Source: a virus. Taken from it: a DNA stretch of 63,841 nt. The position numbers were made by a program, and so were the translations under genes. The stretch's first letter is position 1. Each line of letters opens with the position of its first letter. The notes under the pieces are model-generated. The model was not told the DNA's origin. It saw only the letters and a program-made list of their open reading frames with translations, and made no database searches. Location: positions 1 through 63,841 of the IMG/VR virus record IMGVR_UViG_3300021168_000030. One strand, given 5' to 3'. Shown here in pieces: positions 1 to 63,841 of this stretch.

Positions 1-3000
1 CGAGCCGCCGAGAAGGCGCGTATGGCCGAGCAGCAGCCGGTCGAGCACGGCCAGGCTTACGTGTCGCCCGAGACCGAGCCCGCCATGGCTGCGATGCCGG
101 CGCTGCTGACGCGCGAGACTGCCCAGAAGCTAACTCTTCGGCGGCTATCTCCAATGGCACGCGAAGCCCGCGCCGAGGCCGAGTCTCAGCCAGTCGTACG
201 CGAGCGCGCTAAAACTACTACAGTAGTAGAAGATGCTGGCGTCGAGAAGCCCCGATCGGCACAGACCACCAACAAAGAACGCATTTTAAGCGACCTAGAA
301 AGCAAAGTTTCCAACGGACTGATGACCGCTGCTGAGGCAGATCGGGTCTATGGGCGCAAGGAGCCCGGCATCAAAGCCGGCCGCCAACGCAAATTCTCTG
401 ATTTCGCGTCTTATATACGTGACCGCCTACAACGGGCCAGTGACCCCGATGTCGAGCGCGAACTATTGTCCCGTGCCGAGCAGATCCAGAGTGACAAAAA
501 ACTAACGACGGCCCAGAAGCTAGCGCAGTCGCGCGAGATTAATAAGGCACTGCAATCTGTCGGGCCGGAACACGCTGCGAAGCTGCGCGGTATCCTCAAT
601 GAGCTCGAAGGCAAAGACCGGGTCGCTTACGCACCACGATCAACCATTGAAAGTTTATATCATGATGAGCGTATAAACTACCCATTATGGGATATTCTTG
701 ACAGACCGTCTGGTCGAGCGAAAGAGCAAGAATATCTCGACCGGATCGCAAATGACCCGGTCGTTAAGGTCCGTCTGCCGCAAGCAGTGGCTCTCGCGCG
801 GCGGCTCAAGGAAATGCTTCCTTCGAGCTTGGAAGTGCTGCCTAAGCATATTGCCGAAGCGCAATTTGGTACAAGCTACCCAGACTATGCGGCAGGCGGC
901 TTTGATCCACGACACGATATTATTTTCCTTCATCCATCCGCTAGAGAAAGCAGCGCTTTAGAGGTTGTACTGCATGAAGGTATGCACGCAGTTACGACTC
1001 GGTTCCTGCGTGAAAAACCACAAAATTCAATGGCTGCGCTAAATGCTATCCGCGATGAACTGCGCCGATATAATGACCAAGCTAGCCAGGAAGGTACTTT
1101 TGACACCTTTGATTATGCCTTATCCAATAACGAAGAATTGCACACGATGCTGATGACCAGCCCGGTCATACAGAAGATCGCGGCTAGTATTACACCTTCC
1201 CGAGAATTCCGCGCCAAGATGCGTGAGCTGGGGTATGCCCCACAAGAGAGTCGGTCATTATGGAAGGCTTTCACTGGCTGGGTTCGACGGGCATTAGGAC
1301 TTAACCAGAAAGAAGTTGGCGACACATTACTTGATCATGCTCTGCGCCCACTTCAAGACATAACGGACAAGGCCGATAAGTTCAACCGGGGCAAGTTCCA
1401 ATTCATTAACGAGCAGGCGAGAGAAACCGCCGACGCAGCAATCAGCGCGATGCCTCGGTTTGGTCGGGACGATGTTAGTAGAGCGCTTAAGTATGTCGAG
1501 GTAGACCGCGCGCGGCGGATGCTATTGCAGGGAGTACCGACTGACGGCATCATTAAGTGGAACGGGGAGTTGTTTGAGAGCCGCGACAAGGAAGCGCCCG
1601 GTAATTCACTGAAAGACTATCGCACGGCATACGAGGCACAGGCTGCTAGGTCTAAGAGATTCAGCGACGAGAATGCTGATCGCGTCAAAGACATGATTGG
1701 TACAATGACTGAACCAGTCGCTCGATTAATGAATGATGCGACGTTGGCAGAGGCTCATCTGGGGCCCAGCGACCCGAATGCCAACGCGCATTTCAAAACC
1801 CGGGAGCAGCAGCAAGCGCTGAGCAACCTACAAACGCGCTACGACGCGCTCTCCGACAGTGATAAGAAGACCTATAGCAATTTCCGAGATTGGTATAGAG
1901 AGACTGACGGGATTGAGCGCGTCGCCAGATTTAAGTCGATGGTCAAAACTGCGCTTCCCGACGCGACTTCGACACAGGTGCGCGCTCTAGCTCAAGCACT
2001 GCGGACGATGCGGGGGATCAAGGAACTTATCGACGACCCCGATAAATCGCCGGTCGCCGCTGCATTCGCCGAGGCTTGGAATAGCAAGCGCGCGATCGCG
2101 CGTGAGATCGCTAAGGTCCACCGTGATGGCTTCGTCCAAGGTGACTATTTCCCACTCCGTAGATATGGCGACTACGTGATTCGCTACGGTACTAAGGGTA
2201 CCGACGATTATGGCGTGGAGCGGTTCGAACGCCGGGGTGAGGCTGAGGCGCGTCGGGCCGAGCTGGCGCGGGAAGGCGCCGAGCCGAGCAATGTCATGCT
2301 GGCAGACGATACGGCGCCCAGAAATATGGTTCCTACTGGCGTGATGGATGACCTGAACAGGGCGCTGAATAAGGCTGGCGGCTTCAGTGAGGACCAGCTT
2401 GACTCGGTGCGCGACGCCTTCGCGTCGATTATGCTGCAAAACGCGAGTCGGTCAGAGGCCGCGCGCACCCGGATGCGCCGCCAAGGAGTCAAGGGCGCGT
2501 CGATCGATCACGCCAAAGTTTTGTCGCGGGATTTCCTAGCTCTGTCGTCGAGGCTTGGCTACCTCGAACACGGACCCGATCGTGTGCAGGCGATCGCGGC
2601 GATGGGTCGGCAGGTTGGTTGGCTTGAGCGCAACGGCGCTGAGGGTGAGGGGATACGCGCTCAGTCTGTGTTGAACGAAATCAAACAGCGGCAGCCGGCT
2701 GGTGACGACGCGTCGAGTAAGTTCGCTGGCTTCACACGCAGGGCGTCGACGCTGGGGTATGTGCAGTCATTGATGTCGTTTTCACATCTGTTTACGTCGA
2801 CCTTCGAAGCGCACACGAACTCAATCGCTTTGATGGGCTCCCGTCACGGGCTCCGCGCTAATTTAGCATTGACGAAGGCCCTTAAGGACATCACGCCGAC
2901 AATGGCAGTGAATGCCGTCGGTAAGACGATAAGAGCCGCGAAGGCAGCAGCGTTTCTCGGACCCGAACTCAAGACTGCCGACTGGAATCTTTCGAACGTT

Positions 3001-4353
3001 ATTCGTGATCGGCTCATATCTGCGGGTGCTGATCGTGCCGCAACGACAGACTTATTCGATGGACGTGATGGGCTGAATGCTGCCGGTCTTATTGACCATA
3101 CGATGATACGTGAGATGCAGCGTATCGCTAGGTCAGGAACTACCGGGGTTGGGAAGTGGTGGGACCGGTTCATGGATTTCAACGCAGTCGCTGCGCATAC
3201 CGTCGATGCCACGAATAAATCAGCCATCGCCAAAGCCGCCTATGATCTAGAGTTGCGCAAGACAGGCAATCACGAGCAAGCGAAGTTATACGCCGTCGAT
3301 ATGGCGCGCACGGCTATGCCGAATTACAACCTAGGAAATAAATCCCGCATCTCGACCAATAGGGGCATTCTTGGTGGGGTTGCTGCACCGCTGACTCAGT
3401 TCAAGCAGTACGGCATCAATATGTACTCCGTGATGGCTAACCTTATGCGCGCGTCCGTTCATGGCGCGTCGAGCACTGACAGATGGGAGGCGCGCAAAGC
3501 GTTCGCTGGAATACTAGCGACGCATGCCATGATGGCCGGCGTGCTCACCTGGATAGCCGACCCCCTGCGCTACATCGGTGGACTTTACGACCTGATCACC
3601 GGCGCGGCTAAACCGCACGACTACGAAAACGATGCCCGGCGTTGGATAGCCGGCGCGTTCGGGCCCGAGCTGGGCGAGATCATCTCACGTGGCGTGCTGC
3701 ACATGGCGGGGATCGACATACATCGCCGGGTTGGGTTGTCGAACCTGCTCGAAGTCCCCGAGCTTAAATCGTTCGACAAGAAGGGCTTCGCCGAGATGGT
3801 CGCTTCGGCAATGACGGGCGCCGCCGGCGAGGACGCTGCTACGATGGCTGGCGGCATGATGAAGGTCTTCCAGGGCGATATCATGGGCGGCATCAAGGAT
3901 ATGGTGCCCCGCGTTGTCCGCGACCCGATGAAGGCTTATGGCTTAGCTACTAGCGGCGTTACCGACTCCAAGGGTAAAACCATCTTGCCTGCGTCAAAAC
4001 TGTCAGGTGGTGACATCGCGGCGCAGGCATTGGGCTTTCAGCCGGCTCAGGCTTCGGAATTCCGCGAGGGGCGCAACGCGGTATTAGAGGCTAAAAATGA
4101 AGCCATCGTGGATAAATCCCGCGCGCTCAACGCGTTCGTTACCGCCTCACCGCCGGGCAGAAAGTCCGCGCTGAAACAGGTGCAGGATTACAACCGCTCC
4201 AACCCGACGTCTCCGATCACCTATGCGCAACTCATGGGCGCGCTGAAACGTCAGCAACAGCAGATACAGACCCCCGGCAGCTTCGGTTTGACGCTTTCGA
4301 AAAAATCTGCACCGGCGCTATCTAAACAAGGCAACTTCGCTAACGTCCGATGA
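1..4353 (+). CDS. giant internal virion / ejection-type protein, C-terminal part (partial)
   Basis: The reading frame is open from base 1, so the Met at 22 is probably internal and the gene continues off the left edge. About 1,450 residues are visible. Counting from that Met, an HExxH motif (H318, E319, H322) suggests a zinc metalloprotease-like domain. Long helical stretches follow. The last 500 residues contain Ala/Gly-rich hydrophobic segments typical of large polyvalent phage proteins injected with the DNA. It lies directly upstream of the lysis cassette. The gene open at the right edge may be its N-terminal part. Role in ejection or early host takeover is inferred from size and position; no enzyme activity is shown. 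Confidence 0.7.
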   Translation, partial: RAAEKARMAEQQPVEHGQAYVSPETEPAMAAMPALLTRETAQKLTLRRLSPMAREARAEAESQPVVRERAKTTTVVEDAGVEKPRSAQTTNKERILSDLESKVSNGLMTAAEADRVYGRKEPGIKAGRQRKFSDFASYIRDRLQRASDPDVERELLSRAEQIQSDKKLTTAQKLAQSREINKALQSVGPEHAAKLRGILNELEGKDRVAYAPRSTIESLYHDERINYPLWDILDRPSGRAKEQEYLDRIANDPVVKVRLPQAVALARRLKEMLPSSLEVLPKHIAEAQFGTSYPDYAAGGFDPRHDIIFLHPSARESSALEVVLHEGMHAVTTRFLREKPQNSMAALNAIRDELRRYNDQASQEGTFDTFDYALSNNEELHTMLMTSPVIQKIAASITPSREFRAKMRELGYAPQESRSLWKAFTGWVRRALGLNQKEVGDTLLDHALRPLQDITDKADKFNRGKFQFINEQARETADAAISAMPRFGRDDVSRALKYVEVDRARRMLLQGVPTDGIIKWNGELFESRDKEAPGNSLKDYRTAYEAQAARSKRFSDENADRVKDMIGTMTEPVARLMNDATLAEAHLGPSDPNANAHFKTREQQQALSNLQTRYDALSDSDKKTYSNFRDWYRETDGIERVARFKSMVKTALPDATSTQVRALAQALRTMRGIKELIDDPDKSPVAAAFAEAWNSKRAIAREIAKVHRDGFVQGDYFPLRRYGDYVIRYGTKGTDDYGVERFERRGEAEARRAELAREGAEPSNVMLADDTAPRNMVPTGVMDDLNRALNKAGGFSEDQLDSVRDAFASIMLQNASRSEAARTRMRRQGVKGASIDHAKVLSRDFLALSSRLGYLEHGPDRVQAIAAMGRQVGWLERNGAEGEGIRAQSVLNEIKQRQPAGDDASSKFAGFTRRASTLGYVQSLMSFSHLFTSTFEAHTNSIALMGSRHGLRANLALTKALKDITPTMAVNAVGKTIRAAKAAAFLGPELKTADWNLSNVIRDRLISAGADRAATTDLFDGRDGLNAAGLIDHTMIREMQRIARSGTTGVGKWWDRFMDFNAVAAHTVDATNKSAIAKAAYDLELRKTGNHEQAKLYAVDMARTAMPNYNLGNKSRISTNRGILGGVAAPLTQFKQYGINMYSVMANLMRASVHGASSTDRWEARKAFAGILATHAMMAGVLTWIADPLRYIGGLYDLITGAAKPHDYENDARRWIAGAFGPELGEIISRGVLHMAGIDIHRRVGLSNLLEVPELKSFDKKGFAEMVASAMTGAAGEDAATMAGGMMKVFQGDIMGGIKDMVPRVVRDPMKAYGLATSGVTDSKGKTILPASKLSGGDIAAQALGFQPAQASEFREGRNAVLEAKNEAIVDKSRALNAFVTASPPGRKSALKQVQDYNRSNPTSPITYAQLMGALKRQQQQIQTPGSFGLTLSKKSAPALSKQGNFANVR
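217..227. promoter_or_regulatory. ACTACNGTAGT palindrome, copy in giant protein gene
   Basis: Exact copy with central A inside the coding frame, where it encodes Thr-Thr-Val-Val followed by Glu. It lies in a charged linker that would tolerate sequence selected at the DNA level. Confidence 0.6.
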
Positions 4354-4379
4354 CGGCCTTGCATTTCTGATTTAATGGT

Positions 4380-4390
4380 ACTACTGTAGT
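4380..4390. promoter_or_regulatory. ACTACNGTAGT palindrome upstream of holin
   Basis: Exact copy with central T in the 54-base gap between the giant protein gene and the holin gene. It ends 17 bases before the ATG and just ahead of the AGGAG ribosome binding site. Confidence 0.7.
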
Positions 4391-4407
4391 AATTATAGGA
4401 GCGATAA

Positions 4408-4674
4408 ATGGCAGATACGTTTCCGAGCACCCCCAACCCAGAAATGGTCTCGCAGGTAGCTGTGATTTTGCGGCATCTCATTACAGCCGCAAGTACGCTT
4501 GGCCTTGCAGATGGCGCTTATAGTGATAGTACGCTGACGATGGCTGCCTCGGCTTTAGTGCTCCTGGGGAACACAGCTTACGCGCTTTATGATCTCTGGA
4601 AAAAGAAGCGCCTTGATCATGCAGGAAATGTTCTAAGCGCCCGGATGGGTAAGCCGGTACAGCCCGCAGTATGA
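4408..4674 (+). CDS. holin (Pam3 gp28-like)
   Basis: This 88-residue protein has the shape of a small phage holin. An N-terminal segment around residues 18-36 is followed by a second hydrophobic segment around 42-62, a conserved-looking Arg-His at the start of the first, and a Lys/Arg-rich cytoplasmic tail. The pattern resembles the Pam3 gp28 holin family. It would form membrane lesions that release the endolysin two genes downstream. AGGAG precedes the ATG, and its stop overlaps the next start (ATGA). Assignment rests on topology and position. Confidence 0.6.
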   Translation: MADTFPSTPNPEMVSQVAVILRHLITAASTLGLADGAYSDSTLTMAASALVLLGNTAYALYDLWKKKRLDHAGNVLSARMGKPVQPAV

Positions 4675-4937
4675 GCCGCGGCGGTAACTGTCTTTACAAT
4701 CTCGACAGGGCAGTAGCGTCCTTATTCGGCGCGCCGCCGCAGGAGACTATCAGCTCGGAAGTCGGCCGTGTCGCGCGTGGCACTGCACATGGGCACAACC
4801 GCGTTGAGCAATGGGCGGCGCTTTTGATCGCTCGCTGGCTCGATACGGATAAGCATCTATGGGGCCAGGATCATACGTTAAAAGCAATTCTGCACGCTGA
4901 CCAACTAGATAAAGCCGATGATGGAGCTGAGCAATGA
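4671..4937 (+). CDS. conserved-looking phage protein of unknown function
   Basis: An 88-residue soluble protein with no signal peptide. An N-terminal stretch with Cys, Asn-Leu-Asp and Gly-Ala-Pro-Pro is followed by a helical region and an acidic end. I do not recognise a characterised family. It is translationally coupled on both sides by ATGA overlaps, so it belongs to the lysis operon. Confidence 0.6.
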   Translation: MSRGGNCLYNLDRAVASLFGAPPQETISSEVGRVARGTAHGHNRVEQWAALLIARWLDTDKHLWGQDHTLKAILHADQLDKADDGAEQ

Positions 4938-5233
4938 GCATGGATGTAAATCAACGCGAGAACATCGATAAGACGAAGCACCTTCCCGCCGGCCAGATGT
5001 CGCAGCACCATTACCCGCGCCTTGCCGTGGGCGACCCGGGCCCCAACGGTGAGATAACTATTCGGCTTATCCTGGGGCTGCCGTGCTGCGGCGTGGACCT
5101 GGACCTTGAGTGTCCGCCGAGCATGACGATCGAGGAGTTGGGCGTCACGGCACGAGGGTTCTTTGAGTTGTATCAGATGATCGCCGCACTGCCTACGTTT
5201 AGCCAGTGCCTAATATCAGGTACGTCCAAATGA
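4934..5233 (+). CDS. small phage protein of unknown function
   Basis: A 99-residue protein with no recognised domain. It contains a Cys-Cys pair and a further Cys in the middle and a helical C-terminal half. Its start overlaps the previous stop and its stop overlaps the next start, both as ATGA, placing it firmly in the lysis cassette. Confidence 0.55.
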   Translation: MSMDVNQRENIDKTKHLPAGQMSQHHYPRLAVGDPGPNGEITIRLILGLPCCGVDLDLECPPSMTIEELGVTARGFFELYQMIAALPTFSQCLISGTSK

Positions 5234-5415
5234 GCGACAAGATCGGTATGTCGATAAGTGCAGAGTGGGAAAACAACCGAGTTGAGCGTGTGTGCGTTGC
5301 TTTTAGCGAAAAGCTAACGAAAGCTCAGCGGCGGGAATGCGCTAAATTTATCTTAGACTCAGCCGAAGTTTTTACACACGACTATGACGAAGTCCTCGAC
5401 GAGGGCCCGAAATGA
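5230..5415 (+). CDS. small acidic phage protein of unknown function
   Basis: A 61-residue protein. The ATG at 5230 is chosen because it overlaps the upstream stop as ATGA; an earlier in-frame ATG at 5206 would overlap more. The first half is predicted beta, the second a helix, and the tail is rich in Asp and Glu. Function is unknown. Confidence 0.5.
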   Translation: MSDKIGMSISAEWENNRVERVCVAFSEKLTKAQRRECAKFILDSAEVFTHDYDEVLDEGPK

Positions 5416-6080
5416 GCGACGAACAACAGACCTTTATCGACATGGTCGCCCCATTGGCACAGGCCGCCCAGGCCCGTACTAAGGTTCCGGCCTCCGTGAC
5501 AATCGCGCAGGCGATCCTTGAGACTGGTTGGGGCAAGCACACGATTGCCGACGCTAACAACCTATTCGGGATCAAGGGCACCGGTCCCGCTGGGTCGATC
5601 ACCGTCCCCACCCATGAAGTGGTCAACGGCGCAGAGACAACCGTCGACGCCGCTTTCCGCAAATACCACAACATTGGCGAGAGCGTCGAAGATCACGCCG
5701 ACTTCTTCGTGGTCAACAAGCGATACGCGCACGCATTGGAAGTAGCTAGCGACGCGAACTCGTTCGCTCAGGAAATCCAGCGCGCCGGTTACGCGACAGA
5801 CCCCGACTATGCCGCCAAGTTGATCAGCCTCATGCAGGGACACAACCTCTATCAGTACGATGGAGGCCCGGTGCCGGTGATCCCGCCGGTAGTGCCGTAC
5901 CTACCGTCGCAGCCGCCCCTGCCCCTGCCCGCCCCGGCCCCGGCAGACCCCGCGCCCACCGACGCTCTCGACCCTGAAGTTCAAGCGATGTCTGACATGC
6001 TCGACATCCTCCAGGGCCTCAGAACTATGGACGGTAGGAAGCGGGTGCTCACTTACGTCACTGCGAGGTATGGAACATGA
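5412..6080 (+). CDS. endolysin, glucosaminidase family
   Basis: A 222-residue peptidoglycan hydrolase of the FlgJ / endo-beta-N-acetylglucosaminidase type (PF01832-like). Residues 5-150 carry the family pattern: a helix ending Ala-Ile-Leu-Glu-Thr-Gly-Trp-Gly, with the Glu as likely catalytic acid, then Asn-Asn-Leu-Phe-Gly-Ile-Lys. A long Pro/Ala linker (about residues 155-190) leads to a short helical tail. No signal peptide is present, so release would depend on the holin. It is coupled by ATGA overlaps on both sides. Confidence 0.85.
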   Translation: MSDEQQTFIDMVAPLAQAAQARTKVPASVTIAQAILETGWGKHTIADANNLFGIKGTGPAGSITVPTHEVVNGAETTVDAAFRKYHNIGESVEDHADFFVVNKRYAHALEVASDANSFAQEIQRAGYATDPDYAAKLISLMQGHNLYQYDGGPVPVIPPVVPYLPSQPPLPLPAPAPADPAPTDALDPEVQAMSDMLDILQGLRTMDGRKRVLTYVTARYGT

Positions 6081-6415
6081 CTAAGATAGTTTTGCGCCTT
6101 GCAGCCTTCGCTTTCGGATTGGGAGTCGCACTAACGGGCTGCGGGACCGTCGGTTCCCCGCCGGCTCAAACGGATCCCAAAGTAATGGCTCGCATCGTCA
6201 ACATCTGTATGTCGAGCGGGCTGTTCAAATTCACCGATGGCGTGGTGGCGACGCTCGTTCCGGTCGCCGCCCTCCCCATCGCCTTGGTGAATGCGGGAGT
6301 CGACCAGGTCTGCACCCACCCGGAAACCTTCGCCGCCGACGCAACGACCGTCGAGTGGCTCGTCAAGAACTTAGTTGTAAGGAGACATGATGTTCAACCT
6401 ATTCAAGCGAAGTAA
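6077..6415 (+). CDS. small lipoprotein, possible spanin-like component
   Basis: A 112-residue protein with a bacterial lipoprotein signal: positively charged start, hydrophobic core and a Leu-Thr-Gly-Cys lipobox near residue 22. A second hydrophobic stretch lies around residues 58-76. Phage lipoproteins placed just after the endolysin are often outer-membrane spanins, but this one is longer than usual and I see no partner i-spanin, so that role is a guess. ATGA overlap with the endolysin. Confidence 0.6.
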   Translation: MTKIVLRLAAFAFGLGVALTGCGTVGSPPAQTDPKVMARIVNICMSSGLFKFTDGVVATLVPVAALPIALVNAGVDQVCTHPETFAADATTVEWLVKNLVVRRHDVQPIQAK

Positions 6416-6581
6416 ACCTCTTGCAACGCTCACGGGAAATCCTTCTATATTTCCTGGCGACCGTGAAGGTGATCGCGGCAAGATCCGCATGGATCTACCA
6501 CTTGTCTTCGACAATGGAGATGACGTCCGGGAATTCTTGATTCGAAACAGTTTATCGACGCTGATCTTAGATCGCCGCTGA
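6390..6581 (+). CDS. small phage protein, last gene of the late operon
   Basis: A 63-residue protein. The ATG at 6390 sits five bases after AAGGAG and is preferred over the adjacent ATG at 6387. It overlaps the end of the lipoprotein gene by 26 bases. No domain is recognised. It is followed at once by the double hairpin terminator. Confidence 0.5.
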   Translation: MFNLFKRSKPLATLTGNPSIFPGDREGDRGKIRMDLPLVFDNGDDVREFLIRNSLSTLILDRR

Positions 6582-6588
6582 GGTTCCT

Positions 6589-6670
6589 CGGCGGCCTTCC
6601 AAACCCCCCTGCCTGGTAAGGCCGCCGAAGACGGTGGCCGCCGCGATCCAACCGCGGCGGCCACTTTTTT
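6589..6670 (+). terminator. double hairpin with rho-independent terminator
   Basis: Two successive GC-rich hairpins. The first pairs CGGCGGCCTT at 6589-6598 with 6618-6627. The second has a perfect 12-bp stem (6634-6645 with 6653-6664), a 7-base loop and six Ts at 6665-6670. It lies where the rightward late operon meets the leftward early operon, so it insulates the two. Confidence 0.9.
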
Positions 6671-6804
6671 ATCCACAGGCTAAGCCTCTGCTAAGAAACG
6701 GTGCACGATAAGGGTGCGACCCTCTGCCACAGTTGCTATAAATATAGGAAAGATGTTTTATAAAAAGTTAATCGGGTTTTGCTAATCTTAAGTTGAACAT
6801 ACCG

Positions 6805-6834
6805 TTGACAGCCTAAGTAGCTTATCGATAAAGT
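6805..6834 (+). promoter_or_regulatory. candidate sigma-70 promoter facing the early operon
   Basis: A perfect TTGACA at 6805-6810, an 18-base spacer and TAAAGT at 6829-6834, in an AT-rich stretch. It points rightward into the 3' end of the leftward early operon, with no plus-strand gene behind it, so it could make an antisense RNA. The rest of 6671-6908 holds no convincing gene. Confidence 0.4.
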
Positions 6835-6908
6835 GGGCTGCCGGCCAGGCAAACCTAACTAACGCGGATTGTTTCCAGAGTATATATTATGCGACAAATA
6901 CCACCGGT

Positions 6909-7142
6909 TTACACACGCAGGGGTAGTACCAGCCCTTTTTCGGTGTTCCCCGAGGCCATAACGAGCTTGTTTCCGATCCACAGCTCGGGGCCTGCGACAA
7001 TATGCCCGGTCTTCTTATGGATCGCTCGAAGGGCATAGAACAATCTCCAAGCCGAGACTGCGTCACGGTTACCTCGGACGAAGCGTTTGTGAATGCCGTC
7101 GATTTCGACCCACCACACCACCTTTGCGTTGCGTTTAGCCAT
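6909..7142 (-). CDS. small phage protein, last gene of the early arm
   Basis: A 77-residue basic protein. The start at 7142 follows a strong GGAGG. An N-terminal beta hairpin-like stretch with Trp-Trp is followed by a helix and another beta-rich segment. No family is recognised. Confidence 0.55.
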   Translation of the reverse strand: MAKRNAKVVWWVEIDGIHKRFVRGNRDAVSAWRLFYALRAIHKKTGHIVAGPELWIGNKLVMASGNTEKGLVLPLRV

Positions 7143-7196
7143 ACACTCCTCCATAATCCGCGCAGGACATACGGAGGGAGTGTATCGACCGTCAAA

Positions 7197-7517
7197 TTAT
7201 TGCGCGATTCTGTAGCGGTAGAACTCGTCCGGCGACGAGACGATTTCGACGGCCCGCCCGTCATGATTGTCTAGCCTGCCCCTTTGGTGATCCGCTCGCC
7301 GCCAGTAAGTGGTGGTGGTCCCGGACCAATGAGAGGACTCCTCCTCTATCCCACAGGACTGGCAGATTCGGCGGGCTGGTATTGTGCTGGAAATCTGCTT
7401 TACCGAAATATGCTCGCATTCAAGCTGGACCCGCTCGGCGACCATCTTGACGGTCTCCCGCGCGGCATGCAGATCACGCTCGGCCGCAGCAAGTTCGGGA
7501 TTGCGGGGGAAGTTCAT
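7197..7517 (-). CDS. small protein with a possible Cys/His metal site
   Basis: A 106-residue protein with a helical N-terminus (residues 7-30). Residues 34-60 contain Cys-Glu-His, then Cys-x2-Cys, a pattern that could bind zinc. GAGGAG precedes the ATG, which overlaps the upstream stop as ATGA. Function is unknown. Confidence 0.55.
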   Translation of the reverse strand: MNFPRNPELAAAERDLHAARETVKMVAERVQLECEHISVKQISSTIPARRICQSCGIEEESSHWSGTTTTYWRRADHQRGRLDNHDGRAVEIVSSPDEFYRYRIAQ

Positions 7518-7720
7518 TGTGCACTCCTCGCGTTCAGCCGCCGCACCCGATTGTACGAGTTGTATCTATTTCGGTTTCGGCGTCGCCACGCACGCATATA
7601 GAGGGCCTTCCGATTAGCTTCTCCCCGCACTTGTTGGTACTCACGGAGGAACTGGATAATAGCATCTGGGCCAGCACCCCAGCACTCAGTGTGATTTAAT
7701 ACCCACAGTCCCTTGCTCAT
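7514..7720 (-). CDS. small basic phage protein
   Basis: A 68-residue protein whose C-terminal third is rich in Arg and Asn and could bind nucleic acid. Its ATG overlaps the stop of the primase-helicase gene and its stop overlaps the next start (ATGA both times). Function is unknown. Confidence 0.5.
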   Translation of the reverse strand: MSKGLWVLNHTECWGAGPDAIIQFLREYQQVRGEANRKALYMRAWRRRNRNRYNSYNRVRRLNARSAQ

Positions 7721-10653
7721 ATCGGTTTACCTCCACTCAGTACGTTTAAGGGGCTGCCAGTGTTTGTTGTGGGATTACTATTGTCGTAGTTATAGTCTTC
7801 GAGATCAGGGTGGCTAGTCGGTATCTCGATGTAGTAAATCCGACCTGTTGTGTAGTGAGTGCCGGCGCCTAGCATGCCCCGTCCCTCTTTAGCGCCGTAG
7901 CGGGCCACTAGTTCGTTCTGATAGTCGCCCGAAGGTAAATTCCTATCGCGGCACCACGTCTGCCAGACGCTCTTGTCGATGCGCATCAACTTATCTTTCT
8001 GCGCAGTTTGAATAACAAGAGACTTTATGTTTGGATTTGGGAATGAGAGGACGCTAAATCTTGGATCAGGTTTTCCTTTACGTTGAAATATCGTAGTGAG
8101 CATACGCTCTCTCGTATGCTCCGTGTGAAATCTACCAAGAACGCGCTCAATATCCAGCTGGCCGTCATTGACGGGCAGGTCTCGCTTGCGCCTGTCGCGC
8201 GCCTGAGCAAGCGCTGCTTTTAAGTAGGCATCCATCGCGGGGATGTCGAAGCTCACAAGCTTTAACTTGTTCGCGATCCCCGCACCGGCTAGGATGCAGG
8301 TGATCCCGGCCATGTGAAACCGTTCCCCTGAAGAAGGATCGAGCTCCTCCTCTAGTTTCTTCCCGACCCTCGACACGACGCGTTGCGCCGTCTCGGCGTT
8401 GCTCGCCAGCCACTTAGCGTAGATGCGTCCGGCACTACCGTAGTTAGTCTCAGTCAGTTGGACCGTCTGCCCCGCGGCGATGCTAAGCGGCATCTGTGGG
8501 TGTGTGATCTGGAATTCGAACAGACGTAACGCGGCGGCGTCAGTCTCGGACCGCTCGGCAACGACGTGTTCCATTATCGCCGCATTGCTGGCCATCATCA
8601 TAATGGTTTTCCAATCCCTAGCTTCCCGTAACTTGATATCAGCAGTCATACGCGCCTTTTCCCGCCCTTGACCCATGTCAAAAAAGCCGCGGATACGTTT
8701 CTTTGCGTCGTCTTTGTCGAGCTGTACTTCATCCCAATAAGCCGGCATTATTTTAGTCTGTCCGACCTTATATAGTATCGCGTTGTCAGTATCCTTGAGC
8801 GACATCATGGAGTTCAACGGGTGGGAATAAACCGCCTGACCGACTCTGAACGCCGAGCTCTTCCCAACCGCGCTGTCGCGCGACCACGCCGATATGACCA
8901 CGCCTGACTGGCCGGTGAATTCGAGCAGCGGCGCAGCGAAGCTGACGGCAACGAGCACCTGCAAGTCGGGCCGGTTTTGCGTAACGAAGTCGCAGGCTTT
9001 ACGCCAGTCTTCCAACGTACCCCTCGGGCGATACCACTCGACTATCTGTGGGTCGCCGCCGGGCGCCGGCTCCTCGGTGCCGTCTGCCTTATAGAGCACG
9101 CCGCCGACCGCAAACCCGTCGTAGCCCCCATTCAAGTTCTTCGCCCATCCGAACGGGTAAGTTGCGATACTGCGAACAGCGCACATAGCGCGCAACTTGC
9201 TGATCCACGCCACGATGAAATCTCCGAAGTGCAAGGCGTTGTGTCTGTCGAGGGTGATGCCCTTAGGGCCAAAGTGCGCCATGATCCTGCCTGCCTCGGG
9301 CGATGGCGAGGCTGTCACAACGTCAAAGGTCTTCTTTTCAGGACCGAGATAGGTAAAGGTGATCTGATGGCCGGTCCCGGGGACCTCGTCGAGCACTGCC
9401 CGGTAGACATCGCCGGTGATCAGCCTAAGCCACTCAGCGTCGCCGGTTTTCTTATCCACGATCTCGCGCTGGATCTCGCCATTCTGGCGGCGGAAACCGC
9501 TAGGGAGTTCGTCGGTTCCCTCTGTCTCTTTCTCGACGCCTAGCGAGAAGGGAGAGCCGCCGATGCGCCCCCAAAACGGACAGCCCTGGCAAACCCCCGG
9601 CCGCATACTGTCGAACGTTTTACAGAGCGGCGCGCCGTTGCCCTTGCTCCGCTGCTCGTTGGCAGCACGTTGTAGCTCGGCGTCGGTCTCTGCTGGATCG
9701 TACGCGGGGTGCGCCTTACCGATCTCGTGGGCGTAATGCGCGCCATCACTACAGAAGCTAGCGAGAGTGATAAATCCGAGATACCAAAGCCGACGGTCAT
9801 CGTCGACGCCGTTGACTGCGAGCGACCGCTTGGCCTGCAGGCATTGGGTAGCAATCCGCTCGAAGGTGTGTTCGCGCCGAGATGAGACACCTGCCTGCGC
9901 AGCAGCGGTCAAGCTGCTCTTGCGCACCTTCGCCAGAGCCGGCGGCGTGCCAGCTAGCACATGTCGATCGAGCTGCTTGGTCGGCATATTGTCGATGGAG
10001 CGCTTCGATGCATAAGGACTAAGCGACCGCCATAGCTGGTTGTTGCCGTACTCACTACGGGAGTATTCGGTTAGCACGCGGACCGGCGCCGGCGATCCCG
10101 GGACCTTGCAGTTGAAAGTCCCTGGGAGACGCAATACCCGCGCGCTGTCGGTGGTCAGCCCTACGTCGCCCTTGGCGCCGTGATGGATCAGCGCTGCCTT
10201 GAGCGCCTCGGCATACGGTAGCCATTCATGGGGATCGAGAGGGTCTACGAAGACCCAATAGAGATGCAGGCCATAGCCGCTATTAACGATGAGGTTCGGC
10301 GGCAGTACCCCACTGTCAGTAAGCTTCTGAACGAATGCCAGCGCCTCGGCCTCGTCGGCGAAGGCTGTGCCGGGCCTCTTTTTGTCACCTGGGCGCGAGA
10401 TGTCAGCGTCAAACCAGAGACATTTGAACTGTTCGGCATTATCCTGCGTGCGCTGGCCGGCTTCGTGATACGACGCAACGGCGAACCATACATCGGCGCC
10501 TTTACGGGCTGCCCAACCGGCGTAGCCGACTGCAGAGCCTATATCGGCGCGCGGGAAAAATCTAGCGCTCATTCCCCTATCAGGGAACTTAAACGTAATG
10601 ACGAGGTAATTCCCCGGCGCGACAACGAGCGCTAAAAACTGTGCGGCGTCCAT
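7717..10653 (-). CDS. primase-helicase (AEP-like primase plus DUF927-like ATPase)
   Basis: A 978-residue replication protein. Residues 1-200 look like an archaeo-eukaryotic-type primase: Phe-Asp-Ala-Asp at 81-84 supplies the metal-binding acids, Ser-Gly-x-Gly-Leu-His at 125-130 the second motif, and an Arg-Leu-Pro-Gly-Thr motif follows. A Cys-rich patch lies near residue 360. Around residue 600 a Walker A (Gly-Lys-Ser) begins a DUF927-like helicase domain. It would unwind DNA and lay primers for the phage polymerase. GGGAG precedes the ATG. Confidence 0.8.
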   Translation of the reverse strand: MDAAQFLALVVAPGNYLVITFKFPDRGMSARFFPRADIGSAVGYAGWAARKGADVWFAVASYHEAGQRTQDNAEQFKCLWFDADISRPGDKKRPGTAFADEAEALAFVQKLTDSGVLPPNLIVNSGYGLHLYWVFVDPLDPHEWLPYAEALKAALIHHGAKGDVGLTTDSARVLRLPGTFNCKVPGSPAPVRVLTEYSRSEYGNNQLWRSLSPYASKRSIDNMPTKQLDRHVLAGTPPALAKVRKSSLTAAAQAGVSSRREHTFERIATQCLQAKRSLAVNGVDDDRRLWYLGFITLASFCSDGAHYAHEIGKAHPAYDPAETDAELQRAANEQRSKGNGAPLCKTFDSMRPGVCQGCPFWGRIGGSPFSLGVEKETEGTDELPSGFRRQNGEIQREIVDKKTGDAEWLRLITGDVYRAVLDEVPGTGHQITFTYLGPEKKTFDVVTASPSPEAGRIMAHFGPKGITLDRHNALHFGDFIVAWISKLRAMCAVRSIATYPFGWAKNLNGGYDGFAVGGVLYKADGTEEPAPGGDPQIVEWYRPRGTLEDWRKACDFVTQNRPDLQVLVAVSFAAPLLEFTGQSGVVISAWSRDSAVGKSSAFRVGQAVYSHPLNSMMSLKDTDNAILYKVGQTKIMPAYWDEVQLDKDDAKKRIRGFFDMGQGREKARMTADIKLREARDWKTIMMMASNAAIMEHVVAERSETDAAALRLFEFQITHPQMPLSIAAGQTVQLTETNYGSAGRIYAKWLASNAETAQRVVSRVGKKLEEELDPSSGERFHMAGITCILAGAGIANKLKLVSFDIPAMDAYLKAALAQARDRRKRDLPVNDGQLDIERVLGRFHTEHTRERMLTTIFQRKGKPDPRFSVLSFPNPNIKSLVIQTAQKDKLMRIDKSVWQTWCRDRNLPSGDYQNELVARYGAKEGRGMLGAGTHYTTGRIYYIEIPTSHPDLEDYNYDNSNPTTNTGSPLNVLSGGKPI
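8434..8444. promoter_or_regulatory. ACTACNGTAGT palindrome inside primase-helicase gene
   Basis: Exact copy with central C on the plus strand. On the coding strand it sits in a Thr-Asn-Tyr-Gly-Ser-Ala codon run; the same hexapeptide surrounds the copy at 61978. Confidence 0.5.
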
Positions 10654-10718
10654 CCCACTCCCTGAATGTTACAGAGAGAAAAAGGGCGGAGAGTTTACCT
10701 CCGCCCAATATCAAAGAC

Positions 10719-12083
10719 TTAGACGGGCGCGTTCAAAAGTTCGTCAATGGCCGACTGCATATCAATCGGTGCAGGCTGTACTGCAGCGACAGGAGCAGGA
10801 GCAGCTTGCGCAGCCGGCGTAGGCGGTGCCGCCGGTGCTTGCGTCTGCTGCGGCGCCTGGAACGCAGCCGCGCCATTGGCATGGCCATTGGGTTGCTCCA
10901 TCGCCGGGGTCGCACCAGTCATAAACGGGTTCGCCTTACGGGGTGTAGCGGGAGCTGGCATTCCCGGATGAGGTACTCCTCCGATGAGCGCACCGCCGAT
11001 CATAAACGGCGCTCCCTTTTCTTCATCTGCCTGCTGCACGGCAGCCGGAGTGGGTTGAGGGGCTTGAGTTGCTTCCTCGTACTGCTGCTTCTGAGCCGCA
11101 GTGGCTTGGTCGCTAGGGGGGCCCGACACGCCAAACGCATCTTCAAATTCTTGTACGCTAGCGAATCTTAAACGATGCGCATACTGGTCTGGTGTAGGCG
11201 CCGGTCGCGAAGAAGTCTGAGCGGCCTGGGCCTGATACGGTGCATTCAGAACTGGGTTATGAGCAGTTACCTGCCGTGGCATCTGCACGACGTTCGGCGG
11301 CGTACCTGGTATTTCGGCGGCTGGAGCCGGCTGAGGGGCCGAGCTGTCGACCATACCGAGGATGCGCGCGACCTGCTCGCTGCCGCTTATTCCGCCGTTG
11401 CCGTCTGCCCCGACGACGAGTTCTGCCTGCTCGTCGGATAACCAGCTCGAAGCTTCGAATGTGATCAACGGGTAGGAGACGTCGTAATTGAAACCGAGAC
11501 GGGTCGCGACGAACTCCATCGACGCCCCCTTGCGTTCTAGCATTTGCGCGTAGTTCGCTAGTTGATTAAGGCTCATCGGCGGGATGCGCAGCATCATCGG
11601 GCCGCCGTAGCTTTCGTTCTTGGGATCGCCGAGCGGCACAACGGCGATGCGGCGGTTGTCCTGGCACGCCTTGCCCTTCCGGCCATCCTCGGTGATCCGT
11701 GAGCCCCACTGAGCACGCGGACAGACGGCGCAGGTCGAGCATTGCAGCTTGGTGCTGGTCGGATCTGGGGCGATACCGTCGACCGAGAAGCAATCCGGTG
11801 AGTCGTCGTCCCCCTCGGTATATTTTTTCTCATACCACTGCTTCGCGACGACCTGCGCGATGCCGACAATGATCACGTCAAGCGACGGGACCGGGGCCCC
11901 GCGGGCATCCGTCACCATGTTTTCTTCGCCGCGATATTTGATGCGCCAGTTACGGCCTTTGTAGCCGATCACCGCAAAGGACGCCTGGACACCCGCCATC
12001 GCCGCGGCGTTGAGCGAGGATTTCCGGTTGGCGAATAGCGCTGGCGGCCGGCCTGCAACGGGAACGATTGCGTTGGAGCTCAT
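10719..12083 (-). CDS. candidate ssDNA-binding / recombination protein with Cys cluster
   Basis: A 454-residue protein. Residues 1-250 form a mixed globular domain with a Cys-x2-Cys-x2-Cys cluster near 118-124 and a further Cys near 142, suggesting a metal-bound fold. From about 260 the chain is a Pro/Ala/Gln-rich linker, ending in a short amphipathic acidic tail. A folded core, flexible linker and short C-terminal tail are how phage SSB proteins are built, and it sits next to the primase, but no SSB motif is certain. The start follows GGAG. Confidence 0.5.
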   Translation of the reverse strand: MSSNAIVPVAGRPPALFANRKSSLNAAAMAGVQASFAVIGYKGRNWRIKYRGEENMVTDARGAPVPSLDVIIVGIAQVVAKQWYEKKYTEGDDDSPDCFSVDGIAPDPTSTKLQCSTCAVCPRAQWGSRITEDGRKGKACQDNRRIAVVPLGDPKNESYGGPMMLRIPPMSLNQLANYAQMLERKGASMEFVATRLGFNYDVSYPLITFEASSWLSDEQAELVVGADGNGGISGSEQVARILGMVDSSAPQPAPAAEIPGTPPNVVQMPRQVTAHNPVLNAPYQAQAAQTSSRPAPTPDQYAHRLRFASVQEFEDAFGVSGPPSDQATAAQKQQYEEATQAPQPTPAAVQQADEEKGAPFMIGGALIGGVPHPGMPAPATPRKANPFMTGATPAMEQPNGHANGAAAFQAPQQTQAPAAPPTPAAQAAPAPVAAVQPAPIDMQSAIDELLNAPV

Positions 12084-12086
12084 ATT

Positions 12087-12248
12087 TTATTCTCCTTCCA
12101 ATTCGATGTTGATTTGCGCTGTGCCGTCCGGCCATTGGACAGCGTGCAGTGTATGCTCGATGGCATCTGACAGATCATTAGATTCGAAATACACTTCGCC
12201 GAGGATAAGGCTCTCGGCGTCCATCAATGTCAGCTTGTAGCGCTTCAT
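12087..12248 (-). CDS. small acidic phage protein
   Basis: A 53-residue ORF starting after GGAGAATGTGAG. It encodes a beta-beta-helix-beta-like protein with an acidic end. Its stop lies four bases before the next ATG. Function is unknown. Confidence 0.5.
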   Translation of the reverse strand: MKRYKLTLMDAESLILGEVYFESNDLSDAIEHTLHAVQWPDGTAQINIELEGE

Positions 12249-12283
12249 CTCACATTCTCCATACGATGGTTGCTATAGTTATC

Positions 12284-12964
12284 TCACGCGGTCCGGACGC
12301 GCAAGACCCGGATCTGACTAACCTTCACCCCCGGAATGGGCTTCTTAGTCTCTTCGATGGTCGCCAGGACCGCGCCCTTAGCGACGCGCCGTTCAAGCAG
12401 ATCCCAGGCTTGGTTAGCCTGGATGTAATCGAGCGTCTGCTCCCAGTTATCGACCGTCGCCGAGGTTTCGACCTGCGTAAACGCCGTGCCCCGATCGGTT
12501 CTGAGTGATGCGGCGCCTAGCTTGTCGAGTTCGGCCATAAGGACCCCCTCGATCTTCTGTTGCAGCTCAAGGATTGGCGTGATACGCGTCTTAAAAGCCT
12601 CCTTCAACTCCGCGATCTTGTTACGTAGCTTGATGTAGTTCTCGACCAACTGCGCGGCATTGACCCCCGCTTGCTGCATTTCTACTACAGTAGTAGTTTC
12701 TGTTGGTGTTTCTTTTGGTGTTTCTTTTGGTTCACGTGCCTCGCTCTGCTCGTGCACTGCCTTCTTTACTCTCGCCATGACCTCCTCCGATGTGTTGAGT
12801 AGTGATTTCCGAAACTGATGCAGGTTCGCCGTAATGACGTGGTGTTCTAGTGGGTATGGCGCGTCGCAGTGCCACGGCATCCCGTCGAGGATCCAGCGTA
12901 CCGCCCAAGCCCGAGTGTTCGGTTTGAACCCGTCGAGCTGCCGGATGATGTCGTCAGCGGTCAT
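12284..12964 (-). CDS. early protein with coiled-coil region, unknown function
   Basis: A 226-residue protein from the ATG at 12964, which lies inside the end of the upstream 34-residue ORF. An alternative start at 12778 follows a very strong GGAGGAGG and would give 164 residues; both may be used. The first 65 residues look globular. Then comes a Lys/Glu/Thr/Pro-rich linker that carries the palindrome, a coiled-coil-like segment (about 115-160) and a beta-rich end. No family is recognised. Confidence 0.6.
   Translation of the reverse strand: MTADDIIRQLDGFKPNTRAWAVRWILDGMPWHCDAPYPLEHHVITANLHQFRKSLLNTSEEVMARVKKAVHEQSEAREPKETPKETPTETTTVVEMQQAGVNAAQLVENYIKLRNKIAELKEAFKTRITPILELQQKIEGVLMAELDKLGAASLRTDRGTAFTQVETSATVDNWEQTLDYIQANQAWDLLERRVAKGAVLATIEETKKPIPGVKVSQIRVLRVRTA
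12684..12694. promoter_or_regulatory. ACTACNGTAGT palindrome inside early gene linker
   Basis: Exact copy embedded in a longer CTACTACAGTAGTAG palindrome. On the minus coding strand it reads Thr-Thr-Thr-Val-Val-Glu within a low-complexity linker. Confidence 0.6.
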
Positions 12965-13058
12965 ACCGATAGATCTTACGGCCTGCACATAGGCCCCACA
13001 TGCCCCCGGCACAGAAGCCGAGACCGAATATGAGGACGTATCCGACCACCTCCATCAT
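12954..13058 (-). CDS. 34-residue membrane miniprotein coupled to the sigma factor
   Basis: A micro-ORF whose ATG overlaps the sigma factor stop as ATGA. Residues 3-26 are a Gly-rich transmembrane helix with two Cys and a Trp, followed by a basic and Tyr-rich tail. ECF sigma genes are commonly followed by a membrane-bound anti-sigma gene; this one seems too short for the usual anti-sigma domain, so a role in sigma control is only a hypothesis. Confidence 0.45.
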   Translation of the reverse strand: MMEVVGYVLIFGLGFCAGGMWGLCAGRKIYRYDR

Positions 13059-13513
13059 GTAGTAAACTCATGCAACTTCGCCCGTGCGCGCCAGAGCCGT
13101 GAGCGCACCGTACCTATTGGAATGCGTTCGCGGCGTGCTGCCTCGGCATAGCTTGCGCCGCCTGTAATAAGCTCTATAAGGCGGCGCTGTGTTTGGGGCA
13201 GCCGTTCAATCTCCTCAACAACCTCATGTGCTAAAATGCTAGCATCAGCATTGCTATAAGATGGAGCATCGCTATCGAGCAGCACTGTAGCTCTACGAGT
13301 CGACCGCCTCGTATTGTTTACGTAGCAATTGTGCATGATCGTGAACATCCACGCGCGTAAGTCACCTTCGACGTAGAGGCGCTGTTTACATAGTACCATC
13401 AGTACCGTGTCTTGCACCAGATCATCGGCGTCGACAGTGCTTTCGGTGAGCTTCAGCGCGTAGCGGCGCAACCTCGGCAGCTCAATAATAATGCGCCCCT
13501 GGTCGATTGTCAT
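13055..13513 (-). CDS. ECF-type RNA polymerase sigma factor
   Basis: A 152-residue protein with the two domains of an ECF sigma-70 family member. Region 2 spans residues 10-72, including Asp-Asp-Leu-Val-Gln-Asp-Thr and the Leu-Arg-Ala-Trp-Met-Phe-Thr-Ile-Met-His-Asn stretch. Region 4 spans about 105-150 with a helix-turn-helix (Ala-Glu-Ala-Ala-x8-Gly-Thr-Val-Arg-Ser-Arg). The ATG at 13513 overlaps the upstream micro-ORF stop as ATGA; a GTG at 13591 is an alternative. It probably redirects host RNA polymerase to a class of phage promoters. Its target promoters are not evident. Confidence 0.85.
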   Translation of the reverse strand: MTIDQGRIIIELPRLRRYALKLTESTVDADDLVQDTVLMVLCKQRLYVEGDLRAWMFTIMHNCYVNNTRRSTRRATVLLDSDAPSYSNADASILAHEVVEEIERLPQTQRRLIELITGGASYAEAARRERIPIGTVRSRLWRARAKLHEFTT

Positions 13514-13623
13514 AGCCCCAGTCTCCGCCATAGTCTGCGTAAACGTTGTGCCAGCCGTTTGCGGCGCATTGCGTAAGGCCGGCGCCGCCACGCGTTTTGA
13601 TATTCACGGGTTATTGACTTCAT
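13510..13623 (-). CDS. 37-residue Arg-rich micro-ORF upstream of the sigma gene
   Basis: The ATG follows GGAGCGCGGAG closely and the stop overlaps the sigma start as ATGA. About 16 of 37 residues are Arg or Lys. It could be a small nucleic-acid- or polymerase-binding peptide, or simply a leader that couples sigma translation to the helicase gene. Confidence 0.4.
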   Translation of the reverse strand: MKSITREYQNAWRRRPYAMRRKRLAQRLRRLWRRLGL

Positions 13624-13640
13624 CTCCGCGCTCCCGTCAG

Positions 13641-15200
13641 TCAGAACTCCACGTCCTGGTTTTTGAACAGCTCCAATAGCATCCCCTGCAAACTCGCGCG
13701 GTCTTTTAGCCTCTTATAGGCTGCCTTCTCGGCCGGCGTTGCGGCCAGATGCACGATTAAGGTATTGGATGTCTGCCCTGGCCTGATGGGCCTGGCGTTG
13801 GCCTGCTCGTAGATCTCCAATGAGTTTATCGCCGTGTACCAAACGATCGTATTGGCCGCAGTGAGTGTGAGCCCATGCGCCATACACTGAGGGTGCGCCA
13901 CCAGGACTCGCGGCTGTGGGGTATTCTGGAATGCGTCGAAGATTTTGGTTCTGGCGGCGCGCGAGGTTTCCCCAAAAACTACTCCCACCGTGATTTTATT
14001 CTTCTGGAGGAACTTCGCGATGCCGCCGAGCGCATGGATGAACGGCACGAACACGATAACCTTGCGGCTGGCCTCGTGTATCACGTCGAGCAGCTCGTCT
14101 AACCGTGACTGATTGGGTAGCTCGTAGACCCCGCGCCGGTCGGTGTAGATATAGCCGCAAGACACCTGCAGGAGTTTGTTCTGTAAGACCCCCTCATTGA
14201 CCGCAGTGATCGTCTCGCCGGCTTTGGTCGTCATGACCATCTTGTCGAATAAAGCTTTGTAGGCGTAAGCCGCGGCGGGGTCGAGCTTGACTTGGCGTGT
14301 TGTCCAGGTCGTAGGTGGTAGCTCCATTACGTCGTCGCGCGTAAATCTCACCGATGGCTGCATCTGCGAGAACACGATGTCGTTGGCTTGGTCCCGCGCG
14401 ATCCATTTAAAATTACCGACCTGACGCATCGTCATGTCTTTGAAGCGCACCAGTGATTTCGTCGTGCGGTCGGGAGTGAGTAATTTGATCTGCCCCCAGG
14501 CATCGGTTGGCGCAGTCGGCGTCGGCGCGCCGGTCATACCCCACACGTATTTCGCAGCGGTGCCCTGGATCACGGCGTTGGCCGACTTCCATAGTTGCGA
14601 AGACTTATTCCGGAACACCGCGAGCTCGTCGATCACGATGATATCGAAGCCGCGATTGACAATCTCGTCGATTAGCAGTGCTAGGCCGTGGTGGTTGATG
14701 ATGAACCAGTCGGCGTCTTCAGATAATAACTTAACTCGCTGCATCCGTGACCCATAGACAATGCGCACCTTGGATTGCGGGAGCAGCTTGAACAGCTCGC
14801 GCTCCCATACCAGTGTCAGGGTCGATAAGGGTGCGGTGATCAGCACCCGACCCATGCCCTGGGCCCGGCGCAAGTAGTCGCTTGCGTAGATCGCTGCCCG
14901 GGTCTTACCCGTCCCGAGGTCATTCAGAACATAGGCGCGGGGGCTCTCCGTCGCCAGCGCCGCAGTGAGCTTCTGGACCCTCCAAGCCGGTGGACTGCCG
15001 CCGCACCAATCATACCGCGTCAGGATAGGCGACGGGACCGGCACGCCGAGATTGCGAGCTACTTTCGCTTCTTCGTGGCGGTTGGGGATCACCAGCATGC
15101 GCTGGCCCTGATAGGCCAGCTCGCGAGCGTGGGGGATTAACTGTGCTAGTCCCTCGTGCCACGGGATCACGATGTGATTGGTGTCGGCAGTTACGAACAT
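13641..15200 (-). CDS. SNF2-like superfamily 2 helicase
   Basis: A 519-residue ATP-dependent DNA translocase. Walker A is Gly-Thr-Gly-Lys-Thr at 96-100, motif Ia is Thr-Ala-Pro near 122-124, and the DExx box is Asp-Glu-Leu-Ala at 191-194. The C-terminal lobe keeps motif VI as Gln-Ala-x2-Arg-x-Ile-Arg-Pro-Gly-Gln, as in phage SNF2-like helicases. It likely remodels forks or recombination intermediates and is grouped with nucleases upstream. The palindrome lies seven bases before the ATG, where a good ribosome site is lacking. Confidence 0.85.
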   Translation of the reverse strand: MFVTADTNHIVIPWHEGLAQLIPHARELAYQGQRMLVIPNRHEEAKVARNLGVPVPSPILTRYDWCGGSPPAWRVQKLTAALATESPRAYVLNDLGTGKTRAAIYASDYLRRAQGMGRVLITAPLSTLTLVWERELFKLLPQSKVRIVYGSRMQRVKLLSEDADWFIINHHGLALLIDEIVNRGFDIIVIDELAVFRNKSSQLWKSANAVIQGTAAKYVWGMTGAPTPTAPTDAWGQIKLLTPDRTTKSLVRFKDMTMRQVGNFKWIARDQANDIVFSQMQPSVRFTRDDVMELPPTTWTTRQVKLDPAAAYAYKALFDKMVMTTKAGETITAVNEGVLQNKLLQVSCGYIYTDRRGVYELPNQSRLDELLDVIHEASRKVIVFVPFIHALGGIAKFLQKNKITVGVVFGETSRAARTKIFDAFQNTPQPRVLVAHPQCMAHGLTLTAANTIVWYTAINSLEIYEQANARPIRPGQTSNTLIVHLAATPAEKAAYKRLKDRASLQGMLLELFKNQDVEF

Positions 15201-15208
15201 GGTTATCT

Positions 15209-15219
15209 ACTACTGTAGT
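15209..15219. promoter_or_regulatory. ACTACNGTAGT palindrome between nuclease and helicase genes
   Basis: Exact copy with central T, within CTACTACTGTAGTAG, filling most of the 26-base gap. It sits so close to the helicase start that a bound protein could block initiation or a transcript leader. Confidence 0.65.
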
Positions 15220-15226
15220 AGTTGTT

Positions 15227-15571
15227 TTACTCTTCGTATGGTGAATGTAGCCAGCTCTTCGTCATAGATACCGACTGGAGCCAATCCTCGAATTCAGTCA
15301 GCGACTCGTCGTCGTTGATGATGAAAACCTGTGCCAGTGATTCACGTATCTGCTTGATCACGACCTCTTGCCTGGATGTCGGCTTTTTATCAGGGCGCTT
15401 CGCCTCGATTGCAAACCCGAGTCCATAGAAGAACCCAAGATAGTCCAGAGTCGCCTTACCGTACCCACCGGGCACCGGCATGTACGAGTACATATGGCCT
15501 TCAACCTTGTACTTGTCAAGTATTTTATTGATCTTTTTCTTGATCTTTCCTTCGGGTGTACTAGCAGACAT
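15227..15571 (-). CDS. VRR-NUC domain nuclease
   Basis: A 114-residue single-domain protein matching the VRR-NUC (PD-(D/E)XK) pattern: Glu-Gly-Lys-Ile-Lys near residue 7, a Gly-Tyr-Gly-x-Ala-x-Leu-Asp segment, then Ala-Ile-Glu-Ala-Lys with the catalytic Glu/Lys and a Pro-Thr-x-Arg-Gln helix. Such phage proteins are thought to be structure-specific nucleases working with a helicase, which fits the SNF2-like gene next to it. Confidence 0.8.
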   Translation of the reverse strand: MSASTPEGKIKKKINKILDKYKVEGHMYSYMPVPGGYGKATLDYLGFFYGLGFAIEAKRPDKKPTSRQEVVIKQIRESLAQVFIINDDESLTEFEDWLQSVSMTKSWLHSPYEE

Positions 15572-15579
15572 TCGGAAAC

Positions 15580-15846
15580 CTACACTACAACACAGAGATG
15601 AGCGATAAACGCTTCTGGAATATGCAATTTATGTTCTCGGTCTTCTTCCAGGATACACTCGAACCAACGCCCTGCTTTATCTGTAAAGATCGCGCGGAAC
15701 TGGAAGCCATACGTCAATGCAGTGCTCTCGATGTAGAGAGATAGCCGCTGGCGCAATTCACGAGGCAACTGGTCGTGGACCTCCTGTCTTGCCCCCGGCA
15801 GCTCCCCATACCATACACGGTTCCAGCTAGTCTCACGCTCTTCCAT
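15580..15846 (-). CDS. tandem paralogue 1, C-terminal CVVV family
   Basis: An 88-residue protein, last of four related genes. The shared parts are a Gln-Leu-Pro-Arg-x-Leu-x2-Arg-Leu helix (about residues 31-40), a central beta hairpin, and the ending Phe-Ile-Ala-His-Leu-Cys-Val-Val-Val. The ATG overlaps the upstream stop as TGATG. I do not recognise the family. Confidence 0.65.
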   Translation of the reverse strand: MEERETSWNRVWYGELPGARQEVHDQLPRELRQRLSLYIESTALTYGFQFRAIFTDKAGRWFECILEEDREHKLHIPEAFIAHLCVVV

Positions 15847-16088
15847 CACACCACCGCGCACAGATGAGCGATAAATGCTAATGGGATAACCAGCTCCCCC
15901 TCGGGTGTCTCTTCCAGCCGGCAGTTAAACCTGCGCTTAGTCTGAATATCGACGAATACCACGAGTACGTGCAACCCGAACGGGTCGCCGGTGATCCCCA
16001 GTGATAAACGTTCTTGTAAGGCGCGCGGAAGCTGTCTGCGCAACACATCGGACACGCTATAAAGCGGCAGGCTATCGGAGTAACTCAT
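15846..16088 (-). CDS. tandem paralogue 2, C-terminal CAVV family
   Basis: An 80-residue member of the same family, with Gln-Leu-Pro-Arg-Ala-Leu-x2-Arg-Leu in the first half and the ending Phe-Ile-Ala-His-Leu-Cys-Ala-Val-Val. It starts one base after the upstream stop. Function is unknown. Confidence 0.65.
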   Translation of the reverse strand: MSYSDSLPLYSVSDVLRRQLPRALQERLSLGITGDPFGLHVLVVFVDIQTKRRFNCRLEETPEGELVIPLAFIAHLCAVV

Positions 16089-16089
16089 A

Positions 16090-16416
16090 TCATACTACCA
16101 CACACAGATGCGCAATGACTTCGTCGCTGAGGCGCAGATCCAGCCCGACCGTGCAGTTCACTCGCTCAACACCCCAACTAATACTAACTCCAAAAGTAAT
16201 GCCGGGCCCCTCGACTGGCCTAACGATGACAGCTACCTTCTCACGAACGCTCCGCGGGAGCTGTTCTCGTATACGATCCCCGATCACCGGGCCAACACTA
16301 GCCCAATGCCGATCGACCACCGGGCCAACACTAGCCCAATGCCGATCGACCGCTCGCCGCTGCGCCGTGCGCCGCTGCGCCGTGCGCCATGCCTCATCGG
16401 TCAGGTCTCTTTCCAT
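16090..16416 (-). CDS. tandem paralogue 3, with internal N-terminal duplications
   Basis: A 108-residue member. Its N-terminus carries two small tandem duplications: Arg-Thr-Ala-Gln-Arg repeated, and Asp-Arg-His-Trp-Ala-Ser-Val-Gly-Pro-Val repeated. The shared Gln-Leu-Pro-Arg helix and the ending Ile-Ala-His-Leu-Cys-Val-Val-Val follow. The ATG comes directly after the upstream TGA. Confidence 0.65.
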   Translation of the reverse strand: MERDLTDEAWRTAQRRTAQRRAVDRHWASVGPVVDRHWASVGPVIGDRIREQLPRSVREKVAVIVRPVEGPGITFGVSISWGVERVNCTVGLDLRLSDEVIAHLCVVV

Positions 16417-16650
16417 TCATACCACCACACACAGATGCACGATGAATGTGTCGGGGAGCTTTCCATCGTCGGTCAAACGACAGCGGAACTTGCGGTAAGT
16501 GCGCACGTCCCTTATGACGACAAAATTACCACCCTGCGGAAATACGGCGAGGCGGTCACTGAGCGTGCGCGGTAACTGCTTCCTAACTTGCTGCGCAAAC
16601 CACGGATTTGGCTGCGCAAACCATGGATTCGTGGGCTCAAAGCCGCTCAT
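16417..16650 (-). CDS. tandem paralogue 4, with duplicated Asn-Pro-Trp motif
   Basis: A 77-residue member. The ATG at 16650 overlaps the nuclease stop as ATGA and follows a G-rich ribosome site. Asn-Pro-Trp-Phe-Ala-Gln occurs twice near the N-terminus from a 21-base tandem duplication. The Gln-Leu-Pro-Arg helix and the ending Ile-Val-His-Leu-Cys-Val-Val-Val mark the family. Confidence 0.65.
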   Translation of the reverse strand: MSGFEPTNPWFAQPNPWFAQQVRKQLPRTLSDRLAVFPQGGNFVVIRDVRTYRKFRCRLTDDGKLPDTFIVHLCVVV

Positions 16651-17309
16651 CTTCCCCCCACTCCATGAAACGGACATGATACCACCGCGCAGTATTTCTT
16701 GCATAAGCCATTGGGAGTGGGCGGGAACTCCTGGGTCTCGTGAGCACGCTGGAACTTTTTGACACGGGGCAGGATCTCGGCCCATAGCGCCGGCAGGTTT
16801 TCGCGCCGGGCCTCATCCCGCACGATCTTGTCGTAGTTTACGTAGACCAGCGCCGACCGAATACGAGTTAAGAGGTTCGGCTGGTGTGCGAACAGCACCG
16901 CGGCGCTTAAGCGCAACTGCGTCAGGTCTTCTTTGGGCTTGCCAGTCTTCCAGTCCAGTATGACGGCATAGGTCCCGTTGATCTTGACACAGTCTATTAC
17001 GACGCGCAGCCACGCGTTCTTACCCATATATCCGACTGGTCTGAAGGTAGCGCTAATCGCCAATTTCTGCTCGTAATAGAATTTACCGGGCGACGCGGCG
17101 ACGCTTGCCAGTAGCCCCTCGTGCTGGACGTATCCAAGGGGCAAGGCCGTGCCGTGTTTCAGCCGCGCCTCGAAGTACGCATGCAACTTATCCCCCTCGT
17201 CGCGGTGCGGGGTCGGCCCTTCAGAGATATCCCGGGCAATGTCGTAATGGTAGTGTTTTTTCGGGCACGTCTCGAAGTTGTTGAGCTTGCTGAAGGACCA
17301 GGCGGTCAT
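16647..17309 (-). CDS. Cas4/RecB-like PD-(D/E)XK nuclease with Fe-S cysteines
   Basis: A 220-residue exonuclease-like protein. Cys15 in the N-terminal helix and Cys203, Cys207 and Cys212 at the C-terminus have the spacing of the Fe-S cluster in Cas4 and AddB-type nucleases. Catalytic residues are likely Asp106, Asp119 and Lys121 (Asp-Trp-Lys-Thr-Gly-Lys). It probably resects DNA ends in replication or recombination. It lies upstream of the four-paralogue cluster. Confidence 0.85.
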   Translation of the reverse strand: MTAWSFSKLNNFETCPKKHYHYDIARDISEGPTPHRDEGDKLHAYFEARLKHGTALPLGYVQHEGLLASVAASPGKFYYEQKLAISATFRPVGYMGKNAWLRVVIDCVKINGTYAVILDWKTGKPKEDLTQLRLSAAVLFAHQPNLLTRIRSALVYVNYDKIVRDEARRENLPALWAEILPRVKKFQRAHETQEFPPTPNGLCKKYCAVVSCPFHGVGGR

Positions 17310-17578
17310 TGGCAGCTCGTCGTGTACATGCCTTGGCCTAACCTGATCGTGGTGCAGTTCTGCGGCAGGGGATAGTAGACCGGAGGATTATAGATAGGCA
17401 TAGGCGCCTCACCTGACCATTCCGGGTGGTAGGTGTGGCAGCATGGAACATAGTTATTGCCCAGTGCCATACCCTGTGAGAATCCGTCGTAGAACCCTTG
17501 CGAGAAGCTACCGACTTGCGCCGCTGCGGCAGTGGACAAGCTAACACAAAACGCGGCTGCGACCATGAGAGTTTTCAT
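17306..17578 (-). CDS. small secreted protein
   Basis: A 90-residue protein with a Sec signal peptide (cleavage after Ala-Ala-Ala near residue 20). The mature part is rich in Tyr, Pro, Gly and Asn and has several Cys. Its start overlaps the upstream stop as TGATG. Function is unknown; export during early infection is unusual for a phage. Confidence 0.55.
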   Translation of the reverse strand: MKTLMVAAAFCVSLSTAAAAQVGSFSQGFYDGFSQGMALGNNYVPCCHTYHPEWSGEAPMPIYNPPVYYPLPQNCTTIRLGQGMYTTSCQ

Positions 17579-17799
17579 CACTTATTTCCCTTCTCTACTG
17601 CATGTGGAACCGCGGCACACCAGACCGTAAAGTCCTCGCCCACATTAAAAAAATCCCATCCGATTTTATCCCTTTTGCGTGCGCACTCCGCCTCATTTGC
17701 AAAAAGCTGAGGGTACACACTGGCTGGCACTGCATCCACCGTACTCGGATATGTTCCGGTTAGGTGAGCCGCGAAAGTCAGTAAGATCCATTTGGTCAT
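17578..17799 (-). CDS. small protein with hydrophobic N-terminus
   Basis: A 73-residue protein. The first 24 residues could be a weak signal peptide; the rest contains two Cys and aromatic residues. It is coupled by TGATG overlaps on both sides. Function is unknown. Confidence 0.5.
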   Translation of the reverse strand: MTKWILLTFAAHLTGTYPSTVDAVPASVYPQLFANEAECARKRDKIGWDFFNVGEDFTVWCAAVPHAVEKGNK

Positions 17800-17984
17800 C
17801 ACGTATTCTCCTTCTTCTGTACATAATCTATAAGCTCCTTCTGAGACCGCAATAATATATTCTCGGTAACAATCTTTTCTTTACCGTTATAAGTAATCCT
17901 ATCTCCACGACAAAAATAACCGGGGTAAGAAACTAGAAATTCTCGATCCTCCCAAATACTACGAATTCTTCTTAGGATGCCCAT
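17799..17984 (-). CDS. small basic phage protein
   Basis: A 61-residue protein from the ATG at 17984, which follows GAGGAGG and overlaps the upstream stop. It is rich in basic residues with a beta-like middle. Function is unknown. Confidence 0.5.
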   Translation of the reverse strand: MGILRRIRSIWEDREFLVSYPGYFCRGDRITYNGKEKIVTENILLRSQKELIDYVQKKENT

Positions 17985-18136
17985 CACGTGTCCTCCTCTG
18001 CGCCAAGCTCGCGGCAAAGATCAATAACGTCCATGCCTGGATAGCATTCGGCAGCAAGGCGCAATATCGCTAAGAACTTGTCGTCCACCAGCTTGCTTAA
18101 AATATCGAGCATCAGCGCTAGCTTTTCCTCATCCAT
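17984..18136 (-). CDS. 50-residue acidic helical protein after the polymerase gene
   Basis: The ATG overlaps the DNA polymerase stop as TGATG and the stop overlaps the next ATG. The product is almost wholly helical and acidic with two Cys. Its coupling to the polymerase suggests a replication-linked role, but nothing more can be said. Confidence 0.5.
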   Translation of the reverse strand: MDEEKLALMLDILSKLVDDKFLAILRLAAECYPGMDVIDLCRELGAEEDT

Positions 18137-20061
18137 CACGAGTTCTCCTTCTTCTCAGCTGCCAATAGAGTCTTACCCCATCCCCCCTCTGACGCAAGGG
18201 GTAAGTCCGGCGCCCACGCCGGCCGTATTGCGAACTGCCGATCGAGCTCCTGATCCCACCACTCGACTTCTCTTTCAGGCACACAGTAGTCAAGGGAGTC
18301 GTGAGTAGATAGGAACGGATGGTAGCCTGTCAAGTCAAAAACACGCACGGCGATGTCAGTTACTACGATCCGTGAAAGAGCCTGCGAGATGTTCTCAATC
18401 GATTTCCCGCCATATATTTTGTAATACCCGCCGGTAGTTCGATTGTCGTATACTATAGCTGTAGTATTATCCGGCATACGCTCGAACCGTAAATTCGGAT
18501 ACATTAAACATAGGTAGTTCGGCAGCCACAGACAATCAAACCCAGGCTCGACCACTGGGAATGTGGACGCACGATAGGCGAGATAATCGATGTTCAACAG
18601 TTGGCGGACATTCTGAACACCCCGCGATACCACCAAGACATACTGAATTAGCTGCTCACCGCGGTGCCACAAGGTTCGGATCTCCGGGTACTCACTACGG
18701 TAGTGAGAAATGATCTCCACGGATTGCTCCAGGGTTACCTCGACACTGATCCCGCCGTTACCCAGGAACAACATATGCCGAAATTTCGGAGCGCCACAGC
18801 CATAGCCTAACCCCAGGATCCCTGTTTTGCCTACGAACCGCTCCTTGGTGTCGGCCTTGGTTATGGTTCGCTGGTATATAGTCGACGCAAACTCGGAATA
18901 GACATCGCGACCCTCGGCAAACGCCCTCAGAAGTTTCATGCACTGGGCTAGCCATGCGACCATGCGCGCCTCGATCTGTGAGGAGTCGCGGTGGACGATG
19001 CGATATCTCGGTGGCGCGGCGATGCCGGCGCGAATGGGCGACATCCTCGTGAAGTTCTGCCAGTTGGTCTTGTCGTCACCCGATAGCCTGTGCGTGCGCG
19101 CGCCAGAATACTTCAAGGGCACGGCGCCCCATCGCTCGCCATGTCCCCGCCAATCCAATAACGATAGGTCTAGTAGTTTCTGGGTGCGGGTTTCTTCGAG
19201 GGTGCTCTTTTGACTGGTACGCGCTGCTAGTATGGCCTGGACCTCGAGCGGCTGCTCAGGGTCCATGCATAGTTCCTTGAACTCGCGGTCGCCCTTGGCC
19301 AGCGCAAAGGTCTCCTTACCTGTAACGGGTGAGATCTTCAATGGCACGTCGACGCCGTAGCTCTCCAGCAAAGCAGCGAATTTCGGGTTGGACCGAAAGA
19401 CCTCCGGGTCGATAGCCGACACCCGGTCGAGGACCTCCTGCTTCCGGGCCCTGACTGCCCCCAGATGCACCGCCAGCGGCTCTGGGTCAAGTTTGACCTG
19501 GGGCAGTATGTGCATACGCGCCACGAGATCTATAAGGCGCAGCTCAGTAGGGCTAAAAATCTTTTTGAGTTTTAAGAATATACTATAGCAGTTCTCATTA
19601 TCGCGGTTGCAGTAGTCGGCGTATTCCCATAACTCAGGGTCAGTGAAATTTTCGAGCCGCTTACCGACGGCACGCACGACCGCGTCGCCTTTGTCTGGCA
19701 GCTCTAAGTATTTGGACACAGCGGCGAGCGACGATCTGCCGACAACAGCGTGCGTCGTCGCTCGCGCCATGCTCAGCGGGTCGAGGTATAACTCCGCGGC
19801 GATTCCGAAATGCCAGGCTAAAATGCTACCGTCGAACCTGACGTGATAGGCGCACAGTGCCAGCTTAGACCAGTCGTAGGAATTCAGTCTACGCCGCACG
19901 TTCTTATGACCAACTTCCACAGCTGATGGCTCGTCGTCGAGCTTGAACGAGCACATGATGACCTGGAACCGAGGGTCTAAGATATACTCGGCCGTGGTCA
20001 TCTTCTTGAGGCTGTAGTCTTTGTCGTAATAAGTTTCATAATCAATCGTTAGGATCGCCAT
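18136..20061 (-). CDS. family A DNA polymerase with 3'-5' exonuclease
   Basis: A 641-residue replicative polymerase without a 5' nuclease domain. The proofreading domain starts at once (Asp7 and Glu9 in Asp-Tyr-Glu-Thr) and its Exo III motif is Tyr-x3-Asp near residue 150. Polymerase motif A is Asp-Ser-Ser-Gln-Ile-Glu-Ala-Arg, motif B is Lys-x3-Leu-Gly-Leu-Gly-Tyr-Gly, and motif C is His-Asp-Ser in place of the usual His-Asp-Glu. GAGGG precedes the start, and the palindrome lies upstream of it. Confidence 0.92.
   Translation of the reverse strand: MAILTIDYETYYDKDYSLKKMTTAEYILDPRFQVIMCSFKLDDEPSAVEVGHKNVRRRLNSYDWSKLALCAYHVRFDGSILAWHFGIAAELYLDPLSMARATTHAVVGRSSLAAVSKYLELPDKGDAVVRAVGKRLENFTDPELWEYADYCNRDNENCYSIFLKLKKIFSPTELRLIDLVARMHILPQVKLDPEPLAVHLGAVRARKQEVLDRVSAIDPEVFRSNPKFAALLESYGVDVPLKISPVTGKETFALAKGDREFKELCMDPEQPLEVQAILAARTSQKSTLEETRTQKLLDLSLLDWRGHGERWGAVPLKYSGARTHRLSGDDKTNWQNFTRMSPIRAGIAAPPRYRIVHRDSSQIEARMVAWLAQCMKLLRAFAEGRDVYSEFASTIYQRTITKADTKERFVGKTGILGLGYGCGAPKFRHMLFLGNGGISVEVTLEQSVEIISHYRSEYPEIRTLWHRGEQLIQYVLVVSRGVQNVRQLLNIDYLAYRASTFPVVEPGFDCLWLPNYLCLMYPNLRFERMPDNTTAIVYDNRTTGGYYKIYGGKSIENISQALSRIVVTDIAVRVFDLTGYHPFLSTHDSLDYCVPEREVEWWDQELDRQFAIRPAWAPDLPLASEGGWGKTLLAAEKKENS
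18694..18704. promoter_or_regulatory. extended ACTACNGTAGT palindrome in polymerase gene
   Basis: Central G, extended to an 8-bp-arm palindrome CTCACTACGGTAGTGAG. On the coding strand it reads Ser-His-Tyr-Arg-Ser-Glu. Confidence 0.5.
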
Positions 20062-20076
20062 ATTACCCTCAAAACC

Positions 20077-20087
20077 ACTACAGTAGT
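20077..20087. promoter_or_regulatory. ACTACNGTAGT palindrome upstream of DNA polymerase
   Basis: Exact copy 15 bases upstream of the polymerase ATG, ahead of its GAGGG ribosome site, in the 50-base gap after the preceding gene. Confidence 0.7.
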
Positions 20088-20111
20088 AATTATATGGTAT
20101 GCTGTCTTATT

Positions 20112-20813
20112 TCACAACCCCGACCAAGAAGCGGTAATTTCGCGGGTAACCTTGGATGAGGGCTTAGGCAACATAACCGCGCTGGTGAGAACTATGTCGG
20201 CCAGCTTCATCGCCTTCCTATATTTAGCCAGCCATGTGTGGTCTGGGCCAGGAAGTTGCCACTGGTAGCGTTTGAGGTTTTTGGGTGGTGCGTTGAAACG
20301 CTCGGTCCAGATTTGATCTCCACTGATCAACAAGCTCAATGTCGGCCACTGCGCCAATACGTGAGCTACAGTGAGCGTCACGCCGCGGGTCAGGTAGCTT
20401 TTCACTACGTCATGGGTAACAGCAGCTATACGAAATTCCTGCGTTGCTTTGGTGCACCACTCGTTTAGCCTAATTCTCTTTAGAGGGGATAGGTGATCGA
20501 CGTAAAACATATGATTACCATTCGCGTCCCAGTTGCTATTGTACAGCTCTTTATTAAAATTAAGCTGAACATACGAAGTAGTATCCGGCATATTAATTTT
20601 GGCGTACCTAATTACGCGCAACATATGCTGCGATTTATTATTTACAATAGATTTCACAGCTCCGCGGACTTCCGGCGCGAGAAGCCCAGTCTGTACTTCA
20701 TCCAGTGTAAGCGGGAAATCATCGCACATGACGGCCGTGCGCCGTCCGGCTAGCTGTCGCGCGCGCTCCAGCATCGACGAGATTACGCGCGGAGTAATGG
20801 TGTAGTTCGGCAT
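20112..20813 (-). CDS. early protein of unknown function
   Basis: A 233-residue protein with a clear ribosome site (GGAG). It is mixed alpha/beta, with no motif I can name; the C-terminal third is basic and Trp-rich. It precedes the polymerase gene in the same operon, so a replication role is possible but unproven. Confidence 0.6.
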   Translation of the reverse strand: MPNYTITPRVISSMLERARQLAGRRTAVMCDDFPLTLDEVQTGLLAPEVRGAVKSIVNNKSQHMLRVIRYAKINMPDTTSYVQLNFNKELYNSNWDANGNHMFYVDHLSPLKRIRLNEWCTKATQEFRIAAVTHDVVKSYLTRGVTLTVAHVLAQWPTLSLLISGDQIWTERFNAPPKNLKRYQWQLPGPDHTWLAKYRKAMKLADIVLTSAVMLPKPSSKVTREITASWSGL

Positions 20814-20825
20814 GGTGTCTACTCC

Positions 20826-21020
20826 TTACGCATCAACCATAATCGTGACCCTCTTTGCCCGCCACCCTTGGCGCCTAGCCACAGCCTTCGACGTGATGGT
20901 TCCCAAGCATTCATTTTCCTCAAACATCTGCCACACCTCAGCCGCCGTACGGCCAGCGGCGCCATACACTACGGCTTTGTTCTTTATGTGAACGATCATG
21001 TACGGTTCGTCGATAACCAT
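20826..21020 (-). CDS. small basic phage protein
   Basis: A 64-residue protein after GGAGGG. It has a beta-beta-helix-beta look with a Lys/Arg-rich end. Function is unknown. Confidence 0.5.
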   Translation of the reverse strand: MVIDEPYMIVHIKNKAVVYGAAGRTAAEVWQMFEENECLGTITSKAVARRQGWRAKRVTIMVDA

Positions 21021-21030
21021 GTGACCCTCC

Positions 21031-22350
21031 CTATACCTTGATCCTCACGACGTCACCCCACGGTACCTCGTGCTCAGTGGTCGCGCACCAGATCACATGA
21101 TACCCCGGTTTCTCCACGGGGAACGAACCCAACAAGTCCGTCATGTACATCAGCATGTCCGGCTTAATGTCTTGCTCAGCTAACCATTCAAAGGGCGGCC
21201 GGAAGTCGGTCCCGCCGCCACCGACGCCGCCCTTGACGCGTATGGCTTCGAGCTCGTCGAACGAACTGGCTTCGTCGATGCGCTGGATCTTCGCGTCACA
21301 CCATATCAGGATCATGCGTCGCGGCCTGACATTCGCCAATATGCTACCGATCTCGGCGAAGAACGCAGATAGCTCCTTATCGCCAATGCTCCCCGAGCTA
21401 TCGATCGCACAGACCACTGTGCCAGCGCCATAGTCGGCACGGCCAGGAACTATAATGATAGGATTAAGCACTAAACGCCTCCTATTGGGCCTATTCCATG
21501 TCTCAGTCTTATTGCCAATGCGCCCCGTAATCAGCAATCTGAGCTGCTCACGCCATGACACTTGCGGTTCCAGGATCTCATCGACCATGCGCTGGAAGCT
21601 CGCCGGCATCTTGCCTATGGCCTTGGCGGCGGCCGCAGCGCGCGCAACAGCCTCGCGGTGCTCGCTCTCGCTAGGGAGATCCTCGCGGCCGGTCACCGTG
21701 TCGGTATACGGCTCCCGTAGTTCGTCAAACCTACCGCCATTGTTCGCGGCGTAATTATCTGGCTTACCAGGGACGCGCGAGCCCCGGGCCTGACCGTAAG
21801 TCGAATTACCTTGACCATGCTGACTCTGCTGACCATTACCACCCTGACCACCATTAGGCGGCGGCGGTACAAAATATTTCTCATAGAGATCCTCGACCAG
21901 ATCCTTGCCCGATACCTGGGGATCGTACAGCCACGCTGGATTGCACATCCCGATGTTGCTGGCTACTAAATCTGCGTTGATGATATAGTCCGCGCAGACG
22001 TTAAAGAGCTCCTGGTCCCAGTCGAGGTTTCTCAGCTTTCCTACACTACTGTAGTGCTTCATGCGGGATGGGTGCCTCTGGATCGCGTGGTAGACCTCGT
22101 GCGCCAGCACAAACACCCGCTCCGGGCCTTTTAGGGTCTGGAGGTAATCCGGGTTGTAGTATACGCGCCTACCATCGGTGGCCGCCGACGGAATCGCTGC
22201 AGTCGGATATTCCTCCATCTCGCTATAAAAATAATAGCAGAAGAATGGGCACGCGTTCATGAACCCAACGCGCGCGATCTCCATCATTTGTTTTTGATCA
22301 GGTGTTAGGGTTACCTTGAGGGGTAACCCACTATTCTGCATATTGCTCAT
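21031..22350 (-). CDS. VWA-like protein with metallopeptidase domain (DUF2201-like)
   Basis: A 439-residue protein. The N-terminal domain (1-150) has a zinc HExxH motif (His84, Glu85, His88), matching the putative metallopeptidase family PF13203. A Gly/Gln-rich linker follows. The C-terminal domain is VWA-like with an intact MIDAS: Asp-Ser-Ser-Gly-Ser near 313, a Gly-Thr-Asp loop and a later Thr-Asp. Such proteins pair with MoxR/CobS-like AAA ATPases as chaperone-like complexes; the ATPase lies at 24209-25444. The substrate is unknown. Confidence 0.85.
   Translation of the reverse strand: MSNMQNSGLPLKVTLTPDQKQMMEIARVGFMNACPFFCYYFYSEMEEYPTAAIPSAATDGRRVYYNPDYLQTLKGPERVFVLAHEVYHAIQRHPSRMKHYSSVGKLRNLDWDQELFNVCADYIINADLVASNIGMCNPAWLYDPQVSGKDLVEDLYEKYFVPPPPNGGQGGNGQQSQHGQGNSTYGQARGSRVPGKPDNYAANNGGRFDELREPYTDTVTGREDLPSESEHREAVARAAAAAKAIGKMPASFQRMVDEILEPQVSWREQLRLLITGRIGNKTETWNRPNRRRLVLNPIIIVPGRADYGAGTVVCAIDSSGSIGDKELSAFFAEIGSILANVRPRRMILIWCDAKIQRIDEASSFDELEAIRVKGGVGGGGTDFRPPFEWLAEQDIKPDMLMYMTDLLGSFPVEKPGYHVIWCATTEHEVPWGDVVRIKV
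22045..22055. promoter_or_regulatory. ACTACNGTAGT palindrome inside VWA gene
   Basis: Exact copy with central T, extended to CACTACTGTAGTG. On the coding strand it reads His-Tyr-Ser-Ser, just after the HExxH motif. Confidence 0.5.
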
Positions 22351-22358
22351 TAGCTTTC

Positions 22359-22595
22359 CTACTCTAGGATATGGTCAAATATGCTGCAAAATACGTCGAA
22401 GATCTTGTTGCGGTCGACCTGCAGCGGATAGGCTCGATAGATGGCGCACATACTATGGTTTACGAAGGTCGCGTCTTCACCTTGGAAAGAGCGAGATTTG
22501 CCATCACTTTTGCGGATTAGCTTGTATTGTCCGGGGCAATCCCTATCAAGGGAGTATTGCTCAGTCTCATAGAAGATTACTTCATCAACACTCAT
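22359..22595 (-). CDS. small phage protein between VWA and DUF3150-like genes
   Basis: A 78-residue protein with a beta-rich first half and a helical C-terminus. Its ATG overlaps the stop of the upstream gene as ATGA, tying it to the AAA/VWA set. Function is unknown. Confidence 0.55.
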   Translation of the reverse strand: MSVDEVIFYETEQYSLDRDCPGQYKLIRKSDGKSRSFQGEDATFVNHSMCAIYRAYPLQVDRNKIFDVFCSIFDHILE

Positions 22596-23539
22596 GATCT
22601 GATCCTCTCCACGATACCTTTGGCTTGGGCCAGCACGCTAGCACGCGCGCCAGCGTCCTTACGCAAGGTCTCGGCGTCCACGCCGTCGAGCATGGTCTTA
22701 ATGTCCTCGACGACGCGCGTTACCTCCGGCGCGCCGGCCAGGTTCCACCCCGGGAGTAACACGGCCAGCTCGCGTACATTCTCGATCGTAGACTTCTTAA
22801 AACGTGTTGTTATCTTCCCAGTCGCGTTCGTCATGTCCCCCTTATCTCCCAGGTCGGTCGCGCTCCCTTCCAAGCGCTCGACGATATGCTCGACCCGAGT
22901 CCTAACCTCGTCCCACATAGCCTGCGAGGCGCTCTCGACCATCCTGGCCTGACGCGCTTGGAGGGATTTGGTCAGCCGCTCCATCACATGCGCGTCTAAC
23001 CCCTTGAACGCCGCACCGGCGGGTATTGGCTCGAAGTCGAAGTGGATCCGGAACTGACGACGGATGTCGTCAACTCCCGGGTAATCCGCATCCGCCATCA
23101 GGCCGAGGTTCGTTTTGGCCTGGCTGACCAGCACGGGATACTCGACGAGAAACTCATCCAGTAGCCCCATCGCGACGCGCTTTTGCCCAGATAGGGCGCC
23201 GAGGTATTTGTCGAGCAGCAGGTGTGGGAGCAGCCTCGGCCCGGTCTGGCGCTCGGCGTGCGGATCGGATACCCACGGTAGCGTCAGGCTGTAATGCAGG
23301 GTGCGCACCTTCGCAAAAGCATTACGGGTGTTCTTGAGTTTGTCGTCAGCACCCGCCATGATGTTCTTGACGAACCGCCCGACATCGCCGGTTGCGTTGG
23401 CGTCTTGTTTGACCTTCTCTAACATGGTTCGATCCGATCGCTCGGCGTTGAACATGCCTATTGTCACGTTTGCTAAGAGTGCACTTTCGCGCACTGCCTG
23501 CAGCATATCATCTTGGGTTACTGTGAAGTTTCCGTCCAT
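22592..23539 (-). CDS. helical protein, DUF3150-like, partner of the AAA/VWA set
   Basis: A 315-residue, almost wholly helical protein without membrane segments. Its length, helical make-up and position between a MoxR-like ATPase and a VWA protein resemble DUF3150 proteins, but I could not confirm the family. It may be an adaptor or substrate of the ATPase. It has its own upstream palindrome and an AAAGG ribosome site. Confidence 0.6.
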   Translation of the reverse strand: MDGNFTVTQDDMLQAVRESALLANVTIGMFNAERSDRTMLEKVKQDANATGDVGRFVKNIMAGADDKLKNTRNAFAKVRTLHYSLTLPWVSDPHAERQTGPRLLPHLLLDKYLGALSGQKRVAMGLLDEFLVEYPVLVSQAKTNLGLMADADYPGVDDIRRQFRIHFDFEPIPAGAAFKGLDAHVMERLTKSLQARQARMVESASQAMWDEVRTRVEHIVERLEGSATDLGDKGDMTNATGKITTRFKKSTIENVRELAVLLPGWNLAGAPEVTRVVEDIKTMLDGVDAETLRKDAGARASVLAQAKGIVERIRS

Positions 23540-23553
23540 TGGGTTACCTTTCT

Positions 23554-23564
23554 ACTACAGTAGT
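23554..23564. promoter_or_regulatory. ACTACNGTAGT palindrome upstream of DUF3150-like gene
   Basis: Exact copy 14 bases upstream of the ATG, just before the AAAGG ribosome site, in a 100-base gap. Confidence 0.7.
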
Positions 23565-23641
23565 GGTGGATTTTAGGGTAGAGCGTACCGTGAAGACCCG
23601 CCGTATCGACGGGTCTCTGCGCTGCGCTCCCTGGGAAGCAG

Positions 23642-23872
23642 CTAGTCTTCGGCTAGTGGTCTGAACACCCTCGCGACGCAGCGCCTTACGCGTTGTGCTA
23701 GGCTCGGCTTCTGGTTCACATACACATGGGTCACGCAGCACAGTCCATGGTCCCGTTCACACTCCAGGGCCTCGAAGCATTGGCTGCAATAGAGACCGTC
23801 GGGATCAAGGTCCTCGTCACACATGTGCGCGACTACTAGGAATTTATAACCGCATTTGGCGCAGGTCATCAT
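23642..23872 (-). CDS. small zinc-ribbon-like protein
   Basis: A 76-residue protein with Cys-x2-Cys at the N-terminus, Cys-x2-Cys in the middle and further Cys/His pairs, consistent with a zinc ribbon, then an Arg-rich tail. The ATG overlaps the upstream stop as ATGA. It could bind nucleic acid. Confidence 0.6.
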   Translation of the reverse strand: MMTCAKCGYKFLVVAHMCDEDLDPDGLYCSQCFEALECERDHGLCCVTHVYVNQKPSLAQRVRRCVARVFRPLAED

Positions 23873-24033
23873 TTGTTTTCGTCCTTATCGTCAACTAATT
23901 TTTCGTCGCGTGATACAACTATTATACCAAGCTCGATACACTTCTTCCGGTATGCTTGATAATCGCCTGCGAGAAGCAGCCGATTAAGTTCCGCAAATTC
24001 ATACCAAGCGTGCGTTTGTTCTTTTTCCGTCAT
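23869..24033 (-). CDS. 54-residue helical phage protein
   Basis: Start and stop both overlap their neighbours as ATGA. The product is helical and charged, ending in an acidic Lys/Asp-rich tail. Function is unknown. Confidence 0.5.
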   Translation of the reverse strand: MTEKEQTHAWYEFAELNRLLLAGDYQAYRKKCIELGIIVVSRDEKLVDDKDENK

Positions 24034-24212
24034 GGATATGGTTTCCTCCCAATATCTACATAGTAGGCTTTACCACGAAGCACTTGGTCTTCGGCCCAAG
24101 CGCGAGGCACTCTTGCGGTATCCCTTATAGCTGGATGAGTTGCTCTGTATTCGACTATATCGTTATTCTTATCAAATACCCGCTCAATTTTTACACCCTG
24201 CGTTTTCATCAT
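24030..24212 (-). CDS. 60-residue phage protein coupled to the AAA gene
   Basis: The ATG at 24212 overlaps the AAA ATPase stop as ATGA. The product is mixed beta and helix and basic. Function is unknown; the coupling suggests it accompanies the ATPase. Confidence 0.5.
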   Translation of the reverse strand: MMKTQGVKIERVFDKNNDIVEYRATHPAIRDTARVPRAWAEDQVLRGKAYYVDIGRKPYP

Positions 24213-25444
24213 TCCCGGCTCGCTACCAAAAGTTCCTTGTTCTTCATGAGCCATTGGACGTACGCAGGTTCAGAAACTATAAGTTTCGCACGGTTCTCGA
24301 CCGCAGATATGGCCGCCACTGATAACACCTGCATCTCGACCACCAGCCTATTGATATAGGCCATGATCTGCTGCGCGTTGGCTTCGGTTATGTTATGTGC
24401 CAGCATATACGCGCAGACCATCTGGGCGTCCTTTGCCTCGGGAAGTTTGGCCCTAGCCGGATCATTCTCGATGTCCGCTATGAGCGGGATTTCATCCGAG
24501 TATTTTAGATGCGTGAAGAACTGCGCACCCGCGCCGGGGCCGATCCACCCCGACGCAACCTCACGCGCGATCGGATCGAAGGGGAGCCTATCATGAGAGA
24601 TATCCTCTTCTGATCTGAGCGCGCTCAGGTCTTTATCGAGCAGACATAGCGTTCTGGGCGTGCAGAACGGATCGGTGCCCTCGGGCACGCTCTCCCGGAA
24701 CACGATGCCCGGGTGCTGCTGCGCGAATGAGATGGTCAGATAGTGCGGTGGAATGGTCTGTTTATTGGCCCATTCTAACCAAGCTGGCAGTGAGGCATCG
24801 ATCGACAGCCTACATCTCCGGTTCACCAAAAACATGAGTTCGCGTAGGACACCCGACCGATCACTCATACGGTTTTGAGCGGCGATCACACGCCAGCCTA
24901 CTGGTAGCTCAGTCGTGCCGACCGCGCCCTTGTATAGCAGCTCAGCGGCAGCTTTCTTCACGTCGTCCTCGGCCTGCCCGAACTCATCGAGGAAGAGGAT
25001 ACCGACATCAGGAACCTCACCATCCCATGTGCTAGGACCCCTCGCTACGCCTTCTATGAAAGGAGGCTGCTCCTGCCACGGCTTCCCGGTGGCTGTTCGC
25101 AGCTCACCAGGCTTATGCCAAATACCGTTGGGCTCGACCACATGCGTATTTGACTTAGCAGGATACCACGGCGGGGTACTGAATATCGTATCGAGCGAGC
25201 TGGCGCCCTTGACCGGCAGCATAAATCCCCGCACGTCGACCGACGATATGGTCGCCAGCATGAACTGCACGAGGCCGACGGGCTTGTTGACGCTGCGCGC
25301 CAACTTCGCAGCGGTCTGGAACACGGTATCCGATTTACCGATGCCGGGCCCGCTTTCCAATAGGAGGGCATTGGCGCGGGTGTTGTGCTGGAGTGATGCG
25401 AGCTGCGTGCGCAGGATGACTTCGCTAGCTGATTTCAGATCCAT
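24209..25444 (-). CDS. MoxR/CobS-like AAA+ ATPase
   Basis: A 411-residue AAA+ protein. Walker A is Gly-Pro-Gly-Ile-Gly-Lys-Ser at 32-38, Walker B is Leu-Phe-Leu-Asp-Glu ending at 154, sensor 1 is the Asn in Ala-Ala-Gln-Asn, and an Arg-rich stretch follows that could hold the arginine finger. It resembles MoxR/CobS ATPases, which act with VWA proteins to remodel or insert metal into targets. The VWA-metallopeptidase and a DUF3150-like gene lie downstream in the same operon. Confidence 0.85.
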   Translation of the reverse strand: MDLKSASEVILRTQLASLQHNTRANALLLESGPGIGKSDTVFQTAAKLARSVNKPVGLVQFMLATISSVDVRGFMLPVKGASSLDTIFSTPPWYPAKSNTHVVEPNGIWHKPGELRTATGKPWQEQPPFIEGVARGPSTWDGEVPDVGILFLDEFGQAEDDVKKAAAELLYKGAVGTTELPVGWRVIAAQNRMSDRSGVLRELMFLVNRRCRLSIDASLPAWLEWANKQTIPPHYLTISFAQQHPGIVFRESVPEGTDPFCTPRTLCLLDKDLSALRSEEDISHDRLPFDPIAREVASGWIGPGAGAQFFTHLKYSDEIPLIADIENDPARAKLPEAKDAQMVCAYMLAHNITEANAQQIMAYINRLVVEMQVLSVAAISAVENRAKLIVSEPAYVQWLMKNKELLVASRE

Positions 25445-25461
25445 CTTGATAGGTCCTCTCT

Positions 25462-25472
25462 ACTACAGTAGT
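25462..25472. promoter_or_regulatory. ACTACNGTAGT palindrome upstream of AAA ATPase
   Basis: Exact copy 17 bases upstream of the ATG and before GAGAGG. Its last base is part of the stop codon of the preceding gene. Confidence 0.7.
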
Positions 25473-25648
25473 TATAGTTTTTGAATGTTTTCGATCGCGA
25501 TGAGTGTGCTCTCTACCATCACCGCAGTATCAGGATGCTTCGCCGCAATCGCCTTAAGGGCGTGAACAGCAACTCTCACTATTTGTGTGGCTTTCTGTTT
25601 CTCTTTGAAGAGCGCTTCGATGTCGCGTTGTATATCTGGAGATAGCAT
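25472..25648 (-). CDS. small helical phage protein
   Basis: A 58-residue helical protein starting after AAAGGA at 25648. A longer frame upstream lacks a ribosome site. Function is unknown. Confidence 0.5.
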   Translation of the reverse strand: MLSPDIQRDIEALFKEKQKATQIVRVAVHALKAIAAKHPDTAVMVESTLIAIENIQKL

Positions 25649-25664
25649 GTTTGGTCCTTTGGTT

Positions 25665-25877
25665 TTAGGGTTTTGAGCGGCTATGCCGAGCAACCAGCTT
25701 GTCGCTGTACGTAGTAAGCCAATCTGTGTAAGCTGGGAGCACCGCAAGCTGTTTGACCACCGCCGGCGCGCGAAGCACTACTAGGAGCGTTTTGACTATG
25801 GTATCGAAGTCGAACGTGAGCAGTCGCTTGAACGCGCTTTCGGCGTCTGTCTCGAAGTCTGCTGTTGTGGGTACCAT
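25665..25877 (-). CDS. duplicated small protein, copy A
   Basis: A 70-residue protein similar along its length to the gene at 25913-26128: both share Asp-Phe-Glu-x-Asp-Ala-Glu-x-Ala-Phe-Lys-Arg-Leu-Leu and Phe-Asp-Phe-Asp-Thr-Ile-Val-Lys-Thr-Leu. The leader (GAGGATCAAATCAC before ATG) and an upstream palindrome are also shared, so gene and control region were duplicated together. Function is unknown. Confidence 0.65.
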   Translation of the reverse strand: MVPTTADFETDAESAFKRLLTFDFDTIVKTLLVVLRAPAVVKQLAVLPAYTDWLTTYSDKLVARHSRSKP

Positions 25878-25899
25878 GTGATTTGATCCTCGTTCTACT

Positions 25900-25910
25900 A
25901 CTACAGTAGT
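25900..25910. promoter_or_regulatory. ACTACNGTAGT palindrome upstream of duplicated gene A
   Basis: Exact copy 22 bases upstream of the ATG, before the GAGG ribosome site. Confidence 0.7.
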
Positions 25911-25912
25911 TT

Positions 25913-26128
25913 TTAGGTCAAACGCGCGATCAGCTCGTGCTTATTTGCGATAAGCCAATCGAGGTAAGTCTTCGACGCTAGGAGCTTTTTCCTAGCTGGC
26001 GGTGACAACTCGCGAAGCCCCTGCAGTGTTTTGACTATGGTATCGAAGTCGAACGCTAGCAGTCGCTTGAACGCATCTTCGGCGTCTTCCTCAAAGTCTT
26101 CTAGTGTGGGTACGCTGAGTGCTACCAT
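25913..26128 (-). CDS. duplicated small protein, copy B
   Basis: A 71-residue paralogue of the gene at 25665-25877. The start at 26128 is chosen because it follows the same GAGGATCAAATCAC leader; a longer in-frame extension to 26308 overlaps other genes and lacks support. Function is unknown. Confidence 0.65.
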   Translation of the reverse strand: MVALSVPTLEDFEEDAEDAFKRLLAFDFDTIVKTLQGLRELSPPARKKLLASKTYLDWLIANKHELIARLT

Positions 26129-26170
26129 GTGATTTGATCCTCGTAAACTCGTGCGGTTGCCTTTGGTTCT

Positions 26171-26181
26171 ACTACAGTAGT
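26171..26181. promoter_or_regulatory. ACTACNGTAGT palindrome upstream of duplicated gene B
   Basis: Exact copy 42 bases upstream of the copy B ATG and just after the stop of the membrane miniprotein gene. Confidence 0.65.
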
Positions 26182-26184
26182 GAT

Positions 26185-26283
26185 TTATAAGATCACGCCT
26201 ACCTGATAGGCGAGGATGGCTCCGAGTAGCATAGCCGCTACTATGAGTATGATGAACGCGAAGATCGTACTGAGCGTATTCAT
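26185..26283 (-). CDS. 32-residue single-pass membrane miniprotein
   Basis: The ATG overlaps the upstream stop as ATGA. Residues 5-31 are one long hydrophobic helix with almost no charge. Function is unknown; similar phage peptides often act at the host inner membrane. Confidence 0.5.
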   Translation of the reverse strand: MNTLSTIFAFIILIVAAMLLGAILAYQVGVIL

Positions 26284-26555
26284 CGACGGACCCCGAGCAG
26301 GCGGTCAACTACGATCTGAGTTTCGTTCCACGCACGGATCCCACACGGATCGTTGTAAGTTATGGTGATTTCGTAGCCTGGATTAGACCAGTCGGGGCCG
26401 CCTTCGACGATAGCGCCTGCTTCATGGATTTCGTCGAAGTCTGCGTCCACTGATTTTAAGTCTAGTGGATTGCCACCAGTACCAGGCTCGATGTGGATAT
26501 GCCAGCGTTTGATTGTCATTGGGTCCTCTTTGGTTGGTTGAACGTCTTGTTTCAT
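26280..26555 (-). CDS. phage protein of unknown function
   Basis: A 91-residue protein from the ATG at 26555, which overlaps the upstream stop as ATGA; an internal ATG at 26519 after GAGG is an alternative. It is beta-rich and acidic in the middle with a basic end. No family is recognised. Confidence 0.5.
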   Translation of the reverse strand: MKQDVQPTKEDPMTIKRWHIHIEPGTGGNPLDLKSVDADFDEIHEAGAIVEGGPDWSNPGYEITITYNDPCGIRAWNETQIVVDRLLGVRR

Positions 26556-26776
26556 GGTCTGCGTTCCCACCCGCGCACAGTCAGCACCATGTCGCGATTG
26601 TCCATGTTTTGCTGGAATTCATATCCCTCGGACACGCCGCGCTCGAATTCACGGGCGATGTGCAAAGCAGTTCCGCGCTCTGGCGCCATAAAACTGTCTC
26701 CCGTCAATCCACGGCCCTGGTTCCAGCCGGCGACAAACGCGTCATCGATGTTCGTAGGCGTGAAAGGGTGGCGCAT
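26552..26776 (-). CDS. phage protein of unknown function
   Basis: A 74-residue protein starting after GGGAG. The central part is helical with several Gly and acidic residues. Its stop overlaps the next start. Confidence 0.5.
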   Translation of the reverse strand: MRHPFTPTNIDDAFVAGWNQGRGLTGDSFMAPERGTALHIAREFERGVSEGYEFQQNMDNRDMVLTVRGWERRP

Positions 26777-26792
26777 ATTTCGTTCTCCCTAT

Positions 26793-27050
26793 TTAGATCT
26801 CGTGATTACCCGACGGAAACCCAGGTCTCTGCAGGGCGCAGTGAAACGCGCTGGCACCGAATTGGTGAAACATCGCCAGTGATTTCACGGCGAATAGGTA
26901 ATCGACCTGCGCGGTGCTCAGGGCCTCACCGTATAATTCGCCCATTCGCGCATTCATGCGGTCGGACTGAGACGCCGCCGCGACGGTCGATCGAGCGAGA
27001 TCATATGGCATTACGCTGTAGGGTATGGGAACGCTTGGTGATTGGTTCAT
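26793..27050 (-). CDS. phage protein of unknown function
   Basis: An 85-residue, largely helical protein coupled to the ribbon-helix-helix gene by ATGA. It may act with that regulator, but no motif supports a role. Confidence 0.5.
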   Translation of the reverse strand: MNQSPSVPIPYSVMPYDLARSTVAAASQSDRMNARMGELYGEALSTAQVDYLFAVKSLAMFHQFGASAFHCALQRPGFPSGNHEI

Positions 27051-27403
27051 GCCTGCAACTCCCCATTGAGTTCATCGCGCTTGTCAAAGAAAGCGTTGTA
27101 TTGAGCTTTCGACCAGTCCGCTTTGGGGGCAGACCAATCGAAATGTGGAGCAAACTGCTGCATTTCGTCCGTGGTCGGTATGCGCACCTCTAGCCTAATG
27201 GGCTCAGAGCTATTTTCTACTATAGTAGTAGGTTTAGATGGCTGCAACTCTGAGTTGAGTTCAGAGTACCCCCTACCATCGAGATAGTTCGCGATCCAGC
27301 CACGCAGTACCTCAGTCATAGCGCGGCCGGTTCGCTGCGCCTCGACCCGCAGCATACGATAGGCGTCATAAGGCATCGTGAATTTGAAAACTTGGTTTCG
27401 CAT
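27047..27403 (-). CDS. ribbon-helix-helix DNA-binding protein
   Basis: A 118-residue protein. Residues 1-45 fit an Arc/CopG-type ribbon-helix-helix: a short beta strand with alternating residues (Gln-Val-Phe-Lys-Phe-Thr-Met), helix 1, a Gly turn and helix 2. Such proteins bind inverted repeats as dimers or tetramers. A linker containing a palindrome variant (Thr-Thr-Ile-Val-Glu) leads to an acidic, Trp-rich C-terminal half. It lies beside the repeat-rich non-coding block and is the best candidate in the window for binding the ACTACNGTAGT sites; that link is inference. Confidence 0.65.
   Translation of the reverse strand: MRNQVFKFTMPYDAYRMLRVEAQRTGRAMTEVLRGWIANYLDGRGYSELNSELQPSKPTTIVENSSEPIRLEVRIPTTDEMQQFAPHFDWSAPKADWSKAQYNAFFDKRDELNGELQA
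27219..27229. promoter_or_regulatory. palindrome variant ACTATAGTAGT inside RHH gene
   Basis: One mismatch to the consensus; the surrounding CTACTATAGTAG at 27217-27228 is itself a perfect 12-bp palindrome. Confidence 0.45.
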
Positions 27404-27465
27404 TGTAGCTTGAACCGCTGTAAGAGGGTGTTCCTATAAATATAGCTACGATGGTTTTTAGTCAA

Positions 27466-27640
27466 GGGTCAGTTTGGGGTATCTTTGGGGTATGTTTGGG
27501 CCGATGGGCCAATCTGGGCCAAGGGTCAGTTTGGGGTATGTTTGGGGCTGATTGGGGTCAGATTAGGGTCAGTTTGGTCCTTAGGTCAGTTTGGTCCTTA
27601 GGTCAGTTTGGGGTCGGTTTAGGGTATCTTTGGGCCGAGA
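27466..27640 (+). repeat. G/T-rich iteron-like repeats with G-quadruplex potential
   Basis: Copies of GGTCAGTTTGG and TATSTTTGGG recur. A 17-base unit, GGTCAGTTTGGTCCTTA, is repeated at 27567-27583 and 27584-27600, with a partial third. G-runs at 27476-27508 and 27523-27557 meet the G3 with loops of 1-7 rule for G-quadruplexes. It lies upstream of the RHH gene and may be a replication origin or control region. Confidence 0.7.
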
Positions 27641-27698
27641 CTATGCAATTTATTGGCTTTTTCCGTGTAGTTATATGATCGTTACAGTTGAAAATGTG

Positions 27699-27966
27699 TT
27701 TCATTCCCAAATTCACTCCGGGAATGAAAAACTTGTAAGTCATTGATATTGCTATTTGTTCCTTTATTCCCAAAACTTTTACCCTAGAGACGCGTAGACG
27801 CCACGACGCCAATGCGTGAAAATCAAAAACTCTTACGTATCTCTTATTTTTTATTGGGAATGAAAGGAATGAAAGGAATGAAAGAAAAAAGCTAGGATTT
27901 CTGCGGCTTTCGTCGATTGTTTCGCGCCCGTTTCGTTCCCAAACGGTGTTTTTGTCGGGAATGGAA
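27699..27966. repeat. inverted GGGAATGAAA repeats in AT-rich non-coding block
   Basis: TTTCATTCCC at 27699-27708 faces GGGAATGAAA at 27720-27729. The motif recurs in part as TTTATTCCC at 27763-27771, as GGGAATGAAA with two further GGAATGAAA copies at 27856-27883, and as TTTCGTTCCC at 27931-27940 facing GGGAATGGAA at 27957-27966. No credible gene lies between 27404 and 28084, so this is a regulatory or origin region. Confidence 0.65.
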
Positions 27967-28033
27967 CCCTTAATCGCCGCAGAAAGCCTAGGTTTTGTAT
28001 CCTCAAATTAGTGTAAAGAACCGTGAATATGAG

Positions 28034-28063
28034 AAACCCTGCAGGATATTCCCCGCAGGGTTT
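28034..28063 (-). terminator. hairpin after the first early gene
   Basis: A perfect 9-bp stem, AAACCCTGC with GCAGGGTTT, and a 12-base loop, just past the stop of the 28085-28900 gene. No long T-tract follows on the minus strand, so it may terminate weakly or protect the mRNA end. Confidence 0.5.
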
Positions 28064-28084
28064 AATCTCCGCTCGATAGACCAG

Positions 28085-28900
28085 TTATGCCGCTTCGATA
28101 TCCCGCAATGCTTCGTCTAGAAGATCACTTACGCCCATAGCAGGGGTTATTTCCTCTATTGCGTCGATAGTTTCAGGCGCCGATGGGCTCTTTCGTACAC
28201 TAGTTTGTTTGACAACTGACTTAGGCTGCTCGTTCTTAAAATCCCCTATCGTGAGTGTACTAAGCTCTTCGCAGCACGCACGCAGCTGCTCGATATGCGG
28301 GAATTCGTCCGACATGGCTCTGATTTGCGCTAGGAGGGCCGTACGGCGCTTGAACGCCTTGGAGGGGTCTTTCGCCGGGTCGAGCGAAATAGCCCACTCA
28401 GCGACCTCCGCAGGGGTTTCTAGGGGACGTTTGGTATCGATGCACTGGCTGATCATCCGTTGGAGCATATGGTAGCGCCTAGCGAACGCGGTGCGCAGCG
28501 GTCTTGGCGCGGATTTATCCTCGGTCGCGAGTTCCGCATCCCACACGTTTTGCGCGAGTTCCTGCATCGAAGACACATAATTGCATGCATTAGGGTGGCA
28601 AGCGCGCTTGATTTCACCGGCGAATGTATTTATTGCAGTGTCTTTGCCGTTGCGCGTTTTGAGCGCGGCGTCAACACCGCTCTCGATATCGATCAGCTCC
28701 CAGCGTTCCCTGGCACTGATATTTGCCAGTGTCACAAGCTGGCCTTCACGTGTATTGACTGCGTCGTCAGCCGCTACAGTCAGAACGTCTTTCGCGTCGC
28801 GACGATCTTGGTCCTTTGTGGAGACTGCTGCGAAGCTGGCAGTGACCACATCCGATACGCGCGAGACGCGTGATACGTGATTTGTGGTATTGGCTGTCAT
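28085..28900 (-). CDS. first leftward early protein, unknown function
   Basis: A 271-residue soluble protein, mostly helical, with several Cys, a basic linker near residue 225 and an acidic C-terminus. It is set apart from the rest of the early arm by a hairpin and the repeat block, and heads the leftward arm. No family is recognised; a host-takeover or single-gene early role is possible. Confidence 0.55.
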   Translation of the reverse strand: MTANTTNHVSRVSRVSDVVTASFAAVSTKDQDRRDAKDVLTVAADDAVNTREGQLVTLANISARERWELIDIESGVDAALKTRNGKDTAINTFAGEIKRACHPNACNYVSSMQELAQNVWDAELATEDKSAPRPLRTAFARRYHMLQRMISQCIDTKRPLETPAEVAEWAISLDPAKDPSKAFKRRTALLAQIRAMSDEFPHIEQLRACCEELSTLTIGDFKNEQPKSVVKQTSVRKSPSAPETIDAIEEITPAMGVSDLLDEALRDIEAA

Positions 28901-29153
28901 TGGGGTTTACTCCGTTAGGTTACACTACTGGATGGATGTTTTTTCGACTACTGTAGTGATAGATTTAGTGGTGCAGTGGACTACGGGTGGGACCGGGGGG
29001 AGGACATGGCCAGACGGGGGGGTCGGGGTGGCGGCCGCGTGGTGAAGCTCCCATATGGACGGCACCAAAAAATACCATTGCCATATTTATGTCAACTATG
29101 GTAGATAGCTGCACCGCGCCGAGCGGCGTCTCGGCAGCTCTAAGGGAAACTAA
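28901..29153. other. divergent control region
   Basis: A 253-base gap between leftward and rightward genes. It contains a palindrome at 28947, a G-rich stretch near 28990-29040, and an AT-rich stretch with a minus-strand TTGACA at 29095-29090 but no convincing matching -10 box. Promoters for both arms are expected here, but none could be fixed from sequence. Confidence 0.4.
28947..28957. promoter_or_regulatory. ACTACNGTAGT palindrome in divergent control region
   Basis: Exact copy with central T, 46 bases upstream of the first leftward gene. Confidence 0.7.
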
Positions 29154-29348
29154 ATGACGAAAACACTTACTATGAGTGCACTGATCCTGGTCCTAATCAT
29201 GTCGTTCGCCGTGCCTAGCAAGGCTGACTGGTTCTCCGATTTCGTGGATATGTTCAACGGCATTGGAGACGGCCTCGGTAACGGCGGGACCAGCAACGGC
29301 AACGGCAATGGGAACGGCAATGGGAACGGAAACATTACTTTCGGGTAA
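29154..29348 (+). CDS. small secreted protein with Asn-Gly repeats
   Basis: A 64-residue protein with a Sec signal peptide ending near Ser-Lys-Ala (residue 24). The mature part has a short helix and then alternating Asn-Gly repeats. Function is unknown. It is the first gene of the rightward accessory block. Confidence 0.55.
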   Translation: MTKTLTMSALILVLIMSFAVPSKADWFSDFVDMFNGIGDGLGNGGTSNGNGNGNGNGNGNITFG

Positions 29349-29366
29349 GCTGTAAGACCGATCAGC

Positions 29367-29405
29367 GGGCCGCTTTCCTCAGTTTTACGCTGGGGGGAGC
29401 GGCCC
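29367..29405 (+). other. stem-loop after the secreted-protein gene
   Basis: GGGCCGCT at 29367-29374 pairs with AGCGGCCC at 29398-29405. No U-run follows, so it is either a weak terminator or a processing/stability hairpin. Confidence 0.5.
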
Positions 29406-29408
29406 TTA

Positions 29409-29469
29409 CAAACCATGGTGGATGCACCAGCGCGGCCTACGCTGGTGCTGGTGGGAGATAAAATGATGG
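29409..29469 (+). repeat. duplicated leader hairpin, copy 1
   Basis: A leader nearly identical to 29831-29891. It contains the hairpin GCACCAGCG, 7-base loop CGGCCTA, CGCTGGTGC (29424-29448), then GGGAGATAAA and ATGATGG. In one frame it encodes the mini-ORF MHQRGLRWCWWEIK, which ends across the gene start. Confidence 0.7.
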
Positions 29470-29636
29470 CAGATGAAACGGCGCAGCCGGAAACACCGGA
29501 ACAATACACAATGCGGCGTGCCAAGACGGTGCTCGCACGTCAATTAGAGGATGCGAAGCTGAAGGCAACTAATCCGAACGCCGAACACGCCCATAAGCAT
29601 ATGCGCGTCGATGTCTACGCTAAGCCTATCATTTAG
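29463..29636 (+). CDS. small phage protein behind leader hairpin 1
   Basis: A 57-residue protein starting at the ATGATG after GGGAG. A longer in-frame start at 29415 would translate through the hairpin. It is charged and helical. Function is unknown. Confidence 0.5.
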   Translation: MMADETAQPETPEQYTMRRAKTVLARQLEDAKLKATNPNAEHAHKHMRVDVYAKPII

Positions 29637-29651
29637 GCTGGGGGCCCCTTC

Positions 29652-29888
29652 ATGGATACCGATCGCTGGCGGCGGCAACCGCATGCAGCGCGCGAATTTG
29701 TCCGCCTCTTCGTCGAGGCGCTGACAAAGCACCGAAAACGCGGCAACCGTCACCTGCCACCGCTCGGCATCAAAAAGTCCCTGCGTATGGCGCAGTGTGG
29801 CCGGGCGATCGTGCTTGGGCCGCCCTATCACAAACTACGGTGGATGCACCAGCGTAGGCCGCGCTGGTGCTGGCGGGAGATAAAATGA
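29652..29888 (+). CDS. possible Arg-rich protein ending in leader hairpin 2
   Basis: A 78-residue ORF with many Arg and His that ends in MHQRRPRWCWREIK. Its stop overlaps the next ATG as ATGA. The end is forced by the duplicated leader, so the ORF may be real or a product of leader duplication. Confidence 0.35.
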   Translation: MDTDRWRRQPHAAREFVRLFVEALTKHRKRGNRHLPPLGIKKSLRMAQCGRAIVLGPPYHKLRWMHQRRPRWCWREIK

Positions 29889-29891
29889 TGG
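29831..29891 (+). repeat. duplicated leader hairpin, copy 2 with inverted loop
   Basis: The hairpin at 29846-29870 is the exact reverse complement of the one at 29424-29448: the same 9-bp stems with the loop flipped to TAGGCCG. Flanking bases match copy 1 through GGGAGATAAAATGATGG. Confidence 0.7.
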
Positions 29892-30073
29892 ACGTCGAAC
29901 AGCTAAGACCCGTCGCCGCCAAGCTGGCTAACTCCCTGGGTGTCTCCTTCTTCATCCGCGATGGGTCGATACACCAGCACGGCCCCGGCGAACGGGTCGA
30001 CCCGCCGCCCAGCGCTCAGCCGGGTTTAAGCCACGGGCGCTTCGAAATCTCAAATGTGGAGGTAAAAGAGTAA
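29885..30073 (+). CDS. small phage protein behind leader hairpin 2
   Basis: A 62-residue protein starting at the ATGATG after GGGAG. The first half is a mixed alpha/beta unit, the second a Pro-rich tail. It does not resemble the product of the gene behind copy 1 despite the shared leader. Confidence 0.5.
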   Translation: MMDVEQLRPVAAKLANSLGVSFFIRDGSIHQHGPGERVDPPPSAQPGLSHGRFEISNVEVKE

Positions 30074-30077
30074 CAGG

Positions 30078-30257
30078 ATGGAACAGTTTTCTGCGACGGT
30101 AAAACGGATAGCCGGCGAGCAGGTCAAGGTCACTATGTCAGATGGATTAGAGGTATTTTGGGTATTCAGCCTGCCTTACATACACCGGTCTGGAAGCAAT
30201 GACTTGTTCTCCTTGGATGAGGCAGAGCAGGCTGGGATCATTACCGTCGAGCGCTAG
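30078..30257 (+). CDS. 59-residue phage protein of unknown function
   Basis: A short ORF starting four bases after the previous stop. The product is beta-rich, then has an acidic helix. It ends 12 bases before the HslV-like gene. No family is recognised. Confidence 0.5.
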   Translation: MEQFSATVKRIAGEQVKVTMSDGLEVFWVFSLPYIHRSGSNDLFSLDEAEQAGIITVER

Positions 30258-30269
30258 GGGCCCAAAATC

Positions 30270-30809
30270 ATGACCATTATCGTCTACCGCGACGGTGTGA
30301 TGGCGAGCGATTCGCGGATCACCGACAATGGCATTGTGCGTGGCAGTGTCTCGAAGATATTCCGCGCGCCCTATGGTTTAATCGCCGGCGCCAGCGGTGA
30401 GCACGGAGCTGCGAAACGATTCGAGCGCTGGCTTTGTGATCAGCGTTTTGATGGGGGCTTTCCCGCGCCCATCGCAAGCTCGTGCGGTAGCGAATTCGAT
30501 CCGAAGACTGAGCCGGGATGTTTTTCGGCCATAGTCGTGCACCCCAGCACCGGCGGGCATGCGGCCAGCACCTGGCTCGTCGATCACCGCGGGACATTCT
30601 TCCCGATTGAGGCCGATTTTATCTGTGAGGGGTCCGGCCGGGAGATCGCTATGGGTGCGTGTGCGATGGGCGCGGGGGCGGTCGAGGCCGTCCTTATCGC
30701 CATACAGTACGACACCGGATGCGGCGGCGAGGTTCAGGTTCTCAATCTGAAGCCCATTGTTACTGATCGGTCAGTCGACCTCCCGTGTGAGGTAGTTCAC
30801 ACTTATTAA
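30270..30809 (+). CDS. HslV/proteasome-like Ntn hydrolase
   Basis: A 179-residue protein resembling proteasome beta/HslV subunits. After removal of Met1, Thr2 would be the nucleophile; Asp14 (in Ala-Ser-Asp-Ser) and Lys29 stand at the family active-site positions. A Gly-Ala-Ser-Gly-Glu loop follows the third strand. No HslU-like unfoldase is visible nearby. It may process phage or host proteins, or be a specialised amidohydrolase. Confidence 0.75.
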   Translation: MTIIVYRDGVMASDSRITDNGIVRGSVSKIFRAPYGLIAGASGEHGAAKRFERWLCDQRFDGGFPAPIASSCGSEFDPKTEPGCFSAIVVHPSTGGHAASTWLVDHRGTFFPIEADFICEGSGREIAMGACAMGAGAVEAVLIAIQYDTGCGGEVQVLNLKPIVTDRSVDLPCEVVHTY

Positions 30810-30839
30810 CTATAGATCGTGTATTTATTTGATTCCTGA

Positions 30840-30868
30840 TTGACAAATAGAGTTCGTATTCATATCTT
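30840..30868 (+). promoter_or_regulatory. sigma-70-like promoter
   Basis: TTGACA at 30840-30845, a 17-base spacer and TATCTT at 30863-30868, placed 40 bases before the next ATG in an AT-rich gap. It would drive the winged-helix-like gene. Confidence 0.6.
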
Positions 30869-30907
30869 CGCCGCATTCCAAGAGGGCTTGGATACGTGAG
30901 GAAAGAT

Positions 30908-31381
30908 ATGGCCGACCAGGACCTACCGGAGGTTTCGCCGTTTGTAGTTGATGCAATCATTGAGATGCTAAAAGCAGACAATGGCAACCTGCGTCCGGCC
31001 GATAAGGCCGCGCATATGCTGGCGCTGATTGTCGAGTTGCACAAACAGCATAAGCCGTTCCCGCCACGTAAAGACGTCGCGGCGGCTATCAAGGGGTCGA
31101 TAGCTGCGGTCGACGCGGCGCTCAACAGCAGGCTGGCCGAAGGGTATATTACTTTGGCGGTCGACACCGAGCCAGGTAATGTGCAGCGTCGCAATAGTGT
31201 TATTAGGCGACGTTTTATTATACCATCCAAAGACTTACTGGATGTTGTCGCTAACGCAAAACGGCAAGAGGCTAGTATAGTTCGATCGCGACTGCACGAG
31301 CCTGCGAGGCAGAAGGATGAGTTTGCGAGGCAGCAGGCTCGCAAAGAGGCCCGAAAAAAGACACACGAACCGAAAACTTAG
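30908..31381 (+). CDS. winged-helix-like putative regulator
   Basis: A 157-residue protein from the ATG at 30908 after GAGGAAAG. Residues 55-105 look like a winged helix: a Pro-Pro-Arg-Lys-Asp-Val-Ala-x3-Lys helix, a recognition-like helix ending Arg-Leu-Ala-Glu-Gly-Tyr-Ile, then a beta wing. The C-terminal 50 residues are highly basic and helical. With its own promoter it is a second candidate transcription regulator. Confidence 0.5.
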   Translation: MADQDLPEVSPFVVDAIIEMLKADNGNLRPADKAAHMLALIVELHKQHKPFPPRKDVAAAIKGSIAAVDAALNSRLAEGYITLAVDTEPGNVQRRNSVIRRRFIIPSKDLLDVVANAKRQEASIVRSRLHEPARQKDEFARQQARKEARKKTHEPKT

Positions 31382-31493
31382 GAAGGTTTATAGCCACAGG
31401 GTGAATTAACCGATATACCCCCTTGCTTACTATCGTTAGGGGTTATATGTGTGGTGTCTTCCTTTGGTGGAATGGTTAACAAGGAGAGTTGGG

Positions 31494-31847
31494 GTGCCAG
31501 TCGATCTATCGTTGCAACTCCGCGCCGAGAAAGCCATAGCTGCGGATATGGTAGAACCGTCCGGCAGTCGTACGGTTACGGTAAGCTTCCCCGTCGATAC
31601 CATTGCCAGCGTTCGATCGGCGCTGGAGCGCATTGTGCTCGTGGCCACTGGGGCACTGTCTACACTTGATGCGGGTGTTGCGAAGTATGGCGACGCCGAG
31701 ACTCTGAGAGGGGTCGGGCAGTTGCTCTCGGCGCTCTCCCAGTCGATGGTCAAGATCTTTTATTTTCTTTTACTCGTCCCGGTCCTGCACGGTCATGCCT
31801 GGTTCGGCAAAGCGTGCGTATTGCATTCGTTGTCTGGGATATTATGA
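31494..31847 (+). CDS. small phage protein with hydrophobic C-terminus
   Basis: A 117-residue protein from a GTG at 31494 after AAGGAG; an ATG at 31449 lacks a ribosome site. The first 80 residues are soluble alpha/beta, and residues 84-100 could be membrane-inserted. Function is unknown. Confidence 0.5.
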   Translation: MPVDLSLQLRAEKAIAADMVEPSGSRTVTVSFPVDTIASVRSALERIVLVATGALSTLDAGVAKYGDAETLRGVGQLLSALSQSMVKIFYFLLLVPVLHGHAWFGKACVLHSLSGIL

Positions 31848-31909
31848 CACCTTGGTCCGATTGCCGGTCAAGACCTTAAACTAGCACCGGCACTTTCCGT
31901 CAAAAATTG

Positions 31910-31954
31910 GTTGCATCCATGTCGATAGTGGGCTATATGCCCTCGGGATGCAAC
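31910..31954 (+). other. nested stem-loop in gene leader
   Basis: GTTGCATCC at 31910-31918 pairs with GGATGCAAC at 31946-31954. A smaller GGGC-TATAT-GCCC hairpin lies inside. It sits 27 bases before the next ATG and may shape its translation. Confidence 0.5.
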
Positions 31955-31980
31955 TAGCGTTATCGTAGTTGTTACAGGCG

Positions 31981-32553
31981 ATGAGCGATCAGCGACTCGG
32001 TCTCAATATTCCGATCCCGGACCCGTCGCTCCTAACTACGGAACAGTTTAATCGTGGGCAGGACAACGCGCGGCGCGAAATGTCGTCGCTGCGGGAATAC
32101 CTCATCAGCGAGATGACGCGGATTGAGAAGGTGCACGAAGAGAAGTTTAAAGGGATCGAAGTTCGTTTTGCGGAGAGCAAGATCGAGGGTAAGACCGCTT
32201 TAGAGGCGGCGTTGCGCGCTGCACAGAACCTGGTCGATGCCCAGAACAAATCAAACTCCGCTGCGGCGGAGAAAAGTGAGCAGAATTTCACGAAGCAGAT
32301 CGAGGCTCTCAATACGCAAACCACCACCATAACGGGGGCGCTGGCTGCCCAGGTGAGTGACATTAAAGAGAGGATAACCAGCTCTGAGTCGACCCACAAG
32401 GGCGCAACAGACAATACGGCCCGGCTGATGGCGGCGGCAATGTTCGTCGTTGCCCTTGGCATGGCCATTTTTACGGTAATGGAAAACCGCGGCGCTTCGG
32501 TGCCTACAGTAGTTTCACCGGCAGTCGTTCCAGTGCAACCAAACGGAAAGTGA
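31981..32553 (+). CDS. coiled-coil protein with C-terminal membrane anchor
   Basis: A 190-residue protein starting at 31981. Residues 20-140 are a long heptad-bearing coiled coil. A transmembrane helix (about 147-165) and a short Pro/Val tail follow. This design is common in phages of alphaproteobacteria, but the role is unknown; it may sense or modify the host inner membrane. Confidence 0.6.
   Translation: MSDQRLGLNIPIPDPSLLTTEQFNRGQDNARREMSSLREYLISEMTRIEKVHEEKFKGIEVRFAESKIEGKTALEAALRAAQNLVDAQNKSNSAAAEKSEQNFTKQIEALNTQTTTITGALAAQVSDIKERITSSESTHKGATDNTARLMAAAMFVVALGMAIFTVMENRGASVPTVVSPAVVPVQPNGK
32503..32513. promoter_or_regulatory. near-consensus palindrome CCTACAGTAGT
   Basis: One mismatch to ACTACNGTAGT, near the end of the coiled-coil gene, reading Pro-Thr-Val-Val. 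Confidence 0.35.
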
Positions 32554-32559
32554 AATGCT

Positions 32560-32790
32560 ATGATAAGAACAGTTTTTCTTGCACCAGCGTCGGCCATGCT
32601 GGTGCTGGGCGTGCTCGCAGCACCGGCCCAGGCGGATTGCCGGTGGACAGGGTGGTCGTGGGCATGCGGCCAGCCACGACAGGAGCGGCACGAGCAGGAG
32701 TGGCGTGAGCGCCACGAATGGCGTCCGCCGGTCCGGCTTCACGAGTACGAGCACGAACGCGAGCAGCACGAGCATGACTATAGGAGGTAG
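32560..32790 (+). CDS. small secreted His/Glu/Arg-rich protein
   Basis: A 76-residue protein with a signal peptide cut after Ala-Gln-Ala (residue 25). The mature part has two Cys and many His, Glu and Arg in its second half and could bind metal. A third, diverged copy of the leader hairpin (32581-32605) lies inside the signal peptide codons. Confidence 0.55.
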   Translation: MIRTVFLAPASAMLVLGVLAAPAQADCRWTGWSWACGQPRQERHEQEWRERHEWRPPVRLHEYEHEREQHEHDYRR

Positions 32791-32792
32791 GC

Positions 32793-32969
32793 ATGGAACT
32801 GGTTCTCATCATCGTTGTGCTGCTCGTCCTCTTTGGTGGCGGTGGGTACTGGTATTCCAGTCGCAGCGGGCCTGGGTTCGGCGGCGGTAATCTGATCTGG
32901 CTGGTTATTGTGGTGATTGTGCTTCTGGCCCTGTTCGGTGGCGGCGGTCATTACATCGGGAGGTGGTAA
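32793..32969 (+). CDS. 58-residue double-membrane-span miniprotein
   Basis: Starts after TAGGAGG. Two hydrophobic helices (about 2-14 and 34-50) are each followed by a Gly-rich patch. Its stop overlaps the next start as TAATG. Function is unknown. Confidence 0.55.
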   Translation: MELVLIIVVLLVLFGGGGYWYSSRSGPGFGGGNLIWLVIVVIVLLALFGGGGHYIGRW

Positions 32970-33226
32970 TGGATCAATTCCTCGACAGCACGCTCGATAA
33001 GCTGCGCGAAATGAAATGGCTAGTCGTTGCGCATTACGAGTTCATGCTGCATAGGCAGTTGCGCACTGTCTGGTTCTTCGTTCATGTTTGCGGGCAGTCG
33101 ATCAAGGCAGAAGGCGCGTCTAGCTCTGAGCTTCTCGTGCTGCAGATGGCACTAGGCGACGCCCTGGCGCATACGTGCAATCATCGCGACTGTACGAGTT
33201 TACGAGGTGAAGAGGGTAAATCATGA
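32969..33226 (+). CDS. small phage protein of unknown function
   Basis: An 85-residue helical protein with several His and Cys and no clear membrane segment. It is coupled on both sides by TAATG and ATGA overlaps. Confidence 0.5.
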   Translation: MDQFLDSTLDKLREMKWLVVAHYEFMLHRQLRTVWFFVHVCGQSIKAEGASSSELLVLQMALGDALAHTCNHRDCTSLRGEEGKS

Positions 33227-33288
33227 TTGAGATCATTCGTGTGGTGCTCATGATCGTATTGATCGTCGCGGAGGCGTTTTGGATATGA
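33223..33288 (+). CDS. 21-residue membrane micropeptide
   Basis: Start and stop overlap their neighbours as ATGA. Almost the whole peptide is one hydrophobic helix. It may act mainly to couple translation, or be a membrane peptide in its own right. Confidence 0.35.
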   Translation: MIEIIRVVLMIVLIVAEAFWI

Positions 33289-33824
33289 TTCAGTGCAGCT
33301 GTCTTATACATGAGCACTGCGCTGTCTGTAATCCCAAGGCATTCGCTGAGGGTGTGGGGTTGCGTCGAGTGCCGCGGCATGCGGTCAATTCACCGAATCC
33401 GAAGCAGCGCTATGGCGACCTGAAGGTCCCGGTGCATCTCGTTCCATCTGCCGGCGTGCTTTATGAGGCGCTGGCGTTTGCCGAGGGGGCTAGGAAGTAT
33501 GGCCCCTATAACTGGCGTGAGAAGTCGGTCGAGGCTATGACGTACATCGGCGCGGCTATGCGGCACATACAGTGCTACCTCGACGGTGAAGAATATGATC
33601 CGGAGATTACCGAGCGGCCGACGCACCATCTCGGGTTGGCACGGGCCTGCCTTGGGATCTTGGCTGACTGTATCGAGACGGGGAACTTGATCGATAATCG
33701 GCCACCGAAGGGTCGGGCGGGGCCATTCCTTCGCGAGAACTCCTTAAGTCCAGCCGGCCGCGGGGATGCGGTCTTTGGGGTCTGTGCTCCGTGCGCGATC
33801 CCGCAGGAGAACTCTTCCGACTAG
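33285..33824 (+). CDS. dATP/dGTP diphosphohydrolase-like protein (DUF5664-like)
   Basis: A 179-residue protein. Residues 45-140 match the all-helical DUF5664 / dATP-dGTP diphosphohydrolase N-terminal pattern: Tyr-Glu-Ala-Leu-Ala-x4-Gly-Ala-x-Lys-Tyr-Gly, Asn-Trp-Arg, Ala-Met-Arg-His and His-Leu-Gly-x-Ala. It would hydrolyse purine deoxynucleotides and shape the dNTP pool. No PurZ-like gene is visible. Its last 27 codons run antisense over the terminase 3' end. Confidence 0.65.
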   Translation: MIQCSCLIHEHCAVCNPKAFAEGVGLRRVPRHAVNSPNPKQRYGDLKVPVHLVPSAGVLYEALAFAEGARKYGPYNWREKSVEAMTYIGAAMRHIQCYLDGEEYDPEITERPTHHLGLARACLGILADCIETGNLIDNRPPKGRAGPFLRENSLSPAGRGDAVFGVCAPCAIPQENSSD

Positions 33825-35153
33825 GCCCATCTGGGCGCCTAGGCAGAAATACTGGAGCGCATCGCAAATATCTGACCATGGGTGAAGCTTCTCGGGGGTG
33901 TCCTCGAATTGCCCGTCGCGCTTTTTACGGTAACGGTATTTGTTGCCTAGAGACTGAATTAGGATAGGGCAGCCTTCGCGGTTGATCTGTATTGCCGGCT
34001 CGCCCGAGATCTGCTTCGTGAATAGTCTTTCAACTGCTAATAGTCTATTGTCGATATTGTTCGTGCTGGCAGGGTAAGCCAGCAACCCTTCGTCTTTAAG
34101 CACGTCGAATGGGGTTTCTTCGGTAACTTGTGACCTCTGTCGTCCGGCAGGATCGCCGACTATGAAAATCCTTCGGCCGGCGAACGGCTCGGACATTAGG
34201 ACTGGCTTGAGATGATCGTCGACCATTTGGAGCAAGCCCATCCCCTCGGTGACGACCTCCTTCATGATGATCGCCCGGCCGTAGTTGTCGATCTGGCCTA
34301 TCAGCGCACAGGGGGTCCGGCCGAAATCCAGTCCGACCATGAGCGGCCGGTTCGGGTTCACGATTAGTTTCATGTCTTTGACGTGGGTCGGTGCGTGGAA
34401 GGACTTCCGGAACACTGCTTGGCCGGCGTTCGAGGTTCCCCATTGGCTTTCTACATAAACTTGGTATTCGTCGATATCATGTTCGCTACTGACGGTTTCG
34501 TAATATCCCGGCGGTAGGTTCTCGACGTTCTCGGCGTAAGGACCGACGCCCGACGGTTGATGGTATAGCGCCCATTTCGGGTCCGGATTTAGGACTAGGC
34601 GATCGTGATAGGGGCTGTCGGTATCCCACGGGTTCGTGTCGCCGATGAGCCCGTACCAGCTCGGGCCGCCCATCTCTTTGCTGGGGTAGCGTCCTAATCG
34701 GCGAATTAATCGAGGTATGATTTCTATTGGGATCTCGCGGAGCTCGTTGATCCATGCTCCGGTGAGCTGCATGGATAGTAGTTTTCGTACGTCTTCTTTG
34801 GTGTCTAGTGGTAATAGCAACCAATCTGAATGAATACGCGTTCCATCGGGTAGTCGAAGCCTGATTTGGATTGTGCTATCTGAAACGAAATAATGTATGA
34901 TCGACCCAAAATATTGTTGGATATCTGAGAGAACAGTTTGTTTTAATTGTTGCAACGTGTTTCTTATTAAAGCCCAGCGGGTGTATCTTATTTCGTTGTA
35001 GGGGGTTTGTTGGGTAGACCGGCGCATGATTTCTATGATAGAGCCCATCGACTTACCAGAACCGACCGGTCCGACAAGCACCCGTACTAAATGTTCGTTA
35101 TCGAGCATGAACCGTCCGACCGTGGGCGGCGGAGTATAATTTCGTCCGTACAT
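33744..35153 (-). CDS. terL: terminase large subunit
   Basis: A 469-residue DNA-packaging motor. Walker A is Gly-Pro-Val-Gly-Ser-Gly-Lys-Ser at 28-35. The Walker B-like motif is Trp-Ile-Asn-Glu. The nuclease domain starts with Gly-Leu-Asp-Phe-Gly-Arg and has a later Gly-Asp-Pro-Ala-Gly and a final Asp pair. It lies on the strand opposite to portal and coat, next to the small subunit. Confidence 0.9.
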   Translation of the reverse strand: MYGRNYTPPPTVGRFMLDNEHLVRVLVGPVGSGKSMGSIIEIMRRSTQQTPYNEIRYTRWALIRNTLQQLKQTVLSDIQQYFGSIIHYFVSDSTIQIRLRLPDGTRIHSDWLLLPLDTKEDVRKLLSMQLTGAWINELREIPIEIIPRLIRRLGRYPSKEMGGPSWYGLIGDTNPWDTDSPYHDRLVLNPDPKWALYHQPSGVGPYAENVENLPPGYYETVSSEHDIDEYQVYVESQWGTSNAGQAVFRKSFHAPTHVKDMKLIVNPNRPLMVGLDFGRTPCALIGQIDNYGRAIIMKEVVTEGMGLLQMVDDHLKPVLMSEPFAGRRIFIVGDPAGRQRSQVTEETPFDVLKDEGLLAYPASTNNIDNRLLAVERLFTKQISGEPAIQINREGCPILIQSLGNKYRYRKKRDGQFEDTPEKLHPWSDICDALQYFCLGAQMGLVGRVLLRDRARSTDPKDRIPAAGWT

Positions 35154-35155
35154 AA

Positions 35156-35680
35156 TTATTCTTTTGAATCGTCGGGCGCTGGCAGCGCGGCGGTTGGTGC
35201 TTCCACTACAGTAGTGAGCCGCTCAGTTTTGCCGTCTGGCATGTTTATGACTAGGTTGAACTGCGTTCCGGCGGCGGCCTCGCTGTTTCTATTAGCAACA
35301 GCTACGCCGTCTATTCCAGCCATGCGGTTGAGTTGCTTGAATGCGTCGATGCGCACGGCGGCTGAGTGTTTGGGGTCCGCAGCTATCCCGGCCATGTCCG
35401 GGACGAGCTCTATGCTGGCGTGACCCGCCATAGTCCTTCCGAGTTCGGGCACACTCACATCGCTTGATTTCAAGGCGCGAAGTGTTTGGGCCTCTTTCTT
35501 GAACTCGGGGTTGTCGTGCAAGAATCTCTTGAGGCCCTCTATTCCACCTAGACCATAACGCCGGCCTAGGTCTTCGGGCTCGTGCAGCCCGTAGGCAAGG
35601 TCATGCAGCAACGGTATGCGTAATCGGGGGTCGAGCTCGGGCGCGGCTGGCATCCTGAGAAGTTCATCGGTGTCGTCCAT
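35156..35680 (-). CDS. terS: terminase small subunit
   Basis: A 174-residue protein just upstream of the large subunit. Residues 25-70 form helix-turn-helix-like helices that would bind packaging DNA. The C-terminus is beta-rich with an acidic tail and holds the palindrome as Thr-Thr-Val-Val-Glu. Identity rests on position and fold pattern. Confidence 0.7.
   Translation of the reverse strand: MDDTDELLRMPAAPELDPRLRIPLLHDLAYGLHEPEDLGRRYGLGGIEGLKRFLHDNPEFKKEAQTLRALKSSDVSVPELGRTMAGHASIELVPDMAGIAADPKHSAAVRIDAFKQLNRMAGIDGVAVANRNSEAAAGTQFNLVINMPDGKTERLTTVVEAPTAALPAPDDSKE
35205..35215. promoter_or_regulatory. ACTACNGTAGT palindrome inside small terminase gene
   Basis: Exact copy with central A, near the 3' end of the gene. 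Confidence 0.6.
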
Positions 35681-35702
35681 GGGGGTCTATCTCACAACAC
35701 TG

Positions 35703-35729
35703 TTGATTTTACGCATCGGCATATATAAC
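35703..35729 (+). promoter_or_regulatory. possible late promoter before the portal gene
   Basis: TTGATT and TATAAC with a short 15-base spacer in the 77-base divergent gap. A partial palindrome, ACTGTAGT, lies just downstream. The spacer is below the ideal, so confidence is low. Confidence 0.3.
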
Positions 35730-35757
35730 TATAGGAACTGTAGTTTAGGAAAGGTAG

Positions 35758-37941
35758 ATGCCGCAGGCGATTCCAGGCGTCAGCTCGTCCACACCTCCGG
35801 CGTCGAGCCGGGCCGGTGGCCTGCTCCGCGTGGTCAGCCCTGCCCAGCTCGACGAGCAGGACCGCGCCAGGCTCGCGGCGGCATCCGCGCAGAATCGGCC
35901 GGGCCGGTCTGATCCTGCGACGGATCTGGGCGCTTACGTGCGCATTCGGTGGATGATGTTCCGCAACCACCGGAACCAAGGCAACAACCCGCTGAATTGG
36001 CGGTTGTTACGTGCTCAAAGGATGTTCGAGGGTAAATACGACCCGGATAAGCTCGCCGCTATATTGCGGTTCGGCGGCTCGCAGGTTTATTCGCGCCTGG
36101 TCGCAGTCAAGTGCCGCGGCGCCACGAGTCTTTTGCGTGACGTGTATATGGGCGCCGATCGGCCGTGGGATATCACGCCGCAGCCCGACCCGCCAGTGCC
36201 GCCCGAGATTAAGGCCAACATCGTCCAGTTGCTGTCGTCCGAGGTCATGGGGTTACAGCAGGCCGGGCAACCGGTCATTATGGATCAGGTGCACGCCAGG
36301 TTTTCGAGCCTGATGCATGCGGCACAGCAAGCTGCGCTGCGCACCGCGGGCGTCCAAGCAAAGAATGTCGCCGATAAGATCCAGGATATTCTGCACGACG
36401 GTGGGTTCTATGACGCCCTCGCGCAGTTTTTGGTTGATCTGCCGCTGTTTCCGTTCGCGTGCATTAAAGGCCCTATCGTTAGGATGGCGCCCAAGCTTAC
36501 TTGGGTCGGGGGCCGGCCGATCCTCCAGAAGAAACCTCAGATGTTTTGGGCACGGGTCAATCCGTTCAATATCTATTGGTCGCCTGGCGTGACGTGTATT
36601 GAGGACGCCGAGGTCATCGAACGTATGCGGATGACGCGCACCAACTTGAATGACTTGCTTGGTTTACCGGGGTACGACGAGAGCGCGGTTCGCGCCGCCA
36701 TACAGGATTACGACAATGGGCTGCGTGATTGGCTCGACGCGATCGACACTGAGGAAGCGCTCAATGAGGGGCGTGAGGACCCGAACTATAACCAGTCGCA
36801 TATGATCGAGGCAGTTGAGTATCATGGGAACGTGTACGGTAGATTGCTACTGGATAACGGGGTGGACTCTAAACAAATCCCCGATCCGGATCGGGATTAC
36901 GCGGTGCAGACCTGGGTGGTTGGGCGTCACACACTTAAGACCCAGATAAACCCCAATCCTCGTAAGCGGCATCCCTACTATCTTACCAGTTTCGAGAAGG
37001 TGCCCGGCACCGTGGCGGGGCATGGCCTTCCTGATATCCTCGAGGATATACAGGAAAGCGCTAACGCAACGCTGCGTGCATTGGTGAATAACCTGGCTAT
37101 TTCTTCAGGTCCGCAGGTGGTCATCAATGACGAGCGATTGGCGCCGACCGAGAACGGTGACGAGCTTTATCCGTGGAAGCGTTGGCATGTCCTTGATGAT
37201 CCTATGGGTAGTCAGCGCGAGCCGGTGACGTTTTTCCAACCGCAGAGCAACGCACAAGAGCTTCTTACGGTTTATACCGCGCTCAGTGGCATGGCCGATG
37301 ATATCTCGGCGATTCCGAGATACGTTACTGGGGAAGCGATGTCGGGCGGCGCCGGGCGTACGGCATCCGGACTGTCCATGCTGATGGGCAATTCGTCGAA
37401 GGTCCTTCAGACGGTCGCGGCCAATGTCGATCTCGACGTGATGGAGCCGAGCCTGTCCGGCCTCTACGACATGATCATGCTGACCGATACGACCGGCCTG
37501 CTGACTGGCGAGGAGGAGATCGAGGTTAACGGCGTCAACGTCGCGCTGCAGAAAGAGACTGAGCGCCAGAAGCAACTACAGTTCCTACAGATTACGGCCA
37601 ATCCAATTGACGCGCCTATTATCGGGGTTCCAGGGCGGGGCAAGGTTCTTAGAGCGGTGTCGCAGAATCTCGGCCTTCCGGATGATGTTGTTCCCGATGA
37701 TGAGGCTTTGGCGCAGATGGTCAAGGCCCAGCAGCAGATGCAGGCTGCCCAGGCTGTCGCTCAGGTGGTTCACGGGCCGGCTCAAGGTCAATCGGGCCAG
37801 CCGGGTCAGCCGGCTAAATCACCGGGTGCACAAGCGGCCGGAAATCAGGCGCCAACGCCCACGCCAACACGGCTCGCCGATCAGGCGTTGCCCGTCAATT
37901 CGTTCCAGCAAGGTAACCCAGGAGTATCGTCTAATGTCTAA
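35758..37941 (+). CDS. portal protein
   Basis: A 727-residue podovirus-type portal (head-tail connector). The middle carries the usual long helices and the Gly-Arg-Thr-Ala-Ser-Gly-Leu-Ser segment near residue 540. The last 100 residues are Gln/Pro-rich and disordered. It forms the dodecameric DNA channel at one head vertex. AGGAAAGG precedes the ATG. Confidence 0.88.
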   Translation: MPQAIPGVSSSTPPASSRAGGLLRVVSPAQLDEQDRARLAAASAQNRPGRSDPATDLGAYVRIRWMMFRNHRNQGNNPLNWRLLRAQRMFEGKYDPDKLAAILRFGGSQVYSRLVAVKCRGATSLLRDVYMGADRPWDITPQPDPPVPPEIKANIVQLLSSEVMGLQQAGQPVIMDQVHARFSSLMHAAQQAALRTAGVQAKNVADKIQDILHDGGFYDALAQFLVDLPLFPFACIKGPIVRMAPKLTWVGGRPILQKKPQMFWARVNPFNIYWSPGVTCIEDAEVIERMRMTRTNLNDLLGLPGYDESAVRAAIQDYDNGLRDWLDAIDTEEALNEGREDPNYNQSHMIEAVEYHGNVYGRLLLDNGVDSKQIPDPDRDYAVQTWVVGRHTLKTQINPNPRKRHPYYLTSFEKVPGTVAGHGLPDILEDIQESANATLRALVNNLAISSGPQVVINDERLAPTENGDELYPWKRWHVLDDPMGSQREPVTFFQPQSNAQELLTVYTALSGMADDISAIPRYVTGEAMSGGAGRTASGLSMLMGNSSKVLQTVAANVDLDVMEPSLSGLYDMIMLTDTTGLLTGEEEIEVNGVNVALQKETERQKQLQFLQITANPIDAPIIGVPGRGKVLRAVSQNLGLPDDVVPDDEALAQMVKAQQQMQAAQAVAQVVHGPAQGQSGQPGQPAKSPGAQAAGNQAPTPTPTRLADQALPVNSFQQGNPGVSSNV

Positions 37942-38176
37942 GGAAACAGCACAGCGTACTGAGTACGGCAATAAGACTGGTGAGATCGGCCACGATAAGG
38001 CGCTCTCCAGCAAGGCTGGCGAGATGATCAAGGGTGGCGGCTCCGGCGACGGCGGTGGGCCGACCGGGAGTTCGCGGTCTTATCCCAAGAGTTCAAAGGT
38101 CAATCTGTCGCCCGACTTCAACCCGATGCGCGATAAAAAGCGCTCGGGTACTGACTGGGCGGTAGGCGGGGTCTGA
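37934..38176 (+). CDS. small Gly/Lys-rich structural-region protein
   Basis: An 80-residue protein overlapping the portal end by eight bases. It is disordered, Gly/Ser-rich and basic. It may be a head component or an internal packaging peptide. No family is recognised. Confidence 0.5.
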   Translation: MSKETAQRTEYGNKTGEIGHDKALSSKAGEMIKGGGSGDGGGPTGSSRSYPKSSKVNLSPDFNPMRDKKRSGTDWAVGGV

Positions 38177-38178
38177 AC

Positions 38179-38376
38179 ATGAGAGGACATTATCTACTGC
38201 AGTTTTTTGCTTACGATCACTTGCCTGAGCATCTTCAGATAGTGAGTAAGCTATTTAGCGACTTAGCAAATAATCTGGAGGGCTTACCACAAAATCCGGA
38301 GAGCACGGCAGCGCTACGTAAACTGCTTGAAGCAAAGGACTGCGCTGTTCGGGCTATGTTGTTTAAGGATCTGTGA
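38179..38376 (+). CDS. candidate Acb2-like anti-CBASS helical hairpin
   Basis: A 65-residue protein made of two helices, with His-Leu-Pro-Glu-His-Leu-Gln near residue 14 and Ala-Leu-Arg-Lys-Leu-Leu-Glu-Ala-Lys-Asp at 45-54. The size and pattern resemble the Acb2/Tad1 hairpin family, whose members bind cyclic nucleotides and blunt CBASS signalling. It sits between portal and scaffold genes, a place where phages often insert accessory genes. The family call needs a profile search. Confidence 0.5.
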   Translation: MRGHYLLQFFAYDHLPEHLQIVSKLFSDLANNLEGLPQNPESTAALRKLLEAKDCAVRAMLFKDL

Positions 38377-38378
38377 AT

Positions 38379-38801
38379 ATGGCTTATCTCCCTGGAGTGC
38401 CCGACATGGGGCCGGCGCCGGTCAGCCCTATCGTTGGCAGCAGCAAGACGCCGATTGGGGCCCCGAAGGGCATCTCCGCGATCGCGCACAGCGTCGGTAA
38501 GCCCGGCCATGCGCAGCACCTCGGAAACATCGTCGGGACGCGTGGCGCTGGCTCTACCGCGCTTGGCGGCGGCGACCCGGCCATGCACAGCCTCGGACAC
38601 TACGGGAAGAAGGCCCCTCCCCTTTTGGGCGGTCAGACGGCCGGTATCGACCCGACGGCGCATGCCGGCGCGAACATGATCCGTGGTGGTGGTGCTAATC
38701 CCATGCGCTCGCATATCCGTGAGGGCGGCCTTGGGCCAGGGAAGATGAGCTCGCCAGGCGGGCCCGGCACCCAGTACAACATGGCTGGGGATACTGAATG
38801 A
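38379..38801 (+). CDS. Gly/Pro-rich phage protein of unknown function
   Basis: A 140-residue protein with low-complexity Gly, Pro, Ala and His and little predicted fold. Its stop overlaps the next start as ATGA. A structural role is likely from position only. Confidence 0.5.
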   Translation: MAYLPGVPDMGPAPVSPIVGSSKTPIGAPKGISAIAHSVGKPGHAQHLGNIVGTRGAGSTALGGGDPAMHSLGHYGKKAPPLLGGQTAGIDPTAHAGANMIRGGGANPMRSHIREGGLGPGKMSSPGGPGTQYNMAGDTE

Positions 38802-39076
38802 GCCTTAATCTTGGAACTCCGGCTATTGAGGCTATGCGCCGGCTCGGGATGAATTCCGACTGGAAGCACATACGCGAGGCCGTGCTCGAGCAGGCGCGCA
38901 CGAAGATGAACATAGCGTTGGAGTCTCAGCATGGGAATCCCGCTGACGCTTGTGGGTACGCGCGTGCTCTACGTGACATATCCGTTGCCTTTGAGTCGGC
39001 GACAATGGGTGTGCGGGTGAAGAAGCCAGGACTGCCAGGACCTCGGGAATCGCAGGAACAGTCCTATGCCTCTTGA
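38798..39076 (+). CDS. small phage protein before scaffold
   Basis: A 92-residue helical protein overlapping both neighbours. Function is unknown; it may be a head or scaffolding accessory. Confidence 0.5.
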   Translation: MSLNLGTPAIEAMRRLGMNSDWKHIREAVLEQARTKMNIALESQHGNPADACGYARALRDISVAFESATMGVRVKKPGLPGPRESQEQSYAS

Positions 39077-40064
39077 TGACAACGACAAATACCAGAATCA
39101 TATCCCTGCCGCAGTTCGGCGGCAGTCGGAGCATGCCGATGAGATCGCCCGCGAGTTGGGGTTTGCCAATGTAGACGGGCCGGCGCCGGCGGATGGCGAT
39201 GACCAAACCCCGTCGGCCGATGCAGCTACTACAGTAGTTGAGCCGTCTGCACCGCCCGCGCCGTCCGACGAGTGGGAGCAGCGCTATCGTACGCTGCAGG
39301 GCAAATACGATGCTGAACTGCCCGCGCTCCGCGGTGAGCTTACATCGTTGCGAAATCTCATCGCGAACATGCAGACGCAGACGCCGCGCGAGCCGGCGCC
39401 GGCCGCCGACACTCCGCATGATTGGGCTGCGCCCAAGGAAGATGTCGAGGCGTATGGCGACGATCTCATCCAGGCCGTGCGCCGCTGGGCGGCCGCGGAG
39501 TTTCAGCCACGGATTAAGAAGCTCGAAGACGAGCTTACGCAGGTGCGCGGCGGTCAGACTGAGATCCGGACTGAGAACGGGCAGCAGCGCGTCATGAACG
39601 CGCTCGACGCCGATCCCGCGCTCGCCGGCAAATGGCGCGTGACTAATGACGATCCAGAATTTATTGCCTGGCTGAACCAGGTCGATCCCTTCGCTGGAGC
39701 GCTGCGTATGCAGCTCCTCCACGATGCCTTTGCCCGTGGCGATGCGGTTCGCACGGGCAATTTCTTTAAGACGTTCATCGCAGAGCATACCGCAGTGACC
39801 CAGCCTGCGGCGGCTCCTGGCCAGACCCCTCCGACAGAGGTCGCGGCCCGGCCGTCGCTGGAAGATATGGCTGCGCCTGGCCGGCTCTCCGGCCCGGCGC
39901 CTGGGAATGGCGGCGCTCCTACAGAGAAACGTATTTGGTCTAACCGCGAAATCAGTGCGTTCTACCGTGACTGCACCAGTGGGAAGTATGACGCGCGCGA
40001 GGCGGATAAGGTCCGCATCGAGGCGGACATATTCTCGGCAGCCGCGGAGGGACGCGTCCGGTAA
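39066..40064 (+). CDS. capsid scaffolding protein
   Basis: A 332-residue, acidic, mostly helical protein just before the coat gene. A charged coiled coil spans about 75-200, and the C-terminus is basic and helical, as coat-binding ends of scaffold proteins are. The palindrome lies in its N-terminal linker as Thr-Thr-Val-Val-Glu. Confidence 0.7.
   Translation: MPLDDNDKYQNHIPAAVRRQSEHADEIARELGFANVDGPAPADGDDQTPSADAATTVVEPSAPPAPSDEWEQRYRTLQGKYDAELPALRGELTSLRNLIANMQTQTPREPAPAADTPHDWAAPKEDVEAYGDDLIQAVRRWAAAEFQPRIKKLEDELTQVRGGQTEIRTENGQQRVMNALDADPALAGKWRVTNDDPEFIAWLNQVDPFAGALRMQLLHDAFARGDAVRTGNFFKTFIAEHTAVTQPAAAPGQTPPTEVAARPSLEDMAAPGRLSGPAPGNGGAPTEKRIWSNREISAFYRDCTSGKYDAREADKVRIEADIFSAAAEGRVR
39228..39238. 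promoter_or_regulatory. ACTACNGTAGT palindrome inside scaffold gene
   Basis: Exact copy with central A in the disordered linker of the scaffold gene. Confidence 0.6.
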
Positions 40065-40091
40065 CCGTCTCTCTGAGGGAGTCCTCTTCAC

Positions 40092-41126
40092 ATGCCTATT
40101 TCAGAAACTGGCGCAGGTAGTTTATACGGCGGCGCAAGTAGCTTAGCCCCGAGTCCAGCTTACTCGGGTAATCCGGCGACTGGTTCATTTGTCCCGGAAA
40201 TTTGGTCTGGTAAGCTCATTGAGAAGTTTTACTCCGCGACGGTATTGGCGGCTATTGCCAATACCGACTACGAAGGCGAGATCCGCAACATGGGCGACAA
40301 GGTCAAAATTAGGACCAAGCCGACCATTACGATCAGGCCCTATACCTTGGATCAGAATTTGCTGGTCGATCGGCCGTCTTCGAGCACGGTTGAGCTGCAA
40401 ATTAACTTCGCGTTCTACTTCAACGAAGTGCTCGACGACATCATGGAATTGCAGGCGGATATGAACCTGCTTTCTATGTGGGCGGACGACGCCAGTGAGC
40501 AGCTCAAGATCACGATCGATACGCAGGTGCTGGCTGGTATGGCTGGGTACGCTACCGGTGTTACTGTTAATGGACCCGGTGGCGGTTCTCCGACCAATCC
40601 GCTTGGTACAATCGCCGCTGCGAATGTGGGTGCGGCGGCGGGTAAGATCACTGCGGGTTACAATATGGGGGCCTCCGCCGCACCGATTGCTCTGACGCCG
40701 TCTAACGCCCTTGATTTTATTGTAGATGCCGGAAGTGTGTTAGATGAGCAGAACATCCCGGAAACTGGGCGTTGGATGATCATTCCGGCGTGGCTCGCTG
40801 GTATGATTAAGAAGTCCGATCTGCGCAATGCCAGCATCTCCGGCGATGGCGTATCGCTGATGCGCAACGGCCGGCTTGGCATGATCGACCGGTTCACGCT
40901 ATATGCGTCGAATCTGCTGCCGCTGGGAACGGCTGGTGTCGACCCGACGGCGACGGCGATCTTTGCCGGTCATCCGCACGGACTGACTTTCGCGTCTCAG
41001 ATTAGTAAGGTCGAGACGCTGCGGTCGGAGCAGACCTTCGGTACGCTGTTGCGTGGTTTGCAGGTCTTCGGTGCTCAGATCCTCGACGGCATCGCGCTTG
41101 TCGAGCTTTGGGCTATCAAAGGCTGA
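40092..41126 (+). CDS. major capsid protein
   Basis: A 344-residue coat protein, placed after the scaffold and expected to be the most abundant virion protein. The N-terminus is a Gly/Ser/Pro-rich arm, followed by an alpha/beta body with the E-loop-like segment Lys-Val-Lys-Ile-Arg-Thr-Lys-Pro near residue 75. An HK97-like fold is inferred. Confidence 0.8.
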   Translation: MPISETGAGSLYGGASSLAPSPAYSGNPATGSFVPEIWSGKLIEKFYSATVLAAIANTDYEGEIRNMGDKVKIRTKPTITIRPYTLDQNLLVDRPSSSTVELQINFAFYFNEVLDDIMELQADMNLLSMWADDASEQLKITIDTQVLAGMAGYATGVTVNGPGGGSPTNPLGTIAAANVGAAAGKITAGYNMGASAAPIALTPSNALDFIVDAGSVLDEQNIPETGRWMIIPAWLAGMIKKSDLRNASISGDGVSLMRNGRLGMIDRFTLYASNLLPLGTAGVDPTATAIFAGHPHGLTFASQISKVETLRSEQTFGTLLRGLQVFGAQILDGIALVELWAIKG

Positions 41127-41132
41127 TTAGTA

Positions 41133-41143
41133 ACTATAGTAGT
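41133..41143. promoter_or_regulatory. palindrome variant ACTATAGTAGT after coat gene
   Basis: One mismatch to consensus, seven bases past the coat stop and 24 bases before the next ATG. Confidence 0.45.
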
Positions 41144-41167
41144 GGTGATTAACCTAGGAGAGTAAAC

Positions 41168-41488
41168 ATGGCAGAGACTAAGAAGGTTATGTCGATGAAG
41201 GGAATCATTGGCGAGTTGGCGGATGATATTGAGGGCTCTCTACTGGCTATGCATGCGGGGATGAGGGCTGGCGACCAAACGGCTATCAATACTGCGTCGG
41301 AGGCACTTGAGGATCATATTCGGGAGTTGCGAATTATGGCTGATACTCTTCCGGATCCTGAGCCTCTGCCTCTGCCGCCTATTGTAGGTACTGCGCTTAC
41401 ACCTGTGCCTGAACCTGTGCTTGAACCTGTGCCTGAACCTGTGCCTGAACCTACGCCTCCTCCATCTTCCGAGCCTGCGCCTGCGTAG
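41168..41488 (+). CDS. helical protein with Pro-Glu repeat tail
   Basis: A 106-residue protein. Residues 8-60 form two helices. The tail is a tandem 12-base repeat encoding Pro-Glu-Pro-Val, about five copies. It may be a head decoration or linker protein. AGGAG precedes the ATG. Confidence 0.55.
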   Translation: MAETKKVMSMKGIIGELADDIEGSLLAMHAGMRAGDQTAINTASEALEDHIRELRIMADTLPDPEPLPLPPIVGTALTPVPEPVLEPVPEPVPEPTPPPSSEPAPA

Positions 41489-41514
41489 GAGGTAATTGAT
41501 CGGGAGTTACTTGC

Positions 41515-41883
41515 GTGGCGCTGACAATCGGCGGCCTGCTGACTGAGGCAAGGGGAATACTCAACGATGTAGTCCCCTTGTCCGGCGGCGTCACGCGCTA
41601 TTCCGATCAGGATCTAGTCGCGGCGTTTAACGACGCGCTGCTGCAGGCCCGGGGTAAGCGGCCCGATCTATTTTTATCGATGGGACTTCGCAATCCGGTT
41701 CCTCAGTATGTGATGCCTTATGACGCCAATACGGTGTTTCCGCTCGATCCAATGGTCTATCCAGCCTTTAAGTATTACGTCGTTGGGTTGTCAGAGCTAC
41801 GTGAAGACACCTTCGCGGATGATGGGCGTGCGACCACGCTGATGAACAAATTCGCTAGTCAGCTCCTACAGGTAGCGAGCTGA
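41515..41883 (+). CDS. head-tail adaptor (DUF6682-like)
   Basis: A 122-residue protein from a GTG. An N-terminal helix with Ala-Arg-Gly-Ile-Leu-Asn-Asp and Arg-Tyr-Ser-Asp-Gln resembles podovirus adaptor proteins (DUF6682-like) that sit under the portal. Its stop is directly followed by the next start. Confidence 0.6.
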   Translation: MALTIGGLLTEARGILNDVVPLSGGVTRYSDQDLVAAFNDALLQARGKRPDLFLSMGLRNPVPQYVMPYDANTVFPLDPMVYPAFKYYVVGLSELREDTFADDGRATTLMNKFASQLLQVAS

Positions 41884-42533
41884 TGGCAGCGACGGTAACT
41901 CCGACGTATGATCTGACGATTGCTACCGGCCCTAGCCCGGATTTGCAGCGGCTCTACGACAACGTGCAGGCCGGCGTGCCGGCGGTCGCACTCCCGCTGA
42001 TCACGCTCCAAACATGGAATACGATCGAGGAGTTTTACCTGCGCTCGACTGTGCGGCGCGCGGAAGTCATCTGGACGATGGGGCCCGGCGCAAATACGGT
42101 TGACTTCAACCCATTCGACGAGGATTGGCTGGTCGCCTGGATATTGGATCTAGGCCCTGCATACGGCGTGCCGAATCTTCCCTCTAGCACGAGTGTCTCC
42201 GGATATGATCTCAGGGTCTACCCACCTGCTGTGTTGCGGGATATCCATAATCCCGTCTCTACTCAGACTCGAACCGGCGGCGCGCTGCTGGCGCTGAAGC
42301 CGGTCAGCCTCGACATTGAGTTTCCATCGGAGCTGTGGATGCATTGGTTCGATGTCATCCTCGATGGCGTGCTAGCCCGGCTGTATGGGATGCCGTCTAA
42401 GCCTTTCTCCAATCCGCAATTGGGGACTTATCACAGTACGCGCTACCGCGGCGGTATACGGCGGGCACGTGCCACCGTTAGCGGTGGCCGCTGGTGTTTT
42501 CCTTATTTCTCACGAGGACACAGAAAGCAATGA
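41883..42533 (+). CDS. tail adaptor or tail-tube protein
   Basis: A 216-residue protein next to the adaptor gene, with mixed beta and helix and a basic end. Position suggests a tail attachment protein. The last codon overlaps the next ATG as ATGA. Confidence 0.5.
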   Translation: MAATVTPTYDLTIATGPSPDLQRLYDNVQAGVPAVALPLITLQTWNTIEEFYLRSTVRRAEVIWTMGPGANTVDFNPFDEDWLVAWILDLGPAYGVPNLPSSTSVSGYDLRVYPPAVLRDIHNPVSTQTRTGGALLALKPVSLDIEFPSELWMHWFDVILDGVLARLYGMPSKPFSNPQLGTYHSTRYRGGIRRARATVSGGRWCFPYFSRGHRKQ

Positions 42534-43051
42534 GCATGAATGGCGCAGTTAAAGTCCACGGTAGGTACGATGTCGTCTGCATTGGGCCGGACGGAAACGA
42601 AAAGTGGCGTGACCACATTGATAACGTGGTTGCTACAATCGGCAAGAATTTTGCTTTGGACACTTACCTAGCCGGCAGTGCCTACACAGTGACCGGTCCT
42701 TTTATGGGGCTCATCAGTTCCGTCAGTTTCTCTGCTGTGGCCGCGGGCGATACTATGGCCTCGCACGCCGGCTGGCTGGAAGCGGGGAGCACCAACGCTC
42801 CGTCGTTTGCCGCGCGCGGCACGTGTGCGTGGAGTGCTGCGGCCGGTGGTTCCAAGGCGCTGTCGGCTAATATCAGCTTCTCGATCACGGCCGCCGGTAC
42901 GGTTCAAGGCGGTTTCATCGTCTTTGGCTCGGGTGCTGTCAATACACTTATGAGCACCGCTGGCGTGCTCTACTCGGCGGGCACCTTCGCTACGGCTAGG
43001 GCCGTTAATAACGGGGACACTCTACAAGTTAGCTACACGGCTTCGATGTAA
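42530..43051 (+). CDS. beta-rich virion protein of unknown function
   Basis: A 173-residue protein from the ATG at 42530. After a Lys-Val-x-Gly-Arg-Tyr start it is almost wholly beta and Ser/Ala/Thr-rich, like a decoration or tail protein. Exact role is unknown. Confidence 0.5.
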   Translation: MSMNGAVKVHGRYDVVCIGPDGNEKWRDHIDNVVATIGKNFALDTYLAGSAYTVTGPFMGLISSVSFSAVAAGDTMASHAGWLEAGSTNAPSFAARGTCAWSAAAGGSKALSANISFSITAAGTVQGGFIVFGSGAVNTLMSTAGVLYSAGTFATARAVNNGDTLQVSYTASM

Positions 43052-43078
43052 TTTATCGGTTCGGCACCTAGGACTACT

Positions 43079-44107
43079 ATGGCTGCCACCGATATTGAGC
43101 TGTCGATTGGTGGCCAGACCGTTCTGTCGATTGGCGGCCAGACCGTTCTCGATATTGGCGGCACTTCGTCTTTAACAGAAGTCGCGACGGCAGTAGACGC
43201 TGTCAACGCAACGGTTATTTATCGCGTATCTTTGACTGAGGCTGCGGCGGCCGTCGATGCTGTCGGAGCGGCGGTGCTCTATACGGTAACTTTGACCGAG
43301 GCCGCGACGGCTGGCGCCGCCATTAGTTCGACGGCGCCTTTGGTCGAGGCCGCGACGGCCGTTGACGCTATCAGTGCGACGGTGCGCTATGCGGTAGTAA
43401 CCTTAACCGAGGCTGCGACGGCAGTAGACGTTGTAAACGCAACGGCTACTTATAGATTACCTTTGACTGAGGCCGCGGCGGCCGGCGACGCTATGAGTGC
43501 AGTGACCGGCACTGGCTCATTCTTATCAGAAGCCGCGACGGCAGCAGATGCTGTAAGTACTACGCTTATTGGCGCTCCATCCTTAGCAGAAGCTGCGACG
43601 GCCGCCGACGCTATTAGCGTGAAGGTGCTCTATACAGCAGCTTTGACCGAGGCTGCATCTGTTGGCGATGCCGTAAGGCTGATAACTGCGCCGGCTATCG
43701 TAGGTTTGGTTGAGGCTGCAGTTGCCGCCGACGCTATAGATGTGTCAACTGCGTATGCGGCGATTCTGATTGAGGCCGCGATGGCCGGCGACCTTGTAGG
43801 CGCGACGGCTGGGGGTGTTGCAGAGCAATTCGTCATTGCGTTTAGCGGTCTGCTGCCGCCATTGATTACGAATACAGTCAAGGTATCGGCTGATCAGATG
43901 TTTTTGGTGCCATATAAAAGAGCTTCTTCAGGAGGAACACCATTGACCCTGGCTCAGGCAGTAGCTCAGGCAGTAACGCTGGCTCCGACAGTGGTGCCAG
44001 GTCAGACGTTTGTAGTTGGTGGCTACATGTTCTTTGTTGACACTGATGGCGGCTTGAAGATTCGGGCGCCTGATGGTACGGTTATCACTCTAGTAGGGAG
44101 TCACTAA
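43079..44107 (+). CDS. repeat-rich fibre-like protein
   Basis: A 342-residue protein. Residues 35-250 hold about ten imperfect repeats of roughly 20 residues built on Glu-Ala-Ala-Thr-Ala-x-Asp-Ala-Val. The N-terminus also has a short tandem Ile-Gly-Gly-Gln-Thr-Val-Leu repeat. The C-terminal 70 residues are a beta domain. A fibre or head-surface role is likely. Confidence 0.6.
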   Translation: MAATDIELSIGGQTVLSIGGQTVLDIGGTSSLTEVATAVDAVNATVIYRVSLTEAAAAVDAVGAAVLYTVTLTEAATAGAAISSTAPLVEAATAVDAISATVRYAVVTLTEAATAVDVVNATATYRLPLTEAAAAGDAMSAVTGTGSFLSEAATAADAVSTTLIGAPSLAEAATAADAISVKVLYTAALTEAASVGDAVRLITAPAIVGLVEAAVAADAIDVSTAYAAILIEAAMAGDLVGATAGGVAEQFVIAFSGLLPPLITNTVKVSADQMFLVPYKRASSGGTPLTLAQAVAQAVTLAPTVVPGQTFVVGGYMFFVDTDGGLKIRAPDGTVITLVGSH

Positions 44108-44108
44108 G

Positions 44109-44729
44109 ATGTTCTGTAAGTGTCATGTTTGCCGGTCAAGCCGACGGCAAGCTTTATGGCTAACGCCCGTCATCTTCTTCGGGATAATGGGTATAACCTA
44201 CGCGGCTTACCAGCCGGGCTTTCTCATCCCTTCGAATAATTTGTCGGACGTGACTGTGGTTGCGACCGCGAGGACAAACCTTGGTCTTGGTACGGCCGCG
44301 GTGAAGGCGGCATCGAACGCCGCGGACGCTACCGTGGCCTCGGTTACTGGTTCCTACACCGTCGGCCACGTGGCGACCTATGCCGATACGACTGGTTCTC
44401 TGCAGGACGGCGGCGCAGCTTCCGTGGCTCCTACAGTGGCACTGGCAGCGACTTCGGCGGGGATTACTCTGGCGTCGACACCTAACCTGACCACCATTGT
44501 GAGCAATACCACGGTAACTTCGGCAACGCTACCGAGCGCCATCACTGTGGGCGCCGGGTTCCGCGAATGCATCAAGGACGGAACGGAAGATTTTAACGCG
44601 CACAATGTCACGCTCAAAAGCACGGCTGGAACGATCGACGGTGTGGCTGCGGCGACTGGAATCGTAATGAACCAGACACACCAAGAGATGTGCGCTATCA
44701 GCGACGGCACCAATTGGTTTGTTGAGTGA
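44109..44729 (+). CDS. tail-fibre-like protein with N-terminal hydrophobic anchor
   Basis: A 206-residue protein with two Cys near the N-terminus and a hydrophobic segment (about 16-32). The fibre motif Asn-Leu-Ser-Asp-Val-x10-Leu-Gly-Leu-Gly follows, then a Thr/Ala-rich beta region. It is the first of a row of fibre-like proteins with export-like N-termini. Confidence 0.55.
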   Translation: MFCKCHVCRSSRRQALWLTPVIFFGIMGITYAAYQPGFLIPSNNLSDVTVVATARTNLGLGTAAVKAASNAADATVASVTGSYTVGHVATYADTTGSLQDGGAASVAPTVALAATSAGITLASTPNLTTIVSNTTVTSATLPSAITVGAGFRECIKDGTEDFNAHNVTLKSTAGTIDGVAAATGIVMNQTHQEMCAISDGTNWFVE

Positions 44730-44738
44730 TGGCTCGGT

Positions 44739-45707
44739 ATGCGGAGCTTTTTACTCGCTGCCAGTTTAGCAACAATTATTTTGACTGGAGGCGCCAAGGC
44801 AGCTTATAACGTCCCTAATGTGATCCAGGGCGGGCTCACTGTTAGCGGACAGCTTTTAACGAATGCTGGTTTGGGGCTGGGCGGCTCTGCGACAGGCAAC
44901 GCCTTCTCGTCAATGACATCGAATACAAATACACTATTTCCTTCGACAGCGACAACGACCTATACATTTAGCGACCATTTTGCAGGTCTGCGCGAAATGG
45001 ATCTGTGGAACGATGACTCGGTGGCTACTACGTCGTTCAACTTTTATCAGATGACGGGCACGGGTGCGGCGACATTAGAGGCGTCGCTGGCGCTCGCTGG
45101 CCTGACGTTGGGGAAGAGCATCCCGCTGATCTTGTCGGGCGCGACTTCAGGCACAACCACTGTGCAGGCGCCCGCCGTTGCGTCAGGCACACTGACTCTG
45201 CCGGCGGCCACCGATACCTTGGTTGGCAAGGCGACGACGGATACGCTGACGAACAAGACGCTGACAGACGAGATCAATCAGGAGTTCGAGGTTAGCACCG
45301 CAGCCATCACTTTTACCAGCAATACTACGCTAGCGACAGTTACGGGCCTGTCGCAGGCTTTGACGGCGGGCAAGACCTACAACTGCCATGGCCATCTGAC
45401 GGTCACTGCGGGAAATGCAACTGCGGGAATTAAGGTCGCTATGGTTGGGACGGGTAGTTTGACAGCTACTAGTAGCAGCTTTGTGTTTATCAATCACAAT
45501 GCCGCGGTCATAAATTCAGTGACAACGGAAACTGTTCTTGGAACGGCCGCCGGCACTACTGCAGCGGTAACCGACATTTTCATGGATGGCGCCATTGTCG
45601 TAAATGTTGCCGGGACGATCAATTTTCAGGCGGCGCAGAATGTCTCTAACGCAACCGGCACGACGATCGGTCAAAATTCGACAATGAATTGTGTTCGCGT
45701 AAATTAG
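44739..45707 (+). CDS. secreted fibre-like protein
   Basis: A 322-residue protein with a Sec signal peptide cut after Ala-Lys-Ala (residue 21). The mature part is Thr/Ala/Gly-rich beta, with the Leu-Thr-Asn-Lys-Thr-Leu-Thr-Asp motif of tail fibres and two Cys. Signal peptides are not expected on virion fibres. Confidence 0.6.
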   Translation: MRSFLLAASLATIILTGGAKAAYNVPNVIQGGLTVSGQLLTNAGLGLGGSATGNAFSSMTSNTNTLFPSTATTTYTFSDHFAGLREMDLWNDDSVATTSFNFYQMTGTGAATLEASLALAGLTLGKSIPLILSGATSGTTTVQAPAVASGTLTLPAATDTLVGKATTDTLTNKTLTDEINQEFEVSTAAITFTSNTTLATVTGLSQALTAGKTYNCHGHLTVTAGNATAGIKVAMVGTGSLTATSSSFVFINHNAAVINSVTTETVLGTAAGTTAAVTDIFMDGAIVVNVAGTINFQAAQNVSNATGTTIGQNSTMNCVRVN

Positions 45708-45762
45708 TGATGTTGTTGCTGCTCAATGCGTGTATGGTGCTGATTTTACCGAGGAGTCACTG

Positions 45763-46464
45763 ATGTATATTGGTAGGATTATAAAAGAAACCAACGACAT
45801 CCGCGAGGTCACTATTGACCTGTCGCGGTGGCTCGATCTTGGCGAGCTCGTAGGCCGCGTAAATATTTTGCCGGTGGCGCTGACGACGTTCAACAGCGCG
45901 GTGTTGAACACTGGCACTGGCACTTTCCAGTTAATTGAGGACCTTTCTGTACCGCCGCCGCTCGCTTCGCCGCCTCCGCCCGATATTACGCCGCTGGCTA
46001 TATCGCAAGTGTCTAGCGACGGTGTGAGGGTGCGTATGATGCTGGCCGCTGGGACGCCTGGGCTCGCTTATACAGCCTCAGTGCTGGCGGTCTCTAATTC
46101 ATCACCCCGCCAAAAAGAACTCGACGTTCTGGTGATCGTCGTGGCGTCGCTTAACATACTTCAGCCTTCGGGGCCCCCTCCAATGACTCAGGTTGTTTCC
46201 GGGAATACGGTACTACCGATAGGGTTTTCTGGCCTTGTGGTTGTACAGAACATCGGTGGCGGATCGATCACGATCACGCTCCCCCAGAATCCAACTGTCG
46301 GGCAGGCAGTCCGCGGGGTAGATGATACGGGGAATGCCGGGGTTAGTCCGATCCATTGGCAGAGCGCGGACGGCAGTCCTATCGTCAATCAAGTGATATT
46401 TGATTTCACCGACAACTTCCAGTCTGCGACGTTTACGTGGACTGGCAGCAGATGGAGTCTATAA
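45763..46464 (+). CDS. beta-rich virion-region protein
   Basis: A 233-residue protein from the ATG at 45763 after GAGGAG, which follows an in-frame extension lacking support. A Pro-rich hinge near 65-80 separates two beta domains. No signal peptide. Function is unknown. Confidence 0.5.
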   Translation: MYIGRIIKETNDIREVTIDLSRWLDLGELVGRVNILPVALTTFNSAVLNTGTGTFQLIEDLSVPPPLASPPPPDITPLAISQVSSDGVRVRMMLAAGTPGLAYTASVLAVSNSSPRQKELDVLVIVVASLNILQPSGPPPMTQVVSGNTVLPIGFSGLVVVQNIGGGSITITLPQNPTVGQAVRGVDDTGNAGVSPIHWQSADGSPIVNQVIFDFTDNFQSATFTWTGSRWSL

Positions 46465-46468
46465 AGCC

Positions 46469-47800
46469 ATGTTACGCTTAGCTACTACGGTAGTGGTATT
46501 TTTGCTTGGGTTATGGGCTGCACCGGCGCATGCCGATAACCCGGGTGTTTGCCCGGTGAATACGGTGTACGCTGGTCCGGGCAGCGGCGGCGGGGCGGTT
46601 CCTAAGTGTCGACCGTTGGTAGATGCGGATATGCCGGGCGCACTCTCTTCGTTCCCGGATACTTGCCCGGCTGGTACGGTCTATGCTGGCCCGCCTACCG
46701 GCACTCCGTCGGTGGGGACGTGCCGCCCATTGGTCTTCAGTGACATATCTGCGCTGCTGCCGATTCCGAGTACCTGCTTAGCAAACACTATATTCGCTGG
46801 GCCACCCAGCGGTGTCGCGGTGGCGCCGGCGTGTCGCGGGCTGGTGTCGAATGACTTCCCGCCGTCGCTTACGATGGGCGGGGATTTGAGTGGTCCGTTT
46901 CAAAATCCGACGGTTTCTAGGATCCTTGGGAAGGTGCCGGCCGCGTCGGCAACGACCGACACTACCAACGCCAACAATATCGTTAATGGCGTTTTAAACT
47001 CTAGATTGCTGCAAGGCGCTTATCCTGGAATTTCTCAGGCTGGATTTCCGACGCTGACAGTTCCTAATCTAGTTGTCGACTCTACATTAGGCGGCAGTGG
47101 TAATATCGCGATAGACAATAACCATCTCTTCGTTATAAAAAATACTGGTGGCGCGTATTCTTCTGCGTTGTCATTAGATAGTGGTAATAACCTTCTTGTC
47201 GGCGGTGTACTTGCTTCCGGCGGTGTGTATTTTTATTCTAACAATAGGGAGCAAGGGCATTTTGACGGGGGTGGGAATATATTTTTAGGTGGAAATACAG
47301 TACAACTCGGATCGTCGCCTAGACAACTTATATATGCGTCGACTGGTACTCCTGGTTTATATGTCCTTAACTCCCCCGCAAATAGCTATGTTGCGGCGGC
47401 AGACAATGGGACCGTCATCTTACATATATCTACCGGGGAGAACTGCACATATAGCGGTGGCGCGAGCATCGGGTGTTCTTCCGATAAGAGCTATAAAACT
47501 GGAAAGCCGCTAAAGGCCGCCGGGATCGTACCGAGCGCGCAGGCTACTGACACAATGACATCGGCGATCAATGCGCTGACTCCGATTTCTTATACCTGGA
47601 ACGGCGATAAAAATCACCAACAGCATCTTGGGTTCAATGCTGAGGACGTTGGGGCGATATTCCCGCAGCTCGTACACACTAGCCCGGACGGGACTATGAC
47701 CCTTGATTACGCGGGGCTGATCGCGCCGCTGGTCCAGTCGGTACAGGAGCTCTCCGCGCGCGTCGATGCTTTGGAGGCGGCGGCGAAAAAGGGGCCCTAG
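46469..47800 (+). CDS. secreted tail-spike-like protein with S74 chaperone domain
   Basis: A 443-residue protein. A signal peptide ends at Ala-His-Ala (residue 22) and its core holds the palindrome. Three Cys-bounded repeats follow (Thr-Val-Tyr-Ala-Gly-Pro then Cys-Arg-Pro-Leu-Val). A beta middle leads to a C-terminal peptidase S74-like intramolecular chaperone (about 335-443) with Ser-Asp-Lys-Ser-Tyr-Lys and a final coiled coil. S74 domains trimerise fibres and then cut themselves off. Confidence 0.7.
   Translation: MLRLATTVVVFLLGLWAAPAHADNPGVCPVNTVYAGPGSGGGAVPKCRPLVDADMPGALSSFPDTCPAGTVYAGPPTGTPSVGTCRPLVFSDISALLPIPSTCLANTIFAGPPSGVAVAPACRGLVSNDFPPSLTMGGDLSGPFQNPTVSRILGKVPAASATTDTTNANNIVNGVLNSRLLQGAYPGISQAGFPTLTVPNLVVDSTLGGSGNIAIDNNHLFVIKNTGGAYSSALSLDSGNNLLVGGVLASGGVYFYSNNREQGHFDGGGNIFLGGNTVQLGSSPRQLIYASTGTPGLYVLNSPANSYVAAADNGTVILHISTGENCTYSGGASIGCSSDKSYKTGKPLKAAGIVPSAQATDTMTSAINALTPISYTWNGDKNHQQHLGFNAEDVGAIFPQLVHTSPDGTMTLDYAGLIAPLVQSVQELSARVDALEAAAKKGP
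46484..46494. promoter_or_regulatory. ACTACNGTAGT palindrome in signal-peptide codons
   Basis: Exact copy with central G, encoding Thr-Thr-Val-Val in the hydrophobic core of a signal peptide, 12 bases past the ATG. Confidence 0.55.
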
Positions 47801-47837
47801 CAACTACAGTTGCTATAGCTTTTCCCCGGTGCTATAT

Positions 47838-47848
47838 ACTACAGTAGT
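47838..47848. promoter_or_regulatory. ACTACNGTAGT palindrome upstream of 47863
   Basis: Exact copy with central A, 14 bases before the ATG and directly ahead of GTAGGAGG. A related CAACTACAGTTG lies at about 47810-47821. Confidence 0.7.
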
Positions 47849-47862
47849 GGTAGGAGGTTTTG

Positions 47863-48081
47863 ATGGCTAAAGGTTCAGGTAAACCAGGCATGAAGTCGGT
47901 CGACGAAGCGTCCCGTGGGTCGAACCCGGCGAATAATTCAGGCGGGCATCCCGGCGGGAGCCGGCCGCAGTCACCGATCCCCGGGCCAGCGAGCCCTGGT
48001 ATGCCGATCGCAAGGAAGAAGGCTCTTGCGAAGAAGAATATTCCTGACCGCGGGAGTTCGTTTCCCGGTCTCGTCCGATAG
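47863..48081 (+). CDS. small basic disordered protein
   Basis: A 72-residue Gly/Pro/Lys-rich protein after TAGGAGG. It resembles the other small basic peptides in the structural block and may pack with DNA or act in assembly. Confidence 0.5.
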   Translation: MAKGSGKPGMKSVDEASRGSNPANNSGGHPGGSRPQSPIPGPASPGMPIARKKALAKKNIPDRGSSFPGLVR

Positions 48082-48091
48082 GAGAGTCTCA

Positions 48092-48442
48092 ATGCCCTCG
48101 TTTCAAAATCCGGATGGCAGCTTCTTCGAGGAAGCCACTGGTGATCCGATCATGGTGGTAACAAACCCCACTAGCCCGGTTAAGATGGGGCAGGGGAATC
48201 GGTCGTTGTACGTTAATAATCCGCCAGCGACTTTAGCTATTTGGCTCCCCAATGTGGATACGAACTCGCCGGGTATAGGCAACACCGTCACTATCGGTTT
48301 TTCGGCTGCTCCCACTACGCTTACGTGGGCCGACGCTCGGGGAAATGCCGTAACTGGTCCAAACGCCGCTACTTCGGCTGCTAGCGCGCCTATTTTTCGA
48401 TGGATTCGTGCGCCTGTCAATGCGTGGAAGTTCTGGAAGTAG
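48092..48442 (+). CDS. beta-rich virion-region protein
   Basis: A 116-residue protein from the ATG at 48092 after GGAGAG. Frames starting earlier overlap the preceding gene. It is beta-rich with Trp and Asn and no signal peptide. Function is unknown. Confidence 0.55.
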   Translation: MPSFQNPDGSFFEEATGDPIMVVTNPTSPVKMGQGNRSLYVNNPPATLAIWLPNVDTNSPGIGNTVTIGFSAAPTTLTWADARGNAVTGPNAATSAASAPIFRWIRAPVNAWKFWK

Positions 48443-48445
48443 CCT

Positions 48446-48670
48446 ATGCCCCGCCTTACCCCATCAGGTAAGAAAACCGCGGTCGCCGACGTTGAGGACA
48501 AGCTCAAGCGTCGGTATCCCCGTAATCCGAAAGCAGTTTTCGGCACCCTCAATAAGATCGGCCTCATGAAGGGCAACAAGGCGACTGCGAAGGGCAACAA
48601 GGCGACTGCGAAGGGGGTGAAGGCAACTAAGTCGAATCCATCAGGCAGCACGCAGGACAGACAGAAATGA
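48446..48670 (+). CDS. small Lys-rich protein with tandem repeat
   Basis: A 74-residue basic protein. A 21-base tandem duplication encodes Lys-Gly-Asn-Lys-Ala-Thr-Ala twice. It could bind DNA or RNA. Its stop overlaps the next start. Confidence 0.5.
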   Translation: MPRLTPSGKKTAVADVEDKLKRRYPRNPKAVFGTLNKIGLMKGNKATAKGNKATAKGVKATKSNPSGSTQDRQK

Positions 48671-48978
48671 GTAAGGTCTTGAGGTGTTTTGCTTTATCGT
48701 TAGTATTTTTGGTGGTGTGGTCATCGCGGGTGTTTGCTGCTCAGCCTGTCTACACCGGCGCTGTGGTCGTGGTGCCTAGTGATACGACTGTTTTTACGAG
48801 GACTGCCGCGTTATGGGTCGGGACCGCGGAGACTTCTCTCACTGTAGTCATGGCCGGCGAAGGTCATGCGCAGGTGGTATTTACGAACGTTGCGGCTGGG
48901 ACGTTGCTGCCGATTGCAATTCAGCAGGTAAAGGCGACCGGCACGACCGTCAGTACTGGTATGATCGCACTGAGGTAG
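48667..48978 (+). CDS. small secreted beta protein
   Basis: A 103-residue protein with a signal peptide cut after Val-Phe-Ala (residue 24). The mature 79 residues are beta-rich, without Cys, and resemble a small decoration or fibre-tip domain. Confidence 0.55.
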   Translation: MSKVLRCFALSLVFLVVWSSRVFAAQPVYTGAVVVVPSDTTVFTRTAALWVGTAETSLTVVMAGEGHAQVVFTNVAAGTLLPIAIQQVKATGTTVSTGMIALR

Positions 48979-48982
48979 TTCA

Positions 48983-49708
48983 ATGCGCCGGTATCTTACT
49001 CTCGCAGCAATAGCCGCTGCGGCGTTTATCTGGCTGCAACCATCAGTACTGGCGCAGCCTGTTGCCGGTGGTCTCTCATCGCTGCCGGCGGCGCCTGCGA
49101 TCCACGACACAGATACGATGGCGCTATGCCAGAACGGTGCGCCGGGCTGCTCGGTGACGAGTTATGTTTGGAGCAGTGCCAATCTCGGGCAAATCGCTGC
49201 AAATTTCGCGCAGCGCACCCAAACCGTAACCAATCATACCCTTAGCTGTTCGGCTAATGTCTGCACCAACATCCCATCGAGCGCCTTGGTGGCGACTGGG
49301 GTTAGCGCTGGCGCATACACAAACGCCAATATTACGGTCAATAGCGCTGGGCAGATAACTGCGGCGTCTAACGGTTTCGCTACAGTATCGAAAACTGCTA
49401 ACTATTCGCTAACTTCTGCTGACAGTGGGACTTGCTTTGACAATGGCGGGGCGACGGGTACGGTAGTTTTTACTCTGCCTGCGTATGCTGCGGGCCTTAA
49501 CTACTGCTTCATTGTTATGGCTGCTCAGATCCTGGAGGTCCTCGCTCCTACGGGTGTTAAAATCTCGATGGCTCCGAACATTACGGCGACCGCGGGTAAT
49601 GTCCAAGATATTACCCTCTACGACACTCTTTCCCTCATTGCCCCCGCGAGCGGAACGACTGTGTGGGTCGCGCGCTCCTTTGAAGGCACAGGCTGGAGCC
49701 TAAACTAA
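48983..49708 (+). CDS. secreted fibre-like protein
   Basis: A 241-residue protein with a signal peptide cut after Val-Leu-Ala (residue 24). The mature part contains Asn-x-Thr-Val-Asn-Ser-Ala-Gly-Gln-Ile, a common fibre motif, several Cys and a beta-rich end. The final base of the stop is the first base of the next start. Confidence 0.6.
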   Translation: MRRYLTLAAIAAAAFIWLQPSVLAQPVAGGLSSLPAAPAIHDTDTMALCQNGAPGCSVTSYVWSSANLGQIAANFAQRTQTVTNHTLSCSANVCTNIPSSALVATGVSAGAYTNANITVNSAGQITAASNGFATVSKTANYSLTSADSGTCFDNGGATGTVVFTLPAYAAGLNYCFIVMAAQILEVLAPTGVKISMAPNITATAGNVQDITLYDTLSLIAPASGTTVWVARSFEGTGWSLN

Positions 49709-50709
49709 TGCGTAAACCTCTCGCAATCCTGCTGCTTCTGGCAGCGCTGCTTCCCGCTGCGGACCGCTCACAGGCAGCCTCATTGGTCGCTGGCTCGTGG
49801 CCGACTAATGCCTTCGCCCTGACAGATGGTGGGACGATCACGGTGCCCTGCCCTGGCACGGCGGGGGTCTCGGGCTTTTACACGCTTACTATCTTAGGCA
49901 ACAACCATGTAATCTCGCTGCCTCAGTGTACCGTACCGGCCGATTTCAAGTTCGCGATTACCCAAGGCGCGGGCGGTCCGTACACTGGGCTTTCGTTTAG
50001 TTCGGCTGGCATAATCACATGGCCGGGCGGGACCGCCTATACTCCAACTAGCGCAGGGGGCGCACTTGATTACGTCAGCGGCACGATCTCAAACCTAACG
50101 GGATCGAATGAGTGGGACATTACGGGGGTTGCCCCTAATCTTCTAACGGTCAGTGACCCGTGGCAGTTGGCTGGGAGTGCTGGCTGTAATTCGGGTGTGG
50201 TGCTGTCCAACGGTAATTTAACCGCCTCCGTGCCGAGCGGTGGTTTCTTCGGTTGCTTGGCTACACATTCACACACAACTGGGCAATACTACTTTTTTGA
50301 AACAGCAACCTCGACATCTTCAGGTAGTAACTGGATACCTGGCTTTGCAAATGCCTCAACGGTGTTGAATAACTACTTTGGTAGTGACCTTAATAGTATC
50401 GGTGTTAAATCTGGCACGATATTCTACAACAACTCCATCACTGCAACCGGTCCGGCTATTACAACTGGGACTGTTGTTCGGTTTGATGTCGATTTAACAA
50501 ACAAACAATTGGGTATCAATGTAGCGGGCACCGAGTATCCAAGTGGTTGTGTCATAACAACGCCGACTGGTTGCTTCTCCTTTAGCACCTGGAACGGGGG
50601 CGCAGCATTCCCGGCGTTTTCAGGGACCGGCGGCACAACTGCTGATACAAGCACCATAAATGCAACTAGCGGCACGGGTCCCGGTGGAAGTTTTGTGCCA
50701 TGGCAATGA
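49708..50709 (+). CDS. secreted protein with SPRY-like lectin domain
   Basis: A 333-residue protein with a signal peptide (cut after Ser-Gln-Ala, residue 23). Residues 190-320 match the SPRY pattern seen in phage fibres: Gly-Gln-Tyr-Tyr-Phe-Glu, a Gly-Phe-Ala-Asn strand, Gly-Ser-Asp-Leu-Asn-Ser-Ile-Gly and Val-Val-Arg-Phe-Asp-Val-Asp-Leu. It probably binds a surface glycan or protein. Confidence 0.65.
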   Translation: MRKPLAILLLLAALLPAADRSQAASLVAGSWPTNAFALTDGGTITVPCPGTAGVSGFYTLTILGNNHVISLPQCTVPADFKFAITQGAGGPYTGLSFSSAGIITWPGGTAYTPTSAGGALDYVSGTISNLTGSNEWDITGVAPNLLTVSDPWQLAGSAGCNSGVVLSNGNLTASVPSGGFFGCLATHSHTTGQYYFFETATSTSSGSNWIPGFANASTVLNNYFGSDLNSIGVKSGTIFYNNSITATGPAITTGTVVRFDVDLTNKQLGINVAGTEYPSGCVITTPTGCFSFSTWNGGAAFPAFSGTGGTTADTSTINATSGTGPGGSFVPWQ

Positions 50710-51677
50710 AACCACCGCGAGTTTCTGTTCTCTTGATCGTGCTGCTACTGCTATCATCATCGGCCTTTGCCATGTGGGGCAGAGGACCGACGGGTAAGAT
50801 TATCGCTCCTCCTCCGCCTCCTCCTCCGCCCAGCGGAGGAGTACCAGCCCCGGCGACCGCTGCCGGGTTCACGACCGCGGCACTCAACGCCGACTTCTCG
50901 CAGCCATCATACGCAAATCTCGCGAATTGGCTCTATGGGTGCGGCGGTTCGCTGCCAGGATGGTCTTGGCCTGGCCCGTGCGCTCGCGTTGACCAGGAAT
51001 TTGACGCGAGCGCAGGCAAGAATGTTCTGCATTTGCAGCACTCAACGAGCGACGGCGGCAACGGCCATTCGTGGGCGTTTTCTTACCCTGCTGTGTACTT
51101 CGGGCCCGGAAGCACCAATAATAATTTCCCGGCCGAAGGTTATTTCCAGATGACCTTTCGGATGTCAGCCGCTTCTCTGGTGCAGCCTAATGGTACATCC
51201 CCCGTTTTAGGCGGGCAGCTCGCCGTTGGCACAGGGAATGCAAACTGGATCGAGCCAGATACTTTAGAGGTTTCTGCCAACTCAACACAATACGGTAACG
51301 GATCGTTAGAGTTTTGTAACGGTAGTATATGTAACGGCATCTTTAGTTGGCCAGGAGGATTTCCAACTGGTGATATGACAGTATACCATACTATAGGTAT
51401 ACTGTGGACGAGCGATGGAACTTCCGATTACTGGAAATGCGCGTTTCTTGATGGGAATTTTACGGGCTGCGCCGGCTGGAACGTAACCAATCCGAGCACT
51501 CTTTCCAACCATCAGTTCGTTATTGCAAACGGGCCGGGAAATGCCGGAACCAACAATGTGGACTGGTATCTGCAGTCAATGCAAATGTGGGTATGTCCTG
51601 GGTCATACGGCACGACAGTCCAATGCCCAGGAAACGCCACTAACGGCAGTGCAATAACTCATTGGCCGTGGCCGTGA
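50700..51677 (+). CDS. secreted GH16-like glycan hydrolase
   Basis: A 325-residue protein with a signal peptide (cut after Ala-Phe-Ala, residue 24), then Met-Trp-Gly-Arg-Gly and an eight-Pro run. The remaining domain looks like a concanavalin-type jelly roll with Glu185-x-Asp187-x2-Glu190, the ExDxxE spacing of GH16 catalytic sites. It may cut capsule or exopolysaccharide. It overlaps the SPRY gene end by 10 bases. Confidence 0.6.
   Translation: MAMKPPRVSVLLIVLLLLSSSAFAMWGRGPTGKIIAPPPPPPPPSGGVPAPATAAGFTTAALNADFSQPSYANLANWLYGCGGSLPGWSWPGPCARVDQEFDASAGKNVLHLQHSTSDGGNGHSWAFSYPAVYFGPGSTNNNFPAEGYFQMTFRMSAASLVQPNGTSPVLGGQLAVGTGNANWIEPDTLEVSANSTQYGNGSLEFCNGSICNGIFSWPGGFPTGDMTVYHTIGILWTSDGTSDYWKCAFLDGNFTGCAGWNVTNPSTLSNHQFVIANGPGNAGTNNVDWYLQSMQMWVCPGSYGTTVQCPGNATNGSAITHWPWP
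51378..51405. repeat. 10-bp perfect inverted repeat inside GH16-like gene
   Basis: ACAGTATACC at 51378-51387 and GGTATACTGT at 51396-51405 with an 8-base spacer. It could form an mRNA hairpin or an operator; it may also be chance. Confidence 0.45.
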
Positions 51678-51746
51678 GCGACCTGCAGGTGCGGGCAACG
51701 ATCGGCCGGGACCTCTTTTCATCCCACACTAAACAGGAGAGGTATC

Positions 51747-51890
51747 ATGAAAACACCAAAGGGTTTCGAGAAGTCGCGTTTTGACAACGACAAGGGCGTC
51801 AAGGAAGGCTCGAAGGCCGACAAGGCGCGCGATAAGAAAGAAATTCCTAAGTTTGAGAATGCCAAGGGTAAGAAGAAGGGCAAGCGGTAA
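51747..51890 (+). CDS. 47-residue Lys-rich peptide
   Basis: Starts after AGGAGAGG. About one third of residues are Lys or Arg. Its stop overlaps the next start as TAATG. DNA packaging or assembly is possible. Confidence 0.5.
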   Translation: MKTPKGFEKSRFDNDKGVKEGSKADKARDKKEIPKFENAKGKKKGKR

Positions 51891-52069
51891 TGGCCGGCAA
51901 GAAGCCATTCAAACCCGGCGGCCAGAAGGGGAAGCTCCATCGCGAGCTCAGGATCTCGACCGATAAGAAGATCCCCAAGGGCCGGCTGCGCGCTGCTGCG
52001 AACTCGAAGAACCCCGAGGTCAAGCGTGACGCTATCCGCGCCGAGACGATGGAGAAGTGGAAAAAGTGA
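51890..52069 (+). CDS. 59-residue basic helical peptide
   Basis: A Lys/Arg-rich helical protein, coupled to the previous peptide by TAATG and ending directly before the tail-hub gene. Function is unknown. Confidence 0.5.
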   Translation: MAGKKPFKPGGQKGKLHRELRISTDKKIPKGRLRAAANSKNPEVKRDAIRAETMEKWKK

Positions 52070-53857
52070 ATGGTCGCCTGGGCAATCAAGGGTTTCGGGG
52101 GAATGATCCCTCGCACAGAAGGTACGATGCTGCCCGACAATGCGAGCGAGCAGGCGGTCAACTGCGATCTGAGCTCCGGCATCCTCGCCGGCTTGCCCAC
52201 GCCCGTATTTACCATCAGCTTCCCTGGGAGCACCGGCGTTCGCCGCGCGTATCGCTTCCCTGACCCGCTGGGCGGCGCGGATATCTGGCTGCCGCTCCCG
52301 TCCGAATTCAGCTCGGTGGTTAGGTCGCCGCTCGCCAACGATACTAGTCACAGGCTTTACTGGACCAACCCCGGGGACGTGGCGCCGCACTGGGCTACGC
52401 GCGATATGTTGTTTAATAACACGCGCCCCTATGATCTAGGCATCGCGCAGCCGCCTAGCGACTCAACAGGACAGCTGACCGTTACGGTCTCGGGTGGAAC
52501 GTCTACTATTCCACAGATATCCCGGTCGTACCTTTATACCTTCGTGAACGCCTTCGGCGAGGAGAGCGCGCCGAGTCTGCCGAGCGCTGTCGTTTCCGGT
52601 GCACCGGACGGCACATGGGCACTTGCCGGGCTTCCGACGGCGGCGCCGGCTAATCCGACGGGGCTCAATTACCCGCCGGTTGTCAGTTTAAACCTCTATC
52701 GTACGCTCACTGGAACGACCACTGGTGCGCAATTTTACCAGGTCACCACACTGACGTTTCCGGTGTCGAGCAGCACATACACCGATACGACAATAGATAC
52801 TGCGATCGTTAATAATCTGACGCTGATCAGCACGAGTTTTGCGAACCCGGTTCCGAAGCTCGATGGACTGATAACGATGACTGGCGGGATGCTGATTGGC
52901 TTCACCGGGAACACGATACATTTCTGCGAGCCGGACCGCCCACATGCGTGGCCAGCAGCGTATGACCAGTCGCTCCAATACGATATTGTCGGCCTCGCGA
53001 TTTGGCAACAGGCCCTTGTTGTTTTGACGAAGGGGTTTCCCTTCCAAGGGTCCGGTAGTTCGCCGAGCAACTTCCTCTTTACGATGTGGCGCGTGCCGGA
53101 GCCATGTATCGCGCGCGGGTCGATTATCACTGATTTGCTGGGGGTTTATTATGCGTCCCAAAACGGTCTGGTCATGCTGAATTATTTCGGCATGCAGAAC
53201 CAGACGCTACAGAACATGACTAAGAATATCTGGCTCACGGATTACCGGGCCGCGAATATTATCGCTTGCCGGCATCGCGCGCAGTATTTGGCGATCAATG
53301 GTACAGACCAAGGGTTCATTATCGACTACTCGGAGTCGCGCCTGGGCTTTATGAAGCTCAACACGTTCTTGAGCGCGGTATGCGTTTGGAATGACGAGTA
53401 CACCGGCGACGCGTACATTTGTGCGAATAACGTCGTCTATAAATGGGACAGCCCAAACACTGCTCCGCTTGTTTATCGATGGAGGTCCAAGGAATTTTAT
53501 CTGCCGGCGCCGGTCAGTTTAGGCGCATGCCAGATTTCGCTTGATCCGTCAATTACTACAGTAGTGGTGTCGCCTGCTGATGCATTGGACAACGGTGATC
53601 CTTCATTGGTGTTGCCTGCCGGAGTCAACGCGGTGTTTAAGTTATATGCGGGTCCGGACCCGGATGATGTCGGTGAGGACCCTAATTCGCTCGATAGCGC
53701 GCGTTTGGTTCTGACCAGAAACCTTACAAAAAGCCGGGAGATCTTTAGGCTGCCTTCGGGGTTCAAGGCATTTGAGTGGCAGTGCGAGATCGTGTCGCGC
53801 GCGGCGATCTACTCGATTGAGCTGGCATCGACGATGAAGGAGCTGAAGGGTGTCTAA
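52070..53857 (+). CDS. tail hub or nozzle-like protein
   Basis: A 595-residue beta-rich protein without a signal peptide. Position and size suit a podovirus tail tubular/nozzle protein, with a fibronectin-like region near 150-260 and a propeller-like series of Asp-Tyr/Trp strands after. Exact family not recognised. The palindrome lies near residue 497. Confidence 0.5.
   Translation: MVAWAIKGFGGMIPRTEGTMLPDNASEQAVNCDLSSGILAGLPTPVFTISFPGSTGVRRAYRFPDPLGGADIWLPLPSEFSSVVRSPLANDTSHRLYWTNPGDVAPHWATRDMLFNNTRPYDLGIAQPPSDSTGQLTVTVSGGTSTIPQISRSYLYTFVNAFGEESAPSLPSAVVSGAPDGTWALAGLPTAAPANPTGLNYPPVVSLNLYRTLTGTTTGAQFYQVTTLTFPVSSSTYTDTTIDTAIVNNLTLISTSFANPVPKLDGLITMTGGMLIGFTGNTIHFCEPDRPHAWPAAYDQSLQYDIVGLAIWQQALVVLTKGFPFQGSGSSPSNFLFTMWRVPEPCIARGSIITDLLGVYYASQNGLVMLNYFGMQNQTLQNMTKNIWLTDYRAANIIACRHRAQYLAINGTDQGFIIDYSESRLGFMKLNTFLSAVCVWNDEYTGDAYICANNVVYKWDSPNTAPLVYRWRSKEFYLPAPVSLGACQISLDPSITTVVVSPADALDNGDPSLVLPAGVNAVFKLYAGPDPDDVGEDPNSLDSARLVLTRNLTKSREIFRLPSGFKAFEWQCEIVSRAAIYSIELASTMKELKGV
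53555..53565. promoter_or_regulatory. ACTACNGTAGT palindrome inside tail-hub gene
   Basis: Exact copy with central A reading Thr-Thr-Val-Val-Val. Confidence 0.55.
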
Positions 53858-55304
53858 CCCTCTTAAGCCTAATCCGAACGTGCCGTCGATACCGCAGCCG
53901 GTTGCGGACCTTGGCGCGTTGACTGTTGTCGCGCAGTCGCTGAAGCAGGGTGTCGACAGTCTTGGTGGCAGCCGAGGTAAGTCGGGCGATCGCGCGGTGA
54001 CGTTCAACGACTTGGCTTCTATGGGTTTGACCGGCTCATTACAGCCTCAGCTGCCGAGTATTCCGTCGAGTCTAGCACTTGCGTCTCTTGCGGTATCCGG
54101 CACTGCGCTGTTCGGCGCTTTGACTGCTTCCGGTGTTGCACACGTTGGCTCTCTGACTACGCCCGGAGTGGCGCAAGTTGGCTTTCTTACATCGAGCGGT
54201 GCTGCACAGGTTGGCTCTCTGACTGCGACTCATACGGGGAAATTCTGGCAGACGGCGCCCAGTTTTCCGTCTCAAGCCGGGGCCAGCATCAGTCGTCTTG
54301 CCGATCGGAGCTTTGTAGGCGCTGCGACGCTCTATGATGGCAACTACCCCAACCTCAATGAGACCTGGGTCAGTCAGATCGTTTCCAACGTCTTTGCGTA
54401 TTTAGAGACGTACGGAACTCAATTGTGCTATAGCGCCACCGGCTTGATCGGCGGTTTGTTCGCGTCACGCGTCAGTGATGCCATCTCACCCGGCGGAACG
54501 ATCCCCATCGCGGCAATGGTCTACAATGACAAGACCACCGCCCCTCTCCAAGACGCCTGGATCTACTATGGGACCGGTGTTCGGGCGGCGGGCGCTGGCA
54601 GCGTCCACTGTGAGATCGATGTCGGTAATCTGGGAAATATCGTCGACATCACTCCCTATTCAGGGCCATCTGGCAACCCCGGCTTTACGATTCCTTTGAC
54701 GTTATCATCGGGTGGTGAAGCGTCTACTAAGTTTACCTGTAACCCGTGCAGCGCGGCTATTGCGATCGGTGCTAATGGAGGGACCTTCCGTAAAGGTATT
54801 GTATTTGACAGCAACATAGGGACGGGGGTGGGGATCTCCTTTCCGAATGGCATGGAGATTCAATGGACTACTTCGGCTGATGGTGGCGCAGGCACCACGG
54901 GGTATATACTCGCCTCCTCGACTCATATTGGCGGGATTGAGATCACTGATACCGGGATGTACTTTAAGAATCAGAGCGGGGTTACTTGGGGTGGAATAGC
55001 TTACGGCGGTCCAAACACCGTAAATTACCTGGGCTTGAGTCCCAGCCTCACCGGAGCGCCTCTTATAATCTCTGCAAACGGTCTTGACTCGGCGATCAAT
55101 ATTCTCATTCAGGCCAAAGGGGCTACTGGGGGGGTGTTTTGCAGCAATTTTATTAGCACTGGCCACGTAGACTTTACCGGGGCATCGGTAACAGTCGGCG
55201 GCGCCACGGCCACTTTGACCAACAGTCCCACCGCCGGCAACCCTGTCGAGTGGATGACTCTCAATGTTAATGGCAACGTTCGCCATATACCTATGTGGGC
55301 GTAG
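53850..55304 (+). CDS. tail fibre or spike protein
   Basis: A 484-residue protein from a GTG after GAAGGAG, overlapping the tail-hub end. Residues 70-130 hold repeats of Ala-x-Val-Gly-Ser-Leu-Thr, a fibre shaft-like pattern. The rest is beta-rich with three Cys. A receptor-binding role is plausible. Confidence 0.55.
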   Translation: MSNPLKPNPNVPSIPQPVADLGALTVVAQSLKQGVDSLGGSRGKSGDRAVTFNDLASMGLTGSLQPQLPSIPSSLALASLAVSGTALFGALTASGVAHVGSLTTPGVAQVGFLTSSGAAQVGSLTATHTGKFWQTAPSFPSQAGASISRLADRSFVGAATLYDGNYPNLNETWVSQIVSNVFAYLETYGTQLCYSATGLIGGLFASRVSDAISPGGTIPIAAMVYNDKTTAPLQDAWIYYGTGVRAAGAGSVHCEIDVGNLGNIVDITPYSGPSGNPGFTIPLTLSSGGEASTKFTCNPCSAAIAIGANGGTFRKGIVFDSNIGTGVGISFPNGMEIQWTTSADGGAGTTGYILASSTHIGGIEITDTGMYFKNQSGVTWGGIAYGGPNTVNYLGLSPSLTGAPLIISANGLDSAINILIQAKGATGGVFCSNFISTGHVDFTGASVTVGGATATLTNSPTAGNPVEWMTLNVNGNVRHIPMWA

Positions 55305-55313
55305 GAGTATCAT

Positions 55314-55478
55314 ATGAGCGAGCTTGAAGTTTTGAAGAAGCTGGTAATTGTCCTCACCAACCAGCGTGATTTTGCCTTTAATCAGCTTGCGCAGATGGAG
55401 GCTACCCTCCTGTTGGAGCGTGAAACTAAGCAGGCCGCGCCGGTCCCTGAAGACGAACGCGATGGACATTCGCATTGA
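55314..55478 (+). CDS. 54-residue helical protein
   Basis: A single amphipathic helix (about 2-40) and an acidic tail. It overlaps the acetyltransferase-like gene by 17 bases. It may be a trimerisation or chaperone peptide for the fibre. Confidence 0.5.
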   Translation: MSELEVLKKLVIVLTNQRDFAFNQLAQMEATLLLERETKQAAPVPEDERDGHSH

Positions 55479-55944
55479 CGAACCGGGTGTCGGCGAGTGG
55501 GTCATGGACCGCGTAACGGGTGTGTTCACGCCTGGCTGGGACCACTCGTTCTCATCGCACCGGGACGGTGAGATTCTCGGCGGCTTCGTCGTGTGCAAAT
55601 ATCTGGGTGCCAGTGCGACTATGCACATGGCCGGACTCGACCCCGGCTGGTGCTCGCGGGAGCTGCTCTGGCTTGCGTTCGATTACTCGTTCAATCAGCT
55701 TGGCTTAGGTAAGTTGATAGCCCCGGTGCGGTCGGATAACTACTATGGGCTGTCGATAGATTTGCGCGCCGGTTGGCGAGTCGAAGGGCTTATCCGGGAT
55801 GTGTATCCCGGTGCGACGCATATGTTCATTCTTACAATGACTAAAGACAGCTGCCCGTGGCTTGATTATAAACCGCGCCAGTGGCGTTCACTCGATAACT
55901 ACAGTAGTAGTGATATGCTACAGGAGACTTCCGATGGGCGGTAA
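55462..55944 (+). CDS. GNAT-like acetyltransferase
   Basis: A 160-residue protein from the ATG at 55462. A strand-helix pattern with Gly-Gly-Phe-Val-Val, then Gly-Leu-Gly-Lys-Leu-Ile-Ala-Pro-Val and a helix before Asn-Tyr-Tyr-Gly-Leu-Ser-Ile-Asp resembles phage GNAT proteins seen in structural operons. Its substrate is unknown. Confidence 0.65.
   Translation: MDIRIDEPGVGEWVMDRVTGVFTPGWDHSFSSHRDGEILGGFVVCKYLGASATMHMAGLDPGWCSRELLWLAFDYSFNQLGLGKLIAPVRSDNYYGLSIDLRAGWRVEGLIRDVYPGATHMFILTMTKDSCPWLDYKPRQWRSLDNYSSSDMLQETSDGR
55898..55908. promoter_or_regulatory. ACTACNGTAGT palindrome upstream of 55934
   Basis: Exact copy with central A at the 3' end of the acetyltransferase-like gene, 25 bases before the next ATG and ahead of its AGGAGA ribosome site. 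Confidence 0.65.
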
Positions 55945-56764
55945 AGTAAGTGCGCCTCCGGCACCGAATTACGGGCCGATTGCGCAGGCCGATGCGAACG
56001 CGGCGTCGCAGCAATTTCAGCTTGGGCAACAGCAGCTACAATGGGGCCAGCAGCAATTCAATACTGTCTGGCCTTATGCGCAGCAATATTTGCAGCAGCA
56101 GACTGCGGCGGGGGCAGCGTCGACGGCAAACGCACAGAATATGCAGAATTTTTACAATACTACATATCAACCGATTGAGTCGCAGTTTGCGAATGAAGCC
56201 TCGACGTATAACTCGCCGGCGCGCGCCAACGCGAACTCCGCTGCCGCTCAGGCTGATGTCGCGAATAGTTTTACGGCCAACCGAAACGCCGCGCAGCAGT
56301 CGCTCGAAAGCTACGGCATAGACCCGTCGCAAACCAGATTTGGCGCGCTCGATCTCGGCTCGCGTATAGCACAATCGGCGGCGACCGCGGCGGCTGGAAC
56401 ACAGTCACGAATGAATACCGAAGCGGTCGGATTGGGGTTGCAAGGCGAAGCGATAAACACTGGCCGCGGCTATGCGGGAAACGTAGCGCAGGCGTACAGC
56501 ACTGCGACGAATGCCGGTTCGGCCGGAATCAACGCGGCCAACGCTACGACTAATTCAGGCGTCAATGCGATGGGGAGTCCGACTTCGTATATGGGTCTAG
56601 GGAATCAGGCTCTCAACAACCAAGCGAATACGCTCAATATGGGGTTCCAGAATTCGCTGGCAGGGGCGCAGTTTAACAATCAGGTTTCGCAGAATCAGAT
56701 GGGCGGTATTGGCCAATTGATCGGTGGCGCGCTCGGGTTCGCTGGCGGTATGGGCTACTTGTAA
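55934..56764 (+). CDS. internal virion protein A, Gln/Ala-rich
   Basis: A 276-residue protein from the ATG at 55934. It is helical and rich in Gln, Ala and Asn, with a Gly-rich hydrophobic end. Such proteins in this position are usually ejected internal virion proteins. Confidence 0.6.
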   Translation: MGGKVSAPPAPNYGPIAQADANAASQQFQLGQQQLQWGQQQFNTVWPYAQQYLQQQTAAGAASTANAQNMQNFYNTTYQPIESQFANEASTYNSPARANANSAAAQADVANSFTANRNAAQQSLESYGIDPSQTRFGALDLGSRIAQSAATAAAGTQSRMNTEAVGLGLQGEAINTGRGYAGNVAQAYSTATNAGSAGINAANATTNSGVNAMGSPTSYMGLGNQALNNQANTLNMGFQNSLAGAQFNNQVSQNQMGGIGQLIGGALGFAGGMGYL

Positions 56765-56774
56765 GGATGTGCAC

Positions 56775-57611
56775 ATGGCTTTTCTTCTCGGGAGTCTGAC
56801 TAGTGGCTTGTTTGGCGGGATGGCTGATGCAGCAAACATGGTGAATGCTTGGGAAGGTCTGAAGCAGAAGCGAATGGAAACTCAGCAGCTACAACGTCAG
56901 CAGGATGCTGCCGATGCAGCAATGAAGGCGGATGCTGAAACTACGGCGCGTCAGGCGCTCAACACCGGCGCGGCGCCCGCTACCGGCGCTTCCGCTGCTG
57001 GGACTGGGCCGACCCCTCTCCATCCGAACTCGGGTAGGGACTCTAGTGGTCGGCCGGATATTACCTCGATGCCGCTGCCAAAATTCATGCAGCCGAATAA
57101 TAAGCCTGCGGTTTTGCTGGCTGGCGGCGCGAATCCGTTCCAGCGTGGTTCGCGTGAAGTCGGCCCGGCTGGTGGTGTGGGATCGTTTGGGCGGGGATCG
57201 CGGGAGGGTGAGCCGGCGCTGGCTGATACCAGTGAGCCTACGTACACCGGCGCATCGGCAGCTATACCACCCGCACCGGTCAACACCGGCGCGTCCGCGG
57301 TTATACCGCCTGCGCCCAGTGCATCGGCAGCTATACCGCCTGCGCCCAGCGCATCCGCGGCTCTCCCTGTACCGCGCACGGTCGCGCCGCACTATCTACC
57401 GGCTGGTGCTGCACAGGCACCTATTCCGCCGCGGTCGGCAATAGGCACTTCACCGACGGGCTACGCCGGTGTGGCCGGTCAACCTGGGACTCCGAGCGGG
57501 CCACAGGCGGCAGCGCCACCTGGCGCCGCGCCGAGTCTCGGACAGCAGCAAACGCCGAGCCTCGGTATGCAGATTTTCAACGCCATAAATAATAGCGCGA
57601 GCGGGTTCTGA
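56775..57611 (+). CDS. internal virion protein B, Pro/Ala-rich
   Basis: A 278-residue protein from the ATG at 56775 after AAGGA. A hydrophobic N-terminus and helix are followed by disordered Pro/Ala repeats (Ser-Ala-Ala-Ile-Pro-Pro-Ala-Pro, several copies). It probably travels in the head with the transglycosylase. Confidence 0.55.
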   Translation: MAFLLGSLTSGLFGGMADAANMVNAWEGLKQKRMETQQLQRQQDAADAAMKADAETTARQALNTGAAPATGASAAGTGPTPLHPNSGRDSSGRPDITSMPLPKFMQPNNKPAVLLAGGANPFQRGSREVGPAGGVGSFGRGSREGEPALADTSEPTYTGASAAIPPAPVNTGASAVIPPAPSASAAIPPAPSASAALPVPRTVAPHYLPAGAAQAPIPPRSAIGTSPTGYAGVAGQPGTPSGPQAAAPPGAAPSLGQQQTPSLGMQIFNAINNSASGF

Positions 57612-57613
57612 TT

Positions 57614-63841: not shown

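Follow-up and report, generated by a model that had tools for sequence, protein, structure and literature searches.

A likely IHF-assisted, PICI-like replication origin joined to a candidate operator array in an uncultured bacterial virus

In published PICI origins an AT-rich region lies between two sets of iterons, and the primase of these elements may be fused to Rep (PMC6092414). According to the outline in PMC4234260, the alpha protein of phage P4, whose primase is of the Toprim type, binds origin repeats and then unwinds and primes the DNA, and pRN1 combines the repressor orf56 and the PrimPol-helicase orf904 with an origin formed by a 100-nt stem-loop. IHF is reported to be needed at the pSC101 and R6K origins (PMC5043065). 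Here we describe a gene-free region of an uncultured bacterial virus that shares elements with each of these systems. We consider it likely that the virus starts replication here, at an IHF-assisted origin of PICI-like design, and that an array of operators for the early operon adjoins this origin.

The virus is represented by an IMG/VR record of 63,841 bases, classed as linear and maybe a fragment, which was analysed over its whole length (the window). An ORF check found no credible open reading frame in the 681 bases from 27404 to 28084, between the start of the gene at 27047-27403 (minus strand) and the stop of the gene at 28085-28900 (minus strand). An earlier sequence-only reading had proposed a gene-free block here, and this is its full extent. 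The features considered below are as follows.

7717..10653, minus strand: 978-aa primase-helicase with profile and fold matches (DUF927), the putative initiator
27047..27403, minus strand: opening gene of the leftward operon, whose 118-aa product may be a ribbon-helix-helix (RHH) DNA-binding protein
27439-27465, minus strand: possible early promoter TTGACT-N15-TATATT at the array edge, weak and picked out by eye
27466-27632, plus strand: array of 13 G-rich 11-bp units GGGTCAGTTTG, with 0-3 mismatches
27699-27708, minus strand, and 27720-27729, plus strand: iteron set 1, an inverted GGGAATGAAA pair
27736-27748, minus strand: predicted IHF-type box TATCAATGACTTA, an exact match to WATCAANNNNTTR
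27763-27771, minus strand: degenerate iteron copy TTTATTCCC, read directly and part of a repeat family found in the gap
27856-27883, plus strand: iteron set 2, three tandem GGAATGAAA with 9-bp spacing
27887-27996: 110-nt extended stem-loop with 21-nt arms (27887-27907/27976-27996)
28034-28063: terminator-like hairpin closing the FAM gene, an inverted repeat with 12-nt arms and a 6-nt loop
28085..28900, minus strand: FAM, a 271-aa protein predicted to be all-helical, whose gene is located 5' of the gap in the leftward direction

Read leftward, the order is the hairpin at 28034-28063, the stem-loop, the three tandem GGAATGAAA, the degenerate copy, the IHF consensus, the inverted GGGAATGAAA pair and the 11-bp array. 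The repetitiveness of the region is far from random. It holds 110 repeated 9-mer pairs, compared to a maximum of 14 in dinucleotide shuffles (n=100), and it is the top 700-bp window of the 63.8-kb record for non-simple repeats. At no more than one mismatch, GGGAATGAAA occurs ten times in the whole window (shuffle mean 3.1; none of 100 shuffles reaches ten), and seven of the ten copies, in both orientations, fall within 27699-27966, bearing out the inverted repeat copies noticed in the sequence-only reading. The extended stem-loop has a fold z of -5.3 (0 of 200 shuffles fold equally well), and its loop contains two inverted iteron copies, at 27931-27940 (minus strand) and 27957-27966 (plus strand). 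The hairpin said to close the block is likewise present as an inverted repeat; it was not among the results of a simple terminator scan. The 11-bp units all lie on the plus strand, with starts from 27466 to 27622 and a spacing of about 11 or 17-18. The 17-base tandem repeats reported earlier are also present (27567-27611; 2.6 copies, 100%) and consist of 11-bp units plus a 6-bp spacer within this larger array. A DNA search of the region in named phages and plasmids gave no match, and a near-identical relative of the region was found neither by DNA search nor by a 19-base iteron pattern.

Relatives were found through an ATPase encoded 2-3 kb from the region, which yielded 7 and then 80 loci. 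An ATPase and metallopeptidase-VWA gene pair, at 21031-22350 and 24209-25444 in the window, is conserved in the early operon of 15 long records. Iterated HMM searches identified 26 ORFs homologous to FAM, its own included, and the 22 that could be aligned share 18-26% identity with the FAM of the window. FAM could not be matched to a known protein, having no outstanding sequence match and no fold match in PDB or BFVD at E<=0.001. Almost every one of the 26 loci has, behind FAM, a non-coding AT-rich gap of about 0.5-1.1 kb, with a GC content mostly of 0.43-0.51 versus 0.56-0.63; one locus (L005) has no gap, only 32 nt. In Rhizobium phage RHph_TM27A, the closest named phage, which has been cultured, the equivalent position is taken up by an unannotated gap, at 19356-20124 of its record. 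Two loci with 100% TerL identity (L137 and L144) have sequences that, judging by length, end short of the region. A strong hairpin stands at the gap start in many relatives too. A long stem-loop is not a constant feature, being found in the window and some relatives.

The repeats of these gaps differ in their letters, and every phage has its own iteron. A non-simple 9-mer family exceeding all 12 shuffles was detected in 28 of 36 gaps, where about three would be expected by chance, and no significant repeat family was found in the other eight. In 19 of the 28 gaps, copies of the family flank the AT-richest 50 nt on either side, versus 9.5 expected (P 0.0001), an expectation drawn from random windows that removes gap-edge effects only in part. 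In the window itself, inspection places iteron sets on either side of the AT-rich stretch. A lack of repeat conservation, named as a refutation in the sequence-only reading, is thus seen for the letters of the repeats but not for their presence, placement and arrangement. In only 4 of 15 records does the gap rank first among the repeat windows. In one relative (G010), a near-identical tandem duplication of ~150-170 bp, at offsets 510-810 from the FAM stop, doubles the iterons and covers half of the origin-like region. GC skew, which had been suggested as a check, gave a mixed answer. In 7 of 15 records the skew minimum falls no more than 6 kb from the gap (P 0.015), but skew is absent or elsewhere in six, and in two (G012 and G013) the sign switch near the gap is opposite to that of the window; gene direction confounds skew throughout.

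The IHF-type box had gone unmentioned in the sequence-only reading and was newly found here. We used the consensus WATCAANNNNTTR as it is given in PMC4585315. An exact match occurs in 12 of 22 non-redundant gaps of a discovery set, compared to 0.8 expected from shuffles. This set was built from the 26 FAM loci by excluding L005 for its 32-nt gap, adding G007, G010 and L097, and dropping six near-duplicates; L097, a Rhizobium phage, gave no match to FAM, and its place was assigned from synteny only. Because the idea of the box arose from some of the discovery gaps (those of the window, L008 and G010), held-out loci were tested, and these provide the only independent test. They were fetched with TerL and scored with the published consensus. 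From 42 new loci with FAM, 10 belonging to discovery records and 3 with gaps below 300 nt were removed, and similarity to a gap already kept or in the discovery set eliminated 15 of the remaining 29, which left 14. Nine of these 14 gaps contain the exact consensus (0.42 expected), at a match density 28-fold that of the remainder of the same loci, and the reversed pattern, run as a control, was found in none of the 14. With one mismatch allowed, 28 of 36 gaps contain an extended box, WATCAAYRRSTTA, compared to 0.8 expected, although its extra letters were partly learned from the same sites. Around 38 boxes, AT content is 70% in the 20 nt on the 5' side and 48% in the 20 nt on the 3' side; such an asymmetric AT flank is a known property of IHF sites. 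Each of three gaps (L025, L196 and L204) has two IHF-like boxes 65-66 bp apart. Iterons showed no preference for flanking the box (5 of 21, with 5.7 expected). The box is mostly lacking among 22 loci of more distant ATPase relatives, one of which (L073) has three copies. Overall, these data suggest that 27736-27748 is a candidate IHF site at which IHF would bind. The presence of IHF in the host is itself an assumption.

We also considered which protein might act on these repeats. The 978-aa primase-helicase has a homolog encoded in all 15 long records. Its profile matches include SCCmec Cch (E 1.6e-17) and SaPIbov1 Rep (E 3e-16), together with a weak match to AEP primases. The predicted model (mean pLDDT 77) resembles SCCmec Cch (Foldseek E 3e-18; Z 27.2, 484 aligned, rmsd 9.9) and SaPIbov1 Rep (Foldseek E 2e-15; Z 24.1, 457 aligned, rmsd 11.8), and its AEP domain resembles the S-2L PrimPol domain (Z 18.9, 173 aligned, rmsd 2.4). 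Judged by these profiles and the predicted fold, the helicase part of the protein is of the Rep/Cch initiator type. Comparison of the whole model gave no fold match specific to residues 830-960. The gene lies ~17-20 kb from the gap rather than adjacent to it. An origin 3' of the primase-helicase gene was also considered and set aside: the 1 kb 3' of the gene shows no excess of repeats or iterons in the 15 records (rep9 2-20), and the IHF matches present there in G010 and G017 belong with integrases. In RHph_TM27A the homolog is encoded at MN988461 42569-45286. In four Rhizobium phages the homolog is annotated as 'putative integrase protein', which looks like a misannotation.

The proposal that the region is an origin candidate gains support from this comparison, since relatives have in the same place an AT-rich gap, mostly with an iteron family and an IHF box, and encode an initiator-type primase-helicase. 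This support is partial, and its grounds are other than those first given. The repeats and their non-randomness, the conservation of position, the box with its held-out replication and the initiator-type fold were computed directly; from these sequences we infer that replication may start here.

The closest likeness is to the PICI/SaPI origin: in both, short iterons particular to each element form two sets about an AT-rich stretch, and the initiator helicase is of the SaPIbov1 Rep/SCCmec Cch (DUF927) type. There are also clear differences. These are free-living tailed phages of ~60 kb with a fused AEP primase; the origin candidate has an IHF-type box that is conserved, and an array of putative operators and the helical protein FAM stand next to it. 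Moreover, the PICI origin lies just 3' of rep, whereas here FAM precedes the gap and the initiator is ~17-20 kb off. Because the region is not 3' of the rep gene, we liken it to a PICI origin and do not class it as one. Phage P4 also has a fused primase-helicase, but its alpha primase is described as Toprim-type, in contrast to the AEP primase found here. P4 has a second iteron locus, crr. The combination of iterons, an AT-rich region and IHF is shared with pSC101 and R6K gamma as described; however, most iterons of those plasmids are direct repeats that work together with DnaA, and a DnaA-like box was found in only 1 of 28 gaps scanned. With pRN1, in the account cited above, the region shares an AEP primase-helicase, a transcriptional repressor gene and a ~100-nt stem-loop beside a terminator. 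In contrast to the present group, in which the long stem-loop is not constant, pRN1 is without iterons and has its stem-loop on the 3' side of the replication gene. The orf56 repressor of pRN1 is an RHH protein.

The main rival explanation is that the region contains no origin and serves only to regulate the early operon, through a terminator, a promoter aided by IHF and operators for a repressor. It holds this position because the G-rich array and the possible RHH gene, a weak assignment, both fit it. The leftward replication operon begins immediately downstream of the region, and the array extends to the operon start, adjoining the first gene on its upstream side. The 118-aa product of that gene has a weak PHROG match to Arc-like repressors (E=0.0088), and no Pfam match backs the RHH assignment. 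The first early genes of relatives often encode small putative DNA-binding proteins, RHH-like or Cro-like by weak scores. IHF activates promoters as well. A consensus promoter scan, which needed a spacer of 16-18, found none. The 27466..27632 array may be an operator array of the early operon. To this extent the 'master switch' suggested by the sequence-only reading holds up, with a G-rich array just upstream of the first leftward gene, although the RHH match remains weak. The window also encodes an ECF-type sigma factor (13055-13591), for which neither the records of 14 relatives nor the part of RHph_TM27A that was searched gave a counterpart. Regulation alone fits other observations less well. 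In many relatives the box is 107-280 nt from the FAM stop and hundreds of bases from the first early gene (for example L008, with the box at 147 of 1113, L159 and L195), which is far for direct promoter activation. Two repeat sets about an AT-rich core are an origin-like arrangement, and no other iteron-bearing AT-rich site was seen beside the initiator gene. We therefore regard a purely regulatory role as unlikely, if the most serious of the alternatives.

A partition centromere of a phage-plasmid, with an RHH ParB on tandem sites, is considerably harder to sustain. Its model is pSM19035 parS, where an RHH ParB is described on contiguous heptads (PMC9499535), and in the window an RHH-like gene does adjoin a tandem same-strand array. 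However, a ParA-type ATPase (PF13614) has no match in 15 of 16 records, the window included, the DNA search gave no plasmid match, and by inspection the relatives do not share the array. We consider a partition site very improbable. The sole relative with a ParA-type ATPase match has it at G009:C1:56020-56406, in an ORF of 221 aa.

An attP of a temperate phage, combining IHF sites with arm-type integrase repeats, is less credible still. An attP typically contains IHF sites and inverted repeats, and a tyrosine integrase scores above the Pfam cut-off in 4 of 16 records, with a weak match in a fifth. However, the window and RHph_TM27A have no integrase (PF00589) or resolvase (PF00239) match. In the five records with an integrase match, some 20-28 kb separate the match from the gap, and four of the five have another exact IHF site within about 1.5 kb of the match, which would locate the attP there and not at the gap. 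On these grounds we rejected attP. The IHF consensus beside integrase genes far from the gap in G010, G011, G015 and G017 likely marks their attP. A TerL scan for integrated prophages in GTDB genomes gave 122 pattern matches, none of them confirmed.

The G-quadruplexes proposed by the sequence-only reading do exist as motifs, since both stretches (27476-27508 and 27523-27557) fit the G3+N1-7 rule when read directly and a greedy scan assigns the region two of the six canonical motifs of the whole window (27466-27500 and 27506-27536; 0.04 expected in shuffles of 681 bp), but they arise because the array is made of runs of G-rich 11-bp units, and with any canonical motif in only 4 of 36 gaps (window and relatives) we rejected them as a conserved feature and give a functional role scarcely any credence.

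We return, then, to an IHF-assisted, PICI-like origin, for which the following sequence of events can be proposed. The C-terminal part of the primase-helicase would bind the two iteron sets, at 27699-27729 and 27856-27966. Host IHF would bend the DNA at 27736-27748 and aid opening of the AT-rich stretch between the sets. The helicase could then load itself at the opened stretch, where the AEP domain would prime. The RHH-like 118-aa protein may bind the 11-bp array and so control the leftward replication operon. More tentatively, a lineage of uncultured ~60-kb tailed phages may initiate replication in the PICI/P4 style from one IHF-marked origin, in which the iterons are rewritten in each phage and the box and layout stay fixed. 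Our survey of literature on phage origins with iterons and IHF returned no report for this group; subscription papers were thinly covered, and novelty is unproven.

The origins of most uncultured phages are not known, and GC skew often fails to locate them, as it does in this group. An IHF box conserved within a syntenic AT-rich gap offers a sequence handle for finding origins across a phage group. It also allows a direct test of whether the Rep/Cch-type initiators of satellites, cassettes and larger phages share an origin design. One primase-helicase family facing many iteron sequences constitutes a natural data set for a DNA-recognition code. If the proposal is correct, origin specificity, set by an initiator and iterons that lie far apart in the genome, diverges quickly, and it may decide which phages share or parasitise each other's replication.
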